64,000 nucleotides of DNA from Leptospiraceae bacterium. GTDB lineage: Bacteria > Spirochaetota > Leptospiria > Leptospirales > Leptospiraceae. Each line of letters starts with the position of its first letter. Within the stretch, counting starts at the first letter, position 1. The stretch is from positions 1 to 64,000 of the forward strand of contig JAKRSH010000002.1 of assembly GCA_022402465.1 (NCBI GenBank). Direction: 5' to 3'. The notes under the pieces were generated by a model. It had not been told where the DNA came from, made no database searches, and saw only the letters and a list, made by a program, of their open reading frames with translations. A program made the position numbers and the translations under genes. Below are positions 1-64,000 of the stretch, in pieces.

Positions 1-589
1 AACCTTTTTTACCTGAAACCATTCCAATTACTAGGCCGCCTACCAAAAGAAGAGTTCCTTTCCCAGTGAGAAGTTCATGAAGAATTTTGCCCCATCCCCC
101 ACCCTCAGAAGATTGGTCTGAATTTTTTTGGATTTTAATTATGAATAAGGCCATAATTATAGCGGGAACTTCCATGATAGCTAAGAGAGATGGCATAAAA
201 CCTTCGTAAGGCACTTGCAAAAGTTCCAAAAAAGCTGATCCTTCTGAAAATGTTACCGCGGAAACGGATCCAAAATGTGCGGCTATAGCAGCAGCATTCA
301 CTTTATCAAAATTCCCAAGTTTATGAAGGATAAAATAACTCCAAATTGGAATTACTGAACAAAGAACTATAGCAGAAAGACCAGGTCTCCAGAATTCCTC
401 TAGGCTTGTCTGGGATAATTTTACTCCTCCTTTAATGCCTATTGCAAAGAGAAGATAGACAGTCAGAGCTACATAAAACCCTTCTGGAAATTTCATATCG
501 CTTTTAACTACGGTAGCAAATATTCCAAGAAGAAATGCTAGCACCATGGGTGAACTGAGACTGGTTAATAAAGACTGAAGAACATCCAT
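1..589 (-). CDS. sbtA: SbtA-type Na+-dependent bicarbonate transporter, 3' end cut by window
   Basis: Translating the minus strand from the ATG at 589 gives a hydrophobic protein that begins MDVLQSLLTSLSSPMVLAFL and stays open to the window edge, so the C-terminal part is missing. It carries helices rich in Gly and Ala, the segment HFGSVSAVTFSEG and a PAIIMALFI helix, which are typical of the SbtA (DUF897) family of sodium/bicarbonate symporters in the inner membrane. A good ribosome site (AGGAG, seven bases upstream) supports the start. Cyanobacterial SbtA is gated by the PII-like protein SbtB; no sbtB is visible on the upstream side, and the downstream side lies outside the window. The family call is fairly secure; the substrate is inferred from the family. 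Confidence 0.8.
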   Translation of the reverse strand, partial: MDVLQSLLTSLSSPMVLAFLLGIFATVVKSDMKFPEGFYVALTVYLLFAIGIKGGVKLSQTSLEEFWRPGLSAIVLCSVIPIWSYFILHKLGNFDKVNAAAIAAHFGSVSAVTFSEGSAFLELLQVPYEGFMPSLLAIMEVPAIIMALFIIKIQKNSDQSSEGGGWGKILHELLTGKGTLLLVGGLVIGMVSGKKG

Positions 590-683
590 CTTACTCTCCT
601 AACTAATAATGGTATCAAGGTATTCTTGGGACGCTAGAATGTCAATATCTACACGAAGTATTTATCGTGAATGACTTTTCTTG

Positions 684-1475
684 CTAAGAATAAAGATTTT
701 CGGTGCTCAAACCTTCAAATATAGGCTTCGAAAATAGATATCCTTGGTAGTAACGAATTCCTAAGTCTCTCAAAGTTAAGAATTCTGCCTCTGTTTCAAT
801 CCCTTCCGCAATAACTAGAATATTCAATTTATTTGAAAGACTTACAATTGAATCAATTATAATCTTCTTAGCTGATGAAGTATCAACATCTCTTATTAAT
901 TCCATATCGATCTTCAAAAAATCAGGTTGAAATTTAGATAGTAGATTCAATCCAGAATAACCAGCACCGAAATCATCTATAGCAGTAAAAAATCCCTGTT
1001 TTTTGTAGGAATTAAAGATAGAAAGCAAATGATTCTGATCAACAATTTCCTCAGTTTCGGTCACCTCAAAAATGATCTGTTGGATAGGAAAACCAAATTC
1101 TTGGGATGCTTCTAAGGTAGCTTTAATGCATGTTTCTGGCTTATATACTGCATTTGGTAAGAAATTAATATTCAATTGGGTCTTCATCTCTAGCTTAGAA
1201 GCCATTTCTATTGCTTTTACACGACATGATTGATCAAAGGCATACTTATTTGTATCGTTGATTTGCTTAAAAACCCAACCAGCACCTTGGCCCTCTGGGC
1301 CTCGAACAAGAGCTTCATGGGAAAATATTTCTTTTTTATCTGCATCCCAAATCGGCTGAAAGGCCATAGAAATAGGAAATCCAAGACCATTTCCCTCTCT
1401 GCACTGCTTACAGCTTAGAGATTCGAAAGGTTTAGGAAATTGTATCGCTGACATATTTGAAAAAGGAACAGGCAT
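684..1475 (-). CDS. EAL-domain cyclic-di-GMP phosphodiesterase with N-terminal CxxC
   Basis: This 263-aa soluble protein is an almost bare EAL domain. The expected catalytic signatures are all visible: HEALVRG, NINFLPN, EVTETEE, the metal-binding AIDDFGAGYSGL, LKIDMELI, AEGIETEAEF and YYQGYLFSKP. Hydrolysis of c-di-GMP to pGpG is therefore likely. The first 35 residues hold a CKQC motif (residues 22-25) just before the QPIWD strand, a short cysteine module seen in a subfamily of EAL proteins and possibly metal-binding or redox-sensing. There is no transmembrane or GGDEF domain. It is divergent from the M23 peptidase gene, with about 115 bases between the start codons. Confidence 0.88.
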   Translation of the reverse strand: MPVPFSNMSAIQFPKPFESLSCKQCREGNGLGFPISMAFQPIWDADKKEIFSHEALVRGPEGQGAGWVFKQINDTNKYAFDQSCRVKAIEMASKLEMKTQLNINFLPNAVYKPETCIKATLEASQEFGFPIQQIIFEVTETEEIVDQNHLLSIFNSYKKQGFFTAIDDFGAGYSGLNLLSKFQPDFLKIDMELIRDVDTSSAKKIIIDSIVSLSNKLNILVIAEGIETEAEFLTLRDLGIRYYQGYLFSKPIFEGLSTENLYS

Positions 1476-1532
1476 AAATTAAGATTCCCCTATTGTGCTT
1501 AGGATTGTCCAGAGAAAAAACATGAAATGGGT

Positions 1533-1560
1533 TTGACTTTGGATAGAGGGCGGATATTTT
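1533..1560 (+). promoter_or_regulatory. Candidate sigma70-type promoter for the M23 peptidase gene
   Basis: TTGACT (1533-1538) is followed after 16 bases by TATTTT (1555-1560). Transcription would start near 1567, giving a leader of about 25 bases before the ATG at 1592. The match is by eye. It argues against the TTG at 1559 as the start codon, since that codon lies inside the proposed -10 box. Confidence 0.4.
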
Positions 1561-1591
1561 GGCAGTGCACAATAAAAAATTGGAGCAACAA

Positions 1592-2368
1592 ATGAAAAAT
1601 AAAATTAAAAGCTTAATTCTAGGTACAATTCTTGCTGTAGCAGCACTTTTTACCTACACCACATTCGCAGATTCTAAGAAAGAATTAACCATTTTAGATA
1701 ACCAATACATCCAATCCTATGAAGGAAAAGATGGAATCTGGATTACTGTCGGAAAGTCAAAGAACGCCCTCGAAAATATATTAGCAGAAAATCATACGAA
1801 TTACGATGAATTTCTCAAAATAAACCAACTTGAAAATACCAAGAAAATCCCGAATAATAGTCCTCTCTTCTTTCCTTATGGCGAAGCAAGACTCAGTGAA
1901 CTTGAACTTGAAGGCAAATCCAGAGAAGCCGTGCTTTCTGAACCAGACAAATTAGTCTGGCCTGTTATCATGGATAAAAATACTAAAATAACTTCTAGAA
2001 TTGGTAGAAGATGGCATAAGTTTCATACAGGGATAGATATAGCCTGTGTTCGAGGAAGTATCATTGTTGCTGCTGCTGATGGTGAAGTAACTGAGGCAGG
2101 TTGGCAAGGGCATTATGGAAAAATTGTAAAAATTTCCCATCCGCAAATCGCACAAACTGAAACTATTTATGCTCATAATACATATGTTATGGTAAAATCT
2201 GGAGATAGAGTAAAGAAAGGTCAGATCATTGCTTTCTCAGGAACCACTGGTAAATCTACAGGACCTCATTTACACTTTGAAGTGAGATACCAAAATATCT
2301 TCCTGAACCCGGAACATTTTCTGCCCGATTTCCCTGCTTCCTTGGAAGCAATCGCTCAACTGGATTAA
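1592..2368 (+). CDS. Secreted M23-family peptidase (LytM/peptidoglycan endopeptidase type)
   Basis: The start is placed at ATG 1592 because GGAG lies about 15 bases upstream of it (1573-1576) and the protein then opens with a clean signal peptide (MKNKIKSLILGTILAVAALF, cleavage near TFA-DS). The 258-aa product has a LysM-like middle (GKSKNALENILAENHTNYDEF) and a C-terminal M23 metallopeptidase domain with the zinc motifs HTGID and HLHFEVRY, plus the family stretch GHYGKIVKISHP. It should act in the periplasm on peptide cross-links of peptidoglycan, in cell separation or wall remodelling. Both zinc motifs are intact, so it is probably active rather than an EnvC-like regulator. Its stop overlaps the open frame of the following HAD gene. 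Confidence 0.85.
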   Translation: MKNKIKSLILGTILAVAALFTYTTFADSKKELTILDNQYIQSYEGKDGIWITVGKSKNALENILAENHTNYDEFLKINQLENTKKIPNNSPLFFPYGEARLSELELEGKSREAVLSEPDKLVWPVIMDKNTKITSRIGRRWHKFHTGIDIACVRGSIIVAAADGEVTEAGWQGHYGKIVKISHPQIAQTETIYAHNTYVMVKSGDRVKKGQIIAFSGTTGKSTGPHLHFEVRYQNIFLNPEHFLPDFPASLEAIAQLD

Positions 2369-3194
2369 ATCCCTGGTTCCCAGAGCCTGGTCAGATCTTA
2401 TTCCAATCTGGGAGAAATTACTTCAATCTTCTCCCGGTTTAATCGCTGTTGATTTTGACAATACATTTGTTAGAGGAGATTTTGGAGAAAAAGTTATGCA
2501 TGCGCTATTGCAAGCTGGCTATCCTCAGAATTCTACTTTAGAAAGACTTCCCTACTCTCAACTTTTTCGCAATCCCATACAAGCAGAAAAAATTCATTCT
2601 GATTCCATTCTTAATAAGAACAATGATTGGTACAATTTGTGTTTAGAAGAATACAACACTGTATATGAAAAATTAGGACTTGGACCTTCTTATAGATGGA
2701 CATCTTTTTTATTTAGTACTTGGAAAGAAAAAGATTTTAAAATTTTTGCACGAGAAATTTGGTTGCAAAATTTAGAAAGTTCTAAATTAAATTCCAGTTA
2801 TGTGCATCCAAGGTCGCCTCTTCTTGAACTTCTCCTGGAGTTCAAGAAATCAAAATGGAACATAAAAATTATTACTGCTAGCCCTACTTGGGCAATTCAA
2901 GTAACTACCCCAGAACTAGGATTAGATGAATCAGATGTCTTTGGAATGAATCTTGTAATGAAGAATGATCAAACAACTTCTGAAATCATTGAACCCTATC
3001 CCTATGGTGAAGGTAAGGTGGAGACTATACTTAAGAATTTTGGACAAATGCCAGATATAGCCTTTGGAGATACGATCAATGATTTTCCTATGTTGAAAGC
3101 AGCGAGTCGACTAGGTGTATTGTTTGATAGAGGTAATTCAGAACTTAACAAAATCTGTAGAGATAATAATATTCATGTCCATGACTGGATCTAA
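2364..3194 (+). CDS. HAD-superfamily phosphatase (phosphoserine phosphatase-like) with non-canonical start
   Basis: All HAD motifs are present: motif I VDFDNTFVRGD, motif II IITASP, a motif III lysine in GEGKVETI, and motif IV FGDTINDFPM. The type is that of SerB-like small-molecule phosphatases. Motif I lies upstream of the first ATG in frame (2496), so that ATG cannot be the start. Between the preceding in-frame TGA (2304) and 2496 there is no ATG, GTG or TTG codon. The listed start is the ATT at 2364, which overlaps the stop of the M23 gene; CTG at 2373 or a frameshift from the M23 frame are alternatives. The substrate is unknown. The end overlaps the start of the next gene. Confidence 0.7.
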   Translation: MKSLVPRAWSDLIPIWEKLLQSSPGLIAVDFDNTFVRGDFGEKVMHALLQAGYPQNSTLERLPYSQLFRNPIQAEKIHSDSILNKNNDWYNLCLEEYNTVYEKLGLGPSYRWTSFLFSTWKEKDFKIFAREIWLQNLESSKLNSSYVHPRSPLLELLLEFKKSKWNIKIITASPTWAIQVTTPELGLDESDVFGMNLVMKNDQTTSEIIEPYPYGEGKVETILKNFGQMPDIAFGDTINDFPMLKAASRLGVLFDRGNSELNKICRDNNIHVHDWI

Positions 3195-3882
3195 TCAAAC
3201 CAAGAAAGTAAAGGTCTATATAGTCTCACTGCCAATAGGAAATGATGCTGATCTAAGCTTCCGTGCAAAAGACATTCTTGAAACAGCCGATCTTTTGATC
3301 GGTGAAGAGAGTAAATTTCTCTCTGCATTTTTAAAAAGAATTGGGATTTCAAGAAAATTTGTTCTTTATAATGAACATAGCAATGAAGAAGATTTTCAAG
3401 AACTACTACAACTCATACGAAACTCAAAAGTGGTTGCCTTTGTTTCGGATGCCGGACTTCCCAATCTTGAAGACCCTGGGCGTTCACTTATTCCCAAATT
3501 ATATGACTCAGGTTTTGAATTGGATTTCTGTCCTGGTGCCTCCTCTCTTGATGCTGGACTTGCTCTTTGTGGTTTCTCTACACGTCCTTTCACTTTTGTT
3601 GGGCTTCTCCCCAGGGAACCTGAAATTCGCAAGCAAGAACTTACAAAATACCTAAAACTGAATCATACGCTTGTTATACTAGAAACTCCCTACAGGTATA
3701 AAAAAATCATTGAAGACCTTGTCCCTTTCCTAAATAAGAATTCCAACCGAAGAATTTTTTTAGGACTTCATCTGACGCATCCTAGGGAGCAATGGATGTA
3801 TAGAGGAAAAATCGAAAACTTGATTCCCCTTCTGGAACAATTGCCCAAGGCACCTCCTATCATCCTCATCGAAGGAAAATAA
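3175..3882 (+). CDS. RsmI-like SAM-dependent methyltransferase (tetrapyrrole methylase fold)
   Basis: The 235-aa product has the tetrapyrrole-methylase fold of RsmI, the enzyme that 2'-O-methylates C1402 of 16S rRNA. Visible signatures are the N-terminal [33 protein letters not shown], the [16 protein letters not shown] loop and [10 protein letters not shown]. It is shorter than classical RsmI (usually about 280 aa) and has GEES where RsmI has AEDTR, so it belongs to the compact paralogue group whose target is less certain. ATGs at 3175 and 3181 are both possible; each overlaps the end of the HAD gene, which suggests translational coupling. Confidence 0.75.
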
Positions 3883-3970
3883 TTTCCAAAATAACTTCCC
3901 AAGAAAGTTGAATAGCTTACTATATTCTTTTTTGCTTGTATGCTTATCCGTTATATTGGATATTGGTTCC

Positions 3971-4591
3971 ATGGTTGGACAAAATCTAGAGAATAAAGAC
4001 GAAGATTCTATGAAAGAATTGGACGGCGATTATATAACAGATGTCGTCAAAGAGAATTTAAAAGTTATCCGCCATACAAAAGGTCTTTCTTTAGATAAAC
4101 TTGCATCCAGGTGTGGTGTGAGCCGAGCCATGCTTTCCCAAATAGAACAGGGCAAATCGGTCCCAACTATAGCGGTTCTTTGGAAGATCGCAAATGGTCT
4201 GAATGTTCCCTTCAGTGAACTTTTAAAAGAAAAAAGACAAGAAGGAGTTTATTTGCTCAAAGCAGAAAATTCCAAAATGCTCTTTTCTAGTTCTAAGGTA
4301 TTTTCATCAAGAGCCTTATTTCCTTTTAATGGAAATCGAAAGTCTGAATTTTATGAATTAGTTCTTAAGCCAGGTGGGATAGAAGTAGCTGAACCCCACC
4401 AAACTGGTACTGTAGAAAACATAGTTGTTGTTAGTGGCAAGCTAAGACTACGCGTTGGAGACCAGGTAGTGGAACTAGATCCTAAAGATGCAGTTTACTT
4501 TCGTGCAGATGTAGCACACGAGTATTCAAATCCAACTGACCAGGAAACGATTATGTATTTAGTGATGGACTACACTGAGGAAGTCGGTTAA
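3971..4591 (+). CDS. XRE-family regulator with C-terminal cupin domain
   Basis: The protein has an N-terminal helix-turn-helix of the XRE/Cro type ([19 protein letters not shown], then [20 protein letters not shown]) and a C-terminal small cupin barrel ([28 protein letters not shown]). This architecture is common in one-component regulators such as the PuuR and SutR groups, where the cupin senses a small ligand. The ATG at 3971 is chosen because the longer frame from 3908 adds only a hydrophobic stretch unlike a regulator; ATG 4010 is also possible. The ligand and target genes are unknown. It directly precedes prmA. Confidence 0.8.
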
Positions 4592-4601
4592 TTATTCTAT
4601 T

Positions 4602-5522
4602 GTGCTATACAAAGAAATAAAAATCCAAATCAACAAAGATTTTGAACCAGACCTATCCAACTTTTTAGAAAGCCTACAACTACCTGGTTATTACGAAATT
4701 CTTTTTGATTCCAGTATACCCAAAGTTGAAGATGCAATTCTAAGGGAAAATACAAATTTACGTGCCTATCTTAATTCAGATGATCCCATCTCTGAAATAA
4801 AAATCCTCATTTATCTCAAAGCAATTTGTCCTGATTCCTTTGTGATGGAATCTCGCGAAATTGAAACCAGAGAATATGAAGAGGCATACAAAGAATTCTA
4901 TAAACCTTTTCAAGTTGGAAATGTTTGGATAATACCAATTTGGGAGAAAGAGTCAAAGTTAGTTGAAGATATACTTTCAAGAAGAGAAATACCTTTGTAT
5001 CTTAATCCTGGCGTAGCATTCGGAACAGGACACCATGAAACCACTCAAATGATTGTGGAAAGATTGCAGAACTTAGATATAAAAGATAAGACGATCTTGG
5101 ATCTTGGCACTGGTTCAGGAATCTTATCCTTATTAGCTGGTCTTCTTGGAGCAAAATCAATTTTTTCTCTAGATATAGACCCAAATGCGGTTAAGGCTGC
5201 CCTATCGAATTGGAAGGAAAATTTATATCCTTATCCAACAATATTTGAAGCAGAAGAATCTGGTTTTGATAATCCTAGAGTTTTTAATCAAAAATATGAT
5301 TTGACTTTAGCAAATATTACATTCGCTGTCTTGTCTCAGAATATCAATCATTTGGCAAGAATCAATTGTAAGCATTTTATCTTCAGTGGTGTTATTACCG
5401 AGAAGAAGGAAGAATTTCTTAAATTGCTTTCAGAAAAAATGCCTGGTGACTTAATAGATGCTAAGTCTAAAAATGGTTGGGAAAGAATTGAATGGATGAG
5501 AAAAAATTCTAACTTGATGTAA
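4602..5522 (+). CDS. prmA: Ribosomal protein L11 methyltransferase family
   Basis: This 306-aa class I SAM-dependent methyltransferase carries the PrmA signature GTGHHETTQMIVE and the SAM loop ILDLGTGSGILSLL, with the acidic LDIDPNAVKAA strand end and an NIT-type catalytic loop (LANITFAVLS). PrmA trimethylates ribosomal protein L11 in the cytoplasm. The N-terminal 110 residues are divergent, as usual for the substrate-recognition domain. The start is GTG, ten bases after the XRE-cupin stop, so the two genes are likely co-transcribed. Confidence 0.85.
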   Translation: MLYKEIKIQINKDFEPDLSNFLESLQLPGYYEILFDSSIPKVEDAILRENTNLRAYLNSDDPISEIKILIYLKAICPDSFVMESREIETREYEEAYKEFYKPFQVGNVWIIPIWEKESKLVEDILSRREIPLYLNPGVAFGTGHHETTQMIVERLQNLDIKDKTILDLGTGSGILSLLAGLLGAKSIFSLDIDPNAVKAALSNWKENLYPYPTIFEAEESGFDNPRVFNQKYDLTLANITFAVLSQNINHLARINCKHFIFSGVITEKKEEFLKLLSEKMPGDLIDAKSKNGWERIEWMRKNSNLM

Positions 5523-5562
5523 CCTAAGGTTGTAGAATCCGAATACTAAAGAAAGTAAAATT

Positions 5563-6828
5563 ATGAATCTACTCTACAAAATATTTGGACACCCTAAGAA
5601 GACCAGTCTCGAAAATCGACTTTTCAATTACATTACCTTAGTAAATGGAATTTTAAATATCATTGGATCTTTCTTTGTATTTTATCTTCCCAATGCCTGG
5701 TTTATTTTTGGAATTACATTTGGTTCCGGAATCCTCTTTGTAATTTATTACTTTATTTCTAGATACAAATCATATTCTGAAAGTTTATTCTGGCCATTTA
5801 CAATTACCTTATTGTCTTTTTTGTCCATTAATTGGGTTACGAATGCAGGGAGTTTAGGAGGTTCTCATTATTACTTTATTCCAGCCTTAGTGATTTCAAC
5901 AATTATCATGAGGCATCATAGAATCATATATGTGTATCTGGTCTATATGCTACTAGTTGGGTTCCTATTCACGCTCGAGCACAATTATCCAGAATTAATT
6001 ACAAATCATACCAACGCAGAAGAAAGGTTCCAAGATGCTGCTGGCAATTATATTTTTGTTTTACTTCTAAATGGTTTACTCATCTTTATTCTTGTTCGAA
6101 ATCTGAATTCAGAACGTGATAAATCTGAAGGCTTGTTGCTAAATATTTTACCATTTTCAGTTGCAGAAGAATTAAAATCGAATGATATTGTGCAACCTAA
6201 AAGCTATGAATCTGTTTCCGTTCTATTTACAGATATGGCAGGCTTTACTAAGATTTCTGAGACTATGACACCAGAAGAATTGATTTATGAATTAGATGAA
6301 ATATTTTCTGAGTTTGATCGAATCACTGAAAAATATAAACTAGAGAAAATCAAAACAATTGGTGATTCCTATATGGCTGTTTCAGGTCTACCACAAGAAA
6401 ATACAAACCATGCCGTTAATGCGGTTTTATGTTCTTTAGAAATTGTCTCTTATATGAGAGAGCATAAACAAAAAAGAGAGGCCTTAGGTAAAGCCTGTTG
6501 GGAATTGAGATTGGGAATTCACTCAGGTAAGGTAGTTGCTGGAGTTGTTGGTAAGAACAAGTTCGCATATGACATTTGGGGTGATACTGTGAATACAGCA
6601 AGTCGCTTGGAATCTAGTGGTCTTGTGGGGCAAGTTAATATTTCAAGTTCAACCTTTGATAGAGTCAAAGATTTTTTTTATTGCGAGAATAGGGGAAACA
6701 TTTCAGCAAAGAACAAAGGTGAAATACAAATGTATTTAGTTCATGGATTGAAAAAAGAATACAGATTGAACGAAAATGTATATGAGATAAATGAAGAATT
6801 TAGAAAAATGATGGATCTAAGTTCATAA
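5563..6828 (+). CDS. Membrane-bound class III adenylate cyclase
   Basis: The N-terminal 185 residues form about six transmembrane helices with no recognisable sensor domain; the C-terminal half is a class III nucleotide cyclase. Metal-binding aspartates are in LFTDMAGFTK and IGDSYMAVSG, the adenine-selecting lysine is in KIKTIGD, the second purine-specifying residue is the Asp of YDIWGD, and the transition-state Asn and Arg are in TVNTASR. Lys plus Asp at the purine positions points to cAMP rather than cGMP. A stand-alone cNMP-binding protein is encoded at 41284. The gene stands alone, about 40 bases from each neighbour. Confidence 0.88.
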   Translation: MNLLYKIFGHPKKTSLENRLFNYITLVNGILNIIGSFFVFYLPNAWFIFGITFGSGILFVIYYFISRYKSYSESLFWPFTITLLSFLSINWVTNAGSLGGSHYYFIPALVISTIIMRHHRIIYVYLVYMLLVGFLFTLEHNYPELITNHTNAEERFQDAAGNYIFVLLLNGLLIFILVRNLNSERDKSEGLLLNILPFSVAEELKSNDIVQPKSYESVSVLFTDMAGFTKISETMTPEELIYELDEIFSEFDRITEKYKLEKIKTIGDSYMAVSGLPQENTNHAVNAVLCSLEIVSYMREHKQKREALGKACWELRLGIHSGKVVAGVVGKNKFAYDIWGDTVNTASRLESSGLVGQVNISSSTFDRVKDFFYCENRGNISAKNKGEIQMYLVHGLKKEYRLNENVYEINEEFRKMMDLSS

Positions 6829-6866
6829 TTTTACCAATTTAAATTTACTCTTATCTATAAGTGTAA

Positions 6867-7778
6867 ATGATTATATCTATGAAATATTTTATTGGCGATA
6901 TAAAAAGGTGGAAATCTTTTGCTAAGCTTGTTCTGGCTATCAACATTATAATACTTTCAAATCTAATTGCCTGTTCTTACCCCTCAGATATACACAATAA
7001 TCCGGATAAGATTAAAGAAGCATTTGAAAAGAATAATGTATCTCCTATTTATGAAAAATGCAACTACAATCAAAAAATTATTGCTTACACTGAAACCAGA
7101 CTACTCTCACCTAACTCAAATAAGACAATTCTAGTTTTCATTCATGGCTCCCCTGGTTCATGGGATAATTTTCTATTCTTTTTAAAAAATACGGAATTAC
7201 TGAAACAAACAAGCATGATGTCTTTTGATCGTTTAGGGTATGGTAGATCAAATCCAGGAGAACCTGAAGTATCTCTCTACAATCAAGCCCATGCTATAGC
7301 AGAATGTTTAATCAGTAAACATCCTAATTCTGATTGGATTCTAGTAGGCCATTCTTATGGAGGTCCTGTTGCGAGTAAGATAGCTATGGATTTTCCCAAG
7401 GAAACGAAACATTTAGTTTTGGTTGCGGCTTCTATAGATCCACAACTAGAAAAAAAAGAATGGTTTAACTATGTAGCAGAATGGTTGGTGATTCAATGGA
7501 TTCTTCCCCAAGAATTGATTACTTCGAATGTGGAAATCTTAGAATTAAAAAATGAATTAGAAACTATTCAACCGGATTGGCACAAAATTAAATCACCAAC
7601 AACGATAGTGCATGGAGAAAAGGATACTTTAGTTCCTTTTGCGAATGTAAAATTTGCCAAAGATCATTTAGTAAATTCTAAAATTGAGTACATCCTAAAT
7701 CCGGAATGGAACCATTTCATTCCATGGAATCAAAAAGAGATTCTTTTGAAAGCTCTGGATAAAATCTTACAAAATTAA
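6867..7778 (+). CDS. Putative lipoprotein alpha/beta hydrolase
   Basis: The 303-aa protein begins with a basic stretch and a hydrophobic segment ending in a lipobox-like LIAC, so it may be a lipid-anchored exported enzyme. The body is an alpha/beta hydrolase: oxyanion region IHGSPGSWDNF, nucleophile elbow VGHSYGGP (Ser), acid in HGEKDTLVPF and base in PEWNHFIPW, giving a complete Ser-Asp-His triad. Substrate is unknown; esterases and haloalkane or epoxide hydrolase relatives share this fold. An internal ATG at 6879 is an equally good start, as neither has a clear ribosome site. Confidence 0.75.
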   Translation: MIISMKYFIGDIKRWKSFAKLVLAINIIILSNLIACSYPSDIHNNPDKIKEAFEKNNVSPIYEKCNYNQKIIAYTETRLLSPNSNKTILVFIHGSPGSWDNFLFFLKNTELLKQTSMMSFDRLGYGRSNPGEPEVSLYNQAHAIAECLISKHPNSDWILVGHSYGGPVASKIAMDFPKETKHLVLVAASIDPQLEKKEWFNYVAEWLVIQWILPQELITSNVEILELKNELETIQPDWHKIKSPTTIVHGEKDTLVPFANVKFAKDHLVNSKIEYILNPEWNHFIPWNQKEILLKALDKILQN

Positions 7779-7985
7779 ATTTTGATTATACGTAAATTTT
7801 TATCACAAATGATACTATCATACAATCTTAGAAGCAGCTCTTTAAAAAATAATTGGATGATATAAATTGAAATGAGATCTAAGATAGTTCAACAAGCCAG
7901 AGAAAAAGGGAAAAACACATAAAAAAGTCCACCACTTAAAGCTTAAGCAGTGGACTTAAGGACTAAAATTCTTATTTTCTTAGAA
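7779..7985. other. Intergenic region between convergent genes
   Basis: I see no convincing gene here. A 16-codon frame at 7872-7922 has no ribosome site and is probably chance. The only clear structure is the hairpin at 7921-7957, described separately. Confidence 0.6.
7921..7957 (-). terminator. Rho-independent terminator of the cox operon
   Basis: The arms AAGTCCAC (7925-7932) and GTGGACTT (7950-7957) pair perfectly. An inner CTTAA/TTAAG pair follows after a two-base mismatch. Read on the minus strand, the stem is followed by a run of six T, as expected for a terminator downstream of coxD. Confidence 0.8.
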
Positions 7986-8540
7986 TTAGAATCCAGCTGA
8001 TGGTAAAATTCTTGAGATAATATCTCCCATAGTAAACGCAAACAGCAACATTAGAAAGAAAAACCCAGAAAGGAAAATCACTCTATTCATCATGTTGTCA
8101 TACTTTAAGTGCATAAAATAAAGTAATACAAAGGTAGCTTTCGCAGTTGCAACGAGCATTGCAATAACCATGTTCAAAGAACCAAAATCAAAATTAGCAA
8201 CATAAACAGTGATAACAGTTCCAACTATTAAACCTAAAAATACATAGATATAGGTTTTAGTAGAAATGATATGGTGCTCATTGGAGTCAGGTTTTGCATT
8301 GTCTATCCACATAGGGCTATCATCATCAGCATGAACATCTTGTTTGAAAATCTTAGCAAGGGGTATTTCTTTAATCTTCCCTGCCTTAGATAAATCCAAA
8401 AATTGTCCTGCCCAGTTCGCAATAAATGCAAATACTGTAGTGGATGCAATACCAGGTGCAAAGATTCCGAAAGCCAAAACTGGTGTTAATACACAGAATA
8501 TTGCAATAAAATACAATCCGTAATTTATGATAATTTCCAT
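7986..8540 (-). CDS. coxD: Cytochrome c oxidase subunit IV (prokaryotic type)
   Basis: This is the last gene of the oxidase operon, ten bases after coxC. The C-terminal 95 residues show the three-helix COX4_pro pattern, including TAKATFVLLYFMHLKYD, the most recognisable element of bacterial subunit IV. At 184 aa it is longer than the usual 95-110 aa, because one or two extra N-terminal helices and a charged loop precede the domain. The subunit is structural, in the inner membrane, and stabilises the catalytic core. Confidence 0.82.
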   Translation of the reverse strand: MEIIINYGLYFIAIFCVLTPVLAFGIFAPGIASTTVFAFIANWAGQFLDLSKAGKIKEIPLAKIFKQDVHADDDSPMWIDNAKPDSNEHHIISTKTYIYVFLGLIVGTVITVYVANFDFGSLNMVIAMLVATAKATFVLLYFMHLKYDNMMNRVIFLSGFFFLMLLFAFTMGDIISRILPSAGF

Positions 8541-8549
8541 ACTAATTCC

Positions 8550-9206
8550 TTAACCTACTAAATACAAAAGTGGAAAAAGGTAAATCCAAACCAAATCCAC
8601 AACGTGCCAAAATAATCCAACACCCTCTACAGGAGTAAAGTATTCAGGACCTACATTTCCACGAATGTTCTTGATCATTACCCAAAAAATTAAGGCAGCA
8701 CCAACAACAACGTGAACTCCATGCAAACCAGTCATGACAAAATAGAAACTAAAGAACATAGCTGCGTTCTTCACATCAGCTAGTTCTAAGTTTGTAAAAT
8801 ATCTACCAGGAAGAAGCCCATCATGAAATTTGTGGGAGTATTCGAAGTATTTCACAACCATAAAAGTGCAGGCACAAAGTATGGTAACAAGCATAGCCCA
8901 AGTTGCAGCCTTTCTTTTACCTGACTGAACATAGCTTATAGCAAGAGCCATAGTAAGGGAACTAAATATCAGCACTACTGTATTGAAAGCACCAAGAGTT
9001 TTATTCAACATGTGAGAACCTTGGTGAAAAACTTCTGGATACAAGGAGTGGTAGATTAAATAGCCAACGAACAAACCACCAAACATTAGAATTTCAGTGC
9101 AAAGAAACAACCAAATTCCTTGTTTAGAGGAGGAATACTGATGCTCAGCACTATCAAAGTGATGAGCATGATGGAATTTTTTTTCCGAATTACTAGCGGT
9201 AGTCAT
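8550..9206 (-). CDS. coxC: Cytochrome c oxidase subunit III
   Basis: The 218-aa protein has about five transmembrane helices and subunit III signatures: GIWLFLCTEILMFGGLF, TGLHGVHVVVGA and FWHVVDLVWIYLFPLLYL. Subunit III lacks redox centres and stabilises proton uptake by subunit I. It is a short form, lacking the first two helices of the mitochondrial protein, as usual in the bacterial heme-copper oxidases of this type. Its start overlaps the coxA stop by 14 bases, implying coupled translation. Confidence 0.92.
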   Translation of the reverse strand: MTTASNSEKKFHHAHHFDSAEHQYSSSKQGIWLFLCTEILMFGGLFVGYLIYHSLYPEVFHQGSHMLNKTLGAFNTVVLIFSSLTMALAISYVQSGKRKAATWAMLVTILCACTFMVVKYFEYSHKFHDGLLPGRYFTNLELADVKNAAMFFSFYFVMTGLHGVHVVVGAALIFWVMIKNIRGNVGPEYFTPVEGVGLFWHVVDLVWIYLFPLLYLVG

Positions 9207-10794
9207 AGGGTCCTGCTGTTACAACTGGTGTTTTGTCAAAATTTTCATGAGGAGGAGGAGAAGAAGTCTGCCATTCTAGGGTCTTACCACCCCAAGGATT
9301 ATCAGCCGCCTGGGTTCCCGAAACAAGTCCTTTGATCACTGCATAAAGTCCAATTAAGAACCCAATCGCAATCAACCAAGATCCAAAAGTAGAAATCTGA
9401 TTTAGAGAAGTGTATTCAGGAAGATAATCGAAGTATCTTCTTGGCATTCCAAACTGTCCTAAAATAAACTGAGGAAAGAAGGTTACATTGAATCCTGTGA
9501 AGATAAAAACCCAAGAATATTGGCCGAGTTTATCGGAAATATTTTTACCAAACATCTTAGGGAACCAATAGAAAATTCCACCCATAAGAGCCATCAAGGT
9601 TCCACCAACCATTACATAATGGAAGTGAGCAACTACAAAGTAGGTATCATGGAAGTGAATGTCTAAGCCTGATGCAGCGAGAAAGACACCTGTCAATCCA
9701 CCAATAGTGAATAAAAACATAAATCCAAGAGCAAAAAGCATAGGCGACTCGAAACTTACAGTGCCCTTGTGCATGGTTGCTATCCAATTGAAAAGCTTAA
9801 TTGCAGTTGGAACTCCTACAAGCATTGTAATGAATGAAAAGATCACACCAGCAAGAGTAGATTGGCCAGAAACAAACATATGATGTCCCCAAACCAAGAA
9901 ACTCACAGCAGCAATTGCTACAGAAGAATATGCAATCGCTCTGTAACCAAAGATAGTTTTCTTTGAAAAAGTTGTGATCAATTCGCTGATTATTCCCATA
10001 GCTGGAAGTATCATAATATATACAGCTGGGTGGGAATAGAACCAGAAGAAATGCTGAAATAATACTGGATCGCCACCAAGAGCTGGGTCAAAAATACCAA
10101 CTCCTAATGTTTTTTCTGCGATGAGCAAGAAAAGAGTGATTGCAAGAACTGGAGTCGCTAGTATTTGAATGATGGCTGTTGAATATAAGGCCCAGACAAA
10201 AAGTGGAATCTTGTCCATTCCCATACCAGGCGCTCTCATTTTGTGAGTTGTTACAACAAAGTTCAATCCTGTTAATATAGAGGAAAATCCCATTACGAAT
10301 ACACCAAGTACTAAAAAGATCACTCCATTGGAAGTGCTTAGTGTTGAGTAAGGTGTATAGAAAGTCCAACCAGTATCAACTTTATTGTAGAATAAAGAAC
10401 AAAGAGAAATAGACATTCCTATCATGAATAGATAATAAGAGGCAAGGTTCAATCTTGGAAAAGCTACGTCTTTGGCACCAATTTGAATAGGTAAAAAGAA
10501 ATTCCCTAAAAATGCAGGTATTCCCGGAACAATTACCATGAATACCATGATAGCACCATGGTAGGTCATAAATTTATTGTAGGTATCCGCAGTTATAAAG
10601 GCTTCTGCTCCAAATTTAGCTAGGTGAAGACGAATCCCTAGGGCAAAAATCCCGCCAATCAAGAACATAGTCATCACGGTTACAAAATACATGATTCCAA
10701 TTCTTTTGTGGTCAAGTGTATAAACCCAGGACATGAACCCTTTGTGATGGTTCAAGTAATTCGTCGTAGATGTTGTGGAAGCTACATGACTCAT
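9193..10794 (-). CDS. coxA: Cytochrome c oxidase subunit I, A2-type catalytic subunit
   Basis: The 533-aa, roughly 12-helix subunit carries the heme a and heme a3-CuB site. Ligand motifs are TYHGAIMVF (low-spin heme), FYSHPAVYIMILP (CuB His and the cross-linked Tyr), WGHHMFVSG (the two other CuB His) and DIHFHDTYFVVAHFHYVM (heme a3 and heme a). YSHPAVY replaces the XGHPEVY of A1 oxidases; this Tyr-Ser signature, without the D-channel Glu, defines A2-type oxidases such as the Rhodothermus caa3 enzyme. The gene follows coxB by nine bases. Confidence 0.95.
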   Translation of the reverse strand: MSHVASTTSTTNYLNHHKGFMSWVYTLDHKRIGIMYFVTVMTMFLIGGIFALGIRLHLAKFGAEAFITADTYNKFMTYHGAIMVFMVIVPGIPAFLGNFFLPIQIGAKDVAFPRLNLASYYLFMIGMSISLCSLFYNKVDTGWTFYTPYSTLSTSNGVIFLVLGVFVMGFSSILTGLNFVVTTHKMRAPGMGMDKIPLFVWALYSTAIIQILATPVLAITLFLLIAEKTLGVGIFDPALGGDPVLFQHFFWFYSHPAVYIMILPAMGIISELITTFSKKTIFGYRAIAYSSVAIAAVSFLVWGHHMFVSGQSTLAGVIFSFITMLVGVPTAIKLFNWIATMHKGTVSFESPMLFALGFMFLFTIGGLTGVFLAASGLDIHFHDTYFVVAHFHYVMVGGTLMALMGGIFYWFPKMFGKNISDKLGQYSWVFIFTGFNVTFFPQFILGQFGMPRRYFDYLPEYTSLNQISTFGSWLIAIGFLIGLYAVIKGLVSGTQAADNPWGGKTLEWQTSSPPPHENFDKTPVVTAGPYDYR

Positions 10795-10803
10795 GGCTTT
10801 CTC

Positions 10804-11769
10804 CTATTTAGTAGATTTGATAAATTCAATCAAGGCTTCGATTTCATCATCGTCTAATTGGCCTTGGTAGATTGGCATAGCTGCAGGATAACCTTTTACG
10901 ATTTTTGCAGATGATTGGAGTATGGATTCCTTTAGGTAGTTCTCATCAGCAACAACAGAGGAGCCAGATTCAAATTCTCTATTCTTACCATAAAGACCTT
11001 GGAAGGTAGGACCCACTATCGTCTTCCCATCAATAGAATGGCAACCATTGCAGGCTTTGGTTTGGTAAAGCTTAGCGCCTTTGTCAGCGAGAGATTGTTC
11101 TCCGACTTTTTCTTCGCTATGGTACCAAGCAACATACTCTTCTGGATCCATAACATTAACACGTATCATCATGTTAGAATGGCTTGTTCCACAATATTCC
11201 GTGCAAAATACGATGTAATTGCCCTTTTCTTTGGCTTCAAACCAAACTTCTGTGAATCTACCTGGAACGGCGTCTTGCTTGATTCGAAATGCGGGAATGA
11301 AAAAACTGTGCAAGACATCTTTAGAAGTTAGAATAATCTTAACAGGTTTACCTACTGGAACATTCAATGTATCTTTGGCAGAGGAATAAAAAGTCTTGCC
11401 ATTTTTGTATTTGTATTCCCAAGCCCACTGCATAGCAGTAATATGTATTTCTTCTGATACAACTTCAGGTGGAGTTCTTAATTTTGCGAAAAGCACCCAA
11501 CCCCAATAAAAGATCACAAGTAAAATTACAAGTGGGATAAAACTCCATAGAAACTCTGCTAAATTATTGTGAGTAATATAAGCTGACTTCTGGTTATCTT
11601 CCGTCCTCTTGTAAATGACTAGAAACCACACCATTCCCCCAATGAGGATGATGAACGAAACCAAACTGGCCCAGAGAAGAAATGCATAGAAAGTATCAAC
11701 TTCCGCTGCGATGTCGGTTCCAGCCACAGGCATAAACGAATTAGCTAGTGTGAGACAGAATGCCATCAT
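10804..11769 (-). CDS. coxB: Cytochrome c oxidase subunit II fused to cytochrome c (caa3 type)
   Basis: The protein begins with a possible signal sequence and two transmembrane helices, followed by the CuA cupredoxin domain with HSFFIPAFRIKQD and the CuA loop FCTEYCGTSHSNM. The C-terminal 90 residues are a class I cytochrome c with a CNGCH heme site and a PAMPIYQG axial-Met region. A fused heme c makes this a caa3-type terminal oxidase, which takes electrons from a donor through its own heme. At 321 aa the length fits. The start overlaps the SCO1 stop by one base. Confidence 0.94.
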   Translation of the reverse strand: MMAFCLTLANSFMPVAGTDIAAEVDTFYAFLLWASLVSFIILIGGMVWFLVIYKRTEDNQKSAYITHNNLAEFLWSFIPLVILLVIFYWGWVLFAKLRTPPEVVSEEIHITAMQWAWEYKYKNGKTFYSSAKDTLNVPVGKPVKIILTSKDVLHSFFIPAFRIKQDAVPGRFTEVWFEAKEKGNYIVFCTEYCGTSHSNMMIRVNVMDPEEYVAWYHSEEKVGEQSLADKGAKLYQTKACNGCHSIDGKTIVGPTFQGLYGKNREFESGSSVVADENYLKESILQSSAKIVKGYPAAMPIYQGQLDDDEIEALIEFIKSTK

Positions 11770-12641
11770 CAGGCTACTCCTTGATTATTGAATTTATTAT
11801 ATCGTATCCAAAAAAACAGTAAAAACGTTGAGAGTAGTCCTAATGTTAAAAAGGCGCCTATTCTCATAATATTGATTGCTACCAAGGTATATTTGTTCTT
11901 AGTAGGATCAAATTGAAAGCAAAATAATGCAAAACGGTCTATAAAATCCCCAATCTTCCCCTCCCCAGCCTCAAGAAGTGCTAATTTCAAGTCTCTGCTA
12001 TCGAAGGTGATACCTTGGATAATTCTAGAAACCTTTCCTTGTGGAGTGAGTATATAGATCATGGATGCGTGAATGTATTGCTTAGATTCTGAATCCCATT
12101 TGTAAGAGAATCCCAAGTCGTCTGTCAGATAGGAAATTTGATCTTGTTTGCCTGTGAGCAAGCGAAAGGAATTGGGATCTATTGTCCTGTTATAATCCTT
12201 TAGATAGGCTTGCTTCTTTTCTGAGGAAATAATTGGAGTCTCTTTGGGATCAATAGAAACAGCAACATATTGGTATTTGTTGCCTAAGTCCCAATCTAAA
12301 TCCTTTAAAACTTTCATCACTCCATTCATGTGGTAATTGCAAAGGCTTGGGCATTTGTAATAGACCGGACTAAGCACAACAGGTAAACCACTCGAAAGAA
12401 TATCCTTGAGTTGAATGCTAATACCAGAAGAATCTTGGAAGGTAAGGCTCAAATCCAATTGCTTACCAAGGGAATCTTTGGCTCCGATACCTTCCAATTC
12501 TTTAGGCAATTTATTCTCTCTTAGAATAGTCTCGTTAGGATCATACGAATAAATAGAAATCGCTTGAGTGAGATAGAGCAAGCAGCTAGCTAGAAACCAT
12601 ACTGCTTCTTTTTTGATAAATGTATTGTTCAACTCAAACAT
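11769..12641 (-). CDS. SCO1/SenC copper chaperone for CuA assembly
   Basis: This thioredoxin-fold protein has the copper-binding CPSLC motif (CxxxC), the VSIDPKETP strand, and the third ligand His in YIHASMIYIL. SCO proteins deliver copper to the CuA site of subunit II, and here the gene immediately precedes coxB. An N-terminal hydrophobic segment exports it. A second helix at the C terminus (MRIGAFLTLGLLSTFLLFF) is unusual for the family and would make it a twice-anchored periplasmic protein. ATG 12641 is preferred; a TTG lies just upstream at 12644. Confidence 0.9.
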   Translation of the reverse strand: MFELNNTFIKKEAVWFLASCLLYLTQAISIYSYDPNETILRENKLPKELEGIGAKDSLGKQLDLSLTFQDSSGISIQLKDILSSGLPVVLSPVYYKCPSLCNYHMNGVMKVLKDLDWDLGNKYQYVAVSIDPKETPIISSEKKQAYLKDYNRTIDPNSFRLLTGKQDQISYLTDDLGFSYKWDSESKQYIHASMIYILTPQGKVSRIIQGITFDSRDLKLALLEAGEGKIGDFIDRFALFCFQFDPTKNKYTLVAINIMRIGAFLTLGLLSTFLLFFWIRYNKFNNQGVA

Positions 12642-12648
12642 CAAAATA

Positions 12649-12801
12649 TTATTTTTTAGATTCTACTCCATAATTCTCACCTGGATTCTCTACAACACCT
12701 GGGTGAACGAAAATAATATATGCGAAAAATAGAATATTAAAAGCTAGCACTACCATAAATGTAATGTATCCGTGTTTATTGTATAAGTCTTTGGAACTCA
12801 T
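12649..12801 (-). CDS. Small 50-aa single-pass membrane protein, first gene of the cox operon
   Basis: The minus strand reads ATG at 12801 through TAA at 12649, giving 50 residues starting MSSKDLYNKHGYITF. A single hydrophobic helix (FMVVLAFNILFFAYIIFV) is followed by a short polar tail. A strong ribosome site (AGGAG) lies at the right distance from the ATG, and the stop is only seven bases before the SCO1 start. Position and topology suggest a small oxidase-associated subunit or assembly factor, comparable in size to CcoS/CydX-type proteins, but I recognise no family. The coding call rests on ribosome site, placement and composition. Confidence 0.7.
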   Translation of the reverse strand: MSSKDLYNKHGYITFMVVLAFNILFFAYIIFVHPGVVENPGENYGVESKK

Positions 12802-12840
12802 GTAATCTCCTGGAAGGGTTCTTTATTCCATGGAAATTGG

Positions 12841-12863
12841 ACAAACATTCGGAAACAAACATT
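12841..12863. repeat. Two 9-bp direct repeats in the cox/ctaA divergent promoter region
   Basis: ACAAACATT occurs at 12841-12849 and again at 12855-12863, 14 bases start to start. The pair sits in the 138-bp spacer between the divergent cox and ctaA operons. It could be a regulator site acting on both; nothing identifies the regulator. Confidence 0.35.
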
Positions 12864-12939
12864 TTTTTTAATTCTAATCTAAAATTCATTTATTAACCAT
12901 ACTCTCTCCAAAACATGGATTCAAACGGGCAATTAAAGT

Positions 12940-13851
12940 ATGAAATTTTTCACAAAACTATTTTTATTGATAACAGTTCTCATTTACATCAATTTATTCT
13001 TTGGTCCCCTTGTACGAGCCACAGATTCAGGCTTAGCCTGCCCCGATTGGCCTTTGTGTTATGGTAAATTTGTTCCTGAATATACTTTTCAAATTGCTAT
13101 GGAAGTAGGACACCGCTACTACTCTGGCTCCATTGGAATCCTTATTCTATTAGGCGCGATACTTGGTTTCGTGAATCCAGATTTAAAAAGATTTCGAATC
13201 CTTCTCTTGGTTTCACTTTTCTTTTTAGGAACCCAGGTTACTTTAGGTGCACTAACAGTACTTAAGCTTTTGGATCCAACAACAGTGAATCTGCACTTGT
13301 TAAATGCTGTAACTCTCTTAATTCTATCTTTAACTATTTATGCGTTTTCTCATTGGATGGTTTACTATAAGGATTATGGAACTTTTTCCTTTCAGAAATT
13401 AATTTCCAAACAAAATGCATTTTTACTTTTTACATTTTTAATCACTTCCTATCAACTTTTTATGGGAGGTAGAGTAAGTACTCATTATGCAGGTCTTGCC
13501 TGTCCAGATTTTCCAACCTGCTATGGAGAATGGTTCCCTGAGATGATAGGTACCATACGCTTCCAAATGGAGCATAGATGGACAGGATATCTGGTTGCCT
13601 TGTCTGTCTTCCTAGCTTTATTTTTAGGGATTCGATTTTCTTACAGTAGATCAAGCATCTTTGTATTGAAGATATCTGCAAATCTCATTATTATCCAAAT
13701 CGCAATTGGAGCTTTTAACGTTTTATATAGAATTCCTAAGTTATTAACTGCTCTCCATACTGTGACAGGAGTCTTACTATTAGCTACCTTATATTGGGTT
13801 ATACTCTTACAAGGTTGGAACAGAGATCTAAAAGGAGACTCACGTGCTTGA
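12940..13851 (+). CDS. ctaA: Heme A synthase (COX15/CtaA)
   Basis: The 303-aa polytopic protein has the internal two-fold repeat of CtaA. The paired extracellular cysteine loops are [13 protein letters not shown] and [13 protein letters not shown]. The conserved heme-ligand histidines are in [25 protein letters not shown] and ALHTVTGV. It oxidises the C8 methyl of heme O to give heme A in the inner membrane. Divergent from the cox operon and translationally coupled to ctaB, it supplies the oxidase with its heme. Confidence 0.92.
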
Positions 13852-14716
13852 AGCATTTCGTATATGGAATAGCCTGACCAAACCTCGAGTTACCATTTTG
13901 GTTCTAGCTACTGTTATGCCAGGACTTTACCTAGGTGTTGATGGTGAACCTCTTTCTTGGCAACTAATAACGATTACACTTTTCGGGACCTATCTCATGT
14001 CTTCGGCTTCTTTTATTTTCAATCAGTATATTGAAAGAGACAAAGACGCATTGATGTATAGAACCAAACAAAGGGCTATTCCAGGTGGGCTGATTAAACC
14101 TACCAATGCACTTATTCTTGCTTATATTGTTACTGCAATTGCTTTTTTTATACTCTACTACTATGTTAATTTGCTAACTGCTATTTGTGCATTTTCTGCC
14201 TTGGTCTCTTACGTATGGTTGTATACTATTGTTCTCAAGCCTAGAACAGAACAAAACATAGTCATAGGTGGGGTGAGTGGATGTATAGGTCCCTTAATTG
14301 GCTATGCCGCAACCACTAACTCCCTTCCAATACCAGCTTGGGTTTTATTCACTATGATATTTCTATGGACTCCAGCACATTTCTGGGCACTTGCCATTTT
14401 CCTAAAAGATGATTATGAAAAAGCAGAAATTCCTATGCTTCCTGTTGTAAAAGGCATTCGTAAAACCACTTACTCCATTTTTGTTTATACAATTTTGTAT
14501 TCCTTATCTTGCTTTGCTTTTTACTTTAGCCATGACGGAATGGGTGTATTTTTTTTAATTTCCACAAGCCTTCTGACTATTGCTATGGTGTATCTTTCCG
14601 TACAATTGATACTTAGCCAATCTACAAAGCTTGCTAAGAATTTTTTCTATTTTAGCATTCTTCATATGTTTCTGATTACCATTGTCATAGTGGTTGATGC
14701 AAGAGTAATCTCTTAA
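13844..14716 (+). CDS. ctaB: Protoheme IX farnesyltransferase (heme O synthase)
   Basis: This 290-aa UbiA-family prenyltransferase has the first Asp-rich motif [15 protein letters not shown] and nine or so helices, with [10 protein letters not shown] and [13 protein letters not shown], a hallmark of CtaB/CyoE. It adds a farnesyl group to heme B, giving heme O, the substrate of CtaA. The start is GTG at 13844, with AAAGGAG nine bases upstream and inside the end of ctaA. The last helix pair is conventional. Confidence 0.92.
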
Positions 14717-14762
14717 GAAATATACTTGCCAAGCAAGGAAATACTTCATTTCCTATCATTGA

Positions 14763-16718
14763 ATGGCTACGAATCATAAAGAAGAAAACATAAAGATAGG
14801 ATTTTCTGAGGGTCTGGGGCTCATTCTACCCTATGTTCGTCAAAAGCTTACGGAACAAATTAAATCTGTATTTGTAATAGTAACTTATCTCATCTTGTTT
14901 CAGGTATTTGCACTCCATGTTCCCATCATTGAAGCCTCTACAATAGCTTTTGGTATTTCCTTAGTTGTCTTTGGTTTGGCATTTTTCTTAGAGGGACTTT
15001 TCCTAGGTTTGATGCCCCTGGGAGAGACTTTAGGCATTCGTCTACCACAGAAATCGAATTTAGGAACCATTTTAATTTTTTCGTTTCTACTCGGTGCAGG
15101 AACCACTCTTGCGGAACCTGCTATCGGTGTATTGAAATCAGCAGGCTCCTCAGTTAAACCCTGGGAGGCTCCTCTTCTTTATCTCCTTTTGAATCGGTTT
15201 TCAGAATACTTGGTATATGCTGTGGGTGCAGGTGTTGGAATAGCAGTAGTCTTTGGAATGCTGAGATTTTTGTATGATTGGTCCTTGAAGCCCTTACTGC
15301 TAGTTTTACTTTCCATCCTTCTTCCACTTACCATGTGGAGCTACTTCGATGCCAACCTTCAAAGTCTAACTGGACTTGCTTGGGACTGCGGTGCAGTTAC
15401 AACTGGTCCTGTAACTGTACCTCTTGTGATAGCACTTGGAATCGGAATTTCCAGAGTTTCTGGGGAGAGTAATGGAGGGATTACGGGATTCGGTGTTGTG
15501 ACTCTTGCTTCTTTGTTTCCTATTCTCGCAGTTCTACTTCTTGGCTTATTCTTTCAAACGTCTGTTCCTAGTCCAATGACAGAACAAGAATTTATAGGAT
15601 TATCAAAAGATTCACAAAAAGTATTCTACATTTTTGGTTCTGAAGATGGCTATAAGGAATATATTGACAAAAATATTTCTAACACAGTCACCAGTGGTAG
15701 TTCGTCCGAACCTTCCAAAGAAAAAGAACTAAGTCTTGAAAATTTGTTTAGTTCAAGCTTCTTAAGTGCTTTGCAAGCAATCATACCTTTAACTTTATTT
15801 CTTTTTGTATTTCTAACCTTTGTTATCAGAGAAAAAATACGAAATTTAGATGAGATTATTTTGGGGATTTTTCTTGCAATGATTGGCATGGGAATTTTCA
15901 ATTTAGGAATTGGTCTCGGACTTGGCAAATTAGGAAATCAGGTGGGAAGCAAATTGCCTTCTGCCTTTAGAGCGATCGAAATACCTGAATCAACGATTCA
16001 TTTGAAAAACTTTGATACATCTATAGTGCAAACATCAATTTTACCAGATGGAGAAAAAGATAGGTTCTTTTATTTAAAAGAAAAAAAATCTTATACATCT
16101 GTTCCTTTCAAAGAAAGCAATCTTGATAAATCCTCAGGAATCTATGAATACATTCCTATACATGGACCTATTTATGGAAAAGAAGATGGAGCACTTGGAA
16201 TCTTAGTAGTTTTAATTTTTGCTTTTGTGATGGGATATGGTGCAACTCTCGCCGAACCAGCGCTCAATGCTCTCGGTATTACTGTTGAAGAATTAACAGT
16301 TGGAACATTTAAAAAGAGAAATTTAATACAATCTGTATCCATAGGGGTGGGATCTGGGATTTTAATTGGTGTCTGCAAAATTCTATTCGAAATACCTATA
16401 GTTTATCTTTTAATTCCGCCTTACTTATTATTGTTGGTCCTTACCATCCTTAGTTCTGAAGAATTTGTAAATATTGGATGGGATAGTGCTGGGGTTACAA
16501 CTGGACCGATTACAGTTCCCTTAGTTCTAGCCTTAGGCTTGGGTGTTGGAGGTCAAATTGGTGTAGTGGAAGGTTTTGGAATTCTTGCCATGGCATCTGT
16601 GTGCCCTATTCTATCTGTACTTTCTATAGGACTTTGGGTTGAACGTAACAGAAGAAAATCCATAGAAGCCTCCGATAAGGCGGATGCGGAGCAGACAAAG
16701 GGAGGCAATTCACAATGA
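14763..16718 (+). CDS. Duplicated DUF1538 membrane protein, putative transporter
   Basis: The 651-aa protein has about 12-14 hydrophobic helices and an obvious internal duplication. TTLAEPAIGVL and WDCGAVTTGPVTVPL in the first half recur as ATLAEPALNALG and WDSAGVTTGPITVPL in the second. A soluble loop (residues 275-330) and a second one near residues 400-470 separate helical bundles. These are the signatures of the DUF1538 family, whose function is not established. The inverted or tandem repeat with Gly-rich re-entrant-like segments suggests a transporter or channel. The stop overlaps the start of a PII-like gene (ATGA). Confidence 0.85.
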   Translation: MATNHKEENIKIGFSEGLGLILPYVRQKLTEQIKSVFVIVTYLILFQVFALHVPIIEASTIAFGISLVVFGLAFFLEGLFLGLMPLGETLGIRLPQKSNLGTILIFSFLLGAGTTLAEPAIGVLKSAGSSVKPWEAPLLYLLLNRFSEYLVYAVGAGVGIAVVFGMLRFLYDWSLKPLLLVLLSILLPLTMWSYFDANLQSLTGLAWDCGAVTTGPVTVPLVIALGIGISRVSGESNGGITGFGVVTLASLFPILAVLLLGLFFQTSVPSPMTEQEFIGLSKDSQKVFYIFGSEDGYKEYIDKNISNTVTSGSSSEPSKEKELSLENLFSSSFLSALQAIIPLTLFLFVFLTFVIREKIRNLDEIILGIFLAMIGMGIFNLGIGLGLGKLGNQVGSKLPSAFRAIEIPESTIHLKNFDTSIVQTSILPDGEKDRFFYLKEKKSYTSVPFKESNLDKSSGIYEYIPIHGPIYGKEDGALGILVVLIFAFVMGYGATLAEPALNALGITVEELTVGTFKKRNLIQSVSIGVGSGILIGVCKILFEIPIVYLLIPPYLLLLVLTILSSEEFVNIGWDSAGVTTGPITVPLVLALGLGVGGQIGVVEGFGILAMASVCPILSVLSIGLWVERNRRKSIEASDKADAEQTKGGNSQ

Positions 16719-17893
16719 TTCCTCAATACAAGGCAGTCAAGATAACAGCAATCTTTCATAAAGAATTCCACTACAAGATTTGGACCGCATTACACGACGC
16801 AGGCGTTTATAATCTTCATTTTGAGCCAGCTAGATATCCCGTACTCGGAGAGAAAAAAGGATTCTTTGGATCTATCATCAATTCTGATCCTATCATAGAT
16901 AATCCTATGTCTATTTTTTCAATATTAACATTTACTGATTTAGAAAAACAAGTGATGGAAATCATTCACAAAAATGCTGAGCTCCAAATTCCAGGACATG
17001 GTTCTGTTTATAGTGAAGATATTACAGTTTATCATGAGAATTCTCTTTTCTTTATCACCGATACAATCAAATTAGAAAATACAAAAGAGCAAGAACCATT
17101 TTTTAAAGGATTAACTGGTATATTTTGTATCTTACAAAGAGGATTGGGTGAACCGATCTCAAAAATCATATTAGAAAATGGAATTGCAGTTCCCACTATA
17201 ACCTATGGAACAGGAACAGGGCTTAGAGATAAATTAGGTCTTCTTAAGATCACATTGCCTCGTGAAAAAGATATTCTTAAAATTGTGGTAAATTCCAGTG
17301 ATGCAGAACATGTTATGAATTTTATTATTGAAGCTGGGAGATTAGAAAGTCCTGGTAGAGGATTTATTTATGAATACCCTGTGAAAAATGGTTTTATCAA
17401 TACAAGAACTAGTATGGATGGAGTCAGGCATGCAGCTAACATAGATCAAATCATTGCTGCTTTAGATAAATTAAATGGTGGCGTAGATTGGAGAAAAAGA
17501 AGCAGCACACTTCGATCCGGAACAAATACTAGAAAGTTCTTTAATGGTGTTGATTTGCATTTTTATTGCAATGAAGGATTCGCCTTAGATATAATTACGG
17601 ATCTTCGCAAATTAGGTGTGAGTGGATCAACCATGAAAAATTTGAAACTTCTATCCAAATCGGATGAATCAGATATTTCAGAAACTGAAACAAAATATAA
17701 AATTTCTCCGGCAAGAGAAGGATGCAATATGTTGGTTCCTGAATCAAGTTTATCTGAAATTTTAGAAAAGATGGAAAGCCTTGGTGCATTCGGTCCTCAG
17801 ATCCAGGGTATGATCTACACTACGAAAATACCTAGGGCATTTACCTACCAATCTAAAGCAAAACTCAACTCCATAATGAATCAGAATTCTTGA
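16715..17893 (+). CDS. Triple PII-like signalling protein coupled to DUF1538
   Basis: The 392-aa soluble protein appears to contain three PII-like modules, about residues 5-110, 130-235 and 275-385. The second is the clearest: it has a T-loop-like TYGTGTGLRDKLGLLKIT and a SPGRGFIYEY strand at about residues 212-221, matching the C-terminal strand of GlnB-type folds. The first has GFFGSIINSDP and the third is the most divergent. PII-like proteins bind nucleotides and gate membrane transporters (GlnK-AmtB, SbtB-SbtA). ATGA coupling to the DUF1538 gene suggests this one senses a metabolite and controls that membrane protein. The ligand is unknown. Confidence 0.7.
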   Translation: MIPQYKAVKITAIFHKEFHYKIWTALHDAGVYNLHFEPARYPVLGEKKGFFGSIINSDPIIDNPMSIFSILTFTDLEKQVMEIIHKNAELQIPGHGSVYSEDITVYHENSLFFITDTIKLENTKEQEPFFKGLTGIFCILQRGLGEPISKIILENGIAVPTITYGTGTGLRDKLGLLKITLPREKDILKIVVNSSDAEHVMNFIIEAGRLESPGRGFIYEYPVKNGFINTRTSMDGVRHAANIDQIIAALDKLNGGVDWRKRSSTLRSGTNTRKFFNGVDLHFYCNEGFALDIITDLRKLGVSGSTMKNLKLLSKSDESDISETETKYKISPAREGCNMLVPESSLSEILEKMESLGAFGPQIQGMIYTTKIPRAFTYQSKAKLNSIMNQNS

Positions 17894-19049
17894 AGCTAAA
17901 TATATGTAAGGAAATAAACTTTTTGGCAGCCAGATAGTTTCCTTTTTGAATGTATGATCTGATTTCTTCCATTTGCACTTGATTGTCTGGATTGGATAGA
18001 ATTTTTGATTCGTTGATAACTCGTCTTTCTAGTCGCGAAATCTTTCCATCCAAGGCGCAACAAAAATTAAAAATGAGAGATAGAAGTTTGATAGATTGAT
18101 CATTCTGTACAGAAAGAGATGAAATAAAATATTCCCAATCATCTAAAACAATATCCTGTCTTATGCTTTCCTTGAAAAGATCATGAGTTTTTAAAAGTAA
18201 GTATTCTAAATTTGGATGAAACTTTTGGTTAAGTACGATTGTATTCGCAATAGCTCTGACAGATAAATCTTTTAACTCATCCTCTATAGAATCTTGAATT
18301 TGAATTATATTAGTTAAAAATTCTTCAGATAATTTCCTAGCAAAAAGTCTTTGCTTAACTTCTTGAAAAATAATATAAGCAACGACTCCATCCCATATTG
18401 CAGTTATTGGTGCTATAATAAAATCAGCATATAATCTAAGCGAAGATCTTGTTAAAATTTTACGAATTATCAATTTTGCAATAAAGTTAGAAAGAAAAAC
18501 TTTTAATTTATAAAGTAAAGTTTGAAGTAATAAACTATGCTTATTGACAAATCGAAATGGGTCTATATTGAGTATATTCAATCTATGATCTGGAATTTCA
18601 AGAATCAACCTTGCTAAAATATTTTTATTATTTGTAATTAATAGAGGATCATCTATAACTAGAATCTCCATATAACTTGTAATCTTAGCTAGGTAGATAA
18701 AACCAACCAAATAAAGTAAATAAAATTCTAATCCAGTAAGTAGTATAAGGGAACATAAATTAATTGTCCATTTAGCATAAAACTGTTTCGAAAACAATAT
18801 CGGAGATTGTGGAAGAATCAATTCTATAGCTACAATAGCCAAAGTAGTAAAAAAACCGATTAAAAAGGAGTAACTTACAACCGCGAAAATATACTTTCGA
18901 ATAGGTTGGTAGATATTTTCGAGGTCTATATTTTCAGGATCATGGAACTTTAAGGAGGAATTATTTTTCTTAAGGTAATTTAAAACGAAACGAATTCCCC
19001 AAAGTTCCAAGAATCCTATTTTAAGTTCTAAATTTTGCTTTTGATTCAT
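17865..19049 (-). CDS. Uncharacterised membrane protein
   Basis: I do not recognise a family. The 394-aa product has a short polar N terminus, two strong transmembrane helices around residues 53-75 and 95-118, then a mainly polar helical region with amphipathic segments, and a further hydrophobic stretch near residue 210 (FIIAPITAIWDGVVAYIIF). The C-terminal 120 residues are charged. It is the last gene of the uvrB-side operon, separated from uvrB by the A/T palindrome, and overlaps the PII-like gene tail to tail by 29 bases. Codon use is like that of its neighbours. Confidence 0.65.
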   Translation of the reverse strand: MNQKQNLELKIGFLELWGIRFVLNYLKKNNSSLKFHDPENIDLENIYQPIRKYIFAVVSYSFLIGFFTTLAIVAIELILPQSPILFSKQFYAKWTINLCSLILLTGLEFYLLYLVGFIYLAKITSYMEILVIDDPLLITNNKNILARLILEIPDHRLNILNIDPFRFVNKHSLLLQTLLYKLKVFLSNFIAKLIIRKILTRSSLRLYADFIIAPITAIWDGVVAYIIFQEVKQRLFARKLSEEFLTNIIQIQDSIEDELKDLSVRAIANTIVLNQKFHPNLEYLLLKTHDLFKESIRQDIVLDDWEYFISSLSVQNDQSIKLLSLIFNFCCALDGKISRLERRVINESKILSNPDNQVQMEEIRSYIQKGNYLAAKKFISLHIFSFKNSDSLWS

Positions 19050-19077
19050 TGGGATGCTTCATTTTTAATAGGGAATA

Positions 19078-19117
19078 AATATATTTATATATTAATATAT
19101 TAATATATAAATATATT
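19078..19117. repeat. 40-bp perfect palindrome made only of A and T
   Basis: Bases 19078-19117 equal their own reverse complement with no central loop, and the surrounding A/T-only run spans 19074-19124. It sits 11 bases past the uvrB stop and 28 bases before the next start codon, so it could act as a weak terminator, a cruciform, or a protein site. Confidence 0.85.
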
Positions 19118-19127
19118 AATAAAAGAA

Positions 19128-21098
19128 TTAGATGCTATTCATTTTATCTCTGTACATTGCTGCTTTTTCGAATTCAAGATTTCTTGCAGCAGCAAGCATT
19201 GCATCTTTAAGTGCTATTTTTAAATTTTCCTTGGTTTTATATTTTTTCATAGTGAATTCGCGAGTTAATTCATCTAGTGCCTCTTGCTCGAGATCTTGCT
19301 CTTTCATCTCACGAGGAATAATGTCATGAATATCTTTTAATATAGTTTGCGGTGTAATTCCAAATTTATCATTATGATCTTCTTGGATTTTTCTTCTACG
19401 ATTGGTTTCACCAATGGCCTTGGTCATAGAGTCCGTCATTTTATCAGCATAAAGAATAGCTCTTCCATTGGAATTACGTGCAGCTCTTCCTATTGTCTGA
19501 ATAAGAGATTTATAATTTCGTAAAAAACCTTCTTTATCTGCATCAAGGATGGCAACCAAACTCACTTCAGGAATATCCAATCCTTCTCGAAGTAAATTGA
19601 TCCCTATGAGTACATCATAAATTCCTTTTCGCAAATCTCGAATAATCTCAACTCTTTCAATAGTATCTATTTCAGAATGTAAATATGAAACTTTCAAGCC
19701 TAAATCTTTGTAGTAATCAGCTAGATCTTCTGACATTTTTTTAGTTAGAGTAGTTACTAAGACTCTTTCTTTCTTAGATATTCTTGCTTGAATTTCCACA
19801 AGTAAATCCTCTATCTGATTGATTGTTGGTCTAACTTCAACTTGAGGGTCTAGAAGACCTGTGGGTCGAATAATTTGTTCCACATGTATACTAGTTTTGT
19901 TCATTTCGTAATCAGCAGGAGTAGCTGAAACATAAAGAGTTTTAGGAGTAAGGGATTCAAATTCTTGGAAATTCAAAGGACGATTATCTAGAGCACTTGG
20001 GAGTCGAAAACCAAAATCTATCAATGTCTGTTTTCTAGCTCTGTCACCTGCAAACATTCCACCAATTTGAGGTATGGTGACATGAGATTCATCGATGATC
20101 ATTAAGAAATCTTTTGGAAAATAATCTATCAAACAAGCTGGTCTTTCTCCCTCAGCCCTTCCCATCAAATGCCTAGAATAATTTTCAATTCCATTGCAGT
20201 ATCCCATTTCGGTAAGCATTTCCATGTCATAATTTGTTCTAGATTCTATACGTTGGGCTTCTAGGTATTTTTCATTTTTCTTAAATGTTTCTCTAGTTTC
20301 TTCCATCTCTGCTTGAATAACTTGTACGGCTTCTTTGAGTTTAGGGCCTGAGGTAATGAAATGCTTGGCTGGATAAATAATCGTTCGTTCTAATTTCTCA
20401 AGAACCTTACCAGTAAGTGGATCTATCTTTGAGATAGCTTCAATATCATCTCCAAAAAATTCGATACGAATTCCCTGTTCTGAGTAAGACGGAAGAACTT
20501 CCACTATATCACCACGCACACGAAATTTACCACGAGAAAAATCGATATCATTTCTTTCATATTGAATGTGTAGTAGCTTACGAAGAAATGCATCCCTATC
20601 CATAGATTCGGATTTCTTTAGAAGAATTGTTGAATTCATATATTCTTCTGGGCTTCCCAATCCATAAATGCAAGAAACTGAACTAACAATAATTACATCT
20701 TGTCTCTCAAGTAGAGATGAGGTTGCCCGTAGACGCAGCTTATCGATTTCTTCATTCACAGACATATCTTTCTCTATGAAGGTATCAGAAGATGGAACAT
20801 AAGCCTCAGGTTGGTAATAATCATAGTAAGAAACAAAATATTCAACTGCATTATTAGGGAAAAATTCTTTGAATTCACGAAATAACTGTGCAGCTAAGGT
20901 TTTGTTATGTGAAAGAATTAAAGTTGGTCTATTCAAACCTTCAATGACATGAGCCATAGTAAAAGTTTTACCGGAACCAGTTACTCCTATGAGTGTGACC
21001 TTATCTTCTTTCTTTTCAAAAGAACTTATAATTTCTTGGATGGCATTAACTTGATCACCTGCTGGTTTGTAGGAGGATACAATTTGAAATTTATCCAT
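19128..21098 (-). CDS. uvrB: Excinuclease ABC subunit B
   Basis: The 656-aa protein matches UvrB in length and order: N-terminal [13 protein letters not shown], Walker [10 protein letters not shown], the damage-binding beta-hairpin [20 protein letters not shown], helicase motif [15 protein letters not shown]-type DESH, motif [11 protein letters not shown], motif [11 protein letters not shown], and a C-terminal UVR segment ([19 protein letters not shown]). It loads with UvrA on damaged DNA and recruits UvrC for nucleotide excision repair. It lies 14 bases after a HATPase gene in a minus-strand operon. Confidence 0.96.
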
Positions 21099-21112
21099 AG
21101 AAGAATTTTTTA

Positions 21113-21793
21113 TTATTTCGCGAGTTGCTTAGTTGCTTTGAAGCTTGCCTGCTTCTTATCATCTAGTATTTCTAGATCTACTGAAGTAAATAATTTCTGC
21201 ATAACCATCATGCCTCTCATGAGAGTTGCAGTGGAAGAAAACTTACCACGCTTGATATCATCTTCTAGATCAAAATCTTTAATATTATTCAATAGGGAAA
21301 TTGTAAAAACTTTAGCTCTATCTATACTGTATTCAACTTCAACAGAAGTACCATCACCATACTTAGCAGCATTCTCTACCGCTTCCAGTGTTGCTATTGA
21401 GATATCTATAATTTCATCTTCTGAAACTGAATTCCTTCTCAAGAAATATTCTAGCCTAGTTTTAACATATTGTAGAGGAGAAAAATCCAATCTACCTAAG
21501 ATAAAAAATCTATCCGAGCTTTGGACTTTTTTATGGAATTTAGAGTTGGATGCGAGAAAATATTCCCTAGCATCAAATTGACCAGAGACCAACTCGCCTT
21601 CCGATTTTAACTTTTCTAAAAAATTAGCCACATCCTTCTCAGATAATAAAGCCTCATCTTTAAACTTCTTCTGGATTTCCATTCTAATCCAACTCACGAA
21701 ATCTGATATATTTCCTGCAACCCCCGATTGGAGAAGGCTTGAAATTTCGGATTCTAATTCGCGAGTTGATACGGAAAATGCCATTCCATGCAA
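21113..21793 (-). CDS. GHKL ATPase, anti-sigma/RsbW-like putative kinase
   Basis: The C-terminal 120 residues form a histidine-kinase-type ATPase domain: N box [16 protein letters not shown], a variable region, then [13 protein letters not shown] and a final strand. No HisKA dimerisation domain or phospho-accepting His is present, so the closest functional model is an RsbW/SpoIIAB-like serine kinase or switch ATPase. The N-terminal 90 residues ([16 protein letters not shown]) are helical and unrecognised. It is in the uvrB operon, between trmL and uvrB. Confidence 0.7.
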
Positions 21794-21811
21794 TTCTAGG
21801 AAATCATAGAA

Positions 21812-22282
21812 TCATGGCAAGGGATTTTCTGACCATGAATAAATCTGACGCATAGACTCGAATAAAACTATAGCAACAGCATTGGAAAGATTGATTGATC
21901 TAGATTCAACAGGCATAGGAATCATTAATGTATCTGCCACATGATTAGATTTCATAATTTCTTCGGGTAAACCAGATGTTTCCCTACCAAAAACCAGAAT
22001 ATCATCTTTTTCAAACCTAACACTTGCATATACAGTTTTTCCAAACTTGGAGATGAGAAAGATCCTTTTCCCTTTTTTATGATTGAGAAAATCATTCCAA
22101 TCTTCGTATCTATGCAAGTCCAAATGTTGCCAATAATCCAAACCTGCTCTTCTCGCAGCCTTTTCGGAAAGATCAAAGGATGGTTGCCCTATGATACTGA
22201 GACTCGCTCCTGCGTTCACACAAAGTCTGCCAATATTTCCTGTATTGGGAGGAATCTCAGGTCTAAATAAGGCAATTTCCAA
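21812..22282 (-). CDS. trmL: tRNA (cytidine/uridine-34 2'-O)-methyltransferase
   Basis: This compact 156-aa SPOUT methyltransferase starts MEIALFRPEIPPNTGNIGRL, the TrmL opening motif, and contains VFGRETSGLPEEIM and IPMPVESRSINLSNAVAI, the knotted SAM-binding motifs. TrmL 2'-O-methylates the wobble base of tRNA-Leu isoacceptors. Length is normal. It is two bases after the S1-domain gene, so the pair is tightly coupled. Confidence 0.93.
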   Translation of the reverse strand: MEIALFRPEIPPNTGNIGRLCVNAGASLSIIGQPSFDLSEKAARRAGLDYWQHLDLHRYEDWNDFLNHKKGKRIFLISKFGKTVYASVRFEKDDILVFGRETSGLPEEIMKSNHVADTLMIPMPVESRSINLSNAVAIVLFESMRQIYSWSENPLP

Positions 22283-22284
22283 TT

Positions 22285-23418
22285 TTACTTTTTCTGATCC
22301 AAGGACTTCTTCAAGAGTAAGCCAAAGGATGAGGTTGAATGAGATTCTTTCTCAGGAGTGAGGTATTCTTGGTATTCCAATCTCTCTTCTGTTTCTTTGG
22401 CTCGTGATATTGAAAGAGCAATTTGCCGTTTTTCTGGATTGATTTCAAGAACCAAAACACGAACCTTTTGACCATGGCTGTATTCATTGGCTGGATTTGC
22501 TTTATTTCCAAGACCATTTTCGCGATTGGGAACTAAACCATGAAACTCATCTGTTAATTTAACAAAGATTCCAAAAGTTTTCACAGATTCTATTGAACCT
22601 TCCACAATTTGTCCCTCTCGAAAAGGCATTCTTGCTGACCACGGGTCTTTCAAAAAATCTTTTGCCGAAAGGATGATCCGATTTGAAGTCCAATCAAGTT
22701 CAATGATTTTTGCTTTGAGTGATTGGCCTAATTTGAATTCCTTTTCAAGATTTGGACTTTTAGAATAAGAGGCTTCACTGGATGGAACAAAGGCACTGAG
22801 ACCTTCTATCTGAACTTGTAGTCCTGATTTATTGATAGAAACCACAGAAGCGGTTACGAAGGATCCAGGCTTCCACTGAGACTTTAAGACATCTACGACT
22901 GCTTCTCTTTCACGATCTGCGATTTTTCTTTGAGAAAGAACTATCCTTTTTTTATCCAGATCGGTAACAACGAATTTTAACTTTCTACCTTGAAGATCTT
23001 CTGATTTGAGATTGGATTCAAATTGGGAAAATGGACAAAAACCTGAGAACTCTCCCAGTTTGATCTCATAGCCACCATTTACAGAATTCATAACCTGCCC
23101 CATCAAGGGTAAATCATTTTCTAAGGAAAGATTTAATCTCTCTGCTGTTATATCATCAGCTTGGAGAACAGTTGTAAAAAGATAATCACCTGATTGCTCT
23201 TCAAGAAAATAAACTTTCAGATTATGACCTGGTTTGATTTCCTCTTCTAAGTCTGTGAATTCTTCAGCAGAAACAATTCCTTTTATTTTTTCTGGAATAG
23301 TCTGAATAAATACAAAGTCTTTAGCCTTTCGGGTAACACTTGCTTGGTGAAGTGAACCTGGCTCTATACTTTTCCTTTTCTTATAACTTTCTTCTAATAA
23401 ACTAGCAAAATCTTCCAT
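22285..23418 (-). CDS. S1-domain RNA-binding protein (ribosomal protein S1-like)
   Basis: The 377-aa protein has about four S1/OB folds. The clearest are near residues 180-250 (WKPGSFVTASVVSINKSGLQ, IVLSQRKIADRERE just before) and 270-345 (FREGQIVEGSIESVKTFGIF, FHGLVPNREN, QIALSISRAKE). The N-terminal two are degenerate. Classical bacterial S1 has six domains, so this is a shorter paralogue, similar in length to the four-domain S1-like proteins. Binding to mRNA or ribosomes is likely, but the exact role is unknown. Next to trmL. Confidence 0.78.
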   Translation of the reverse strand: MEDFASLLEESYKKRKSIEPGSLHQASVTRKAKDFVFIQTIPEKIKGIVSAEEFTDLEEEIKPGHNLKVYFLEEQSGDYLFTTVLQADDITAERLNLSLENDLPLMGQVMNSVNGGYEIKLGEFSGFCPFSQFESNLKSEDLQGRKLKFVVTDLDKKRIVLSQRKIADREREAVVDVLKSQWKPGSFVTASVVSINKSGLQVQIEGLSAFVPSSEASYSKSPNLEKEFKLGQSLKAKIIELDWTSNRIILSAKDFLKDPWSARMPFREGQIVEGSIESVKTFGIFVKLTDEFHGLVPNRENGLGNKANPANEYSHGQKVRVLVLEINPEKRQIALSISRAKETEERLEYQEYLTPEKESHSTSSFGLLLKKSLDQKK

Positions 23419-23430
23419 ATCTTCTCCTTT

Positions 23431-24873
23431 TTATTTAACTGGCTTTCCAGAAACCAAATTCCCTCTTTGATAGACAGAATCGGGAAATAATAACAAATCT
23501 TTTAAGGCTAAAGGATTTCGCTTATAGATATTGAAATTGGCATCCAATCCTACAGCTATCCTTCCTTGGTGACTAGCTTGAACAAACTCGCAACTGTTTT
23601 TAGTTAATGCTTTAACGAGAATTTTACGAGCATGAGGGATTTTACCTATATCCTTGCGAATGGGTGCAATTTCTAATACCTCTTCCGAACCAAATAGATT
23701 CTTCCAGAATGCAAAAGGTGAATCTTCCTTTTCATTTTGTTCTTCTATTGGACTCTTGCCATCTTCCTTTAAGTCACTTAGAAATTCTTCCCAGATTTGA
23801 ACTTCCTTCCAAGCTCCCATACCTGGATAAACTAAGGGATAACCTGATCCTGAAGCAAAAAGCATACGCTCATACAAAATTGGTCTTGAACGAAATTCAG
23901 TTAAGTATTCTTGTAAATCTTGCTTAGCTAAAGATAAATCATCCTCTGAGAAGGAAAAGGCTTCTGGGAAAGCTTTCGAAATTTCCTCGTAGGATATTTG
24001 AAAAAATGGACTTCGCTTTATAAATTCATTTCTCTGCTCTAGCCAGAGTTTTTCCGTTCTTTTGGTCTGAAAAAAGTAAACAGACATCAGAGGAGCCCAA
24101 CGAATTTTCTTCAATTGGAAATTAGAAGCATCGGCATGTATGGGATGAAAAATAGTCTGCCATTCTGTTGCAAGAGCTTCCCTAGAAGAAAAGGGATCTG
24201 CAAAAGTATGAAGAGCCCAATGGTAGGACCTTGCTTGGTCCGCTCTAAGTTTGTAAAGAGTTCTTAGATCTGGAATATAACCTTCTTCATTTCTATGAAA
24301 AATATGAAGTCTACGACCTAAATTTAAACTAAGATAGTTTTCCAATTCTTTATCCGATGAAATACTCTTGTAAAGGGAAGATGAAATTTCTTCTTTCTGT
24401 TTAGTTATAATAGGAGCAGCTGTTTGGTGAATCAGAGGACCCTTCCATTGATTTTTTTCAATAAAGCCCTGGACTTTTTGGATCCAAGGTCCATCTCCTA
24501 TAGATTCTATATTTGTAAAACCATGAACTAAAAAGGATTGTAAAGCAACCTTTAATCCATCTACACCAGCCTGCCCGCCCCAGGCATTCAGGCCTAGAGT
24601 GACATAAGCATCACAAAATCCTGGTAAAACATAACTAGCTTGGGATTTATCATGAGATGATGATTGAATTTTGGATATTTTACCCCTATCTACCCAAATA
24701 TCTTTGCTCTCGGAAAATTCCATAAGCTCGGAATCCCAAATATAGACATTAGAAAATAGAACAGGTTTTGCTAGCAGACTTGTAATGGAAAAAAAATACA
24801 AGAGAAGTAAAAAAAGGTTTTTTTTCCAAGATTTAAATGAACTGTTGAAGGAATTGAAGCGAAAAATGGGCAA
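23431..24873 (-). CDS. Secreted amidohydrolase-like protein lacking metal ligands
   Basis: The protein has the amidohydrolase layout: a small beta domain (VYIWDSELMEFSESKDIWVD), the entry strand, a barrel, and the C-terminal GRIAVGLDANFNIYKRNPL strand. The metal-binding HxH of the entry strand (normally PGxxDxHxH) reads PGFCDAYVTLG here, and the usual GTD near the end reads ASGSGYP, so both visible metal-site signatures are lost. It is probably a non-catalytic exported relative. A signal-like segment (KKNLFLLLLYFFSITSLLA) is near the N terminus. TTG 24873 is the most plausible start, as the longer frame runs into the divergent gene. Leads the operon. Confidence 0.65.
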   Translation of the reverse strand: MPIFRFNSFNSSFKSWKKNLFLLLLYFFSITSLLAKPVLFSNVYIWDSELMEFSESKDIWVDRGKISKIQSSSHDKSQASYVLPGFCDAYVTLGLNAWGGQAGVDGLKVALQSFLVHGFTNIESIGDGPWIQKVQGFIEKNQWKGPLIHQTAAPIITKQKEEISSSLYKSISSDKELENYLSLNLGRRLHIFHRNEEGYIPDLRTLYKLRADQARSYHWALHTFADPFSSREALATEWQTIFHPIHADASNFQLKKIRWAPLMSVYFFQTKRTEKLWLEQRNEFIKRSPFFQISYEEISKAFPEAFSFSEDDLSLAKQDLQEYLTEFRSRPILYERMLFASGSGYPLVYPGMGAWKEVQIWEEFLSDLKEDGKSPIEEQNEKEDSPFAFWKNLFGSEEVLEIAPIRKDIGKIPHARKILVKALTKNSCEFVQASHQGRIAVGLDANFNIYKRNPLALKDLLLFPDSVYQRGNLVSGKPVK

Positions 24874-25546
24874 AGTAGAAACCAAAGAAATCTCAGACCA
24901 TATCAAATTAACGATAGAAAATGGAAAAATTCTATCTTTGAAGACCCATAAAGTTTCAAAAGGTGTTGAAGAAAATATACAAAAAGCCATAGAGCTCATT
25001 TTGGACAGGTTAACACACCCAACCCTAGTGCCAACTCTATATACCATAATAAAAGAACTTGCTATCAACGCTTGTAAGGCAAACCAAAAAAGAATATTTT
25101 TTGAAGAAAGAGGTTTTGATATTTCGAACCCTGACGATTATACCAAGGGTCTCAAAGAATACAAGGCTTCCTTCAGTGAGGCAATGTCGGATGAATTCGG
25201 CAATAAAGCGAAAAAGAAGGGTTACTATTGCCTCATTAATTTTAACTACAATGAAGATGGAATCACTGTTGAAGTTGTCAATAATACTCCCATAGCCAAG
25301 CAAGAAGAAAAGTCGATACGAGAAAAATTGGAAAAAGGTATGGCTTACGATGATATTGCACAATTTTATATGGACAGTGCTGATAATGCAGAAGGTGCTG
25401 GTCTAGGACTCGCATTAATTTTAATCATGCTCAAAGGGGAAGGAATTGATCCTAATTTTTTTCGAATTATTATTGGAGATGAAACTACCACTGCTCGATT
25501 GGAAATACCTTTGAGTCTGGATTTCAAAAGTAAAAGAACTAATTAA
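24866..25546 (+). CDS. GHKL ATPase of unknown role (no HisKA domain)
   Basis: The product has a histidine-kinase-type ATPase domain: N box IIKELAINACKANQK, the G boxes DNAEGAGLGLALILIML, and a final TTTARLEIPL strand. A long charged insert (residues about 90-130) separates N box and G box. No dimerisation helix or receiver is present, so it may be a partner-dependent kinase or a switch ATPase. ATG 24866 (MGKVETKEISD) is chosen because the longer frame from 24785 overlaps the amidohydrolase signal sequence. It is followed four bases later by a glycosyltransferase gene. Confidence 0.68.
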   Translation: MGKVETKEISDHIKLTIENGKILSLKTHKVSKGVEENIQKAIELILDRLTHPTLVPTLYTIIKELAINACKANQKRIFFEERGFDISNPDDYTKGLKEYKASFSEAMSDEFGNKAKKKGYYCLINFNYNEDGITVEVVNNTPIAKQEEKSIREKLEKGMAYDDIAQFYMDSADNAEGAGLGLALILIMLKGEGIDPNFFRIIIGDETTTARLEIPLSLDFKSKRTN

Positions 25547-25550
25547 TTCA

Positions 25551-26402
25551 ATGCACATTCCGCTCTCAGTCTGTATTATCACATATAACGAAGAAGACAA
25601 TCTTGCAAACTGTTTATCTCAATTAGAATTTGCTGACGAAATCATTTTAGTTGATTCGGGTTCCACCGATAAGACTCTTACCATTGCAAAACAATACAAT
25701 TCTAAAATTTCCTACCGAAAATTCGATAATTATATAAACCAAAAGAACCATGCAATTTCTCTTGCTAAAAATGATTGGATACTTGCATTAGATGCTGATG
25801 AAGTAATTAGCCCTGCTTTAAAAGAAGAATTGCATTCATTAAAAGTAGAAGATTTTGAATCCAATTCAGCTTTTGCAATACCTCGCCTAACTTACTATTT
25901 AAAGAAATGGATACGCCATAGTGGATGGTATCCCAATTACCAAGTTCGACTCTTTCATAAAAAGAAAGGAAATTTTGCTGGAATACTAGTTCATGAAACC
26001 GTGGAAATTAAGGGAAATTCCAAAAAATTAAAAAACCCACTCTTTCATTATTCGTATAAATCTATATCGGATCATTTAGCATTTATAGATCGTTATTCGA
26101 CACTTTTTGCAATAGAAAAATATAAATCTGGGAAGAGATCTACAATAGCAAAAGCTATTTTAAAATCCTATTATAAGTTCTTCTGGATGTATTTTATTCG
26201 ATGCGGATTCTTAGATGGATCAGTAGGTCTCGCAATAGCGATACTAGGATCATATTATAATTTTCTAAAGTATCTTAAATTGTACGAATTAGGAAAAGAC
26301 GAGAAATCAATCTCGCCTCTCTTTGTTGTGGTTGATTCGATTCATAAGGTAGAGAGCAATAAAGCCGCCCAAGAAGATAGCGATCAAGTTTACATTCGAT
26401 AG
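25551..26402 (+). CDS. Glycosyltransferase family 2, LPS core-type (WaaE/KdtX-like)
   Basis: The 283-aa GT-A enzyme has LSVCIITYNEEDNLANCL at the start, the nucleotide motif VDSGSTDKTL, the acceptor-side NQKNHAISLAKNDWILALDA and DADEVI metal motif, and WYPNYQVRLFHKKKG with HETVEI, all typical of WaaE-type transferases that add sugars to lipopolysaccharide core. It has no clear membrane anchor. The donor sugar is not predictable. Its final 96 bases overlap a membrane-protein gene on the other strand. Confidence 0.82.
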   Translation: MHIPLSVCIITYNEEDNLANCLSQLEFADEIILVDSGSTDKTLTIAKQYNSKISYRKFDNYINQKNHAISLAKNDWILALDADEVISPALKEELHSLKVEDFESNSAFAIPRLTYYLKKWIRHSGWYPNYQVRLFHKKKGNFAGILVHETVEIKGNSKKLKNPLFHYSYKSISDHLAFIDRYSTLFAIEKYKSGKRSTIAKAILKSYYKFFWMYFIRCGFLDGSVGLAIAILGSYYNFLKYLKLYELGKDEKSISPLFVVVDSIHKVESNKAAQEDSDQVYIR

Positions 26403-26663
26403 CTGAGTTGAACCAATCTTAGGTGACATTAGCCACATAATAACTTCTCGAATGAAGTTCTGCAATAAAGCAAAAACAATCAAGGCACCGATAGCAGATA
26501 CTAGCATAGCACCCCAAAATTTACCGAGAAGGTCTTTCTTGAGGTAGTAATAATAGTACCACGCAACCAAAGCATTCGCGCCTAGGAAGAAAATTATATC
26601 AACAATAGAAGTCCAAGGTGAGGACGGGGCACCTAAAGGGGGAAAAATGTAGTAATTTGCCAT
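26307..26663 (-). CDS. Small three-helix membrane protein
   Basis: This 118-aa protein starts at ATG 26663, ahead of which lies GAGAAAC as a ribosome site; the longer frame to 26744 would overlap aroE. Three helices are visible: IVDIIFFLGANALVAW, FWGAMLVSAIGALIVFALL and LIAIFLGGFIALYL. The YYYYYLKKD stretch between the first two is unusual. No family recognised. It overlaps the glycosyltransferase gene tail to tail by 96 bases and is divergent from aroE. Confidence 0.65.
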   Translation of the reverse strand: MANYYIFPPLGAPSSPWTSIVDIIFFLGANALVAWYYYYYLKKDLLGKFWGAMLVSAIGALIVFALLQNFIREVIMWLMSPKIGSTQLSNVNLIAIFLGGFIALYLMNRINHNKERRD

Positions 26664-26722
26664 GTTTCTCTTTTTTTTTACTATTCTATACCAAAACCTT
26701 TTACAGTCTATCCTTTTAAACA

Positions 26723-27634
26723 ATGAAAGCTCATTCTCCATCAAATGTAACTAAAATTCTTGGAATTTTGGGAAACCCGCTCTCTCATACCCTATCTCCT
26801 ACTATTCACAATCAATTTTACCAAGATCTAAATCTGGATTGTATTTATTTAGTGTTTGATCATAAAAATCCTACTAAACAAGATCTACTCACTCTGCATT
26901 CTTATGGATTGAGAGGATTATCTGTCACTATACCTTATAAAGAATGGGCTTATGAAATTGCAGACGAAAGGGATTCATATAGCAATCTTATGAAAGCTTC
27001 GAATACTTTAGTCTTCCATGAAGGTAAGATATTCAGTTATAACACCGATGGACTAGGAGCCGTCTCAGCCATACGTAGAGACCAGCCTCAGATTCTTGAG
27101 TCACAAGAAGAACATTCAATTTTAATCTGTGGAAGTGGAGGAAGTGCAAGAGGTATCAGTTTTGCTATTATTGAAGAATGGGCAGAAGCAAAAAAATCAG
27201 GAAAAGCATCGCAAGCTAAGCAAATTTATATACTCTCTAGGAATGAAGATACTAGCAATCAATTGATGAATGATCTCAATCTTAGACTTAATGGATCGGC
27301 TAAGGTAATTACACTTTCTAATCTCTATTCTATACAAAATAGTATTCAATTGATCATTCATACAACTCCCTTAGGCATGCTTGGTAAAGAACAAATATCC
27401 TTTCTGCCTTCTGATTTTATTTTACCCTCTATGACAGTTTTTGATATTGTATACAATCCTAAGGAGACCATACTTATCCAAGATTCTAAATCAAAAGGTG
27501 CCTCAGTTATCTATGGAATTGAAATGTTACTCTACCAAGCAATACGTCAACATGAACTTTTTACTAATACTTCACCCACTGATGAAATGATAGACAAAGT
27601 AAGAAATAAGCTATATACAAAATTAAATTCTTAA
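26723..27634 (+). CDS. aroE: Shikimate dehydrogenase
   Basis: The 303-aa enzyme reduces 3-dehydroshikimate with NADPH. Signatures are GILGNPLSHTLSPTIHNQFY (substrate loop), GLSVTIPYKEWA (catalytic Lys), NTDGLGA (Asp pair) and the Rossmann ICGSGGSARGISFA with TTPLGMLG. The dinucleotide loop GSGGSARG differs slightly from the usual GAGGAARA. Length is slightly over the average of 270-290 due to an insert around residues 150-165. Followed by folC after 13 bases, so folate and aromatic precursors are coupled. Confidence 0.92.
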   Translation: MKAHSPSNVTKILGILGNPLSHTLSPTIHNQFYQDLNLDCIYLVFDHKNPTKQDLLTLHSYGLRGLSVTIPYKEWAYEIADERDSYSNLMKASNTLVFHEGKIFSYNTDGLGAVSAIRRDQPQILESQEEHSILICGSGGSARGISFAIIEEWAEAKKSGKASQAKQIYILSRNEDTSNQLMNDLNLRLNGSAKVITLSNLYSIQNSIQLIIHTTPLGMLGKEQISFLPSDFILPSMTVFDIVYNPKETILIQDSKSKGASVIYGIEMLLYQAIRQHELFTNTSPTDEMIDKVRNKLYTKLNS

Positions 27635-27647
27635 ACTGTTAAAGACT

Positions 27648-28841
27648 ATGCTAAATCCAAAAATAAGTTTCCTAGAATTTATTGAGTCATTGCCTAATAT
27701 GGAGAAGACTAGAAATTTTTACTCCTTAAAGGCTTATAGTCTCAAACCTTTCGAAGAGCTACTTAGTATTTTTAAATTCAATTATAGACCTAAGCTAAGA
27801 TTTTCAATTGTAGGAACAAATGGAAAAGGTAGCCTTGCCCACTATCTTAGTACAGTTTTACAATCTAAATACTCTGTTGGTCTTTATACCTCACCTCATT
27901 TAATTCATCCATTCGAAAGAATACGAATCAACGGACAAAATGTTCAAGCTTCCATCTTGGATGAAATTTTGAATGGTATGAATATTGAAACTCTAACAAA
28001 ACTAAAGGATTATTCCTACTTTGAGATTTTTACTTTATTTTGTATGCTTTCCTTTCAGGAAAAAAAGTTAGATTATGAGATTTACGAGGCAGGTTTAGGA
28101 GGAAGATTGGATGCAACCAAACTGGTCCATTCTGAAGTAATCATCCTCACCAAAATTGATTTAGATCATATGCAAATTCTTGGTTCTACCAAAGAAAAAA
28201 TTTTACTTGAGAAGCTAGGGATATGCAATTCATCCACAAAAAGAATCTATGCTTTGGATCCATTCAATGATAAATTGAAAAATATTATCCAAGAATTTGC
28301 CAAACAGAATTCTGTTGAATTGGAAATTTTCAAACAAGATGATAGTTCATCAAATTATTTAGATATATCCTACCAATTTGCCAATTTCATACTCAGAAAA
28401 GAAGGCATTCTTCTGGATACTTTGAACCTAAATAAGGATTGGAAGGATCTTCCCAGACCACCAGGTAGATTAGAACTTATCAAAAATACACCACTTATAA
28501 TCTATGATACGGGTCATAATCCAGGAGCTTGTGAGAACCTATTGAAAGATTTAAATAAGCTTTATCCTAAGGTAGCTTGGGATTGCATGCTATCCATACT
28601 TCCAGATAAAGATGTCCCTGGTATTTATAAGATTTTTCAAAATGCCAAAAATGTAGATACGGTATATGCCTCGCATTTCCCTCCTTTTAGTTTGGATTTG
28701 ATACCAAATGGAATTTCTATTGCGAATGAAGATTTCTGGGTAAGGACATTAAAATCCAATATTAAGAAAGAGAGACCCACTTTGGTATGCGGAAGCTTTA
28801 GAGTGTATAAGCTTTTAAAAGAAATGTTCGCAAATGAGTAA
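27648..28841 (+). CDS. folC: Folylpolyglutamate synthase/dihydrofolate synthase
   Basis: The 397-aa Mur-ligase relative has the ATP loop IVGTNGKGSLAHYL, the YTSPHLIHPFERIRING folate-site stretch, EAGLGGRLDATKL, the TKIDLDHMQILG Mg-site region and the C-terminal YDTGHNPGACENLL and CGSFRVYKLL. It adds glutamate to dihydropteroate and/or tetrahydrofolate in the cytoplasm. A single copy in such genomes is commonly bifunctional. It is co-oriented with aroE. Confidence 0.9.
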   Translation: MLNPKISFLEFIESLPNMEKTRNFYSLKAYSLKPFEELLSIFKFNYRPKLRFSIVGTNGKGSLAHYLSTVLQSKYSVGLYTSPHLIHPFERIRINGQNVQASILDEILNGMNIETLTKLKDYSYFEIFTLFCMLSFQEKKLDYEIYEAGLGGRLDATKLVHSEVIILTKIDLDHMQILGSTKEKILLEKLGICNSSTKRIYALDPFNDKLKNIIQEFAKQNSVELEIFKQDDSSSNYLDISYQFANFILRKEGILLDTLNLNKDWKDLPRPPGRLELIKNTPLIIYDTGHNPGACENLLKDLNKLYPKVAWDCMLSILPDKDVPGIYKIFQNAKNVDTVYASHFPPFSLDLIPNGISIANEDFWVRTLKSNIKKERPTLVCGSFRVYKLLKEMFANE

Positions 28842-28873
28842 AAATTTTATTTACAATTCAAATACAAGCGATT

Positions 28874-28903
28874 GGATACGTTAAGGAACGGCGTTCAGTA
28901 TCC
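28874..28903. promoter_or_regulatory. Nested inverted repeats at the tetR start, candidate operator
   Basis: The outer arms GGATAC (28874-28879) and GTATCC (28898-28903) enclose an inner GAACG-g-CGTTC (28886-28896). The whole unit ends at the base before the tetR ATG. This placement suits autorepression by the TetR protein, but it could also be an mRNA hairpin that hides the start. Confidence 0.45.
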
Positions 28904-29527
28904 ATGCAAACACCTAAAGAATCCACCAAATTAAGCATACTCAATTCTGCTAAGGAAGAATTTCTTGAAGTTGGATTTGATAAAGCCTCCATGCGTAAAA
29001 TCGCAAAAAAAGCTAACGTTTCTACCAGCAATATTTATAACTATTTCACAAACAAAGAAGGTATCTTAGAGCAATTGGTTAAATCTATCATTTCATCTAT
29101 TGAAAGTGGATTGAACCATATCTCAAGCGATGACCACGTAGAAAAGAGATTAAACTTTAGTTATGAGACTCTGAAAAACAGATTCAATGTCATTCTTTTC
29201 TTTGTAGATGAAAATCGAGATATACTTGATTTATTGTTATTTCATTCAAATGGATCAGTTTTTAGTAATTTTCTAGAGGATTTCACTGAGAGAATCACGC
29301 AATTGAACATTCGACAAATCAATTACTACAAAGAACACAAGGGTATGCAATCTTTGGTGACTCATGACTTTTTTATTCGAAATCTAGTTTCTTTCTTCTT
29401 GAATATTTTTGTTGAAATGATCAAAAATAAAAAATCGAAAGAAGAGATTCTTGAAATGGAAGATAATTTTCTTAAATTTATGCACTATGGAAGTAAGGCA
29501 ATTCTTCTAGACGTGAACGAATCCTAA
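28904..29527 (+). CDS. TetR-family regulator upstream of eutB
   Basis: The N-terminal 60 residues form a TetR DNA-binding domain: ILNSAKEEFLEVGFDKASMR, KKANVSTSNIYNYFTNKEGI. The rest is a helical ligand-binding and dimerisation domain with no recognisable effector signature. The ATG directly follows a nested inverted repeat. The gene is 15 bases ahead of eutB and in the same direction, so it probably regulates itself and the ethanolamine genes, in place of the usual AraC-type EutR. The effector is unknown. Confidence 0.85.
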   Translation: MQTPKESTKLSILNSAKEEFLEVGFDKASMRKIAKKANVSTSNIYNYFTNKEGILEQLVKSIISSIESGLNHISSDDHVEKRLNFSYETLKNRFNVILFFVDENRDILDLLLFHSNGSVFSNFLEDFTERITQLNIRQINYYKEHKGMQSLVTHDFFIRNLVSFFLNIFVEMIKNKKSKEEILEMEDNFLKFMHYGSKAILLDVNES

Positions 29528-29542
29528 TTCCACCTTGTTGGT

Positions 29543-30916
29543 ATGTATAAGAGCATCCTTGGTCATAAGACTTATACTTTCGCAAATCTTAAAGAACTAT
29601 TAGCCAAGGCAAGCCCTGCAAAATCAGGTGATGCTTTAGCTGGCCTTATAGCTTCTAGTCTTGAAGAAAGGGTGGCGGCAAAAATGACTTTGGCTGAATT
29701 GCCTCTTAAGGTATTTCTTGAGGATCTTGTGATTCCGTATGAGGAAGATGAAGTCACAAGACTCATCATAGACTTCCATGATAAATCAAGCTTCCTTACC
29801 ATATCTCATATGACTGTAGCAGATTTAAGAGACTATCTGTTAACAGAAGAATGTGATTCGACAGTAATTCATTCTTTAAAATATGCTCTCACTCCTGAAA
29901 TGGTTTCCGCAGTTTCCAAGCTCATGCGCAACCAAGATCTAATTCAAGTAGCTTCAAAGATACAAATTGTAACTCAATTTAGAACTACTGTCGGCTTACA
30001 GGATAGATTCTCGACTCGCCTTCAACCCAATCATCCCAGTGATAATCCTAAAGGCATATTAGCCTCAACTATAGACGGTTTATCTTATGCAAATGGGGAT
30101 GCAATGATAGGAATTAACCCTGCAACAGATAATATTGAAACAGCAAGAAAATTATTAAACCTAACTGATGAATTAAGAAATAAGTATAACATTCCTACCC
30201 AATCTTGCATACTTACTCATATAACCAACACTATCGAATTGATTCAATTGGGTGAGCCTGTAGATTTAGTTTTTCAATCTATAGGCGGAACAGAAAAGGT
30301 GAATAAATCATTTGGAGTGAATCTTTCCTTACTCCAAGAAGGCTGGGATGCTGGTTTAAGTTTAAAAAGAAATCAAACCTCAAAGCAGCTAATGTATTTT
30401 GAAACAGGACAGGGATCAGCCCTTTCTGCAAATGCCCACCACGGAGTAGATCAACAAACCTGTGAAGTGAGAGCTTATGCTGTAGCCAGAAAATTCGATC
30501 CATTTTTAGTAAATACTGTCGTTGGTTTTATTGGCCCGGAGTATCTTTACAATGGTAAACAGATTACAAGAGCTGGCTTAGAAGATCATTTCTGCGCCAA
30601 AGTATTAGGCCTTCCTATGGGATGTGATATTTGTTATACCAACCATGCGGATGCTGACCAGGATGATATGGATAATTTATTAAGTCTATTGGGTCTTGCT
30701 GGTTGCAATTTTATAATGGGTATTCCTGGTGCTGATGATATCATGCTCAACTACCAATCTACCTCTTTTCATGATGCACTCTACCTAAGAAAAATTTTGA
30801 ACAAAAAACCAGCACCAGAATTTGAATCGTGGTTAGAAAAGATGGGAATTTATAAACAAGAAAATGGAATACTATCCAATCCAAAATCACCCTTACTTGT
30901 GGAAGAACTTTCTTAA
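29543..30916 (+). CDS. eutB: Ethanolamine ammonia-lyase large subunit
   Basis: The 457-aa protein matches EutB in length. Key stretches are AKSGDALAGLIASS, FRTTVGLQDRFSTRLQPN, the active-site ANGDAMIGINPATDN, YFETGQGSALSANAHHG, NTVVGFIGPEYLYNG and LPMGCDICYTNHADADQ. The coenzyme-B12-dependent radical enzyme splits ethanolamine to acetaldehyde and ammonia. The partner eutC-like gene follows after 16 bases. No shell proteins, eutH permease or reactivase appear nearby, so this is a stand-alone, non-microcompartment version. Confidence 0.95.
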   Translation: MYKSILGHKTYTFANLKELLAKASPAKSGDALAGLIASSLEERVAAKMTLAELPLKVFLEDLVIPYEEDEVTRLIIDFHDKSSFLTISHMTVADLRDYLLTEECDSTVIHSLKYALTPEMVSAVSKLMRNQDLIQVASKIQIVTQFRTTVGLQDRFSTRLQPNHPSDNPKGILASTIDGLSYANGDAMIGINPATDNIETARKLLNLTDELRNKYNIPTQSCILTHITNTIELIQLGEPVDLVFQSIGGTEKVNKSFGVNLSLLQEGWDAGLSLKRNQTSKQLMYFETGQGSALSANAHHGVDQQTCEVRAYAVARKFDPFLVNTVVGFIGPEYLYNGKQITRAGLEDHFCAKVLGLPMGCDICYTNHADADQDDMDNLLSLLGLAGCNFIMGIPGADDIMLNYQSTSFHDALYLRKILNKKPAPEFESWLEKMGIYKQENGILSNPKSPLLVEELS

Positions 30917-30932
30917 GGAAATATAAAAGTAT

Positions 30933-32348
30933 ATGAGCCTTCACCCAAGAGATACCTGGAACCATTGGAAGAAGTATACAGATGCTAGGATTGGTCTAGG
31001 TCGATCAGGAAGGTCTCAACGAACACAGGATCTTCTTGCATTTGAGTTAGCATTTGCTAAAGCTAAGGACTCTTTACTCAAAGAAATTGATTGGAACATT
31101 TTCCAAAAAGATTTGGATTTGAAATTGAGTAATTTTATTAATAGTTCATCCATTCTCCTCGAATCACAAGCAAAAGATTTAAATGAATACCTAACTCGTC
31201 CTGACTTAGGTAGAAAGTTAGCAATTACATCAATGACTTTCCAACAAGACACAAGAAAGTTACAAATAGGCATAGCAATTACCAATGGACTTAGCTCAGA
31301 GGCTATCAGCAAGCATGCAAATCATTTCTTGGAAGAATTTCTAAGTCTAGTCCTAGGAAAAGATGGAATACCAGGAATTGAATTGCATATATTTTGTATA
31401 AAAAATGGAAGAGTTGCTATCGTAGACGACTTGGGTTCAAAATTCAATTTAGATCTAGCAATTCTCTTAGTTGGCGAACGACCGGGTCTCTCCTCCCCTG
31501 ATTCTATGGGAGTTTATCTAACCTACAAACCAAGAATTGGTTTAACAGATGATTCACGAAACTGCATCTCAAACATTCGACCCGCAGGTCTATCGCTAGG
31601 CTTGGCTGCTGAAAAATTATTCTATCTTACCAAGGAATCCTTGCAATTGAAACTGACAGGAGTGAATTTAAAAGATAGAAGTGGTGGAATCAATAATTTG
31701 GAATTCAAAACGAAAGTAAAGATCTGTGGAGTGAGAACTTCGGAAGATGCTGTCTTCATTGTAGAAATGGGTGCAGATTTTATTGGTCTAAATATTTCCC
31801 CAAAAAGCAAACGAAATATTGATTTGCAGAAAGCTCTAGAGATTTCCAAAGAAATTCGCCTAGCAAACGATAGATATTCCAAGAATGTTAAAATTGTATT
31901 GCTAGCCTTCTCAAATTCTTTGGATGAAATTAAAAATGCTTACAACTCGATTCAACCTGATTTTATTCAATTAGTATATTCTGATCCTAGTCTTACAAAT
32001 AATTGGCAAGAAATTATTTCTAGCCTTCCCTTGATTCCTTCTATTACAGCCTCAGAAGCCTTACATCTTTCGGAACTTCCCTTTTATAAAGATCAACTTC
32101 TAATCATTGATAGCCCAAGTAAAGAAATGGGTGGTGGTACTGGACAAACTTTTGCTTGGGAAGAGATTCAGCATTTTACCGGCAAGTATCTACTTGCAGG
32201 TGGACTAAACTCCGAAAATGTGGGATTAGCAGTTTCTAAACTACATCCTTGGGGTGTGGATGTTGCATCTGGGGTTGAAGATCAACCAGGTAAGCAGTCT
32301 CAAGAGAAAATACTGCAATTTATTCAAAATGCTAAGCGAATTTCCTAA
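30933..32348 (+). CDS. eutC-trpF: Fusion of EutC (ethanolamine ammonia-lyase small subunit) with TrpF
   Basis: The single 471-aa frame joins two complete proteins. Residues 1 to about 250 are EutC: ARIGLGRSGRSQRTQDLLAF, YLTRPDLGRKL, then GERPGLSSPDSMGVYLTY and NCISNIRPAGLS. Residues about 256-471 are phosphoribosylanthranilate isomerase: KICG with the catalytic Cys (265), LLIIDSP with the catalytic Asp (393), GGGTGQTFAWE, LAGGLNSENV and GVDVASGVE. The linker is only some ten residues. An in-frame TTG (31698) with GGTGGA upstream could allow a separate TrpF to be made as well. The end overlaps mutS. Both halves look active. Confidence 0.88.
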   Translation: MSLHPRDTWNHWKKYTDARIGLGRSGRSQRTQDLLAFELAFAKAKDSLLKEIDWNIFQKDLDLKLSNFINSSSILLESQAKDLNEYLTRPDLGRKLAITSMTFQQDTRKLQIGIAITNGLSSEAISKHANHFLEEFLSLVLGKDGIPGIELHIFCIKNGRVAIVDDLGSKFNLDLAILLVGERPGLSSPDSMGVYLTYKPRIGLTDDSRNCISNIRPAGLSLGLAAEKLFYLTKESLQLKLTGVNLKDRSGGINNLEFKTKVKICGVRTSEDAVFIVEMGADFIGLNISPKSKRNIDLQKALEISKEIRLANDRYSKNVKIVLLAFSNSLDEIKNAYNSIQPDFIQLVYSDPSLTNNWQEIISSLPLIPSITASEALHLSELPFYKDQLLIIDSPSKEMGGGTGQTFAWEEIQHFTGKYLLAGGLNSENVGLAVSKLHPWGVDVASGVEDQPGKQSQEKILQFIQNAKRIS

Positions 32349-34893
32349 AGAAGCTCTCGATACACCTGTTATGCGACAGTATTTGGAAATAAAATCCAAA
32401 TACCCCGATGCAATTCTATTCTTCCGTATGGGCGATTTCTATGAAATGTTCTTAGAAGATGCCAAAGACGCAGCCAAAATATTAGATATTGCACTTACGA
32501 AAAGATCCAATGCTATTCCTATGGCAGGAATCCCCTACCACTCTACTGAATCTTATATTTCTAGGCTCATCCATGCTGGTAGAAAGGTTGTTATCTGCGA
32601 ACAAACTAAATCCGAAGATCCCAAGGCTAAAATCATGAACCGAGAAGTTGTTCGAATCATGAGCCCAGGCACTTTGATCGAAGAAAATCTATTGCATGGA
32701 TTTCAGAATAATTTCATGGGTATCTTTCTCTCTACTGAAAGGAAAAATTACCTAGGTCTTGCCGATATTTCTACTTCTGATCTACTGTTCTTTCCTTTTG
32801 AGAAGGAAGATTCAGAAGGCTTAAGAGCGACTTTGTATAAATTTTCGCCCAAAGAAATTTTACTTCTAAAAGAACAAAAAGAAAAGTGGGATTCGATTTT
32901 ACCAGAAGGAAGCCTGAACTTTAAACCTCTTCTAACATTTGTAACAACAGAAGAATTCAAGAAAAATGAAAAGCCTAATAAAGAAAATGAGTACGAAGTT
33001 CTAGAACATATTCTAGATTGCTATCTAAGATATAATTTTCGTGAAAATACTTTTTCTTTCAAGGATCCACTTGTTCTAGAAGAAAATAATTATTTGGTCA
33101 TGGATGAGGAATCAGTTCGAAATTTGGAATTAGTTGAGAATTCATTCAACCAAGAACATACTTTGTTTTCTGTTTTGAATTTCTGCAAGACGGCTATTGG
33201 TAAAAGAACCCTTAAAAAAAATCTCTTATTCCCTACAAGAAGTCTCCAGACCTTAGAAGAACGATGGAAGGCAATTGAAGACTTAAGCAACAAAAAATTA
33301 CAAAATTTCATCAAACAAGAATTAGATAATACTATAGATACAGAACGAATTCTAAGTCGATTTCGTGGAGGCAAAGCTTACCCTAGAGATTTTTCTGGAA
33401 TACTCAAAACTCTAGAAGCATTTGCTAGAATGAGTCAATTTTTCTTGAATTTGAATCCGATTCTATTTGAAATGTTGAATAAGATAAATCAAGAATTAGA
33501 ACCGCTGGGAGTTGAAATTCAGGAAAGAATTTTTGAAGGCGAACTACCCGTTTTTTTAGGAAATTCACCCTTCCTTAAAGATGCCTTCAACCAAGAACTG
33601 GATACAGCAAGAGAAGCAAAAACCAAGGGCAAGGATTGGATCTTAGATTGGGAAGAAAAAGAAAAGAAAGCTACCAATCTTTCTACTTTAAAGATAAGGT
33701 TTAATAAAATACTTGGTTACTACATTGAAATATCTAGAGCACAAGCCAAGGATTTACCAAGCCATTATTCCAAGAAACAAACATTAGTTGGAAGCGAACG
33801 TTACACTAGCCCAGAGCTAGAAGAAATGGAAAGGAACATTCTTGGTGCTGATGCAATCATTGATGAAATAGAAAAGCACGAATTTGATTATCTGGTTTCC
33901 AAAACTCTGGAATCTGAATCTAGTATTCGTAAGCTTTCTTTTTGGATAGGCGAAATCGACTTCCTACTCTCACTTACTATAGCAAAAGATAGCTATCATT
34001 GGAATAAACCTATTTGCAATAGAAATAGAGAGCTCATTTTAAAAGACTGCAAACATCCTGTTGTGGAGAAATTTCTTCCTATTGGAGAGACATTTGTTCC
34101 CAATTCCATACACTTGGATGATAGAGACGAAGTGGTAGCTATCTTAACGGGACCAAACATGGCAGGTAAGTCCACCTTTATGAGACAGATTGCGATGAAT
34201 CAAATTCTCTTTCAAATAGGTTCCTACCTCCCAGCTAAGGAAGCTAAATTATCAATTGTTGATAGAATTTTTACACGTATTGGATCTGGTGACAACCTAA
34301 CAGCTGGAGAATCAACTTTTTTCTTAGAGATGAAGGAGACCGCCCGAATCCTCAATCATATGACTGAGGACAGTCTTATTCTTTTTGATGAAGTAGGTCG
34401 AGGGACTTCGACTTATGATGGCTTAAGTCTTGCTTGGGCTATCTTGGAATTTCTTTCCGAAAGAGACAATCGAACTAAAACAATATTTGCAACGCATTAC
34501 CATGAACTTACCGAATTGGAAAAAGGAAATGGTATCTTCAATTTATATATGGATACTTACGAAAAAGAAGGCGAAGTATTATTCCTCAAAAAAGTGAAAC
34601 GTGGAAAGGTTAAAAAATCTTTTGGAATCTATGTAGCTAGACTAGCGGGCGTTCCACATAAAATTACCAAACGAGCAGAAGAAATACTAGAAGGCTTAGA
34701 ATCTCGCAAGAAAGAAATCAGGATTCGAACGGAAGAACCATCTTTGTTTCCTGGATTCCAAGGTGGTCCAGATCGCTCCGCTCTAGCCTTAGATCGAATC
34801 CGAAAAAAATTACAAACTCTGCAAATTGAAAAAACAACTCCACTTGAGTCTATGCAGATCTTGGAAGAATTACAAAGATGGTCCAAAGAGTAG
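32329..34893 (+). CDS. mutS: DNA mismatch repair ATPase MutS
   Basis: The start at ATG 32329 lies inside the end of the eutC-trpF gene (20 bases overlap) and gives the normal MutS N terminus with the mismatch-reading motif FFRMGDFYEMF. The 854-aa protein has the connector and lever domains, Walker A GPNMAGKSTFMRQ, Walker B ILFDEVGRGTSTYDG, and the ATHYHELTELE signature. It detects mispairs as a dimer and recruits MutL. The longer frame from 32254 is spurious. Its last 24 bases overlap serB on the other strand. Confidence 0.95.
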   Translation: MLSEFPKEALDTPVMRQYLEIKSKYPDAILFFRMGDFYEMFLEDAKDAAKILDIALTKRSNAIPMAGIPYHSTESYISRLIHAGRKVVICEQTKSEDPKAKIMNREVVRIMSPGTLIEENLLHGFQNNFMGIFLSTERKNYLGLADISTSDLLFFPFEKEDSEGLRATLYKFSPKEILLLKEQKEKWDSILPEGSLNFKPLLTFVTTEEFKKNEKPNKENEYEVLEHILDCYLRYNFRENTFSFKDPLVLEENNYLVMDEESVRNLELVENSFNQEHTLFSVLNFCKTAIGKRTLKKNLLFPTRSLQTLEERWKAIEDLSNKKLQNFIKQELDNTIDTERILSRFRGGKAYPRDFSGILKTLEAFARMSQFFLNLNPILFEMLNKINQELEPLGVEIQERIFEGELPVFLGNSPFLKDAFNQELDTAREAKTKGKDWILDWEEKEKKATNLSTLKIRFNKILGYYIEISRAQAKDLPSHYSKKQTLVGSERYTSPELEEMERNILGADAIIDEIEKHEFDYLVSKTLESESSIRKLSFWIGEIDFLLSLTIAKDSYHWNKPICNRNRELILKDCKHPVVEKFLPIGETFVPNSIHLDDRDEVVAILTGPNMAGKSTFMRQIAMNQILFQIGSYLPAKEAKLSIVDRIFTRIGSGDNLTAGESTFFLEMKETARILNHMTEDSLILFDEVGRGTSTYDGLSLAWAILEFLSERDNRTKTIFATHYHELTELEKGNGIFNLYMDTYEKEGEVLFLKKVKRGKVKKSFGIYVARLAGVPHKITKRAEEILEGLESRKKEIRIRTEEPSLFPGFQGGPDRSALALDRIRKKLQTLQIEKTTPLESMQILEELQRWSKE

Positions 34894-35784
34894 CATAAGC
34901 GCTTCCATGGATTGATAGTCTATCCAATTTAGCAATTTATCCTTTAATCCTTGTTTGGCGTGAAAACCGATTCCAAATTTAGCTGCAAGTAACATTTCAG
35001 AATCATTCGCACCATCCCCTACAGCTACAATCTGTTCCGATGAAATACTAAATTTGTCTTTCAATTCCAATAAGGCTTCTTTTTTTCTTTCCTTATTTAC
35101 TATTCCAGAGTGGATTTCACCAGTTAAGATAGAGTTTTCGACTTGGAGATGGTTTGCTTCATAATAATCAATTGGATGGTCTTTGCTAAATAGTTCCAGA
35201 ATTGGAGTAAAGCCACCACTTAGTACTGCAACCTTTGCTTGAGATTCAGCTTTCAAGTCATTCAGTAACTCAGCCACACCCCAATTTAAATTTAAATTAT
35301 TATAGAGATCGGAAAAAACTTGAGTAGGTAGTCCTTTTAAATGTTTGACTCTAAGTTGCAGAGCCTCATTGAAACTGAGACCACCCTCCATTGCCTGCTT
35401 AGTAACATTAGCAACTTCCTCGTACTTACCATTTCGTCTAGCAAGTTCATCTATAACTTCTTCCCGGATTAAAGTTGAGTCCATATCAAATACAAATAGA
35501 CTTGGTTTTTTGGAATCTAAAAAGTGCTCCAAGAAGATTATATCAACTCTTTGGGAAGAAAATTTCAACCTAAGATTCGCTAGTTCTCTTTTAGTTTGTT
35601 GGTAAAGTTCGGAGTCTAGACTTTTGCAACCGAAATCTTGTGAGCCCAAGTAGAAACAAACTGCTTCCGAATCTGCATACCTATAGCTTGCTATGGAAAG
35701 TGGTTCACCAAAATAAACCTTAACTTCATGGATAAACGTTTCTAGAAGATCTTCTCTTTGGCTCAGGAAAAGTAAAATAGACAT
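34870..35784 (-). CDS. serB: Phosphoserine phosphatase
   Basis: The C-terminal two thirds are a HAD phosphatase of the SerB group: FVFDMDSTLIREEVIDELA (motif I and the substrate Glu), VLSGGFTPIL (motif II), the Lys of NKERKKEALLELK (motif III) and AVGDGANDSEMLLAA (motif IV). It makes L-serine in the cytoplasm. The N-terminal 90 residues are a variable, possibly ACT-like region. At 304 aa the length is near the usual. Neighbouring gene stop and start touch (35784). Confidence 0.88.
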   Translation of the reverse strand: MSILLFLSQREDLLETFIHEVKVYFGEPLSIASYRYADSEAVCFYLGSQDFGCKSLDSELYQQTKRELANLRLKFSSQRVDIIFLEHFLDSKKPSLFVFDMDSTLIREEVIDELARRNGKYEEVANVTKQAMEGGLSFNEALQLRVKHLKGLPTQVFSDLYNNLNLNWGVAELLNDLKAESQAKVAVLSGGFTPILELFSKDHPIDYYEANHLQVENSILTGEIHSGIVNKERKKEALLELKDKFSISSEQIVAVGDGANDSEMLLAAKFGIGFHAKQGLKDKLLNWIDYQSMEALMLLFGPSL

Positions 35785-36548
35785 TAGAGATGAGGGCGGA
35801 TAAGTTTACCCCAAATGGAATAACCATTTTCATTGAAATGGATTTTGTCACCAATCTCTTTGCGAATCAATTCATCTTTGATGGTTGGTTTGTCGGGGTC
35901 TCTCATATCCTGCCAGGTTTCTATGTAAATTAAATTCTTATAACGACTTGGAAGAGTTGATAGAAAGGAGTTATAAACGGGAACTATTGCATTCAAGTTG
36001 GGAACATCAGTTGGTGGAACGGAGAGAAAGATTATCCTGGTCTTGGGTAGTTTCTTTCGTATTGTTTCAATAATTGAATGTACATTATTTTGGATTCGAG
36101 AAAGGCACTTCCCTTGGATTAGGTCATTGCCCCCAATTTCTATAATGATAGTAGAAGGTGAAAGACTAATAACATCTTTTTCAATTCTTAGAATTAGAGT
36201 TTCCGTCATATCTCCACCAATACCACGATTGATAACGCCTTTTGCTGGAAATTCTCGCTCTATGAGTTCTGGTGTAAAAAGATGTACTAAACTGTTACCT
36301 GTAATGACAATTTTTGCGGAGCCTAGCGCCTTGTTGTCCAACTGGTATTTTGCACTGATTAAAGCCCAATAGCCTATAAACTTATCAAATTTAGCTTCTT
36401 CCCTCCATCCTTCGTTATTAAAACACTCAAAGGATGAATTGAAGTAGTTGTTATGATCTTTCTGGAAATGTTTGGTAATTTGGCAATTTTGAAAAAATAA
36501 GAAAAGAGAAATAATATATAGATAGATTCTAATATTATTATTTCTCAT
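35784..36548 (-). CDS. SGNH/GDSL hydrolase, putative lipoprotein
   Basis: The protein begins with a signal ending in FFQNC, a spirochaete-like lipobox, so it may be lipid-anchored in the envelope. The SGNH blocks are visible: block I ITGNSLVHLF (Ser nucleophile in GNS), block II NRGIGGDMTE, block III IEIGGNDL and block V DKIHFNENGY (Asp and His). It resembles esterases of the TesA/platelet-activating-factor acetylhydrolase group. Substrate unknown. ATG 36548 gives a good signal peptide; an upstream ATG at 36563 is also possible. It overlaps the small gene upstream. Confidence 0.78.
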   Translation of the reverse strand: MRNNNIRIYLYIISLFLFFQNCQITKHFQKDHNNYFNSSFECFNNEGWREEAKFDKFIGYWALISAKYQLDNKALGSAKIVITGNSLVHLFTPELIEREFPAKGVINRGIGGDMTETLILRIEKDVISLSPSTIIIEIGGNDLIQGKCLSRIQNNVHSIIETIRKKLPKTRIIFLSVPPTDVPNLNAIVPVYNSFLSTLPSRYKNLIYIETWQDMRDPDKPTIKDELIRKEIGDKIHFNENGYSIWGKLIRPHL

Positions 36549-36720
36549 ATTCAGATGGTTCATTCATTTTGAATCGCTTTTGCCAATCTTTGATCTGAGC
36601 TTGAGCGTATTCTTCTGTATCACAAATCCGAAATTCAATCGGGTTGTTTGTGGTTGTCTCTATCAATTTAGCTTCGATGTAACCATTCTTCAGCTTCGTT
36701 GTTTCGATCTTATATTTCAT
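36538..36720 (-). CDS. Small 60-aa conserved-looking hypothetical protein
   Basis: The frame has a good ribosome site (AGAGGGAAT) ahead of its ATG at 36720 and a natural stop at 36538, overlapping the SGNH gene start. The product is soluble and charged (YKIETTKLKNGYIEAKLIET; KDWQKRFKMNEPSEYEK), with a single Cys. I recognise no family. Spacing and the ribosome site argue for a real gene. Confidence 0.55.
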   Translation of the reverse strand: MKYKIETTKLKNGYIEAKLIETTTNNPIEFRICDTEEYAQAQIKDWQKRFKMNEPSEYEK

Positions 36721-36747
36721 TGAAATTCCCTCTACAAAAACCAGGTT

Positions 36748-38127
36748 TTATGCACCCTTGATCCGATCAATCTCTTCTAAGGTCTCTTTCTCTTTATACT
36801 TAGAGAAAAGATAGATGGCTACAAGACAAAAGAATGCTGCAGCAGGACCGGTTGCTCTGATCCCTGTTGGATTAGACGTATCCCTACCCAAAAGCAATAA
36901 ACTGGAAAAAATTAAAATGCCCAAAGTCTGCCCCATTTTCTGCATTAAAGTTCTTCCTGCGTAAAATAAACCTTCTCTTTGAGAACCAGTCTTAAGCGCA
37001 TCTAACTCGGCAATATCTGCAAGTATGGCATTGGGTAAAATACCCAAAATCGCCATCGGAATTGCCGCAACTAAAACGACAATGTAACCTTGCGCTACTT
37101 TTGGTATCGGCAACCAATCCATTCCCATTACAGAGCAGAAACAAAATACACAAAAGAAAATAAAAAATCCACCTAGTACAAGCTTCTTCTTTCCATACTT
37201 ACGTGCCATAATGTTCACACCTGGATACAATAAAAAAGAAAATACACCAAGCACTATCATGAGTAAACCAACCAAGGATTCTTCTTTGCCAAGAAGGACT
37301 GTAATGTAATAAATGAGTCCTGTCTGTAAGACCATGGTCGAAAGGAAGTAAGCTAAATCGGAAAGAGCAAAAAATAAAAAGCTTTTATTCTTGAAAGTAA
37401 GAACCATAGCTTCTTTGAAAGGGACTGTAGAGGGCTCCGATTGACAGTATTTTTTTTCATCAACAGCAAACACTGGAAAATACATACAAATCATGGCAAG
37501 AAAACTTAGTCCTCCCAAGGTGTATTGTACCGCTTCTACTTTCGTAAGCCCTAAACTTTCATCAGCCATCAAAGAATTCCATATAACAGGCGCTTGTGCT
37601 GCAATTGCAATACCAAGAAAATATGTTACTGAAATGTAAGTAGATATATTTAGTCTTTCATTTGCAGTATGTCCAAGCTCAGGGATCAATGCAAAATAAG
37701 GAGTTACATAAGTAGTTAAGAAAAAATAAAATGCTACCATCATAACAACTAACCAAACTAAATTCTTGGAGCTTACAATACTATCTGGCGGAAAGAAAAT
37801 TAAAAAGCAAAAAAGAGCAGCCGGAAAAGCACCTGCAGCAAGCAAAGGAACTCTTCTTCCCCATCTTGTATCAAGCTGGTCGCTGTAATTAGCGACCAAA
37901 GGATCCGTAACTGCATCCCATAATCTTCCAAGAGAAGCAATAATGCCTATAGTATTCAAAATACCTAAAATGGCTACATCAGTAATTAATATGGGAAGCC
38001 CAGCATCCTTAGGTGGTAGGTAAAAATACACCAACCATGTTCCAATAATATTAATTAACAAAGACCAACCAAATTGGCCTATTGCGTAACTAATTGTTCT
38101 CCCTATGGGGAATGTAGGTTTAGACAT
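36748..38127 (-). CDS. MFS transporter of the GPH (MelB-like sugar:cation symporter) family
   Basis: The 459-aa, 12-helix protein carries the GPH signature in the first cytoplasmic loop: GRLWDAVTDPLVANYSDQ, and TRWGRRVPLLAAGAFP. The second half has NAILADIAELDALKTGSQREG and YAGRTLMQKMGQTLGI, which fit MelB relatives including lipid or lysophospholipid and sugar carriers. The sugar or cation substrate cannot be read from the sequence. It is 56 bases upstream of bioB in the minus direction but is separate in function. Confidence 0.8.
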   Translation of the reverse strand: MSKPTFPIGRTISYAIGQFGWSLLINIIGTWLVYFYLPPKDAGLPILITDVAILGILNTIGIIASLGRLWDAVTDPLVANYSDQLDTRWGRRVPLLAAGAFPAALFCFLIFFPPDSIVSSKNLVWLVVMMVAFYFFLTTYVTPYFALIPELGHTANERLNISTYISVTYFLGIAIAAQAPVIWNSLMADESLGLTKVEAVQYTLGGLSFLAMICMYFPVFAVDEKKYCQSEPSTVPFKEAMVLTFKNKSFLFFALSDLAYFLSTMVLQTGLIYYITVLLGKEESLVGLLMIVLGVFSFLLYPGVNIMARKYGKKKLVLGGFFIFFCVFCFCSVMGMDWLPIPKVAQGYIVVLVAAIPMAILGILPNAILADIAELDALKTGSQREGLFYAGRTLMQKMGQTLGILIFSSLLLLGRDTSNPTGIRATGPAAAFFCLVAIYLFSKYKEKETLEEIDRIKGA

Positions 38128-38183
38128 GCAATCACTTCCTAAATAACTTAATCTGTATTAGGGAAATGTCTTATTTGTTAAAA

Positions 38184-39257
38184 TTATGGCAATAGATTTT
38201 TTTGGAATTTGTATAAATCAGGAAAATTCTTAACATCATAAGGATGATTCTTATCTTCCTTTAGTGCAATGCTCCATTCTTCTGGTATCCCATCAGCAAA
38301 TTCAGGAACCATACCTGCATCTCGAATCATCTGAATGGTGTTCTGAATTTCGGAACCTTTCACATTGAGGTACCCAGATGCAAAAAGAGAATTGGCTATA
38401 TATAAACCCATAGATTCCATGCCTCTTAAATGCCCTTCTCTACCTGCTGCCATACGAATTTCAGCTGAAGGGTTGATAAGACGAAATACTGCTAAAATAC
38501 GCAAACACATATCAGGCGTTAAATGAGATGGATTAGCAATTGCATGACCCTTAATCGGAATAAAAAAATTCACTGGTATCGATGCTACTTCCAATCGTTT
38601 CAATTCCATAGCAACCGCTACAATATCATCCAGTGACTCGCCCATTCCGACTATAACTCCACTGCACAGGCCTATGCCTGCCGACTGGGCTGATTCTAAG
38701 GTGGACAATCTGTCACTGTAAGTATGTGTGGTGCAAATTTCTCCATAATGAGAAGAAGATGTATTTAAATTATGATTGTATCTATCCAAGCCTGCTTCTT
38801 TTAATATTTGCGCTTTTCCTTGATCCAAGATGCCAGCTGACAGACAAACTTTCATTTGGAGTTCATCTGTAATTCTGCGTATTGTTTTAGAAAGTTTTTG
38901 TATAGATTTGTCACCTGGACCAGTTCCCGAGGTAACCATACAAAAACGATAGGCACCATTTTCTTTGGCTTGCTTGGCATCTGCAAAAATTTCATCCTCT
39001 GACTTCAAAGGATATTCCTGGATTCCTGAGTCACCATTCTTTCTTTGGGCACAGTATCCACAGTCTTCTGGGCAATAGCCATTTTTAATATTATCAAGGA
39101 TATGAATTCGAACAGTATTTTGAAAATACGTAAAACGAGGTTTACTTGCTTGCTGGATTACATCAAGGAGAGGAAGGCTTCCATCTAATATAGAAAGAGC
39201 CGATTCGGTATCAATGAGACTTGGGATGGCTTGTGTTGCTGTTACCATGGCTTCCAT
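38184..39257 (-). CDS. bioB: Biotin synthase
   Basis: The 357-aa radical-SAM enzyme has the cluster motif [10 protein letters not shown], the SAM site [11 protein letters not shown], and the auxiliary [2Fe-2S] ligands, including the Arg of [11 protein letters not shown]. The Cys near [10 protein letters not shown] and the [11 protein letters not shown] stretch are conserved. It inserts sulfur into dethiobiotin. It is the third gene of a bioD-bioA-bioB operon, nine bases after bioA. MEAMVT opens the protein; an internal Met is also usable. Confidence 0.95.
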
Positions 39258-39265
39258 GCTTTCGA

Positions 39266-40579
39266 TTATGGCAACTGAGTAAATTCTTTTTCCAAGATGT
39301 TTTCTAGAACTTCAAAGATAGTATCCAAGCTAGATTCTCTTATATTATAGGGTGGAGTTAGATAAACTGTATTTCCAAGTGGTCGAATTAAGACTCCTTG
39401 TTCCATTGCAAAATTTCGGATTTTTCTTCCTATAGGATTCAAGTATTCATCAGGCCCTATGTCTTGAACTACCTCCATAGCAAAGATAGCCCCTAGATGT
39501 CTAAGATTTTTGATTTTATGAGGAAACCTTTCTTCTAGAACTTTTTTCTTCCCAAAAAAGTAAGCTTCTATGCGGGAAATATTTTCTTTACCGGTCTCAT
39601 GCAAAATTTCTACGGATGCAATTCCAGCAGAACAAGCGAGAGCAGAACCTGCCATAGTGTGACCATGGTAGAAAGCGTGGTTTACATTTTCAGAATGAAA
39701 AGCTTCTACAATTTCTTTTCGAATTAATGTCAAAGCAAGTGGTAGACTTCCTCCTGTTAATCCTTTTGCAAGACAAATCATGTCGGGTTGGATCTTAGCT
39801 TTTTGGTAAGCATACCATTCACCTGTTCTTAGCATACCTGTGAACACTTCGTCCAGAATAAGAATGATATCTCTCTCTTGGGTAAGTTTTCTAAGCCTTT
39901 GGAGAAATTTTTCCTCATGGAAGACCATTCCATTTGCACCACTTACCAAAGGCTCTACCACCACACCTACTATGGTATCAGATTGTCCTTTCAAATCCTG
40001 CTCCATTTCATCCAAGCATTCCACCTTGCAATTGCTTGGTGATTTATCCCAAGGACAGTTCATACAATCAGGAGACTTGTATTCTTTGCTAGGAAAGTTT
40101 AAATCTCGGAAAATTCTCGTAAATACAGATTCTCCTCCTAGCGACATGGCACCTATAGAATCTCCATGGTAGGATTTAGTAAACCGAATCCATGTCTTTC
40201 TATTAATATCTTTAGAATGGTTTTTGTTTTTAAAAAATTGTACGGCAAGTTTTACTGCAATTTCTATCGCATTAGATCCATTATCCGAGAAGAATACTGC
40301 CTCAAATTCATTGTTTGTTGTTTTAAGGATTTCTTCTGCTAAAATTTCACCAGGGTCATGAGTAAAGCCAGCAAAAATTACATGGTCTAAGGATTCTGTC
40401 TGCTTACGTATTGCTTCCATTATTCTAGGGTTTCTATGCCCATGTATGCAAGTCCACCAAGAAGAAATTGCATCAATAATCTTATGACCTTTGTGTGTAT
40501 AAAGAAACTCATCTTGGGCTGATTGGATAGAGATTTCTTTTTCATTCCCACCAAGTATTGACATAGGATGCCAAATCAA
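39266..40579 (-). CDS. bioA: Adenosylmethionine-8-amino-7-oxononanoate aminotransferase
   Basis: The 437-aa class III aminotransferase starts [15 protein letters not shown] and contains [58 protein letters not shown] and the PLP lysine in [12 protein letters not shown]. It converts KAPA to DAPA in biotin synthesis, using SAM as amino donor. A cysteine-rich insert ([17 protein letters not shown]) near residue 175-195 is unusual and may bind metal. The start overlaps the bioD stop by four bases (ATGA). Confidence 0.93.
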
Positions 40580-41250
40580 TGAAATATGCCTTTGAGTTTC
40601 AAGCTTGGATCAAAATTTTTTTGAATTTCTTTTTGGAGTTCTGATGCTTGCAAATTTTTTCCTAAGAAATATCTACCAAAGGATAGAGTCTTCCCCCATT
40701 TCATTATTGCCTCTTCTGAACTTTGCCAGGTGTCTACATTTTCCCCGTAGCCAAGAAATCCCAAAACAGGAATTTTTCTAAGATGTAGGGCTTCTAGAGT
40801 AAGTAAGGAATGATTGATAGTACCTAACAGAGTTGATACGATAAGTAAAACCGGAACTTTCAGTTCTTGGATCCAGTCCAAAAAAATAGTATCCTGATTC
40901 AAAGGAACCATGATACCACCTGCTGCCTCTATAATGATTGGATTATTTCCCACTAGGGTTTGGTTTCTCTCCCAAAGAAGATTCAAATACTCTATGGAAA
41001 TTTGCGAATTTTCTAAGGATGCTGAATAATGGGGCGAAGATGGATGGCTATAAGAGTAAGCGGCTGGAAGGATACGTCTAGAATTCCCTAAAGCTTTCTC
41101 AACAAAATAGGTATCAGTAGTTTCTAGAGGTCCAGTTTGAACAGGTTTCCAATAGAATAAATTGCATTCCTGCCCATACTTGACCATAAAGGCAGTGGAT
41201 GTCATAGTTTTTCCTACATCAGTTCCGGTTGCTATGATAAAAATTGACAC
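40576..41250 (-). CDS. bioD: Dethiobiotin synthetase
   Basis: The 224-aa P-loop enzyme has FIIATGTDVGKTMTS (Walker A), KPVQTG and EAAGGIMVPLNQ (metal and substrate loops), and VPVLLIVSTLLGTINHSL. It makes dethiobiotin from DAPA, CO2 and ATP. It is the first gene of the bio operon. The divergent start of the cNMP-binding gene is only 33 bases away, so both promoters must be in a short, shared region. Confidence 0.92.
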   Translation of the reverse strand: MSIFIIATGTDVGKTMTSTAFMVKYGQECNLFYWKPVQTGPLETTDTYFVEKALGNSRRILPAAYSYSHPSSPHYSASLENSQISIEYLNLLWERNQTLVGNNPIIIEAAGGIMVPLNQDTIFLDWIQELKVPVLLIVSTLLGTINHSLLTLEALHLRKIPVLGFLGYGENVDTWQSSEEAIMKWGKTLSFGRYFLGKNLQASELQKEIQKNFDPSLKLKGIFH

Positions 41251-41283
41251 AATACTCCAAATAAGAAAACTGTGAAGTAATCT

Positions 41284-41808
41284 ATGGAACTACCATTCTG
41301 GAAAGCCATTTTCCGAAAAGAAACTAACCCCGTTAAAGAAATATTTTTATTCCTTAAAAAGACTGCTCTCTTTGAGGGCTTACCCAATAAACATATTCGA
41401 GAAGTAGCAAGACTGGTTCACAAACGTACCTACCATCCTGGAGAAATTATTTTTCGTCAAGGCCAAAAAGGTGCGGGACTCTTTTTGATTCTGAAAGGAA
41501 ATGTGGAAATCAATTCAACCAAGGAGGGAGTCACTCTGAAGCTTGCCTATCTTGATGAAGGTTCTTTTTTTGGTGAACTTAGTCTTTTTTCGGAAGAACC
41601 CAGAACTGCGACAGCAACTAGCAAAGAAGAATCTATCCTGCTCGGTTTCTTTCAACCTGAATTAGAAACTCTGATTCAAACCAAGCCAAGAACTGGCAAT
41701 GCTATCTTACTTGCCTTTACAAAAGTCATCACCAAACGCTTGATAGGAACTAACCAATTGCTTGAGTCTGCCTATTTTCGAGGCAGAAAGAAAAAGGAAG
41801 AAATATGA
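41284..41808 (+). CDS. Stand-alone cyclic-nucleotide-binding (cNMP) domain protein
   Basis: The 174-aa protein is a CAP-type beta-roll without a DNA-binding domain: FRQGQKGAGLFLILKGNVEI and the phosphate-binding cassette SFFGELSLFSEEPRTATAT with the Glu and Arg of cAMP-binding proteins. The ligand is likely a cyclic nucleotide, plausibly cAMP from the cyclase at 5563, though that is inferred. It is translationally coupled (ATGA) to an AI-2E family membrane protein, so it may regulate that protein. No clear ribosome site is seen. Confidence 0.8.
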   Translation: MELPFWKAIFRKETNPVKEIFLFLKKTALFEGLPNKHIREVARLVHKRTYHPGEIIFRQGQKGAGLFLILKGNVEINSTKEGVTLKLAYLDEGSFFGELSLFSEEPRTATATSKEESILLGFFQPELETLIQTKPRTGNAILLAFTKVITKRLIGTNQLLESAYFRGRKKKEEI

Positions 41809-42869
41809 GTCCAAGAGGGCAGATCTATGGAAAGACTGAAATCTTTCTTCAGATTTTCTTCTACATTATAGTATTTACTATAGTTTTAGTTCTTTTGATA
41901 GGAATCAAAATTCTAGGAATACCTATCCTCCTAGCAATCATCACCTACTACGCATTACATAAATTAGTGGATAGTTTAGAATCTTATGGTATGAATAGAA
42001 GCCTAGCCATATTGCTCTTATTTTCTATTTTTGGAGGATTTTTATATACTATAGTTTATTATTACCTACCTTCTACTCTGTCTAAACTATCTCCCTTCTT
42101 AACCTATTGGTCAAAACAATTTGAAGAACCAGACAACAATCAATTTGCAGAACAAATAGACTGGTTACTTAGAGTTGATTCTGAGTTTATTCATAAAACA
42201 TTCCCACCAGGAGAAGTCGCAAAGTCTATCATTAATTATGCGAATGTAACTGTTGATTCCGTAATAGATTCTATACCAAACATAATCACTTATCTATTAA
42301 TTACACCTTTGATATCTTTTTTTCTTCTCTTAGATGCGAATGGAATTTATAAATCTTTTGTCAGTATAGTACCGAATCGTTATTTTGAAATGACTCTCAT
42401 GATCACTCACAAAATCAATGAACAAATAACAGGCTACTTAAAAGGTTTAATTATCCAATCAGCCATCATTGCATTTGTTGGAACTTTGGGATTTTATCTT
42501 ATTGATTTAAAGTTTTTTGTTGTGTTTGGAATATTCTTAGGCTTTGCAAATATGATACCTTATTTAGGTCCTATAGTAGGAATGGTGCCCCCTGCTATAT
42601 TTGCCCTTGTAACAGGTGGAAGCATAGAATCAGCTTATCCTGTTGCAGCAGTTGTTCTAACTTGTCAATTAATTGATAATATCTTAATTCAACCAACTGT
42701 TATTGCAAAATCTGCATCACTTCATCCCATCTTAGTACTCATAGGAATAACAGTAGGTGGCAATCTTATGGGTATTTGGGGAATGCTTCTTGCTATACCC
42801 ATTCTTTCGGTTCTAAAAGTTACACTCGGTGTAATGTATAGAAGTCTCAGGGAATATGGTGTTTTGTAG
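41805..42869 (+). CDS. AI-2E family (PerM/TqsA-like) membrane transporter
   Basis: The 354-aa protein has seven or eight helices and family signatures: LLITPLISFFLLLD, the Gly- and Pro-rich GFANMIPYLGPIVGMVPPAI, and NILIQPTVIAKSASLHPILV followed by GGNLMGIWGMLLAIPILSVL. Members include exporters of autoinducer-2 and Na+/H+ antiporters; substrate is open here. The stop of the cNMP gene overlaps its start. Confidence 0.85.
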   Translation: MSPRGQIYGKTEIFLQIFFYIIVFTIVLVLLIGIKILGIPILLAIITYYALHKLVDSLESYGMNRSLAILLLFSIFGGFLYTIVYYYLPSTLSKLSPFLTYWSKQFEEPDNNQFAEQIDWLLRVDSEFIHKTFPPGEVAKSIINYANVTVDSVIDSIPNIITYLLITPLISFFLLLDANGIYKSFVSIVPNRYFEMTLMITHKINEQITGYLKGLIIQSAIIAFVGTLGFYLIDLKFFVVFGIFLGFANMIPYLGPIVGMVPPAIFALVTGGSIESAYPVAAVVLTCQLIDNILIQPTVIAKSASLHPILVLIGITVGGNLMGIWGMLLAIPILSVLKVTLGVMYRSLREYGVL

Positions 42870-42977
42870 AAAGCTGATTTATTTGAATTCCCTTTGAAAA
42901 TAGAGTAAACTTCTTTCTGATTTGAATGCAGCATAGAAATTGGAAGAAATTAAGCCAAGTCTCATTAGGAATAAACC

Positions 42978-43484
42978 ATGCTCTACGAAATCACCATTCT
43001 CCAATTTACAAAAATGCTCAAGAATCTTATTGTTCTCTTGGAAAAAGCTGCCACTTTTGCTGAAACCAAAAAATTCGATATAGAAGTTCTTTTGAATTCC
43101 AGACTATCACCTGACCAATTCCATCTAATTAAACAAGTCCAGATTGCCTGCGACACTGCAAAATTAGGAGCATCCCGTCTCACTGGCAAGCAAGCACCCA
43201 CGCACGAAGACCAAGAAAAAACACTCATAGAACTACAAAACAGAATTCATTCGGTTCTGGATTATCTAAGCACTTTTTCAGAAGAGGATTTTAAGGATTC
43301 CTTCGAACGTAAAATTTCTCAACCTCGCTGGGAAGGAAAATATCTCACTGGAAAAGAATTTGCAATCCAACATGCAATTCCAAATTTTTACTTTCACATT
43401 ACAACAGCCTATTCTATCCTTCGCCACAATGGAGTAGATATTGGAAAGAAAAACTATTTGGGTGACATGCCATTTAAAAGTTAA
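42978..43484 (+). CDS. DUF1993 domain protein
   Basis: The 168-aa protein matches DUF1993, a four-helix DinB-like fold. Conserved stretches are LLNSRLSPDQFHLIKQVQIA, CDTAKLGASRLTG near the middle, and FYFHITTAYSILRHNGVDIGKKNYLG at the end. DinB-like proteins often bind a metal with three His, but only some are visible here. The role is unknown. Free-standing gene. Confidence 0.8.
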   Translation: MLYEITILQFTKMLKNLIVLLEKAATFAETKKFDIEVLLNSRLSPDQFHLIKQVQIACDTAKLGASRLTGKQAPTHEDQEKTLIELQNRIHSVLDYLSTFSEEDFKDSFERKISQPRWEGKYLTGKEFAIQHAIPNFYFHITTAYSILRHNGVDIGKKNYLGDMPFKS

Positions 43485-43500
43485 ATACTACTCGCTAAGA

Positions 43501-43534
43501 TATCTATTATTATTCCAAATAGATAAGAATTTTT
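43501..43534 (+). terminator. Possible weak AT-rich terminator after the DUF1993 gene
   Basis: TATCTATT (43501-43508) and AATAGATA (43518-43525) form an 8-bp A/T-rich stem with a nine-base loop, then AGAATTTTTG. The stem is weak, so the call is tentative. Confidence 0.35.
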
Positions 43535-43639
43535 GAATCATAGTATATTTGAAGATGATAATGGTCATAGGGAAATTATTTTTAAAATGTTTTTTGACAC
43601 AATTGATGATGCAAGGAAACAAAAGTTTATACATTAAAA

Positions 43640-44011
43640 ATGAAATCTATATTTACTAACGTGGATGAGTATATCGCTAGTTTTCCTATTGAAAAACAGG
43701 AAATCTTAGAAAAGATACGTGCAATCATTAAAAAAATAATTCCGAATGCAGAAGAAACCATTAGTTATGCGATACCTACTTTCAAATTGAATGGAAAGAA
43801 TTTAGTTCATTTTGCTGCATATAAAAATCATATTGGTTTTTATGCAACTCCGAGCGGACAGTCAGAATTTAAGGAAGAACTTTCCAAATACAAACAAGGA
43901 AAAGGCTCTGTTCAATTTACATTCGACAAAGCAATCCCGTATGATTTAATCAAAAAAATTGTAAAGTTTAAAGCTAAAGAAGCCTCAAAAGGTAAAAATG
44001 TTCGACTATGA
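43640..44011 (+). CDS. DUF1801 (YdhG/iron-chaperone-like) protein
   Basis: The 123-aa protein has the DUF1801 pattern: VDEYIASFPIEKQEILEKIR, ETISYAIPTFKLNGKNLVHF, and KNHIGFYATPSG, ending in a helix. The fold resembles bacterial frataxin-associated FrdA/YdhG proteins. Function in this organism is not known. No operon partner is evident. Confidence 0.85.
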   Translation: MKSIFTNVDEYIASFPIEKQEILEKIRAIIKKIIPNAEETISYAIPTFKLNGKNLVHFAAYKNHIGFYATPSGQSEFKEELSKYKQGKGSVQFTFDKAIPYDLIKKIVKFKAKEASKGKNVRL

Positions 44012-44087
44012 GGCGGAGTACATACAATTTGACAATAATCAAGTGTTAGGTGTATAAAGATAATTATCTAAAATACAATAAAACCTT

Positions 44088-44396
44088 ATGAAATATTCAT
44101 TACTGAAACAAGAAGAAATCAACCAAAAATATGAAAGTATCCTAACCTTTTGGTCCTTAGAAAAGAACAAATTGATTTGCAATTGCAAATTTCCTAATTT
44201 CTCAATAGCCTTTTCCTTTCTAACCGAAGTTGCTATACTTGCAGAAAAAATGAACCACCATCCAAGGATAACAAATACCTATGGAAATGTTGGGCTCGAA
44301 ATTTGGACGCACGATGTCAATGGTCTTACTAAACTTGATTTCGAATTTGCAGAAGCTGTAAATAAGCTATTGGATATGCGAAGGAATCTCTTTTAA
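44088..44396 (+). CDS. phhB: 4a-hydroxytetrahydrobiopterin dehydratase (pterin-4a-carbinolamine dehydratase)
   Basis: The 102-aa protein has the PCD signature AEKMNHHPRI, then VGLEIWTHDVNGLTKLD, with the paired His active-site residues and the THDVxGLTxxD segment. It recycles oxidised pterin cofactors, often with a phenylalanine or other aromatic hydroxylase. The gene overlaps radA tail to tail by 30 bases. No hydroxylase gene lies in the window. Confidence 0.88.
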   Translation: MKYSLLKQEEINQKYESILTFWSLEKNKLICNCKFPNFSIAFSFLTEVAILAEKMNHHPRITNTYGNVGLEIWTHDVNGLTKLDFEFAEAVNKLLDMRRNLF

Positions 44397-45743
44397 ATGT
44401 TTGATTCCAACTAACTCAAAACCATGCGAGTTTTCCTTCCATTCATTCTTTCCTGAAATAGGAAGTATTACCTTATCCACACCCAAGGCTTCCAATTCTT
44501 TCAACCTAAGTCCTAATTGCCCAACATTTCTTACCTCTCCGGAAAGACCAACTTCACCTAAGAAGGCTGACTTTGAGGGTACAGAAAGCCCCATAGAACT
44601 TGAATAAATCGCAGCACAAATAGCAAGATCCAAAGAAGGTTCATCCACATTGAGCCCACCTGCAAGATTGGCAAAGACATCAGAGCCAGAAAGAGGTAGT
44701 CCTAGGTATTTTTCTAAGACTGCACAGAGTAAAATCAACCTTTTGTTATCTAATCCTTCTGACATGCGCCTAGCTTGTGCTAAACTTGATTTTGCAACTA
44801 ATGCTTGTACTTCTACACTTAAGGCTCTAGTACCTTCCAGAACGGCTGAGAGGACTGATCCTTCCGTGTTTTCTCCATCTCGAAAAATAAAAAGATCATT
44901 TCTATCTTTTACTTCTTCCAAACCATTGTTTTTCATTTCGAAAACTGCTATATCTCCTACAGCCCCAAATCGATTCTTTACAGATCGTATGATACGATAG
45001 TAATTCAATTTATCTCCTTCGAAATATAAAACAGTATCTACCAAGTGTTCAAGAACCTTAGGACCTGCAATCTGACCTTCTTTGGTAATGTGACCAATCA
45101 AAATCACAGGAATGGATAAGCGCTTGGCTGCTTCCATAAAGCTTTGGGTACTTTCTCTAAGCTGTGTTACAGTTCCTGCTTGGTTAACCAGAGATTCTTT
45201 CTGGACGGTTTGTATGGAATCTATGAATACTAATTTAGGTTCTAAGTGTTCCATCATTTGCACAATGTTTTCAACATAAGACTCTGAGGATAGAAGTATG
45301 GAGTCCGTGTCTATTCCCATCCTCTTTGCTCTAAGTCCTATCTGACCAGATGACTCTTCGCCCGAAACATAGATAATTTTCGAAGTGGAAGCAAGGTTTT
45401 TTGCAACTTCTAAGATTAGAGTTGATTTCCCAACTCCAGGTTCCCCACCAATTAAAATTATACTTCCTGGAACTATACCTCCACCCAATACTAAATCAAG
45501 TTCAGAAAATCCAGTGGAAGTTCTCTTGAATTTTTCAGCTGAAACCTGGTTGATAGGGATGGGCATTTCATATCTAGCAGGGCTTAGTATGTTTTGTTTC
45601 TTCTCTGAAAATTTTGCACCTGATCCTGTTTCCTCTTCAATGGTATTCCAAGATTCACAAGAAGGACATTTGCCAGACCAACGAGGAAAGCTTTCCCCAC
45701 AAGAAGTGCATATAAAAATTTTACTGGGACTTTTCTTTTTCAT
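44367..45743 (-). CDS. radA: DNA repair protein RadA/Sms
   Basis: The 458-aa protein begins with a zinc finger (FICTSCGESFPRWSGKCPSC), then a RecA-like core with Walker A GGEPGVGKSTL and the RadA-specific KNRFGAVGDI. The C terminus is Lon-protease-like (VEVQALVAKSS, LGEVGLSGEVRNV). It aids homologous recombination and branch migration. Length is normal. It is independent of its neighbours, with a 30-base tail-to-tail overlap with phhB. Confidence 0.94.
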   Translation of the reverse strand: MKKKSPSKIFICTSCGESFPRWSGKCPSCESWNTIEEETGSGAKFSEKKQNILSPARYEMPIPINQVSAEKFKRTSTGFSELDLVLGGGIVPGSIILIGGEPGVGKSTLILEVAKNLASTSKIIYVSGEESSGQIGLRAKRMGIDTDSILLSSESYVENIVQMMEHLEPKLVFIDSIQTVQKESLVNQAGTVTQLRESTQSFMEAAKRLSIPVILIGHITKEGQIAGPKVLEHLVDTVLYFEGDKLNYYRIIRSVKNRFGAVGDIAVFEMKNNGLEEVKDRNDLFIFRDGENTEGSVLSAVLEGTRALSVEVQALVAKSSLAQARRMSEGLDNKRLILLCAVLEKYLGLPLSGSDVFANLAGGLNVDEPSLDLAICAAIYSSSMGLSVPSKSAFLGEVGLSGEVRNVGQLGLRLKELEALGVDKVILPISGKNEWKENSHGFELVGIKHLKEIPSHIQ

Positions 45744-45770
45744 TATTAAATGATTTCTGATAAATAGAAA

Positions 45771-46409
45771 TTAATGTTCAAATATTTCACTCATTTCTAA
45801 AATATCCAATTCAACCAAGGTTGGCAAAAATTGAAAACATTTCTCCGCATAATCCAATCTGCCTTCTCTAGCAAGCATATCAGTGAGAATATGTTTGAGT
45901 GAAATGAGATATCTTACATCATTTGCTGCATATTCCATCTGCTCCTTAGTCAATATTTTCTTTCCCCAATCCGAGGACTGTTTACCTTTATCTAACATCT
46001 CATCAAAAAATTCTTTGACGAGTTCCTTGAGTCCATGCCTATCTGTGTAAGTACGAGCGAGTTTACTGGCTATCTTAGTACAGAAAACTGAATTGGTGTG
46101 AATTCCTAATCTTGCATTGAGAAAAGTTAGATCCATTCTGCCAAAATGGAAGATTTTTGTAATTTTAGAATTCTCAAATAATGCCTGTATGTTGGGAGCA
46201 GATTTTTGTCCAGGAAGAATCTGCACTAAGGATGCTTTATTTTTAGAATCACAGATTTGAATAACACAGAGCCTATCTCTTCTAGGGTTTAGTCCCATCA
46301 TCTCACAATCAACAGCTAGATGATCATCATTTGCGTATTCTTGGAAAATTTCAGAGGATAAATCAGCTTGGAATAGTGTCGGACGTATTTTAGATTGTTT
46401 TTGAGTCAT
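45771..46409 (-). CDS. RNase D-like 3'-5' exonuclease
   Basis: The ATG at 46409 gives a 212-aa protein starting MTQKQSKIRP; the longer frame would run into the divergent gene. The DEDDy catalytic motifs are complete: AVDCEMMGLNP, IFHFGRMDLTFL, and EYAANDVRYLISL. It lacks the HRDC domain of full RNase D, so it is a compact exonuclease. Substrate (tRNA or DNA) is undetermined. Confidence 0.85.
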   Translation of the reverse strand: MTQKQSKIRPTLFQADLSSEIFQEYANDDHLAVDCEMMGLNPRRDRLCVIQICDSKNKASLVQILPGQKSAPNIQALFENSKITKIFHFGRMDLTFLNARLGIHTNSVFCTKIASKLARTYTDRHGLKELVKEFFDEMLDKGKQSSDWGKKILTKEQMEYAANDVRYLISLKHILTDMLAREGRLDYAEKCFQFLPTLVELDILEMSEIFEH

Positions 46410-46460
46410 AGAGATCAGTTTTTTACTTGTAATCAAGCTTTCAATTAAAATTATACAAGA

Positions 46461-48368
46461 ATGCGAGATGCAATTATCTCTTATAGAGTATTTGACCAAG
46501 AATTCACATCAACAATCAAGAATCTAACTGAACAAGCTAGTATTTCAGATTGCAATAAATTTAAAGGGGCAATCTCTGTTTCCCCTAAGACAAAAAATAA
46601 ATTTCTTCAAACCCATTTTAATTGGATAGACGATAAGAGGCCAGCTATAGGCTTTCATTTGGAGACTATACAAGTTTCATTGCATGATTTCCTCCCTCTA
46701 GGTACGGATTTCAAGATTTTACAACATGGATACCAATCTTGGAGTTATTCTGCAACTTATGAGGCAAAAGCAAAGGATGTTTCTCCCAGATTAGATTTTC
46801 TGCGCTACTCTCAAGAAAATTATTACTCGAATCATAATGGTATTCCTGGTAATTTCTTATCGGAAAGTTTTACATGCCTCTATTCTAAATCAAGTAACAC
46901 GGGTTTATTGCTTGGTGTTTCCTTAGAAAGTGACCCAGGTGTAAGAATCTCGGTTCAACTAACAGATGATGGAAGAGTCGAGGGTCTATCAGCAATATTC
47001 GATTACCATAATACTCCCAATCTCAAGCCAAAATCAAAAATACCAAGTCCTGAATTGGTAATCATACCCTTCCAAGGTGCACCTGAGCCTATCATTGCTC
47101 AGTATTTTGACCTTTTTGCAAAGAATACAACAATTCCTGAATTAAACAAGAAGGTTCCTACGGGTTGGTGTTCTTGGTACTATTATTATACAGGAATTTC
47201 TGAGAAAATTATTTTAGAAAATCTTAGAGCTATCAAAGAAAAAAAATTGCCCATACAATTTTTTCAAGTAGATGATGGCTACCAAAGAACCATAGGAGAT
47301 TGGTTAACAACCAATGATAAATTTTCATTTGGCATGAAGGCAATAGCTGATGAAATTAAAAAGGAAGGCTACCAACCTGGTATTTGGCTTGCTCCCTTCC
47401 TTGTTCGTAAGGATTCTGAATTTTTCCAAAAGTATCCTGAAGCAGTTCTAAAAGATGATTCAGGTGAACCTGTGCCAGCGCTTTGGAATCCACTTTGGGG
47501 AAAGGGTTATACATACTGCCTAGATCTAACCCACCCTAGATCCAAAGAATTTCTTACCAAGGTATTCAAAACAATAACTAAGGAATGGGGATACCCATAT
47601 TTAAAGTTAGATTTTCTTTATGCAGGACTTCTACCCGGACAGGTATATGACCCTAGCCTAACTCCACAAATGCGATACAAAGAAGCTCTTCAATTAATTC
47701 GTAAAATCGTTGGTAAAGATACCTTCTTACTCGGCTGTGGCGCCCCTATCCTTCCTTCTGTTGGATATTTCCAAGGAATGAGAATCTCTTGTGATGTTGC
47801 TCCTTTTTGGAAGCCTGAACTCAAAAGAAGATTGCTTAGAGATAAAAATGCACTTTGTACACAAAAAGCTCTAGTCAATGATCTGACTCGTGCATCTATG
47901 CATCGCAAATTTTGGTTCAATGATCCAGATTGTCTCTTGGTCCGAAAGAAAAAGAATTCAATGACTGGGAAACAAACACGCATTATGGCTTCCGTCATGG
48001 CTGTTTCAGGTGGTATGCTTTTGGTAAGTGATGACATGACAGAACTAGAAGAGGAGAGACTTGCTTTACTTGAGAAGACTATCCAGCTTTCAAAACTTTG
48101 TCAGTCTAAATCCCCTATTCCTATTGGAATTTTTGAAAATGAGTTTCCAGAAGCCTTGTACAATCCAAATGGATTTTTAGGTATTTGGAACCCTAGCCCG
48201 AATAAAAAGTCCATGCAAATCAATCTTCCCATTCAACCCAAGAATTTGAAATGGACGAATTACTGGACGGATAAAATAGAAGAATCTGCTGTTTGGAATT
48301 CTGAAACCAAAACATTAACCCTTGAAATGCTTCCTTTTGAATCAGCGGTTTTTGATTTAGGAAATTAA
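46461..48368 (+). CDS. GH36-type alpha-galactosidase-like glycosidase, cytoplasmic
   Basis: The 635-aa protein has a (beta/alpha)8 barrel of glycoside hydrolase family 36. Key features are GWCSWYYYYTG, FFQVDDGYQRTIGDW, YLKLDFLYAG (nucleophile Asp) and GMRISCDVAPFW (acid/base Asp). Both catalytic Asp are present, so it should be an alpha-galactosidase or a related alpha-glycosidase. There is no signal peptide, so it would be cytoplasmic. It starts 51 bases from the divergent exonuclease and is not near sugar transport or catabolic genes. Known leptospires do not grow on sugars, so the natural substrate is unclear. Confidence 0.82.
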   Translation: MRDAIISYRVFDQEFTSTIKNLTEQASISDCNKFKGAISVSPKTKNKFLQTHFNWIDDKRPAIGFHLETIQVSLHDFLPLGTDFKILQHGYQSWSYSATYEAKAKDVSPRLDFLRYSQENYYSNHNGIPGNFLSESFTCLYSKSSNTGLLLGVSLESDPGVRISVQLTDDGRVEGLSAIFDYHNTPNLKPKSKIPSPELVIIPFQGAPEPIIAQYFDLFAKNTTIPELNKKVPTGWCSWYYYYTGISEKIILENLRAIKEKKLPIQFFQVDDGYQRTIGDWLTTNDKFSFGMKAIADEIKKEGYQPGIWLAPFLVRKDSEFFQKYPEAVLKDDSGEPVPALWNPLWGKGYTYCLDLTHPRSKEFLTKVFKTITKEWGYPYLKLDFLYAGLLPGQVYDPSLTPQMRYKEALQLIRKIVGKDTFLLGCGAPILPSVGYFQGMRISCDVAPFWKPELKRRLLRDKNALCTQKALVNDLTRASMHRKFWFNDPDCLLVRKKKNSMTGKQTRIMASVMAVSGGMLLVSDDMTELEEERLALLEKTIQLSKLCQSKSPIPIGIFENEFPEALYNPNGFLGIWNPSPNKKSMQINLPIQPKNLKWTNYWTDKIEESAVWNSETKTLTLEMLPFESAVFDLGN

Positions 48369-48428
48369 AAAAAGTTTGACCCCTTCTAGAAATCATAGAG
48401 GCTAGAATAAATTTTTTAGGAGAAATTT

Positions 48429-48881
48429 ATGAAGTCATTGATGAAAGTATCTATTTCTTTACTTCTTGCATTTGCTTTAAGCAATTGCGCAACCCTATCT
48501 AACTCAGCAGATTCTGCGAGTGCATCTATTAGCAAATCTATGAGTGAGGCATTGAATTCCATTTCAAATTCAGCAAGTTCATTGAGCCGTTCCTCGAAAG
48601 GTTCAGCCGAAGAAGCTGCTCGATTTGAATCCGATGTAGAAGTTCTAGTTTCAGTTTCTGCTAAGCAAAATGATACTGTCTCTCAGCTTGATAAAGACAT
48701 ACAGAGAATTGCCTACAGAAATGGAATAGTTGATTGGAAAGAATACAGAGGAACTTATACATCAATAGGTTCAGGACTTCGATTAGCTGGTTATAGCAAT
48801 ACTGAATTACAGACAGTACTAGCACCTTTTGAAAATCGCCCAGAAATTAAATCAGCGATTTTAGAAGGCTACGGAATTTAA
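48429..48881 (+). CDS. Putative lipoprotein with Ser/Ala-rich N-terminal region
   Basis: A 150-aa protein begins with a signal ending in the lipobox LSNC at residues 17-20. Residues 20-65 are a low-complexity, Ser- and Ala-rich stretch (NSADSASASISKSMSEALNS), then a more ordered C-terminal half with YRGTYTSIGSGLRLAGY. AGGAG lies seven bases before the ATG. It looks like a leptospiral-type outer- or inner-membrane lipoprotein; the function is unknown. Confidence 0.75.
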   Translation: MKSLMKVSISLLLAFALSNCATLSNSADSASASISKSMSEALNSISNSASSLSRSSKGSAEEAARFESDVEVLVSVSAKQNDTVSQLDKDIQRIAYRNGIVDWKEYRGTYTSIGSGLRLAGYSNTELQTVLAPFENRPEIKSAILEGYGI

Positions 48882-48913
48882 ATTTCTCAAGGCAAATTGT
48901 TTTTGAAGATTTT

Positions 48914-50788
48914 GTGAATTCAAAACTTTTTGCCGTATATTTTCTGTTTCTTTTCCTAAATCTCAGTTCGCTTAATTCCCAAAATCTGGATTCCTTTGAA
49001 TATATTTATGTGAATTCCAATGCAGGTCAGTCCAGCGGAGGACATTCTGCAATTAAATTTGGCAATTGGGTCTACCACTTTCAATACTACCCTGACAAAA
49101 TATTCCATTTAGTTAGAGATCCTTGGTTTGACTTTCGCTATACCTACAATGTTATGGAAAATCGTAGCCTTCTTTTAACCAAGGTTCATCCAAGCAATGG
49201 TGCTGCTAAAAAATTAGAACGTGGTTTTAATTCATTTTATATTGTACAAGAAAAACATCTTAGCAATCTAAATCTACTGCAAAGAGAAATTGAATTCCAA
49301 GAACTATTACAAAAACACAGAGTTCAATTCTTTAAAATTAAAAGTCTTGGTTATTTCTCTGAGAACAATTTCAATTCGAATTCCTATAAAAGGATAAAAG
49401 ATAAAATAGACTTACGGCTAGGAAAAAATTATCTTCTTAAATCCCAAAATGAAATTACGAATTTCATGCTAGCTTCAAACAATGAAACCTGGGAATTGAA
49501 TACAAATAAGATTACATCGAAATCATTCTACTCTCTAGCCGAACTTTCGCATGAAAAATACGAAAGAACCATTCAACAACTCTCCTTATTAACTATCCTA
49601 GATAAAAGTATTGGACTTAAGAAAACTAGTTTAGTTTATTTTCCAAAGACAAAAGAGCTTCAGCCAACTGAAAGTGAACTTTCCAGATACAAAATTTTCT
49701 TAGATCATATGGAAGAAAGGTTAATCTATCAGTTAGAGTCCAAGGATCAAAATACTGAATGGGCAGCTGATTGCCTCGCTACTTTAGCTATCTATCTTGT
49801 CGTTTACCAATCCATCCAAGAAAAGACATTTATTTTCCTAGATACTCTTCCCAATAACGAAGAAAAGGTGAAGTGGCAAGTTGAAAACCAAGCTTTAAAA
49901 ATTGCTATTGATAGCTTCCCTCTTTTTTCAAATTTCAGAAAAGAAATCTTTAATGAATCACAAGATATTCTTATTCAAGACTTCATAGAGCTCCAAGACA
50001 GTGCAAATCGTTGGGTAGAAATAAAACAAGCAACTTCTTTGAATCGCGCTATCCGGAATACTGCGAATCGGACCCTACCTCATAAAGAGGGGGAAGCTTG
50101 GATATCAATTCCAAGCATTTACAATTCTCAAGAGCTAAAACCTTCGATAGCTAAATTAAAATCTGATTATGAGAAATATAATTCTAGGCTAAGAGAAATA
50201 TATCCTTATCATCTCATTTTTCAAAATTGCACTTCAGAAATCTTTGTTAAAATTTCAGATATCTTTGAAAATGATACAGTTAAAATTAAAAATGATTTAG
50301 GAAAAGACATAGATCCTAAGACATCCTTTTCTTTTGTTCCATTTTATTCAAGTTATGATGTTAGAAAAAATTATAAAGCTCTGGCTTCCTCAGAAATTCT
50401 CTCCTATAGAACAAAGTATGTAAGGCAACGCGAGGAAAATGAAAAAAAATGGTGGATTTCTTACCAAGAGGATTTTGTTCCTAGCTCTAGCATTTATTCA
50501 TTCAATGAAAATGATCATTTATTCCTGTTTTTCACAGACGACACAATCATACTGAGACCTATCTATGGATTTGCCAATCTTAGTTTGGGATTGGTACAAA
50601 CATTATTCGGTATACCATTTACTGTATTTGACAAAGGAAACCAATTTATGGCAGGCTTAGATGGAATGTTATTTAGTATGCCAGAACTTATCTTTTTTAA
50701 CATACGAAAAGGAAGTTTCTATAAAACATCGATCTCTGAATTAGAGGAAGATTTTCCAAATTATAAAACGGAGCCTTTTCGTGAATAA
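48914..50788 (+). CDS. DUF4105/Lnb-like periplasmic protein, possible cysteine-hydrolase fold
   Basis: A short signal peptide (SKLFAVYFLFLFLNLSSLNS) is followed by YIYVNSNAGQSSGGHSAIKF and WVYHFQYYPD, the N-terminal motif of DUF4105/Lnb-type proteins, which carry a papain-like His. The partner cysteine would be the Cys of FQNCTSEIFVK far downstream. Lnb enzymes acylate lipoproteins, but the family is diverse and this one may have another role. The start is GTG. It overlaps a polytopic membrane-protein gene by eight bases, so the pair probably works together. Function is inferred from family. Confidence 0.6.
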   Translation: MNSKLFAVYFLFLFLNLSSLNSQNLDSFEYIYVNSNAGQSSGGHSAIKFGNWVYHFQYYPDKIFHLVRDPWFDFRYTYNVMENRSLLLTKVHPSNGAAKKLERGFNSFYIVQEKHLSNLNLLQREIEFQELLQKHRVQFFKIKSLGYFSENNFNSNSYKRIKDKIDLRLGKNYLLKSQNEITNFMLASNNETWELNTNKITSKSFYSLAELSHEKYERTIQQLSLLTILDKSIGLKKTSLVYFPKTKELQPTESELSRYKIFLDHMEERLIYQLESKDQNTEWAADCLATLAIYLVVYQSIQEKTFIFLDTLPNNEEKVKWQVENQALKIAIDSFPLFSNFRKEIFNESQDILIQDFIELQDSANRWVEIKQATSLNRAIRNTANRTLPHKEGEAWISIPSIYNSQELKPSIAKLKSDYEKYNSRLREIYPYHLIFQNCTSEIFVKISDIFENDTVKIKNDLGKDIDPKTSFSFVPFYSSYDVRKNYKALASSEILSYRTKYVRQREENEKKWWISYQEDFVPSSSIYSFNENDHLFLFFTDDTIILRPIYGFANLSLGLVQTLFGIPFTVFDKGNQFMAGLDGMLFSMPELIFFNIRKGSFYKTSISELEEDFPNYKTEPFRE

Positions 50789-52409
50789 AAATTATTACCT
50801 TGCTATCCCTCTCTTAATCAATATCACCTTAGCTATTTTTACTAATTATTGGGGATTTGCCGAGAATAAACCCTACGTCATATTAGGCTCTAGTTTATTG
50901 CTAATTTTCTTATTTGCTGTAATAAAAACAGGTACTTCCTATTTAGATAAGATAATACTTAAACTAAATTCAATTGAAATTCATAATTTTTACCCTTATT
51001 GCTATGGTCTTATTTTTCTTATGTTTTGCTTCATTCCCATTAGAAATCTTAATTATGGAGATGGAATAATACTTTTCGAAAATTCTTATTTAGAAGGAAA
51101 AATATTTGGATTTCAAATTACTTTGGATGAATTTTTAGAAGGCTTTCTTCATTCGATCTTTATAAATGTTTTTGATGACACTAGAGAAATTTATAGATGG
51201 ATAAGTTCCGTAGCAGGATTACTATTTTTAACATTTAGTATATTTATCATCCAGAAAGAAAAAAGATCAAATATAGAAGGACTTCTCCTACTTACCTCTG
51301 GCTCTACACTTTTATTCTTTGGTTATGCAGAAAATTATACTCTTGTTAGTTTATATCTTTATTTCTTTCTTTATTTAATATATAATTTGACTAAAAAAGG
51401 AAAGGATTCGTCGCTAATTTATCTTATCGCTCTCTTAGCAAGTTTAGGTGCACTCTTTCATTTGGTATTCGGTTATATAGCAATTAGTCTTGCGTATTTT
51501 GCTTATTATAAATCTAAAAAAGGTAAATTTGTATTTCATTCAGTAATTTCAATTCTAATAGCAGGTTTCTTGATTGGCTCTGTGTTTATCTTCTTTCTCT
51601 TCTTTTCTGATCCCATTGCATCATCAAACCAAACACATATCATGTCCTTACCTTTTTACCCATTACGGAAAATCATATCAACCAATCATTTAATTGAAAT
51701 TTTAGGCAATCTTTGGTTTACGAATGGTTTTGCACTTGTCTTCTTATCTTTTGCTTATCTTTCCAATAAAAATAAATTTAAAGAATTTTGCTTCTTACCT
51801 GAAAATATTCTTATAATTTTAGTTATTCTTGGTTTCATAATTCATTCGATAGTCTTTAATCCACTTTTGAACTATCCAGCTGACTGGGATTTGATGAGCT
51901 TTTATTCTTTTCCCTTAATTTTCTTTTGTTTTCTTTACTACCCTCATCTTGATAATAAAAATATAATCTTTCCTTTCATTTTATATTTCCTTGGTTTTAT
52001 TATTTCGACTGCTATAAGTCTTTCTACAAATCCGCCAAATTTAGAAGCGTCCTTTGTCTCAGATATGAGCATTGCTAAAACCTACGTCGATGGAAACGAA
52101 ATTAGATACAAATCAATTAACAAATACAACAAAAAAGATTTCCTTAAGTTGGATTATTTTTTATTTAAATCGAGAACTAAACTATTTCAAATCAATCACA
52201 AAGATAGAGATTCACTTATAAAAGAAAATTACCAATACAAAAAGGAATTAGATCATGCAATAGAAAATTCATCTGGAAGATTAGATAAATTATGGTCGAA
52301 AAACTTTTTTAATAAATTAACTGACTATCATCATAGATATCTCAAAGTTCTAGAAGAAGGTAAGAAATATCATCCTGAAACATTACAGACCCCTTCTGAG
52401 AATCAATAA
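50781..52409 (+). CDS. Polytopic membrane protein, possibly a GT-C-like enzyme
   Basis: The 542-aa protein has about eleven to twelve predicted helices and a short soluble C-terminal tail with many charged residues. The loop after the first helices contains RNLNYGDGIILFE and the late loop contains NYPADWDLMSFYSFPL; such acidic loops are common in GT-C transferases of lipid-linked sugars, but I see no definitive motif. The start is GTG (50781), overlapping the preceding gene's end. It overlaps the response-regulator gene tail to tail by 68 bases. Confidence 0.6.
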   Translation: MNKNYYLAIPLLINITLAIFTNYWGFAENKPYVILGSSLLLIFLFAVIKTGTSYLDKIILKLNSIEIHNFYPYCYGLIFLMFCFIPIRNLNYGDGIILFENSYLEGKIFGFQITLDEFLEGFLHSIFINVFDDTREIYRWISSVAGLLFLTFSIFIIQKEKRSNIEGLLLLTSGSTLLFFGYAENYTLVSLYLYFFLYLIYNLTKKGKDSSLIYLIALLASLGALFHLVFGYIAISLAYFAYYKSKKGKFVFHSVISILIAGFLIGSVFIFFLFFSDPIASSNQTHIMSLPFYPLRKIISTNHLIEILGNLWFTNGFALVFLSFAYLSNKNKFKEFCFLPENILIILVILGFIIHSIVFNPLLNYPADWDLMSFYSFPLIFFCFLYYPHLDNKNIIFPFILYFLGFIISTAISLSTNPPNLEASFVSDMSIAKTYVDGNEIRYKSINKYNKKDFLKLDYFLFKSRTKLFQINHKDRDSLIKENYQYKKELDHAIENSSGRLDKLWSKNFFNKLTDYHHRYLKVLEEGKKYHPETLQTPSENQ

Positions 52410-53463
52410 AAGATCTTATTGAATCATCCATTTCTATAAGTTTAGATTTAGAATTTTTATGAATGTGATTCAATTGGTTTAGTAAAGGACTTTGCAAGCT
52501 ATTAAGCAAGCCATCGCTATAAATAAGCATGATATCGCCTTCTTCATAACTCATTTCATGATTGATGAATTCAATATCAGACATTATACCCAGTAAATGA
52601 CCAGACCTTTCCCCTAAAAGATGATAATCAGATTTGTTCTTAGGATAAAAAACTGGAAAAGGATGACCACCTCTAGAATAGTTAATCTTTTTGTATTTTG
52701 TATTAAAGATCATAACAACAGCAGTCATGCTATGTGTTCCTATGTCATAACAAAGTTCTTTGTTCATTTTTTCTAAATACATAGAAGGATTCATTTCTTT
52801 ATTTTTGGCTAAATCTTTGACCAAACTACTCATCAATAAGGCAATTAAACCAGAAGTCACTCCATGATCCTCTATGTCACCTAGCAAGACTAAGATATTA
52901 TTTTCATCCATAGGAATCACATGATAGTAGTCGCCTGATACAAACAAAGCCGGATGAATATCACCCAAAACTTTGAAGGGAATTTCTTGGGGGATGTTAA
53001 AAACTTTAGATTGAAGCTTTGATGCAAGTCGCAAATCTCGTAAAATAGATTCATCGTTGGATTCTTTTTCTTTAAGAATAGAGTAAAAATGATAAGCTCG
53101 TTCTATAGCAGATTTTACTGATTCCAGATTAAAGGGTTTTAGTAAAAAGTCCGTTGCTCTATTGCTCAGAGAAGAGACAACAGTTTGAATTTCCCTCTCC
53201 CCTGTCATCATTAACACTTGACTCATAGGATTCTTGCTTTTTATTTTTGCCAAGAGTTCCAAACCAGAGATATTTGGAAAATTAACATCTAGGAGAATAA
53301 TTGGATTCTGTTCTCGAATATAGTATTCAAGTCCTTGGTGAGGATTTGTAAAGTATACACAATAGTAACCAAGACTTTGGATGATTACTTCAAGAGTTTC
53401 ACAAATTGAGTCATCATCATCAATGACAAGAATTTCTGGTTTAATGGACGATGGTTCTGACAT
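52342..53463 (-). CDS. Response regulator fused to a SpoIIE/PP2C-type serine phosphatase
   Basis: The N-terminal 125 residues are a receiver: VIDDDDSICETLEV, phospho-acceptor in ILLDVNFPNISG, and KPFN. The C-terminal 220 residues are a SpoIIE phosphatase: SGDYYHVIPMDE, VLLGDIEDHGVTSGL and LIYSDGLLNSL with metal-binding Asp residues. This is the layout of RsbU/RssB-like output proteins that dephosphorylate an anti-anti-sigma factor. Its partner kinase is not adjacent. The gene touches the unknown 272-aa gene. Confidence 0.87.
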   Translation of the reverse strand: MSEPSSIKPEILVIDDDDSICETLEVIIQSLGYYCVYFTNPHQGLEYYIREQNPIILLDVNFPNISGLELLAKIKSKNPMSQVLMMTGEREIQTVVSSLSNRATDFLLKPFNLESVKSAIERAYHFYSILKEKESNDESILRDLRLASKLQSKVFNIPQEIPFKVLGDIHPALFVSGDYYHVIPMDENNILVLLGDIEDHGVTSGLIALLMSSLVKDLAKNKEMNPSMYLEKMNKELCYDIGTHSMTAVVMIFNTKYKKINYSRGGHPFPVFYPKNKSDYHLLGERSGHLLGIMSDIEFINHEMSYEEGDIMLIYSDGLLNSLQSPLLNQLNHIHKNSKSKLIEMDDSIRSFIDSQKGSVMFQDDISYLLLEL

Positions 53464-54281
53464 TATTCTAATATTCTAAATTTACATTTAGCTTTTGATT
53501 CTTTAACTTTACGGAAATAATCATCATTGAAAATAGTGGATTCCAAATATGGATCTACACAGGTCAACATCTCTCCATAAAACCAATCGAAAAGTTCTCC
53601 TGCATCATCATCCCACTGTAATCGCTTTTGATGAATTGCATTGCTGAGCTCTCGAACTCTTTTTGAAATGGATAATTCTATTAAGGCACGAAATTGACCC
53701 TCTTTATGAGGATCGATATATTTAAAATTATTCCGAAAAAGCACAGCGTCATGAAAGTATTCTGGAATGTTGAAAACTCCATGCGCTCCCAACTTTTTTG
53801 TTAGCAATCGTATAAACTCTGTTATTTCTACAAAAATAGCTAAACCTGGGTATTCTTGACCATAAAATAATTGTTTGGAGTACTTGCCAGGAATGAATTT
53901 GATATTTTGCGTTAATAGCCAATCAATATAAACCATCTTAAAGGCTTCTGTTTTTTCATTGAAACGGAAATCCGAATATTTTAAACGAATGTGAACAAGT
54001 ATTTCACCATTTAAGGTCTTAACAAAAATTCTATTATCCAAAAGAGATAAGACATTGATTTCAATATTAAAAGTAGAATATCCTCTGCTGTGGAGCATGG
54101 ATATAAGACCACTTTCTTCCATTAAGCTGAGTATCTCAACCTTGGAAAATTTACCAAAAACCATGTCATCTGGAGTAAGGGATGTATTGAGTTCTTTAGA
54201 CAGGTCAACCATGGCAAGATCAGATAAATCTAACCACTCATTCGAATCAGAACGCTTGTCTGAGTTAGTGAATATTCCCAC
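53463..54281 (-). CDS. Uncharacterised 272-aa protein between HDAC-like and REC-SpoIIE genes
   Basis: I do not recognise a family. The soluble, charged protein has no signal or transmembrane helix. Mixed alpha/beta regions are seen at DFRFNEKTEAFKMVYIDWLL and YPGLAIFVEITEFIRLLTKK, with an HKEGQFRALIELSISKRVRE segment. It starts 12 bases past the HDAC-like gene and ends on the response regulator's start. Co-transcription suggests a role in the same signalling unit. Confidence 0.6.
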   Translation of the reverse strand: MGIFTNSDKRSDSNEWLDLSDLAMVDLSKELNTSLTPDDMVFGKFSKVEILSLMEESGLISMLHSRGYSTFNIEINVLSLLDNRIFVKTLNGEILVHIRLKYSDFRFNEKTEAFKMVYIDWLLTQNIKFIPGKYSKQLFYGQEYPGLAIFVEITEFIRLLTKKLGAHGVFNIPEYFHDAVLFRNNFKYIDPHKEGQFRALIELSISKRVRELSNAIHQKRLQWDDDAGELFDWFYGEMLTCVDPYLESTIFNDDYFRKVKESKAKCKFRILE

Positions 54282-54292
54282 TCATGCCCCTT

Positions 54293-55189
54293 TCATTCGG
54301 AAAATACCTTAACAGAATTGTAATGAATACAAACTGTATCATCAGGGTCCTTTGCATAGCCACCTGCTGTCACAATTACAGTCGATACGTCACATTCAAG
54401 AGAAAAATCCCTTATCCTACGATCTCTATCCTTAAGTCCATTCATACTAATCTTTAATTCACCAAGAGAATCATATTCATATGGATCTGCTCCAGCTAAA
54501 TAGAAAATGATATCAGGCTTAAATTTCATTTTAATATTCAATAAAGACTCATCCAATATTTTCAAGTATTCTTTATCTTTGATTCCTGGCTCTAAAGAAA
54601 GATCTAAGGTAGATTCTTCCTTTTTAGGATAGATATTTCCTTGGTGCATAGAGTAAGTGAAAACACTTGGATCATCTTGAAAAATATAAGAGTTTCCGTT
54701 ACCCTGGTGGAGATCTAAATCTATAATCAACACATTTTTGCCAGGATTTTCTAATTGATACATCTTAGTGGCGATGGCTACATCGTTTAGATAACAAAAA
54801 CCTTCCGCCTTATCTGGAAAAGAATGGTGGTATCCACCTCCAAGATTGAAACAAAAATTGTAATCTTTAGCTAGTTTCATTGCTTGTATAGTTCCACCTA
54901 CACCAAACAAGAAGGAGTCTATGATAGATCTTGTTAGCGGAAGTTCTGAATACATAGTGCGAAAGGTATGCTCATAGGAAAATAAATCATCCAAATACGA
55001 GTTGGTATGCACTAATTCTAAATCTTCCATATTTGCTCTGTCAGGTGCTACTATTTCTATATCTTTTAACTTGCTATCGCTTTTAATTCTATCATAGATA
55101 AGCGAGTATTTCTGGGCAGGAAAAACATGTCTGCCTAAATCAAGATTATAAAAGGGACTATAGATGATTACAGAGTTCTTAGATTTCAC
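54293..55189 (-). CDS. Histone-deacetylase family (AcuC/HDAC-like) hydrolase
   Basis: The 298-aa enzyme has the arginase-deacetylase motifs: LGGGYHHSFPDKAEGFCYLN (tandem His), LIIDLDLHQGNGNSYIF (zinc Asp and His), LAGADPYEYD (zinc Asp) and VTAGGYAKDP. The zinc site and charge-relay His are intact. The GADPYEYD and GFCYLND variants fit class IV-like or small bacterial deacetylases that use short-chain acyl-lysine, polyamine or other substrates. The substrate is open. It is divergent from pyk and leads a three-gene unit. Confidence 0.83.
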   Translation of the reverse strand: MKSKNSVIIYSPFYNLDLGRHVFPAQKYSLIYDRIKSDSKLKDIEIVAPDRANMEDLELVHTNSYLDDLFSYEHTFRTMYSELPLTRSIIDSFLFGVGGTIQAMKLAKDYNFCFNLGGGYHHSFPDKAEGFCYLNDVAIATKMYQLENPGKNVLIIDLDLHQGNGNSYIFQDDPSVFTYSMHQGNIYPKKEESTLDLSLEPGIKDKEYLKILDESLLNIKMKFKPDIIFYLAGADPYEYDSLGELKISMNGLKDRDRRIRDFSLECDVSTVIVTAGGYAKDPDDTVCIHYNSVKVFSE

Positions 55190-55270
55190 AATTAAGTACA
55201 GGATTCGCCATATTTACTCAGAATCAACCTAAAATTGCAATAACTTTGTTACTATTATCCAAAATCCTTC

Positions 55271-55298
55271 TTGCAAAGCTTTATCACTCTCCTATATT
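55271..55298 (+). promoter_or_regulatory. Candidate pyk promoter placing +1 at the start codon
   Basis: TTGCAA (55271-55276), 16-base spacer, TATATT (55293-55298). Transcription would begin about 55305, the A of the pyk ATG. No ribosome site precedes that ATG. This is a by-eye match. Confidence 0.35.
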
Positions 55299-55304
55299 GT
55301 GCCT

Positions 55305-56750
55305 ATGTCAAATTCCCAAGATCAAATCTCAGAAAAAAGAACGAAAATCGTTTGTACCATAGGTCCCGCGACTTCCACAAAAGAACAGATTCTTTCTTTA
55401 GTTCAAGCTGGTATGGATATAGCTAGGATTAACTTTTCTCATTCTACACAAGATAATCATGAAAAAACTTATGAACTATTAAGAGAGTGTGAACAAGAGT
55501 CAGGTAAACCGATTGGAATCCTTGCTGATTTACAAGGACCTAAGATTCGAACTGGGAAATTAAAAAATGACAGTCTTGAACTTTTAAATGGATCTAAGAT
55601 CACAATAAATAACCAATCCAATTTTATTGGTGATAGCAATGAAATTGGTTGTACTTATGAGAACCTTATTATGGATTTAGAAGTTGGACATAAGGTTCTT
55701 GTTGATGATGGTAAATTAGTCTTCAAGGTTGAATCAGTACAACGTAAAGAAAATAAAGCAGTCCTAGAAGTTATCGTAGGCGGTATTTTGAAAAACAACA
55801 AAGGCATTAACCTACCTGGAACTCCCATATCAGCACCCGCTCTCACTGAAAAGGATATATCAGATCTTAAATTTGCTTTGAATCTTGGAGTTGATTATAT
55901 AGCCCTGAGTTTTGTTAGACGATCTGCTGATTTGGAACTTGCTCGCCAATTTATGAAAGAATCCTATACAGGTCTAATTGCAAAAATCGAAAGACCTGAA
56001 GCTGTTCAAAATATTGAGGAAATCATTGAAGCCTGCGATGGAATAATGATAGCAAGAGGTGATCTTGGAGTAGAAATGGAAACTGAAAAAGTTCCTATTC
56101 TACAAAAAGAAATTATCCGTAGACTTAATGTTAAAGGCAAACCTGTAATAACGGCAACCCAAATGTTGGAGTCCATGATAGATAATCCTAGACCAACTAG
56201 GGCGGAAGCATCTGATGTTGCGAATGCAGTTATGGATGGAACAGATGCAGTTATGCTTTCAGGAGAATCGGCGAGTGGTAAGTTCCCTATTGAATCAGTG
56301 GACATAATGTCCAAAATAATCCAAGCAACAGAATCATCTTTTGTATGGAACGACACAAGAAGAAGAGGTGAATATTGGGAATCAGAAAAAGGTCGAACTG
56401 CTCTTGGAACTGCGACAGAACAAATATCTAGAGAAATAAATGCGAAAGCTATTATAAACTTTACAAGGTCAGGATATTCTGCCTTACTTTCTTCAGAATT
56501 TCGACCGAATGTTCCAATTTATTCTTTTACACCTTTCTTAATGACAGCAAGAAAGATGAAATTGTATTGGGGTGTTGAACCCTTTGTAATGCCTATGATG
56601 GATAAATTTCCAGATATGATTGCATTTATGAATAGAACCTTAAAATCTGGTGGATACGTGAAAGAAGGAGATAAGGTAGTTATACTCTCAGGGGCACCTG
56701 GATCTGTTGCACAGACTGTAGATTTCATACAAATATACTCTATCAAATAA
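55305..56750 (+). CDS. pyk: Pyruvate kinase
   Basis: The 481-aa enzyme shows TKIVCTIGPATS, MDIARINFSHS, DLQGPKIRTG, LIAKIERPEAVQNIEEII (catalytic Lys), MIARGDLGVE and KPVITATQMLESMI. It makes pyruvate and ATP from phosphoenolpyruvate. The usual C-terminal regulatory domain is present. The ATG at 55305 is chosen over the GTG six bases upstream. It is followed after two bases by an unknown gene. Confidence 0.95.
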   Translation: MSNSQDQISEKRTKIVCTIGPATSTKEQILSLVQAGMDIARINFSHSTQDNHEKTYELLRECEQESGKPIGILADLQGPKIRTGKLKNDSLELLNGSKITINNQSNFIGDSNEIGCTYENLIMDLEVGHKVLVDDGKLVFKVESVQRKENKAVLEVIVGGILKNNKGINLPGTPISAPALTEKDISDLKFALNLGVDYIALSFVRRSADLELARQFMKESYTGLIAKIERPEAVQNIEEIIEACDGIMIARGDLGVEMETEKVPILQKEIIRRLNVKGKPVITATQMLESMIDNPRPTRAEASDVANAVMDGTDAVMLSGESASGKFPIESVDIMSKIIQATESSFVWNDTRRRGEYWESEKGRTALGTATEQISREINAKAIINFTRSGYSALLSSEFRPNVPIYSFTPFLMTARKMKLYWGVEPFVMPMMDKFPDMIAFMNRTLKSGGYVKEGDKVVILSGAPGSVAQTVDFIQIYSIK

Positions 56751-56752
56751 AA

Positions 56753-57325
56753 ATGGTTACCAATTTTACAATTGATACTGACGGGAATTTTAAGGGAAAT
56801 GGAGTCATTCCCTATCTACTGAATGAATCAGATGAACCAATTACAATCGTAAGTGTATTCAATGAAATGCTTAAGGATGTTAGACGCCTTCATGATGTTT
56901 ATATTTTAACAATGTCTGATGATGGTAAAATTACTGGCAGAGAAAGGTTTCAAATTTGCAGAGAATTAGATAACCTCCTAGGTGATTTAATACTACTCAG
57001 AGTGCTAGTATCTGGAAATAGAAATTTCTTTGACCTTATGCTAGGTATAAATAATGAATTTGTGACTTTTAGAATTTTGAAACAGAGATGGGAATCTGAA
57101 GGTAATCTTGGTAGTGTGAAGAAATTAAATTTTACTAAATTTCAAGTCTGGCTAACAAAATACTTCTCAGTTCGATTGAGCCGATTTGTTACTTTCATGC
57201 AACCAAAACTTAAATTAATGAATCTGGAAGAAGTTGATAAAATTCAAATGCACTCTTACTTGGATAAAATCATCCTTAGTACTATTATTTCTAGGAATGA
57301 TATATTTTCTACTAGGATTTCTTGA
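56753..57325 (+). CDS. Uncharacterised 190-aa protein coupled to pyk
   Basis: This soluble protein begins two bases after the pyk stop, so it is probably co-transcribed. The middle holds a helix-rich element GKITGRERFQICRELDNLLG that is charged and slightly similar to EF-hand-like or helical DNA-associated folds, but nothing is definite. Conserved-looking segments follow at NLGSVKKLNFTKFQVWLTKY. No known domain is recognised and no signal peptide is seen. Confidence 0.6.
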   Translation: MVTNFTIDTDGNFKGNGVIPYLLNESDEPITIVSVFNEMLKDVRRLHDVYILTMSDDGKITGRERFQICRELDNLLGDLILLRVLVSGNRNFFDLMLGINNEFVTFRILKQRWESEGNLGSVKKLNFTKFQVWLTKYFSVRLSRFVTFMQPKLKLMNLEEVDKIQMHSYLDKIILSTIISRNDIFSTRIS

Positions 57326-57334
57326 AGATAATTC

Positions 57335-57967
57335 CTATTTCCAATAATTAGCATCCGAAATAAATTCTTTCGTAATCTCAGATAATGCATTGTCCCAACC
57401 TAGAACCAATGCTTCTGGTGACTCATTCTTCATGGCAATTGCTCTTTGGTAATTTTTTCGCCAAACAGGTTTATAAGTTGCTTCCCTATCATCGAATACT
57501 CGAATCTGCAACTCAATCAATGATTTAGGCTTGCTAGAATCTCTAAAATCTCCATACAATTGGATAACATCGATTTCAATAAAATGACTGGCTTCAATTC
57601 GAGAACTCATATCTGTTGCCGATTGAAAAGCGTTACTCCGATCTAAGGATCGTATAAATTCTTCTGCTATATTTTGTTGTGGGCTAATGAGAAATTCATT
57701 ATAAAAATCTGATTCATATTTTGTCTCTGATCTTCTATAAACAAAACTCTTATCTGAAAACTTATTTGAAACATTCACCTTTCTCAATTTAATAACACGT
57801 TCTGAAGGCAGGCTGCGTGGTTTATTAGCATCTTGACCTGTTGATACTTCTATTAAGAAGGATTTTTTCTCGGGATAATCTTTATTAAATGAAATACAAA
57901 AACTTAAAGAAATTACAAAAAGGTAAAGAATAAAGGTAAAAATATTTTTATTAAATAGAAAATTCAT
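57335..57967 (-). CDS. Auxiliary lipoprotein of the MCE/Mla transporter (PqiC/ABC-auxiliary-like)
   Basis: The 210-aa protein begins with a hydrophobic signal ending in a loose LSFC lipobox. The body matches the ABC-type transport auxiliary lipoprotein fold: FVYRRSETKYESDFYNEFLI and SPQQNIAEEFIRSL, followed by a long beta region and YKPVWRKNYQRAI. Such lipoproteins (PqiC/MlaC-like partners) sit in the envelope next to MCE proteins. It begins two bases downstream of the mlaD stop. Confidence 0.7.
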   Translation of the reverse strand: MNFLFNKNIFTFILYLFVISLSFCISFNKDYPEKKSFLIEVSTGQDANKPRSLPSERVIKLRKVNVSNKFSDKSFVYRRSETKYESDFYNEFLISPQQNIAEEFIRSLDRSNAFQSATDMSSRIEASHFIEIDVIQLYGDFRDSSKPKSLIELQIRVFDDREATYKPVWRKNYQRAIAMKNESPEALVLGWDNALSEITKEFISDANYWK

Positions 57968-57969
57968 AT

Positions 57970-58923
57970 TTATTTCCAGAGTTGGGATTTTGCAGGAGGT
58001 TCACCGAATAGTATCATGGAAGGATATTTTTTAGCATTGCCTGTAACTTCCTTCAAGTCTTGGGAAGCGGTTCTAAGATTTTCAATAGCAAGACCAATAT
58101 CATTTTGATTAGAAGATAGTATGGTATCGAATCTTTTTGTGGTTGTGTTCAATTGGCTTAAAGCCTGGTCCAATTTTTTGGGAGCATTTTTCATTTCAGG
58201 ACTAGCAAGAATAGAATTTAACTCCTTATTCGTCTTCCTGAGCTCAGAAATTAAAACTGTGGCTTCCTTGGAAAGTTCACCTAATTTTGCTTTTTCTACT
58301 TCAGCATTCACGGTAAGAATTAAAGTGTTCAAATTTAAAATAAGTCCTCTAATATCAGTAGATTCTAATTTATCAAAGAATGTATCTAAGGATGCACTTA
58401 GTCTTGAGATTGTACTTGGTGCAGAAGGAATATAATGGTATTTAGGCTTCCAAGTTATGGGTAGTGGTGGATTCTTATCTGGTGAAAGATAATCTACTTC
58501 AAGGTAAGCTGTTCCAGTTAATCCTTGGGAAGAAAGTCTTACTCTGAGGCCTTGCCTAATCATTTGTTGAATGGCTTGGTCAATTTGGGTTAATGGCAAA
58601 GCCTTAACGATTCCTGGTATAGACATTTTGATATAAACATACCGACCATATTGGTAAGAGTTATTCTGACCATCTTTATCTTCCTTAAGAGGATATTCAT
58701 TCTGTATAAAACTTATTTCGGTAACAGAACCAATTTTGACTCCCCTGTGTTTCACAGCAGAACCTATATCAAGACCTTGCACAGATTCATCTAAGTACGT
58801 CTCCATATATACTTTCTGACGAAAAATGGATCCAACACCTAAAACAATTATAAAAGTAACAAAAATAGAAATGGCAGCTAAAACAAAAATTCCTACTTTA
58901 AAATAATTTGAGCTTTGCTTCAT
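57970..58923 (-). CDS. mlaD: MCE-domain lipid-transport substrate-binding protein
   Basis: The 317-aa protein has one N-terminal helix (VGIFVLAAISIFVTFIIVLG), then an MCE domain (YLDESVQGLDIGSAVKHRGV, KIGSVTEISF) and LRVRLSSQGLTGTAYLEVDY. The C-terminal half is a helical and coiled region (TIRLSASLDTFFDKLE-like, then NLRTASQDLKEV). MCE proteins form rings that channel phospholipid between membranes. The gene is coupled to the ATPase gene (ATGA). Confidence 0.9.
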   Translation of the reverse strand: MKQSSNYFKVGIFVLAAISIFVTFIIVLGVGSIFRQKVYMETYLDESVQGLDIGSAVKHRGVKIGSVTEISFIQNEYPLKEDKDGQNNSYQYGRYVYIKMSIPGIVKALPLTQIDQAIQQMIRQGLRVRLSSQGLTGTAYLEVDYLSPDKNPPLPITWKPKYHYIPSAPSTISRLSASLDTFFDKLESTDIRGLILNLNTLILTVNAEVEKAKLGELSKEATVLISELRKTNKELNSILASPEMKNAPKKLDQALSQLNTTTKRFDTILSSNQNDIGLAIENLRTASQDLKEVTGNAKKYPSMILFGEPPAKSQLWK

Positions 58924-59774
58924 TTAGCTCCCATCCTAGTCATCTTAATTTTCTTATCAAGTTCATTTTTCTCAGTTGGAATTCGATTGAAAAATCGAAC
59001 AACAAAATCTATATTTGAATGATCTTTTAAATCTTCAGGAGAACCATCAGCTATGATACCTTTGGATTCCTTATCAAGAACAATAACTCTGTCTGCAATT
59101 GTAAAAATACTTGCTAATTCATGAGTTACTATAACAAATGTTACTCCAAGTGATCTAGATAAACGAATGATTAAATGATCCAGTTCTACTGATGTAATAG
59201 GATCTAGTCCCGCAGAAGGTTCATCTAAGAATAGGATTCCTGGATCCATAGCCATAGCTCTAGCTATAGCCGCCCTCTTCTTCATTCCACCGGAAAGTTC
59301 AGAAGGCATATGATCTGCAAAATTCTCTAAGCCTACCATTTTAAGTTTCATTCTTGCAATGGTATTCATTGCATCGAAAGGCAATTGGGTAAATTCTTCT
59401 AAAGGCAGGCGAACATTTTCAATTAATGTCATTGATCCAAATAAGGCCGATTGTTGGTACATAACACCAAACTTGTTGAGAATATTTAATCTTTCTTTAG
59501 GGTTCGCTTCCCATAAATTATCATGGTCAATAAATATTTTACCTGATATTGGTGGATTTAAACCGATTAAATTTTTTAAAATAGTTGATTTACCACTTCC
59601 AGAGCCACCAAGGATTCCAAAGATTTCACCTTTTCTAACATCAAAGCTAATATTTTCCATAATAACTGTGCTTCCATACCCACTGGTTAGATTTCTAACT
59701 TGGATGATGGGCTCAGTATTCTGAGAATGTTCTTTTTCAATTGGATATTCTTGGGACTTCTTGCTCTTCTTCAT
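58920..59774 (-). CDS. mlaF: MCE/Mla-type ABC transporter ATPase
   Basis: The 284-aa ATPase has Walker A GILGGSGSGKSTILKN, Q-loop MYQQSALFGSMT, signature LSGGMKKRAAIARAMA, Walker B GILFLDEPSAGLDPIT, and the H-loop VTHELASIF. These are MlaF-type. It powers lipid transport through the permease. It is coupled on both sides (59771-59774 and 58920-58923). An extra charged N-terminal stretch is present. Confidence 0.92.
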   Translation of the reverse strand: MKKSKKSQEYPIEKEHSQNTEPIIQVRNLTSGYGSTVIMENISFDVRKGEIFGILGGSGSGKSTILKNLIGLNPPISGKIFIDHDNLWEANPKERLNILNKFGVMYQQSALFGSMTLIENVRLPLEEFTQLPFDAMNTIARMKLKMVGLENFADHMPSELSGGMKKRAAIARAMAMDPGILFLDEPSAGLDPITSVELDHLIIRLSRSLGVTFVIVTHELASIFTIADRVIVLDKESKGIIADGSPEDLKDHSNIDFVVRFFNRIPTEKNELDKKIKMTRMGAK

Positions 59775-60907
59775 ATGCCTAAATAAAAATATGCAACACT
59801 AAAAATTCCATCCAAAACAGCTACATAGATGATGCCACCTACCACCGCCTTAGTAGTAGATTCACCCACAGCACCAGCACCTGTTGTCGTTCTTAGACCT
59901 TCATAGCAACCTATACTTCCAACTACTAAACCGAAGACTACAGATTTAACCAATCCACCTACTAAGTCGATAGTCTTTACTGCTGAAACAATTTGGTTTA
60001 TAAATGTTACCAAAGGATATCCAAAACTAATTAAAACTAAGGCACCACCTACTAATCCAAGAAGATTAAACACTAGGGTCAAGAGAGGCGTCATAAGAGT
60101 TGATGCGATAATACGAGGAATTACCAAAAATTGAACAGGTGAAAGTCCCATTGTAGTCAAGGCATCTACCTCTTCACTTACTTTCATAGTACCAAGTTCA
60201 GCAGCATAAGCTGAACCAGATCTACCAGCCAAAATAAAAGCGGTCATAAGAGGACCAAGTTCTCGAAATAGAGAAAGTCCCACAAGATTCGCTACAAAAA
60301 TTTCAGCACCGAATCTTCTCATAGGGATTGCTGATTGAAAGGACATGATGAGTCCAAGTAAGAAACCAATCAGTGCGATAATAATCCAAGCGTTAACACC
60401 CGTTTTTTCTGCGGAAGAAAATGCATCTTTCCATCTTACTAATTTCGGTCGGTATATGGAATGGAAAATAGCAACCGTTAACTCACCTATAAATGAAATT
60501 AAACTTTGTGTGTTTGACACAGAATCAACAAATTTCTTTCCAATTTCAGTCGGTTTACCTTTCAAATCTTTGAAAAAACTTTTTTCTTCCCATTTTTCTC
60601 GCAATTGAACTGAAGTAGAGAGATCATACAGATAGGTAAATTCTTCTTTCAAACCATGAAGCAAAAATTCCGCTTTTTTATTGTCTTGGAGGTATTTCCA
60701 CTCTTGTAGTAGGGCAATACCAGATGCATCGCAAGATTCAAGTTCAGAGGCATCTACAATTAGGCGAGAAGGTTTACGAACTGCTATTTCATCACGAGTA
60801 GAATTCCATAGTTTAGGAACAGTAGAAATTTGCAAATCACCCACCAATTTTAACTCAGCAGTGCTGCCAGAGTATTGAAAAACTGCCGATACGTGGGGTT
60901 CAGACAT
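59771..60907 (-). CDS. mlaE: MlaE permease with N-terminal STAS domain
   Basis: The 378-aa protein fuses a STAS domain (residues about 5-100; LVGDLQISTVPKLW, then CDASGIALLQEW) to an MlaE permease. Permease signatures are LGPLMTAFILAGRSGSAYAA, ELGTMKVSEEVDALTTMG and VVGSIGCYEGL. In other bacteria MlaB is a separate STAS subunit; here it is joined to MlaE. It leads a four-gene cassette mlaE-mlaF-mlaD-lipoprotein. Confidence 0.9.
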   Translation of the reverse strand: MSEPHVSAVFQYSGSTAELKLVGDLQISTVPKLWNSTRDEIAVRKPSRLIVDASELESCDASGIALLQEWKYLQDNKKAEFLLHGLKEEFTYLYDLSTSVQLREKWEEKSFFKDLKGKPTEIGKKFVDSVSNTQSLISFIGELTVAIFHSIYRPKLVRWKDAFSSAEKTGVNAWIIIALIGFLLGLIMSFQSAIPMRRFGAEIFVANLVGLSLFRELGPLMTAFILAGRSGSAYAAELGTMKVSEEVDALTTMGLSPVQFLVIPRIIASTLMTPLLTLVFNLLGLVGGALVLISFGYPLVTFINQIVSAVKTIDLVGGLVKSVVFGLVVGSIGCYEGLRTTTGAGAVGESTTKAVVGGIIYVAVLDGIFSVAYFYLGI

Positions 60908-61000
60908 GTTTCTAGGAAATCTCTTCTAGCTTCTCTAGCAAGTATAAAGTTTGATCCTCATGGAATTTTGAATTATTTTTCTCATACGACATAAATTGTT

Positions 61001-61027
61001 TAATGAAAACCAGAAAAGCCCCGATTG
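61001..61027 (+). promoter_or_regulatory. Candidate sigma28-type flagellar promoter upstream of flgB
   Basis: TAATGAAA (61001-61008), an 11-base spacer, then CCCGATTG (61020-61027) resembles the FliA consensus (TAAAGTTT-N11-GCCGATAA), with 5 of 8 matches in the -10 element and correct spacing. It lies just upstream of the flgB ribosome site. By-eye match only. Confidence 0.35.
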
Positions 61028-61045
61028 TATAAAGGAGGTATCAGA

Positions 61046-61480
61046 ATGTTTGAGAAAACCCATTTTATGAAAACCCAAGATCTACTGCACAGAGGGATGA
61101 ATGCATCTGTAACTCGCAGAAAGGTTCTTTCTGATAATATAGCAAACGTGGATGTTCCCCACTTTAAGAGATCCGAAGTAGTTTTTGAATCCATGATTGC
61201 AAGAGCCTTAGAATCGGAGAAGATTGAAAAAGAAAAAGCAGTTCCTACGAAAATATCTAGCGAGAAACATTTTGAATTTTTTAAACCACTCGATTATACA
61301 GAAGTTCAACCCAAAACAAATATAGATTATCTGACAACAGTGAGAGCTGATGGAAACAATGTGGATATCGAAAAAGAAATGGTCGACTCTACCCAAAACC
61401 AAATGACTTACATGCTCTTGGTAGAAAGGCTCAATCAAAACAATAGATTGATGCTACAAATGATGAGACCAAGCTCATAA
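61046..61480 (+). CDS. flgB: Flagellar basal-body rod protein FlgB
   Basis: The ATG at 61046 follows a perfect AAAGGAGGT (61031-61039) and gives a 144-aa protein. FlgB features are the N-terminal rod motif (LSDNIANVDVPHFKRSEV), and a C-terminal VDIEKEMVDSTQNQMTYMLL helix. FlgB forms the proximal rod of the periplasmic flagellum. It starts the flgB-flgC-fliE operon. The longer frame from 61025 starts before the ribosome site. Confidence 0.94.
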   Translation: MFEKTHFMKTQDLLHRGMNASVTRRKVLSDNIANVDVPHFKRSEVVFESMIARALESEKIEKEKAVPTKISSEKHFEFFKPLDYTEVQPKTNIDYLTTVRADGNNVDIEKEMVDSTQNQMTYMLLVERLNQNNRLMLQMMRPSS

Positions 61481-61564
61481 GAAAGCTTAAATTCTTAACA
61501 TTTACAAATAATGAAAGAAAACAAAAAACTAAGAAAAAATATCAAAAATTAAGGGAAAAGCAAA

Positions 61565-62026
61565 ATGGGAATGTACAATAGTATTAATATTTCTTCTACT
61601 GGCTTATCAGCCCAAAGACTTAGAATGGATGTTGTATCCAACAACATAGCGAATGCAACAACCACGCGGAATGCAAATGGAGATGGACCATTCCGAAGAG
61701 ATAGAGTGATTATGACACCAATGAATCTTAGAACTAGATGGAAGTCACCACTCTACCCTTTTGGATTATCTCCAGGAGAAGGCAAAGGAGTAAAGGTTAT
61801 GAAAATAGAAAAAGATATGGCACCTCTTCGACTTGTGTATGATCCAACTCATCCTGATTCCATTCAAATTGGACCCAAGAAAGGTTATGTGGAAATGCCG
61901 AATGTGAATATAGTAACTGAGATGACAGATATGATATCTGCCTCTCGTTCTTATGAAGCAAATGTTCAAATGATCAATGGTTCCAAAGCAATGATCAATA
62001 AAGCCATGGAGATAGGTAGAGCCTAA
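61565..62026 (+). CDS. flgC: Flagellar basal-body rod protein FlgC
   Basis: The 153-aa protein has the rod motif LRMDVVSNNIANATTTRN and the C-terminal VNIVTEMTDMISASRSYEAN with NGSKAMINKAMEIGR, both diagnostic of FlgC. AAGGGAA lies upstream of the ATG. It forms the proximal rod with FlgB. It follows flgB after 84 bases and overlaps fliE by one base. Confidence 0.95.
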   Translation: MGMYNSINISSTGLSAQRLRMDVVSNNIANATTTRNANGDGPFRRDRVIMTPMNLRTRWKSPLYPFGLSPGEGKGVKVMKIEKDMAPLRLVYDPTHPDSIQIGPKKGYVEMPNVNIVTEMTDMISASRSYEANVQMINGSKAMINKAMEIGRA

Positions 62027-62406
62027 TGCAAATCGATAAATCATTTTTCAACAACACAACTTACTGGACTCACGATTCTGGTAAATCTTTCGGATTAAGA
62101 CCAGATGGTGACAAGGTAAACGTCAATCGTACAGATGAAAGACACTATGGAAAAATGGACACTGCTGTATCACCAGATGACATAGCTGGAACCTTTGGTT
62201 CTGTTCTCAAAAAGGCCTTTGAAGAAGTAAATGATCAACAAGTTGTTGCTGATGAAATGACACAGAAATTGGTCTATGATCCAAACTCAGTCGATGTTCA
62301 TGATGTAATGATTTCAGCTGAGAAAGCTAGAATGTCGCTAACCTTTACAAAGACTATGGCAGATGGATTCATAAGAGCTTATAGAGAGTTAACTTCGCTT
62401 AGATAA
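62026..62406 (+). CDS. fliE: Flagellar hook-basal body complex protein FliE
   Basis: The 126-aa protein has the conserved C terminus of FliE: SVDVHDVMISAEKARMSLTF and TMADGFIRAYRELTSLR. FliE links the MS ring to the rod. The N-terminal 60 residues are divergent. The start codon overlaps the flgC stop (TAATG). The operon ends here with a terminator and does not continue into fliF, unlike the long spirochaetal fla operons of Borrelia or Treponema. Confidence 0.92.
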   Translation: MQIDKSFFNNTTYWTHDSGKSFGLRPDGDKVNVNRTDERHYGKMDTAVSPDDIAGTFGSVLKKAFEEVNDQQVVADEMTQKLVYDPNSVDVHDVMISAEKARMSLTFTKTMADGFIRAYRELTSLR

Positions 62407-62441
62407 AGCATCAGTTTAAAAACAAAATTTCTCTTAAGTTT

Positions 62442-62487
62442 AGGGAGTATGATTTGAAGTATGAAACTTCAAGTTTACTCCCTTTTT
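62442..62487 (+). terminator. Strong rho-independent terminator of the flgB-flgC-fliE operon
   Basis: GGGAGTA (62443-62449) pairs with TACTCCC (62476-62482), with inner TTGAAGT and ACTTCAA arms around a short loop, followed by TTTTTATTTT. This is a classic terminator. Confidence 0.88.
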
Positions 62488-63030
62488 ATTTTCCCATTAA
62501 ATAAAGGTTAATTTAGTCCCAATCGTATGAATAAAAATTTATACGATACCCTTTTATAATTAAAACATAATTTAGATTAATTTTAAACTTAATTTGAGGA
62601 ATGAATAACTTGGATTTTTTTTCTTTCATGAGCAAGACCCTAAAAGTAGATTTAATGCTCCTCTAAGAAAAATTCTATTCTCTTAGAGGAGCAAATAACT
62701 TCGATTCTAGAAAAAATGAAATTTATTGACTATGATATTTTATAAATAGAACAATAAAAAAATTGAAATTCACACAGTATATAGCTGATTAATAATTTTA
62801 TCTTTTATCAGCTTAAAATTAAAATTAGCTTTTTATTCTATTGTATAATTATAAAACAATATGCTTCATTATGCAAAAATAATTTATCATCGTTTCATGT
62901 ATGAAATTAAGAGAAGGATTTATTGATTTGAAAAGGAAAGATTGGATTTTAATTTGCCAAAAAATGTAATTCTTTTGTAATGATATTCTAATGGGATTCT
63001 TGGAGTTTTATAATCCATGAAATCAACAGA
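62488..63030. other. AT-rich non-coding region between fliE and the AraC gene
   Basis: No convincing gene is seen. A hairpin at 62523-62546 (10-bp arms, one mismatch, AAAA loop) and a perfect hairpin at 62656-62693 are the notable structures. A 21-codon frame at 62601-62666 has a poorly spaced ribosome site. Confidence 0.6.
62656..62693. repeat. Perfect 13-bp inverted repeat without T-tract
   Basis: TGCTCCTCTAAGA (62656-62668) and TCTTAGAGGAGCA (62681-62693) are exact inverted copies around a 12-base loop. No T-run follows on either strand, so it is not a standard terminator; it may be an operator or an mRNA structure. Confidence 0.75.
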
Positions 63031-64000
63031 ATGACTCAACCTATAGATAATATCGATTTAGAAATAATGATGAATGAGAATATTGATGAATTCAATATCG
63101 TAAATTCGTTAATCTATGAGCTTTCCTATAAAAACGATTACTCTGCTAAAGATTTTTTCTATCATCAAATCAGTGAACTAGAGAAAATTATTTACAATAG
63201 AAATGAAAAAGTACCAAATTTTTGGAGAATACAACTTCAAGAGGGTATAGAGATTTATTTTTTTGAAATTAGTACAGATAAAAATATCACCATCCCAAGA
63301 GAAGCATTGCCGAATGAAATTAATTTCCTTTTCACTATTAAAGGATCAAATGTTATTAAATTAGGTAAAAATCCAGAAATAAATAATAAATTAATCAATA
63401 CATACTTCTTTCCTTATAATTTTATCAATCAATCCCAAAAATCCGATAAATCATCTTACCTTTTAATTAACTTCAATATTGATAGCTTTCTTTCCTTTTT
63501 AGATGGAAATGTATTGCATCCTGAGTATTTTCAAAAAGTCAAAGACACACTGAACGATTCGACCAATACAATATATATTTCTCAGAATTTTATTTCAGAT
63601 TTTTTAAAAACCTTTCTAGAACAAATTCAAAGAATGCCATTTGAAAAGCGATATCGAAGAGAGAGTCTAAAGTTAAAAATGATAGAATTGATTTGGATAA
63701 GTATATTCGACTATTTGAATCAAACAAACCAAATCAAAAAGCAAGTAAGACTTTCAAAAAAAGATTATGAGAAAATACAAATGGCCAAGGAATTACTTAT
63801 TAAAAATATGATAAATCCACCGAGTTTGATTGAGTTATCAAAAATGGTTAATTTGAATGAATACAAAATAAAAGTTGGATTTAAAAAGGTTTACGGTATG
63901 CCTCCCTACTCAATGCTCCAAGATGTTAAATTGAATTTTGCAAAAAAGCTGCTTTTACAAGGTGATAAAACAGTGACGGAAGTTGCTATTTCTGTAGGTT
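63031..64000 (+). CDS. AraC-family transcription regulator, 3' end cut by window
   Basis: From ATG 63031 the frame is open to the window edge (323 codons). The C-terminal part begins an AraC helix-turn-helix pair: LIELSKMVNLNEYKIKVGFK, VYGMPPYSMLQDVKLNFAKK and LLLQGDKTVTEVAISVG. The N-terminal half resembles the long, poorly conserved effector region of PchR-like AraC regulators. The final helix is cut off. There is no clear ribosome site. The regulated genes are outside the window. Confidence 0.85.
   Translation, partial: MTQPIDNIDLEIMMNENIDEFNIVNSLIYELSYKNDYSAKDFFYHQISELEKIIYNRNEKVPNFWRIQLQEGIEIYFFEISTDKNITIPREALPNEINFLFTIKGSNVIKLGKNPEINNKLINTYFFPYNFINQSQKSDKSSYLLINFNIDSFLSFLDGNVLHPEYFQKVKDTLNDSTNTIYISQNFISDFLKTFLEQIQRMPFEKRYRRESLKLKMIELIWISIFDYLNQTNQIKKQVRLSKKDYEKIQMAKELLIKNMINPPSLIELSKMVNLNEYKIKVGFKKVYGMPPYSMLQDVKLNFAKKLLLQGDKTVTEVAISVG

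Follow-up and report, generated by a model that had tools for sequence, protein, structure and literature searches.

A single open reading frame in a genome of the family Leptospiraceae joins a complete ethanolamine ammonia-lyase small subunit (EutC) to a complete phosphoribosylanthranilate isomerase (PRAI, or TrpF). We consider it probable, at roughly 0.68, that two complete enzymes with unrelated functions were fused in frame in this lineage specifically, when eutBC landed upstream of the trpF-mutS pair and the stop codon of eutC was lost. The frame lies on the forward strand at positions 30933-32348 of the window, by which we mean the whole 64,000-nucleotide stretch of DNA that was analysed. 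It runs from an ATG at 30933 to a TAA at 32346-32348 without an internal stop and encodes 471 amino acids. The initial annotation had read it as a full EutC followed in the same frame by a full TrpF, and it gave the coordinates, strand and frame correctly. In the assembly the join is real, and each half appears intact.

Each half matches its Pfam profile over the full length of the domain. EutC (PF05985) occupies residues 7-247, aligned to profile positions 2-235 of 235 (E=1.7e-70; 237 bits vs a cut-off of 25.8), and PRAI (PF00697) occupies residues 262-466, aligned to positions 1-193 of 193 (E=1.6e-31; 110 bits vs 22.7). The EutC half also passes the NCBIfam equivalog cut-off of NF003971 (252 vs 230 bits). 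For the TrpF half, many NCBIfam PRAI models give matches, all of them below the equivalog cut-off (best 141 vs 215). The nearest solved structures are small-subunit chains of ethanolamine ammonia-lyase for the EutC half (3any, 5ysn, 3abo) and PRAI for the TrpF half (1lbm, 1nsj). The G+C contents of the two halves are alike (0.375 and 0.368). An AlphaFold prediction made from a three-row alignment (mean pLDDT 54.5) folded EutC fairly well and did not fold TrpF. The features of the fusion and its neighbours are collected in Table 1.

Table 1. Features of the EutC-TrpF frame and adjoining genes, in window positions.
Feature	Position	Strand	Evidence and remarks
TetR-type regulator	28904..29527	+	PF00440; adjoins eutB
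eutB, ethanolamine ammonia-lyase large subunit	29543..30916	+	NCBIfam NF011649, 689 bits vs cut-off of 554; PF06751
EutC half	30933..31676	+	residues 1-248, complete to the GVNLKD motif; PF05985 full length
Linker RSGGINN (R249-N255)	31677..31697	+	replaces the stop codon of EutC
TrpF half	31698..32348	+	residues 256-471 plus stop; PF00697 full length; TTG at 31698 a possible internal start
mutS	32329..34893	+	Pfam MutS I, III, IV and V; start overlaps the fusion end by 20 bp

Residue conservation agrees with the domain matches. Invariant positions were defined without the window sequence, from ten other EutC and nine other TrpF sequences. The EutC half keeps 42 of the 43 positions invariant among the former, and the TrpF half keeps 30 of the 33 invariant among the latter. 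The cysteine of the KICG motif and the aspartate of the IIDS/ILDS strand, which are the general base and acid of Thermotoga maritima PRAI, are both retained; they are C10 and D138 of the TrpF half and fall in invariant columns. In a five-genome comparison, the window TrpF differs at 12 of 65 positions that are invariant among four other family members, and the TrpF of each of the others, treated in the same way, differs at 3-9 of 56-62 positions. MutS served as a control, with 35 departures at 331 positions for the window and 17-40 for the others. These counts give a slight hint, non-significant as tested, that the TrpF half is perhaps evolving faster. Among the EutC sequences, that of G018 (L046, G018:C12:128147-128986) spans 290 columns against 242 window residues, which suggests an internal insertion of ~40 residues.

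The linker between the two enzymes is short. The GVxLKD motif at the end of EutC finishes at residue 248, and it is followed by RSGGINN and then by LEFKTKVKICG. Because the likely old start of TrpF is codon 256, the linker comes to ~7 residues, or to 13 if everything before V262, the first residue of the Pfam match, is included; the initial annotation had put it at about ten. The free EutC proteins of relatives stop 4 to ~25 residues past the same motif.

Both halves are the sole copies of their genes. The host genome (3,990,365 bp in 45 contigs; completeness 100, contamination 0.55%) yields one PRAI match and one EutC match, each of them the fusion, and the same PRAI search was positive in all 14 control genomes. 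A second trpF, which the initial annotation had thought worth looking for, and a second eutC are thus both absent from the genome. The remaining tryptophan genes are present and scattered, with trpE on contig C42, trpD on C17, trpC on C25 and trpA on C38, where a trpB-like frame, read from the sequence, adjoins it. The pathway is otherwise complete, and no source of TrpF other than the fusion is visible, so loss of TrpF should cost prototrophy.

The surrounding genes form a one-strand cluster in the order aroE-folC-tetR-eutB-eutC::trpF-mutS, with gaps of 13, 62, 15 and 16 bp before the overlap with mutS. This spacing suggests an operon, though it is not proof of one. The partner subunit gene eutB is thus directly adjacent to the fusion, ending 16 bp upstream of it. 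Where relatives carry a permease gene, this genome has the TetR-type regulator, 15 bp upstream of eutB; eutB, the fusion and mutS could all be under its control. A permease like that beside the eutBC of relatives is found elsewhere in the genome (contig C37, 39% identity). EutA was not found in the genome.

The ancestral arrangement on the trpF side is visible in relatives. Each of the six family genomes that gave a trpF match (G001-G005 and G007) has trpF as a free gene directly adjoining mutS or overlapping it. The association between a tryptophan gene and a mismatch repair gene is itself conserved, from 31698 to 34893 in the window and at L033, L034, L035, L036, L037 and L038 in relatives. 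A GDSL-like gene downstream of mutS is common to the window and G001. The eutBC genes of the family (G003, G005, G006 and G007) occupy a locus separate from trpF-mutS, behind a permease gene; in G007 the pair sits at a contig end with a permease fragment upstream. EutB is 67-69% identical to its family counterparts and 61-65% identical to those elsewhere, which fits movement of eutBC within the lineage, as judged by identity and not by a tree. Three family genomes carry, between eutB and eutC, an opposite-strand frame that by eye resembles an FKBP/SlyD-like peptidyl-prolyl isomerase (L040:7092-7574, L041:8170-8652 and the matching place in L042).

The same architecture was sought well beyond the family. 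In the search of 393 Spirochaetota genomes, none of the 24 other genomes with EutC among the matches listed shows a fusion with TrpF; in at least 14 of those 24, TrpF is present elsewhere, unfused. None of 164 plasmid records covers 80% of the fusion or spans both halves. The fusion was not found in genome contigs searched with exact-peptide patterns, which reach only very close relatives, nor in viral contigs. A complete EutC frame stands at the end of the IMG/VR contig IMGVR_UViG_2556921653_000004 (L066:2995-3798), where it is probably host flank and not viral. Literature searches on eutC with trpF, on Leptospira ethanolamine ammonia-lyase and on Leptospira trpF-mutS returned nothing relevant. 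The view that EutC is an unusual partner for TrpF is thus borne out among the searched relatives. It had also been proposed that homologues always kept as separate genes would speak against the fusion. Every relative found does keep them separate; the fusion here is not refuted by this and is instead marked as lineage-restricted.

Apart from the junction, the two halves resemble known stand-alone enzymes. Like stand-alone EutC (Escherichia coli; PDB 3abo, 5ysn, 3any), the EutC half has a full-length domain, the expected motifs and eutB directly upstream; stand-alone EutC ends just past its motif, whereas this one bears a C-terminal TrpF. The TrpF half shares with stand-alone PRAI (T. maritima; PDB 1lbm, 1nsj) a full-length barrel, the KICG cysteine and the conserved aspartate, and its overlap with mutS is the same as in the six relatives. 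It differs in having no ATG of its own and no stop before it, and in being attached to EutC. TrpF in frame with another enzyme is known from TrpC-TrpF (E. coli, PDB 1pii) and TrpF-TrpB (NCBIfam NF010376). The partners in those fusions belong to the same pathway, whereas EutC belongs to ethanolamine catabolism, and trpC and trpB of this organism lie elsewhere in the genome.

These observations are best explained by a short series of events. The eutBC pair would have come to sit directly upstream of the conserved trpF-mutS pair of the family, and the eutC stop codon would then have been lost, so that the short eutC-trpF interval became an open linker. The direction of these events is supported on the trpF side, because the trpF-mutS junction is conserved in the family. 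Translation would continue from EutC through the linker into TrpF to give a 52-kDa chain. Its EutC half would join EutB in an ordinary AdoCbl-dependent ethanolamine ammonia-lyase, and the tethered TrpF barrel would be a passenger that still catalyses PRA isomerisation in the usual way. In several bacteria TrpF is active as a monomer, and it also functions within TrpCF fusions, which makes the passenger role plausible.

Some free TrpF may additionally be made. The initial annotation had pointed to an internal TTG, and this codon is present in frame as codon 256, preceded by a weak ribosome-binding-like site. A stronger version, in which efficient initiation at the TTG yields EutC-TrpF plus substantial free TrpF that carries the tryptophan flux, is a tentative reading to which we give somewhat less than even odds. 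The position of the codon speaks for it. The nearest free TrpF, that of G001 (46% identity), begins MPKETKVKICG, and its start methionine is as far from KICG as is the TTG; the TrpF starts of other family members fall one to four codons later. Pairing with the anti-Shine-Dalgarno (anti-SD) sequence upstream of the TTG reaches -7.1 kcal/mol, which is better than 82% of 40 sampled genes, a hand-picked set of start sites biased to ATG, and is attained by 2.9% of 653 internal in-frame start-like codons. The site is less special, however, when scored as a contiguous, spaced SD match, since 5.7% of internal codons and 27.5% of genes then equal it, and TTG is a weak start located here within a translated frame. 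Promoter matches within the fusion are no more numerous than in shuffled sequence.

It is unlikely that the fusion is a sequencing error and that the true genome has a stop codon between separate, closely spaced eutC and trpF genes. A single wrong base could in principle hide such a stop, since one substitution would turn any of seven codons in the range 247-261 into a stop; the genes are separate in all relatives found, and the fusion was read from the only genome available for its genus. At the junction, however, no base is repeated five or more times in a row and the other two frames are full of stops, so that an indel or frameshift artefact is improbable. The completeness and low contamination of the genome likewise count against an error. 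A separate trpF would, moreover, need the weak TTG as its start, as there is no in-frame ATG or GTG near the junction.

The idea that selection keeps TrpF on ethanolamine ammonia-lyase as a purposeful bifunctional enzyme, for example so that the neighbouring TetR regulator ties the synthesis of tryptophan, or the expression of trpF-mutS, to the use of ethanolamine, would suit the tight same-strand cluster and the two intact halves, but it is very unlikely: the arrangement is not conserved, a literature search gave nothing combining eutC, trpF and fusion, and the two enzyme reactions share no metabolite, so that channelling is not expected. Just as improbable is the fuller form of this idea, in which EutC-TrpF is fixed and expressed, lyase complexes carry TrpF, tryptophan synthesis depends physically on a B12-enzyme complex (with trpF-mutS transcription on the ethanolamine operon) and the coupling is selected. 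A B12-enzyme complex bearing TrpF, which the initial annotation had seen as a new arrangement, is possible; none of the findings speaks for its having a purpose in metabolism or regulation. The evidence speaks more for neighbours joined by chance within a restricted lineage than for a bifunctional enzyme with a purpose.

To our knowledge, and in the searches made, EutC-TrpF appears to be an undescribed domain pairing. It offers a clear case of neighbouring, unrelated genes fusing, with the ancestral trpF-mutS arrangement still visible in relatives. It poses a testable question, namely how, with no second copy present, a multimeric B12 enzyme and an essential step in biosynthesis can cope with being linked, and it is a warning that fusion alone is poor ground for inferring a functional link.
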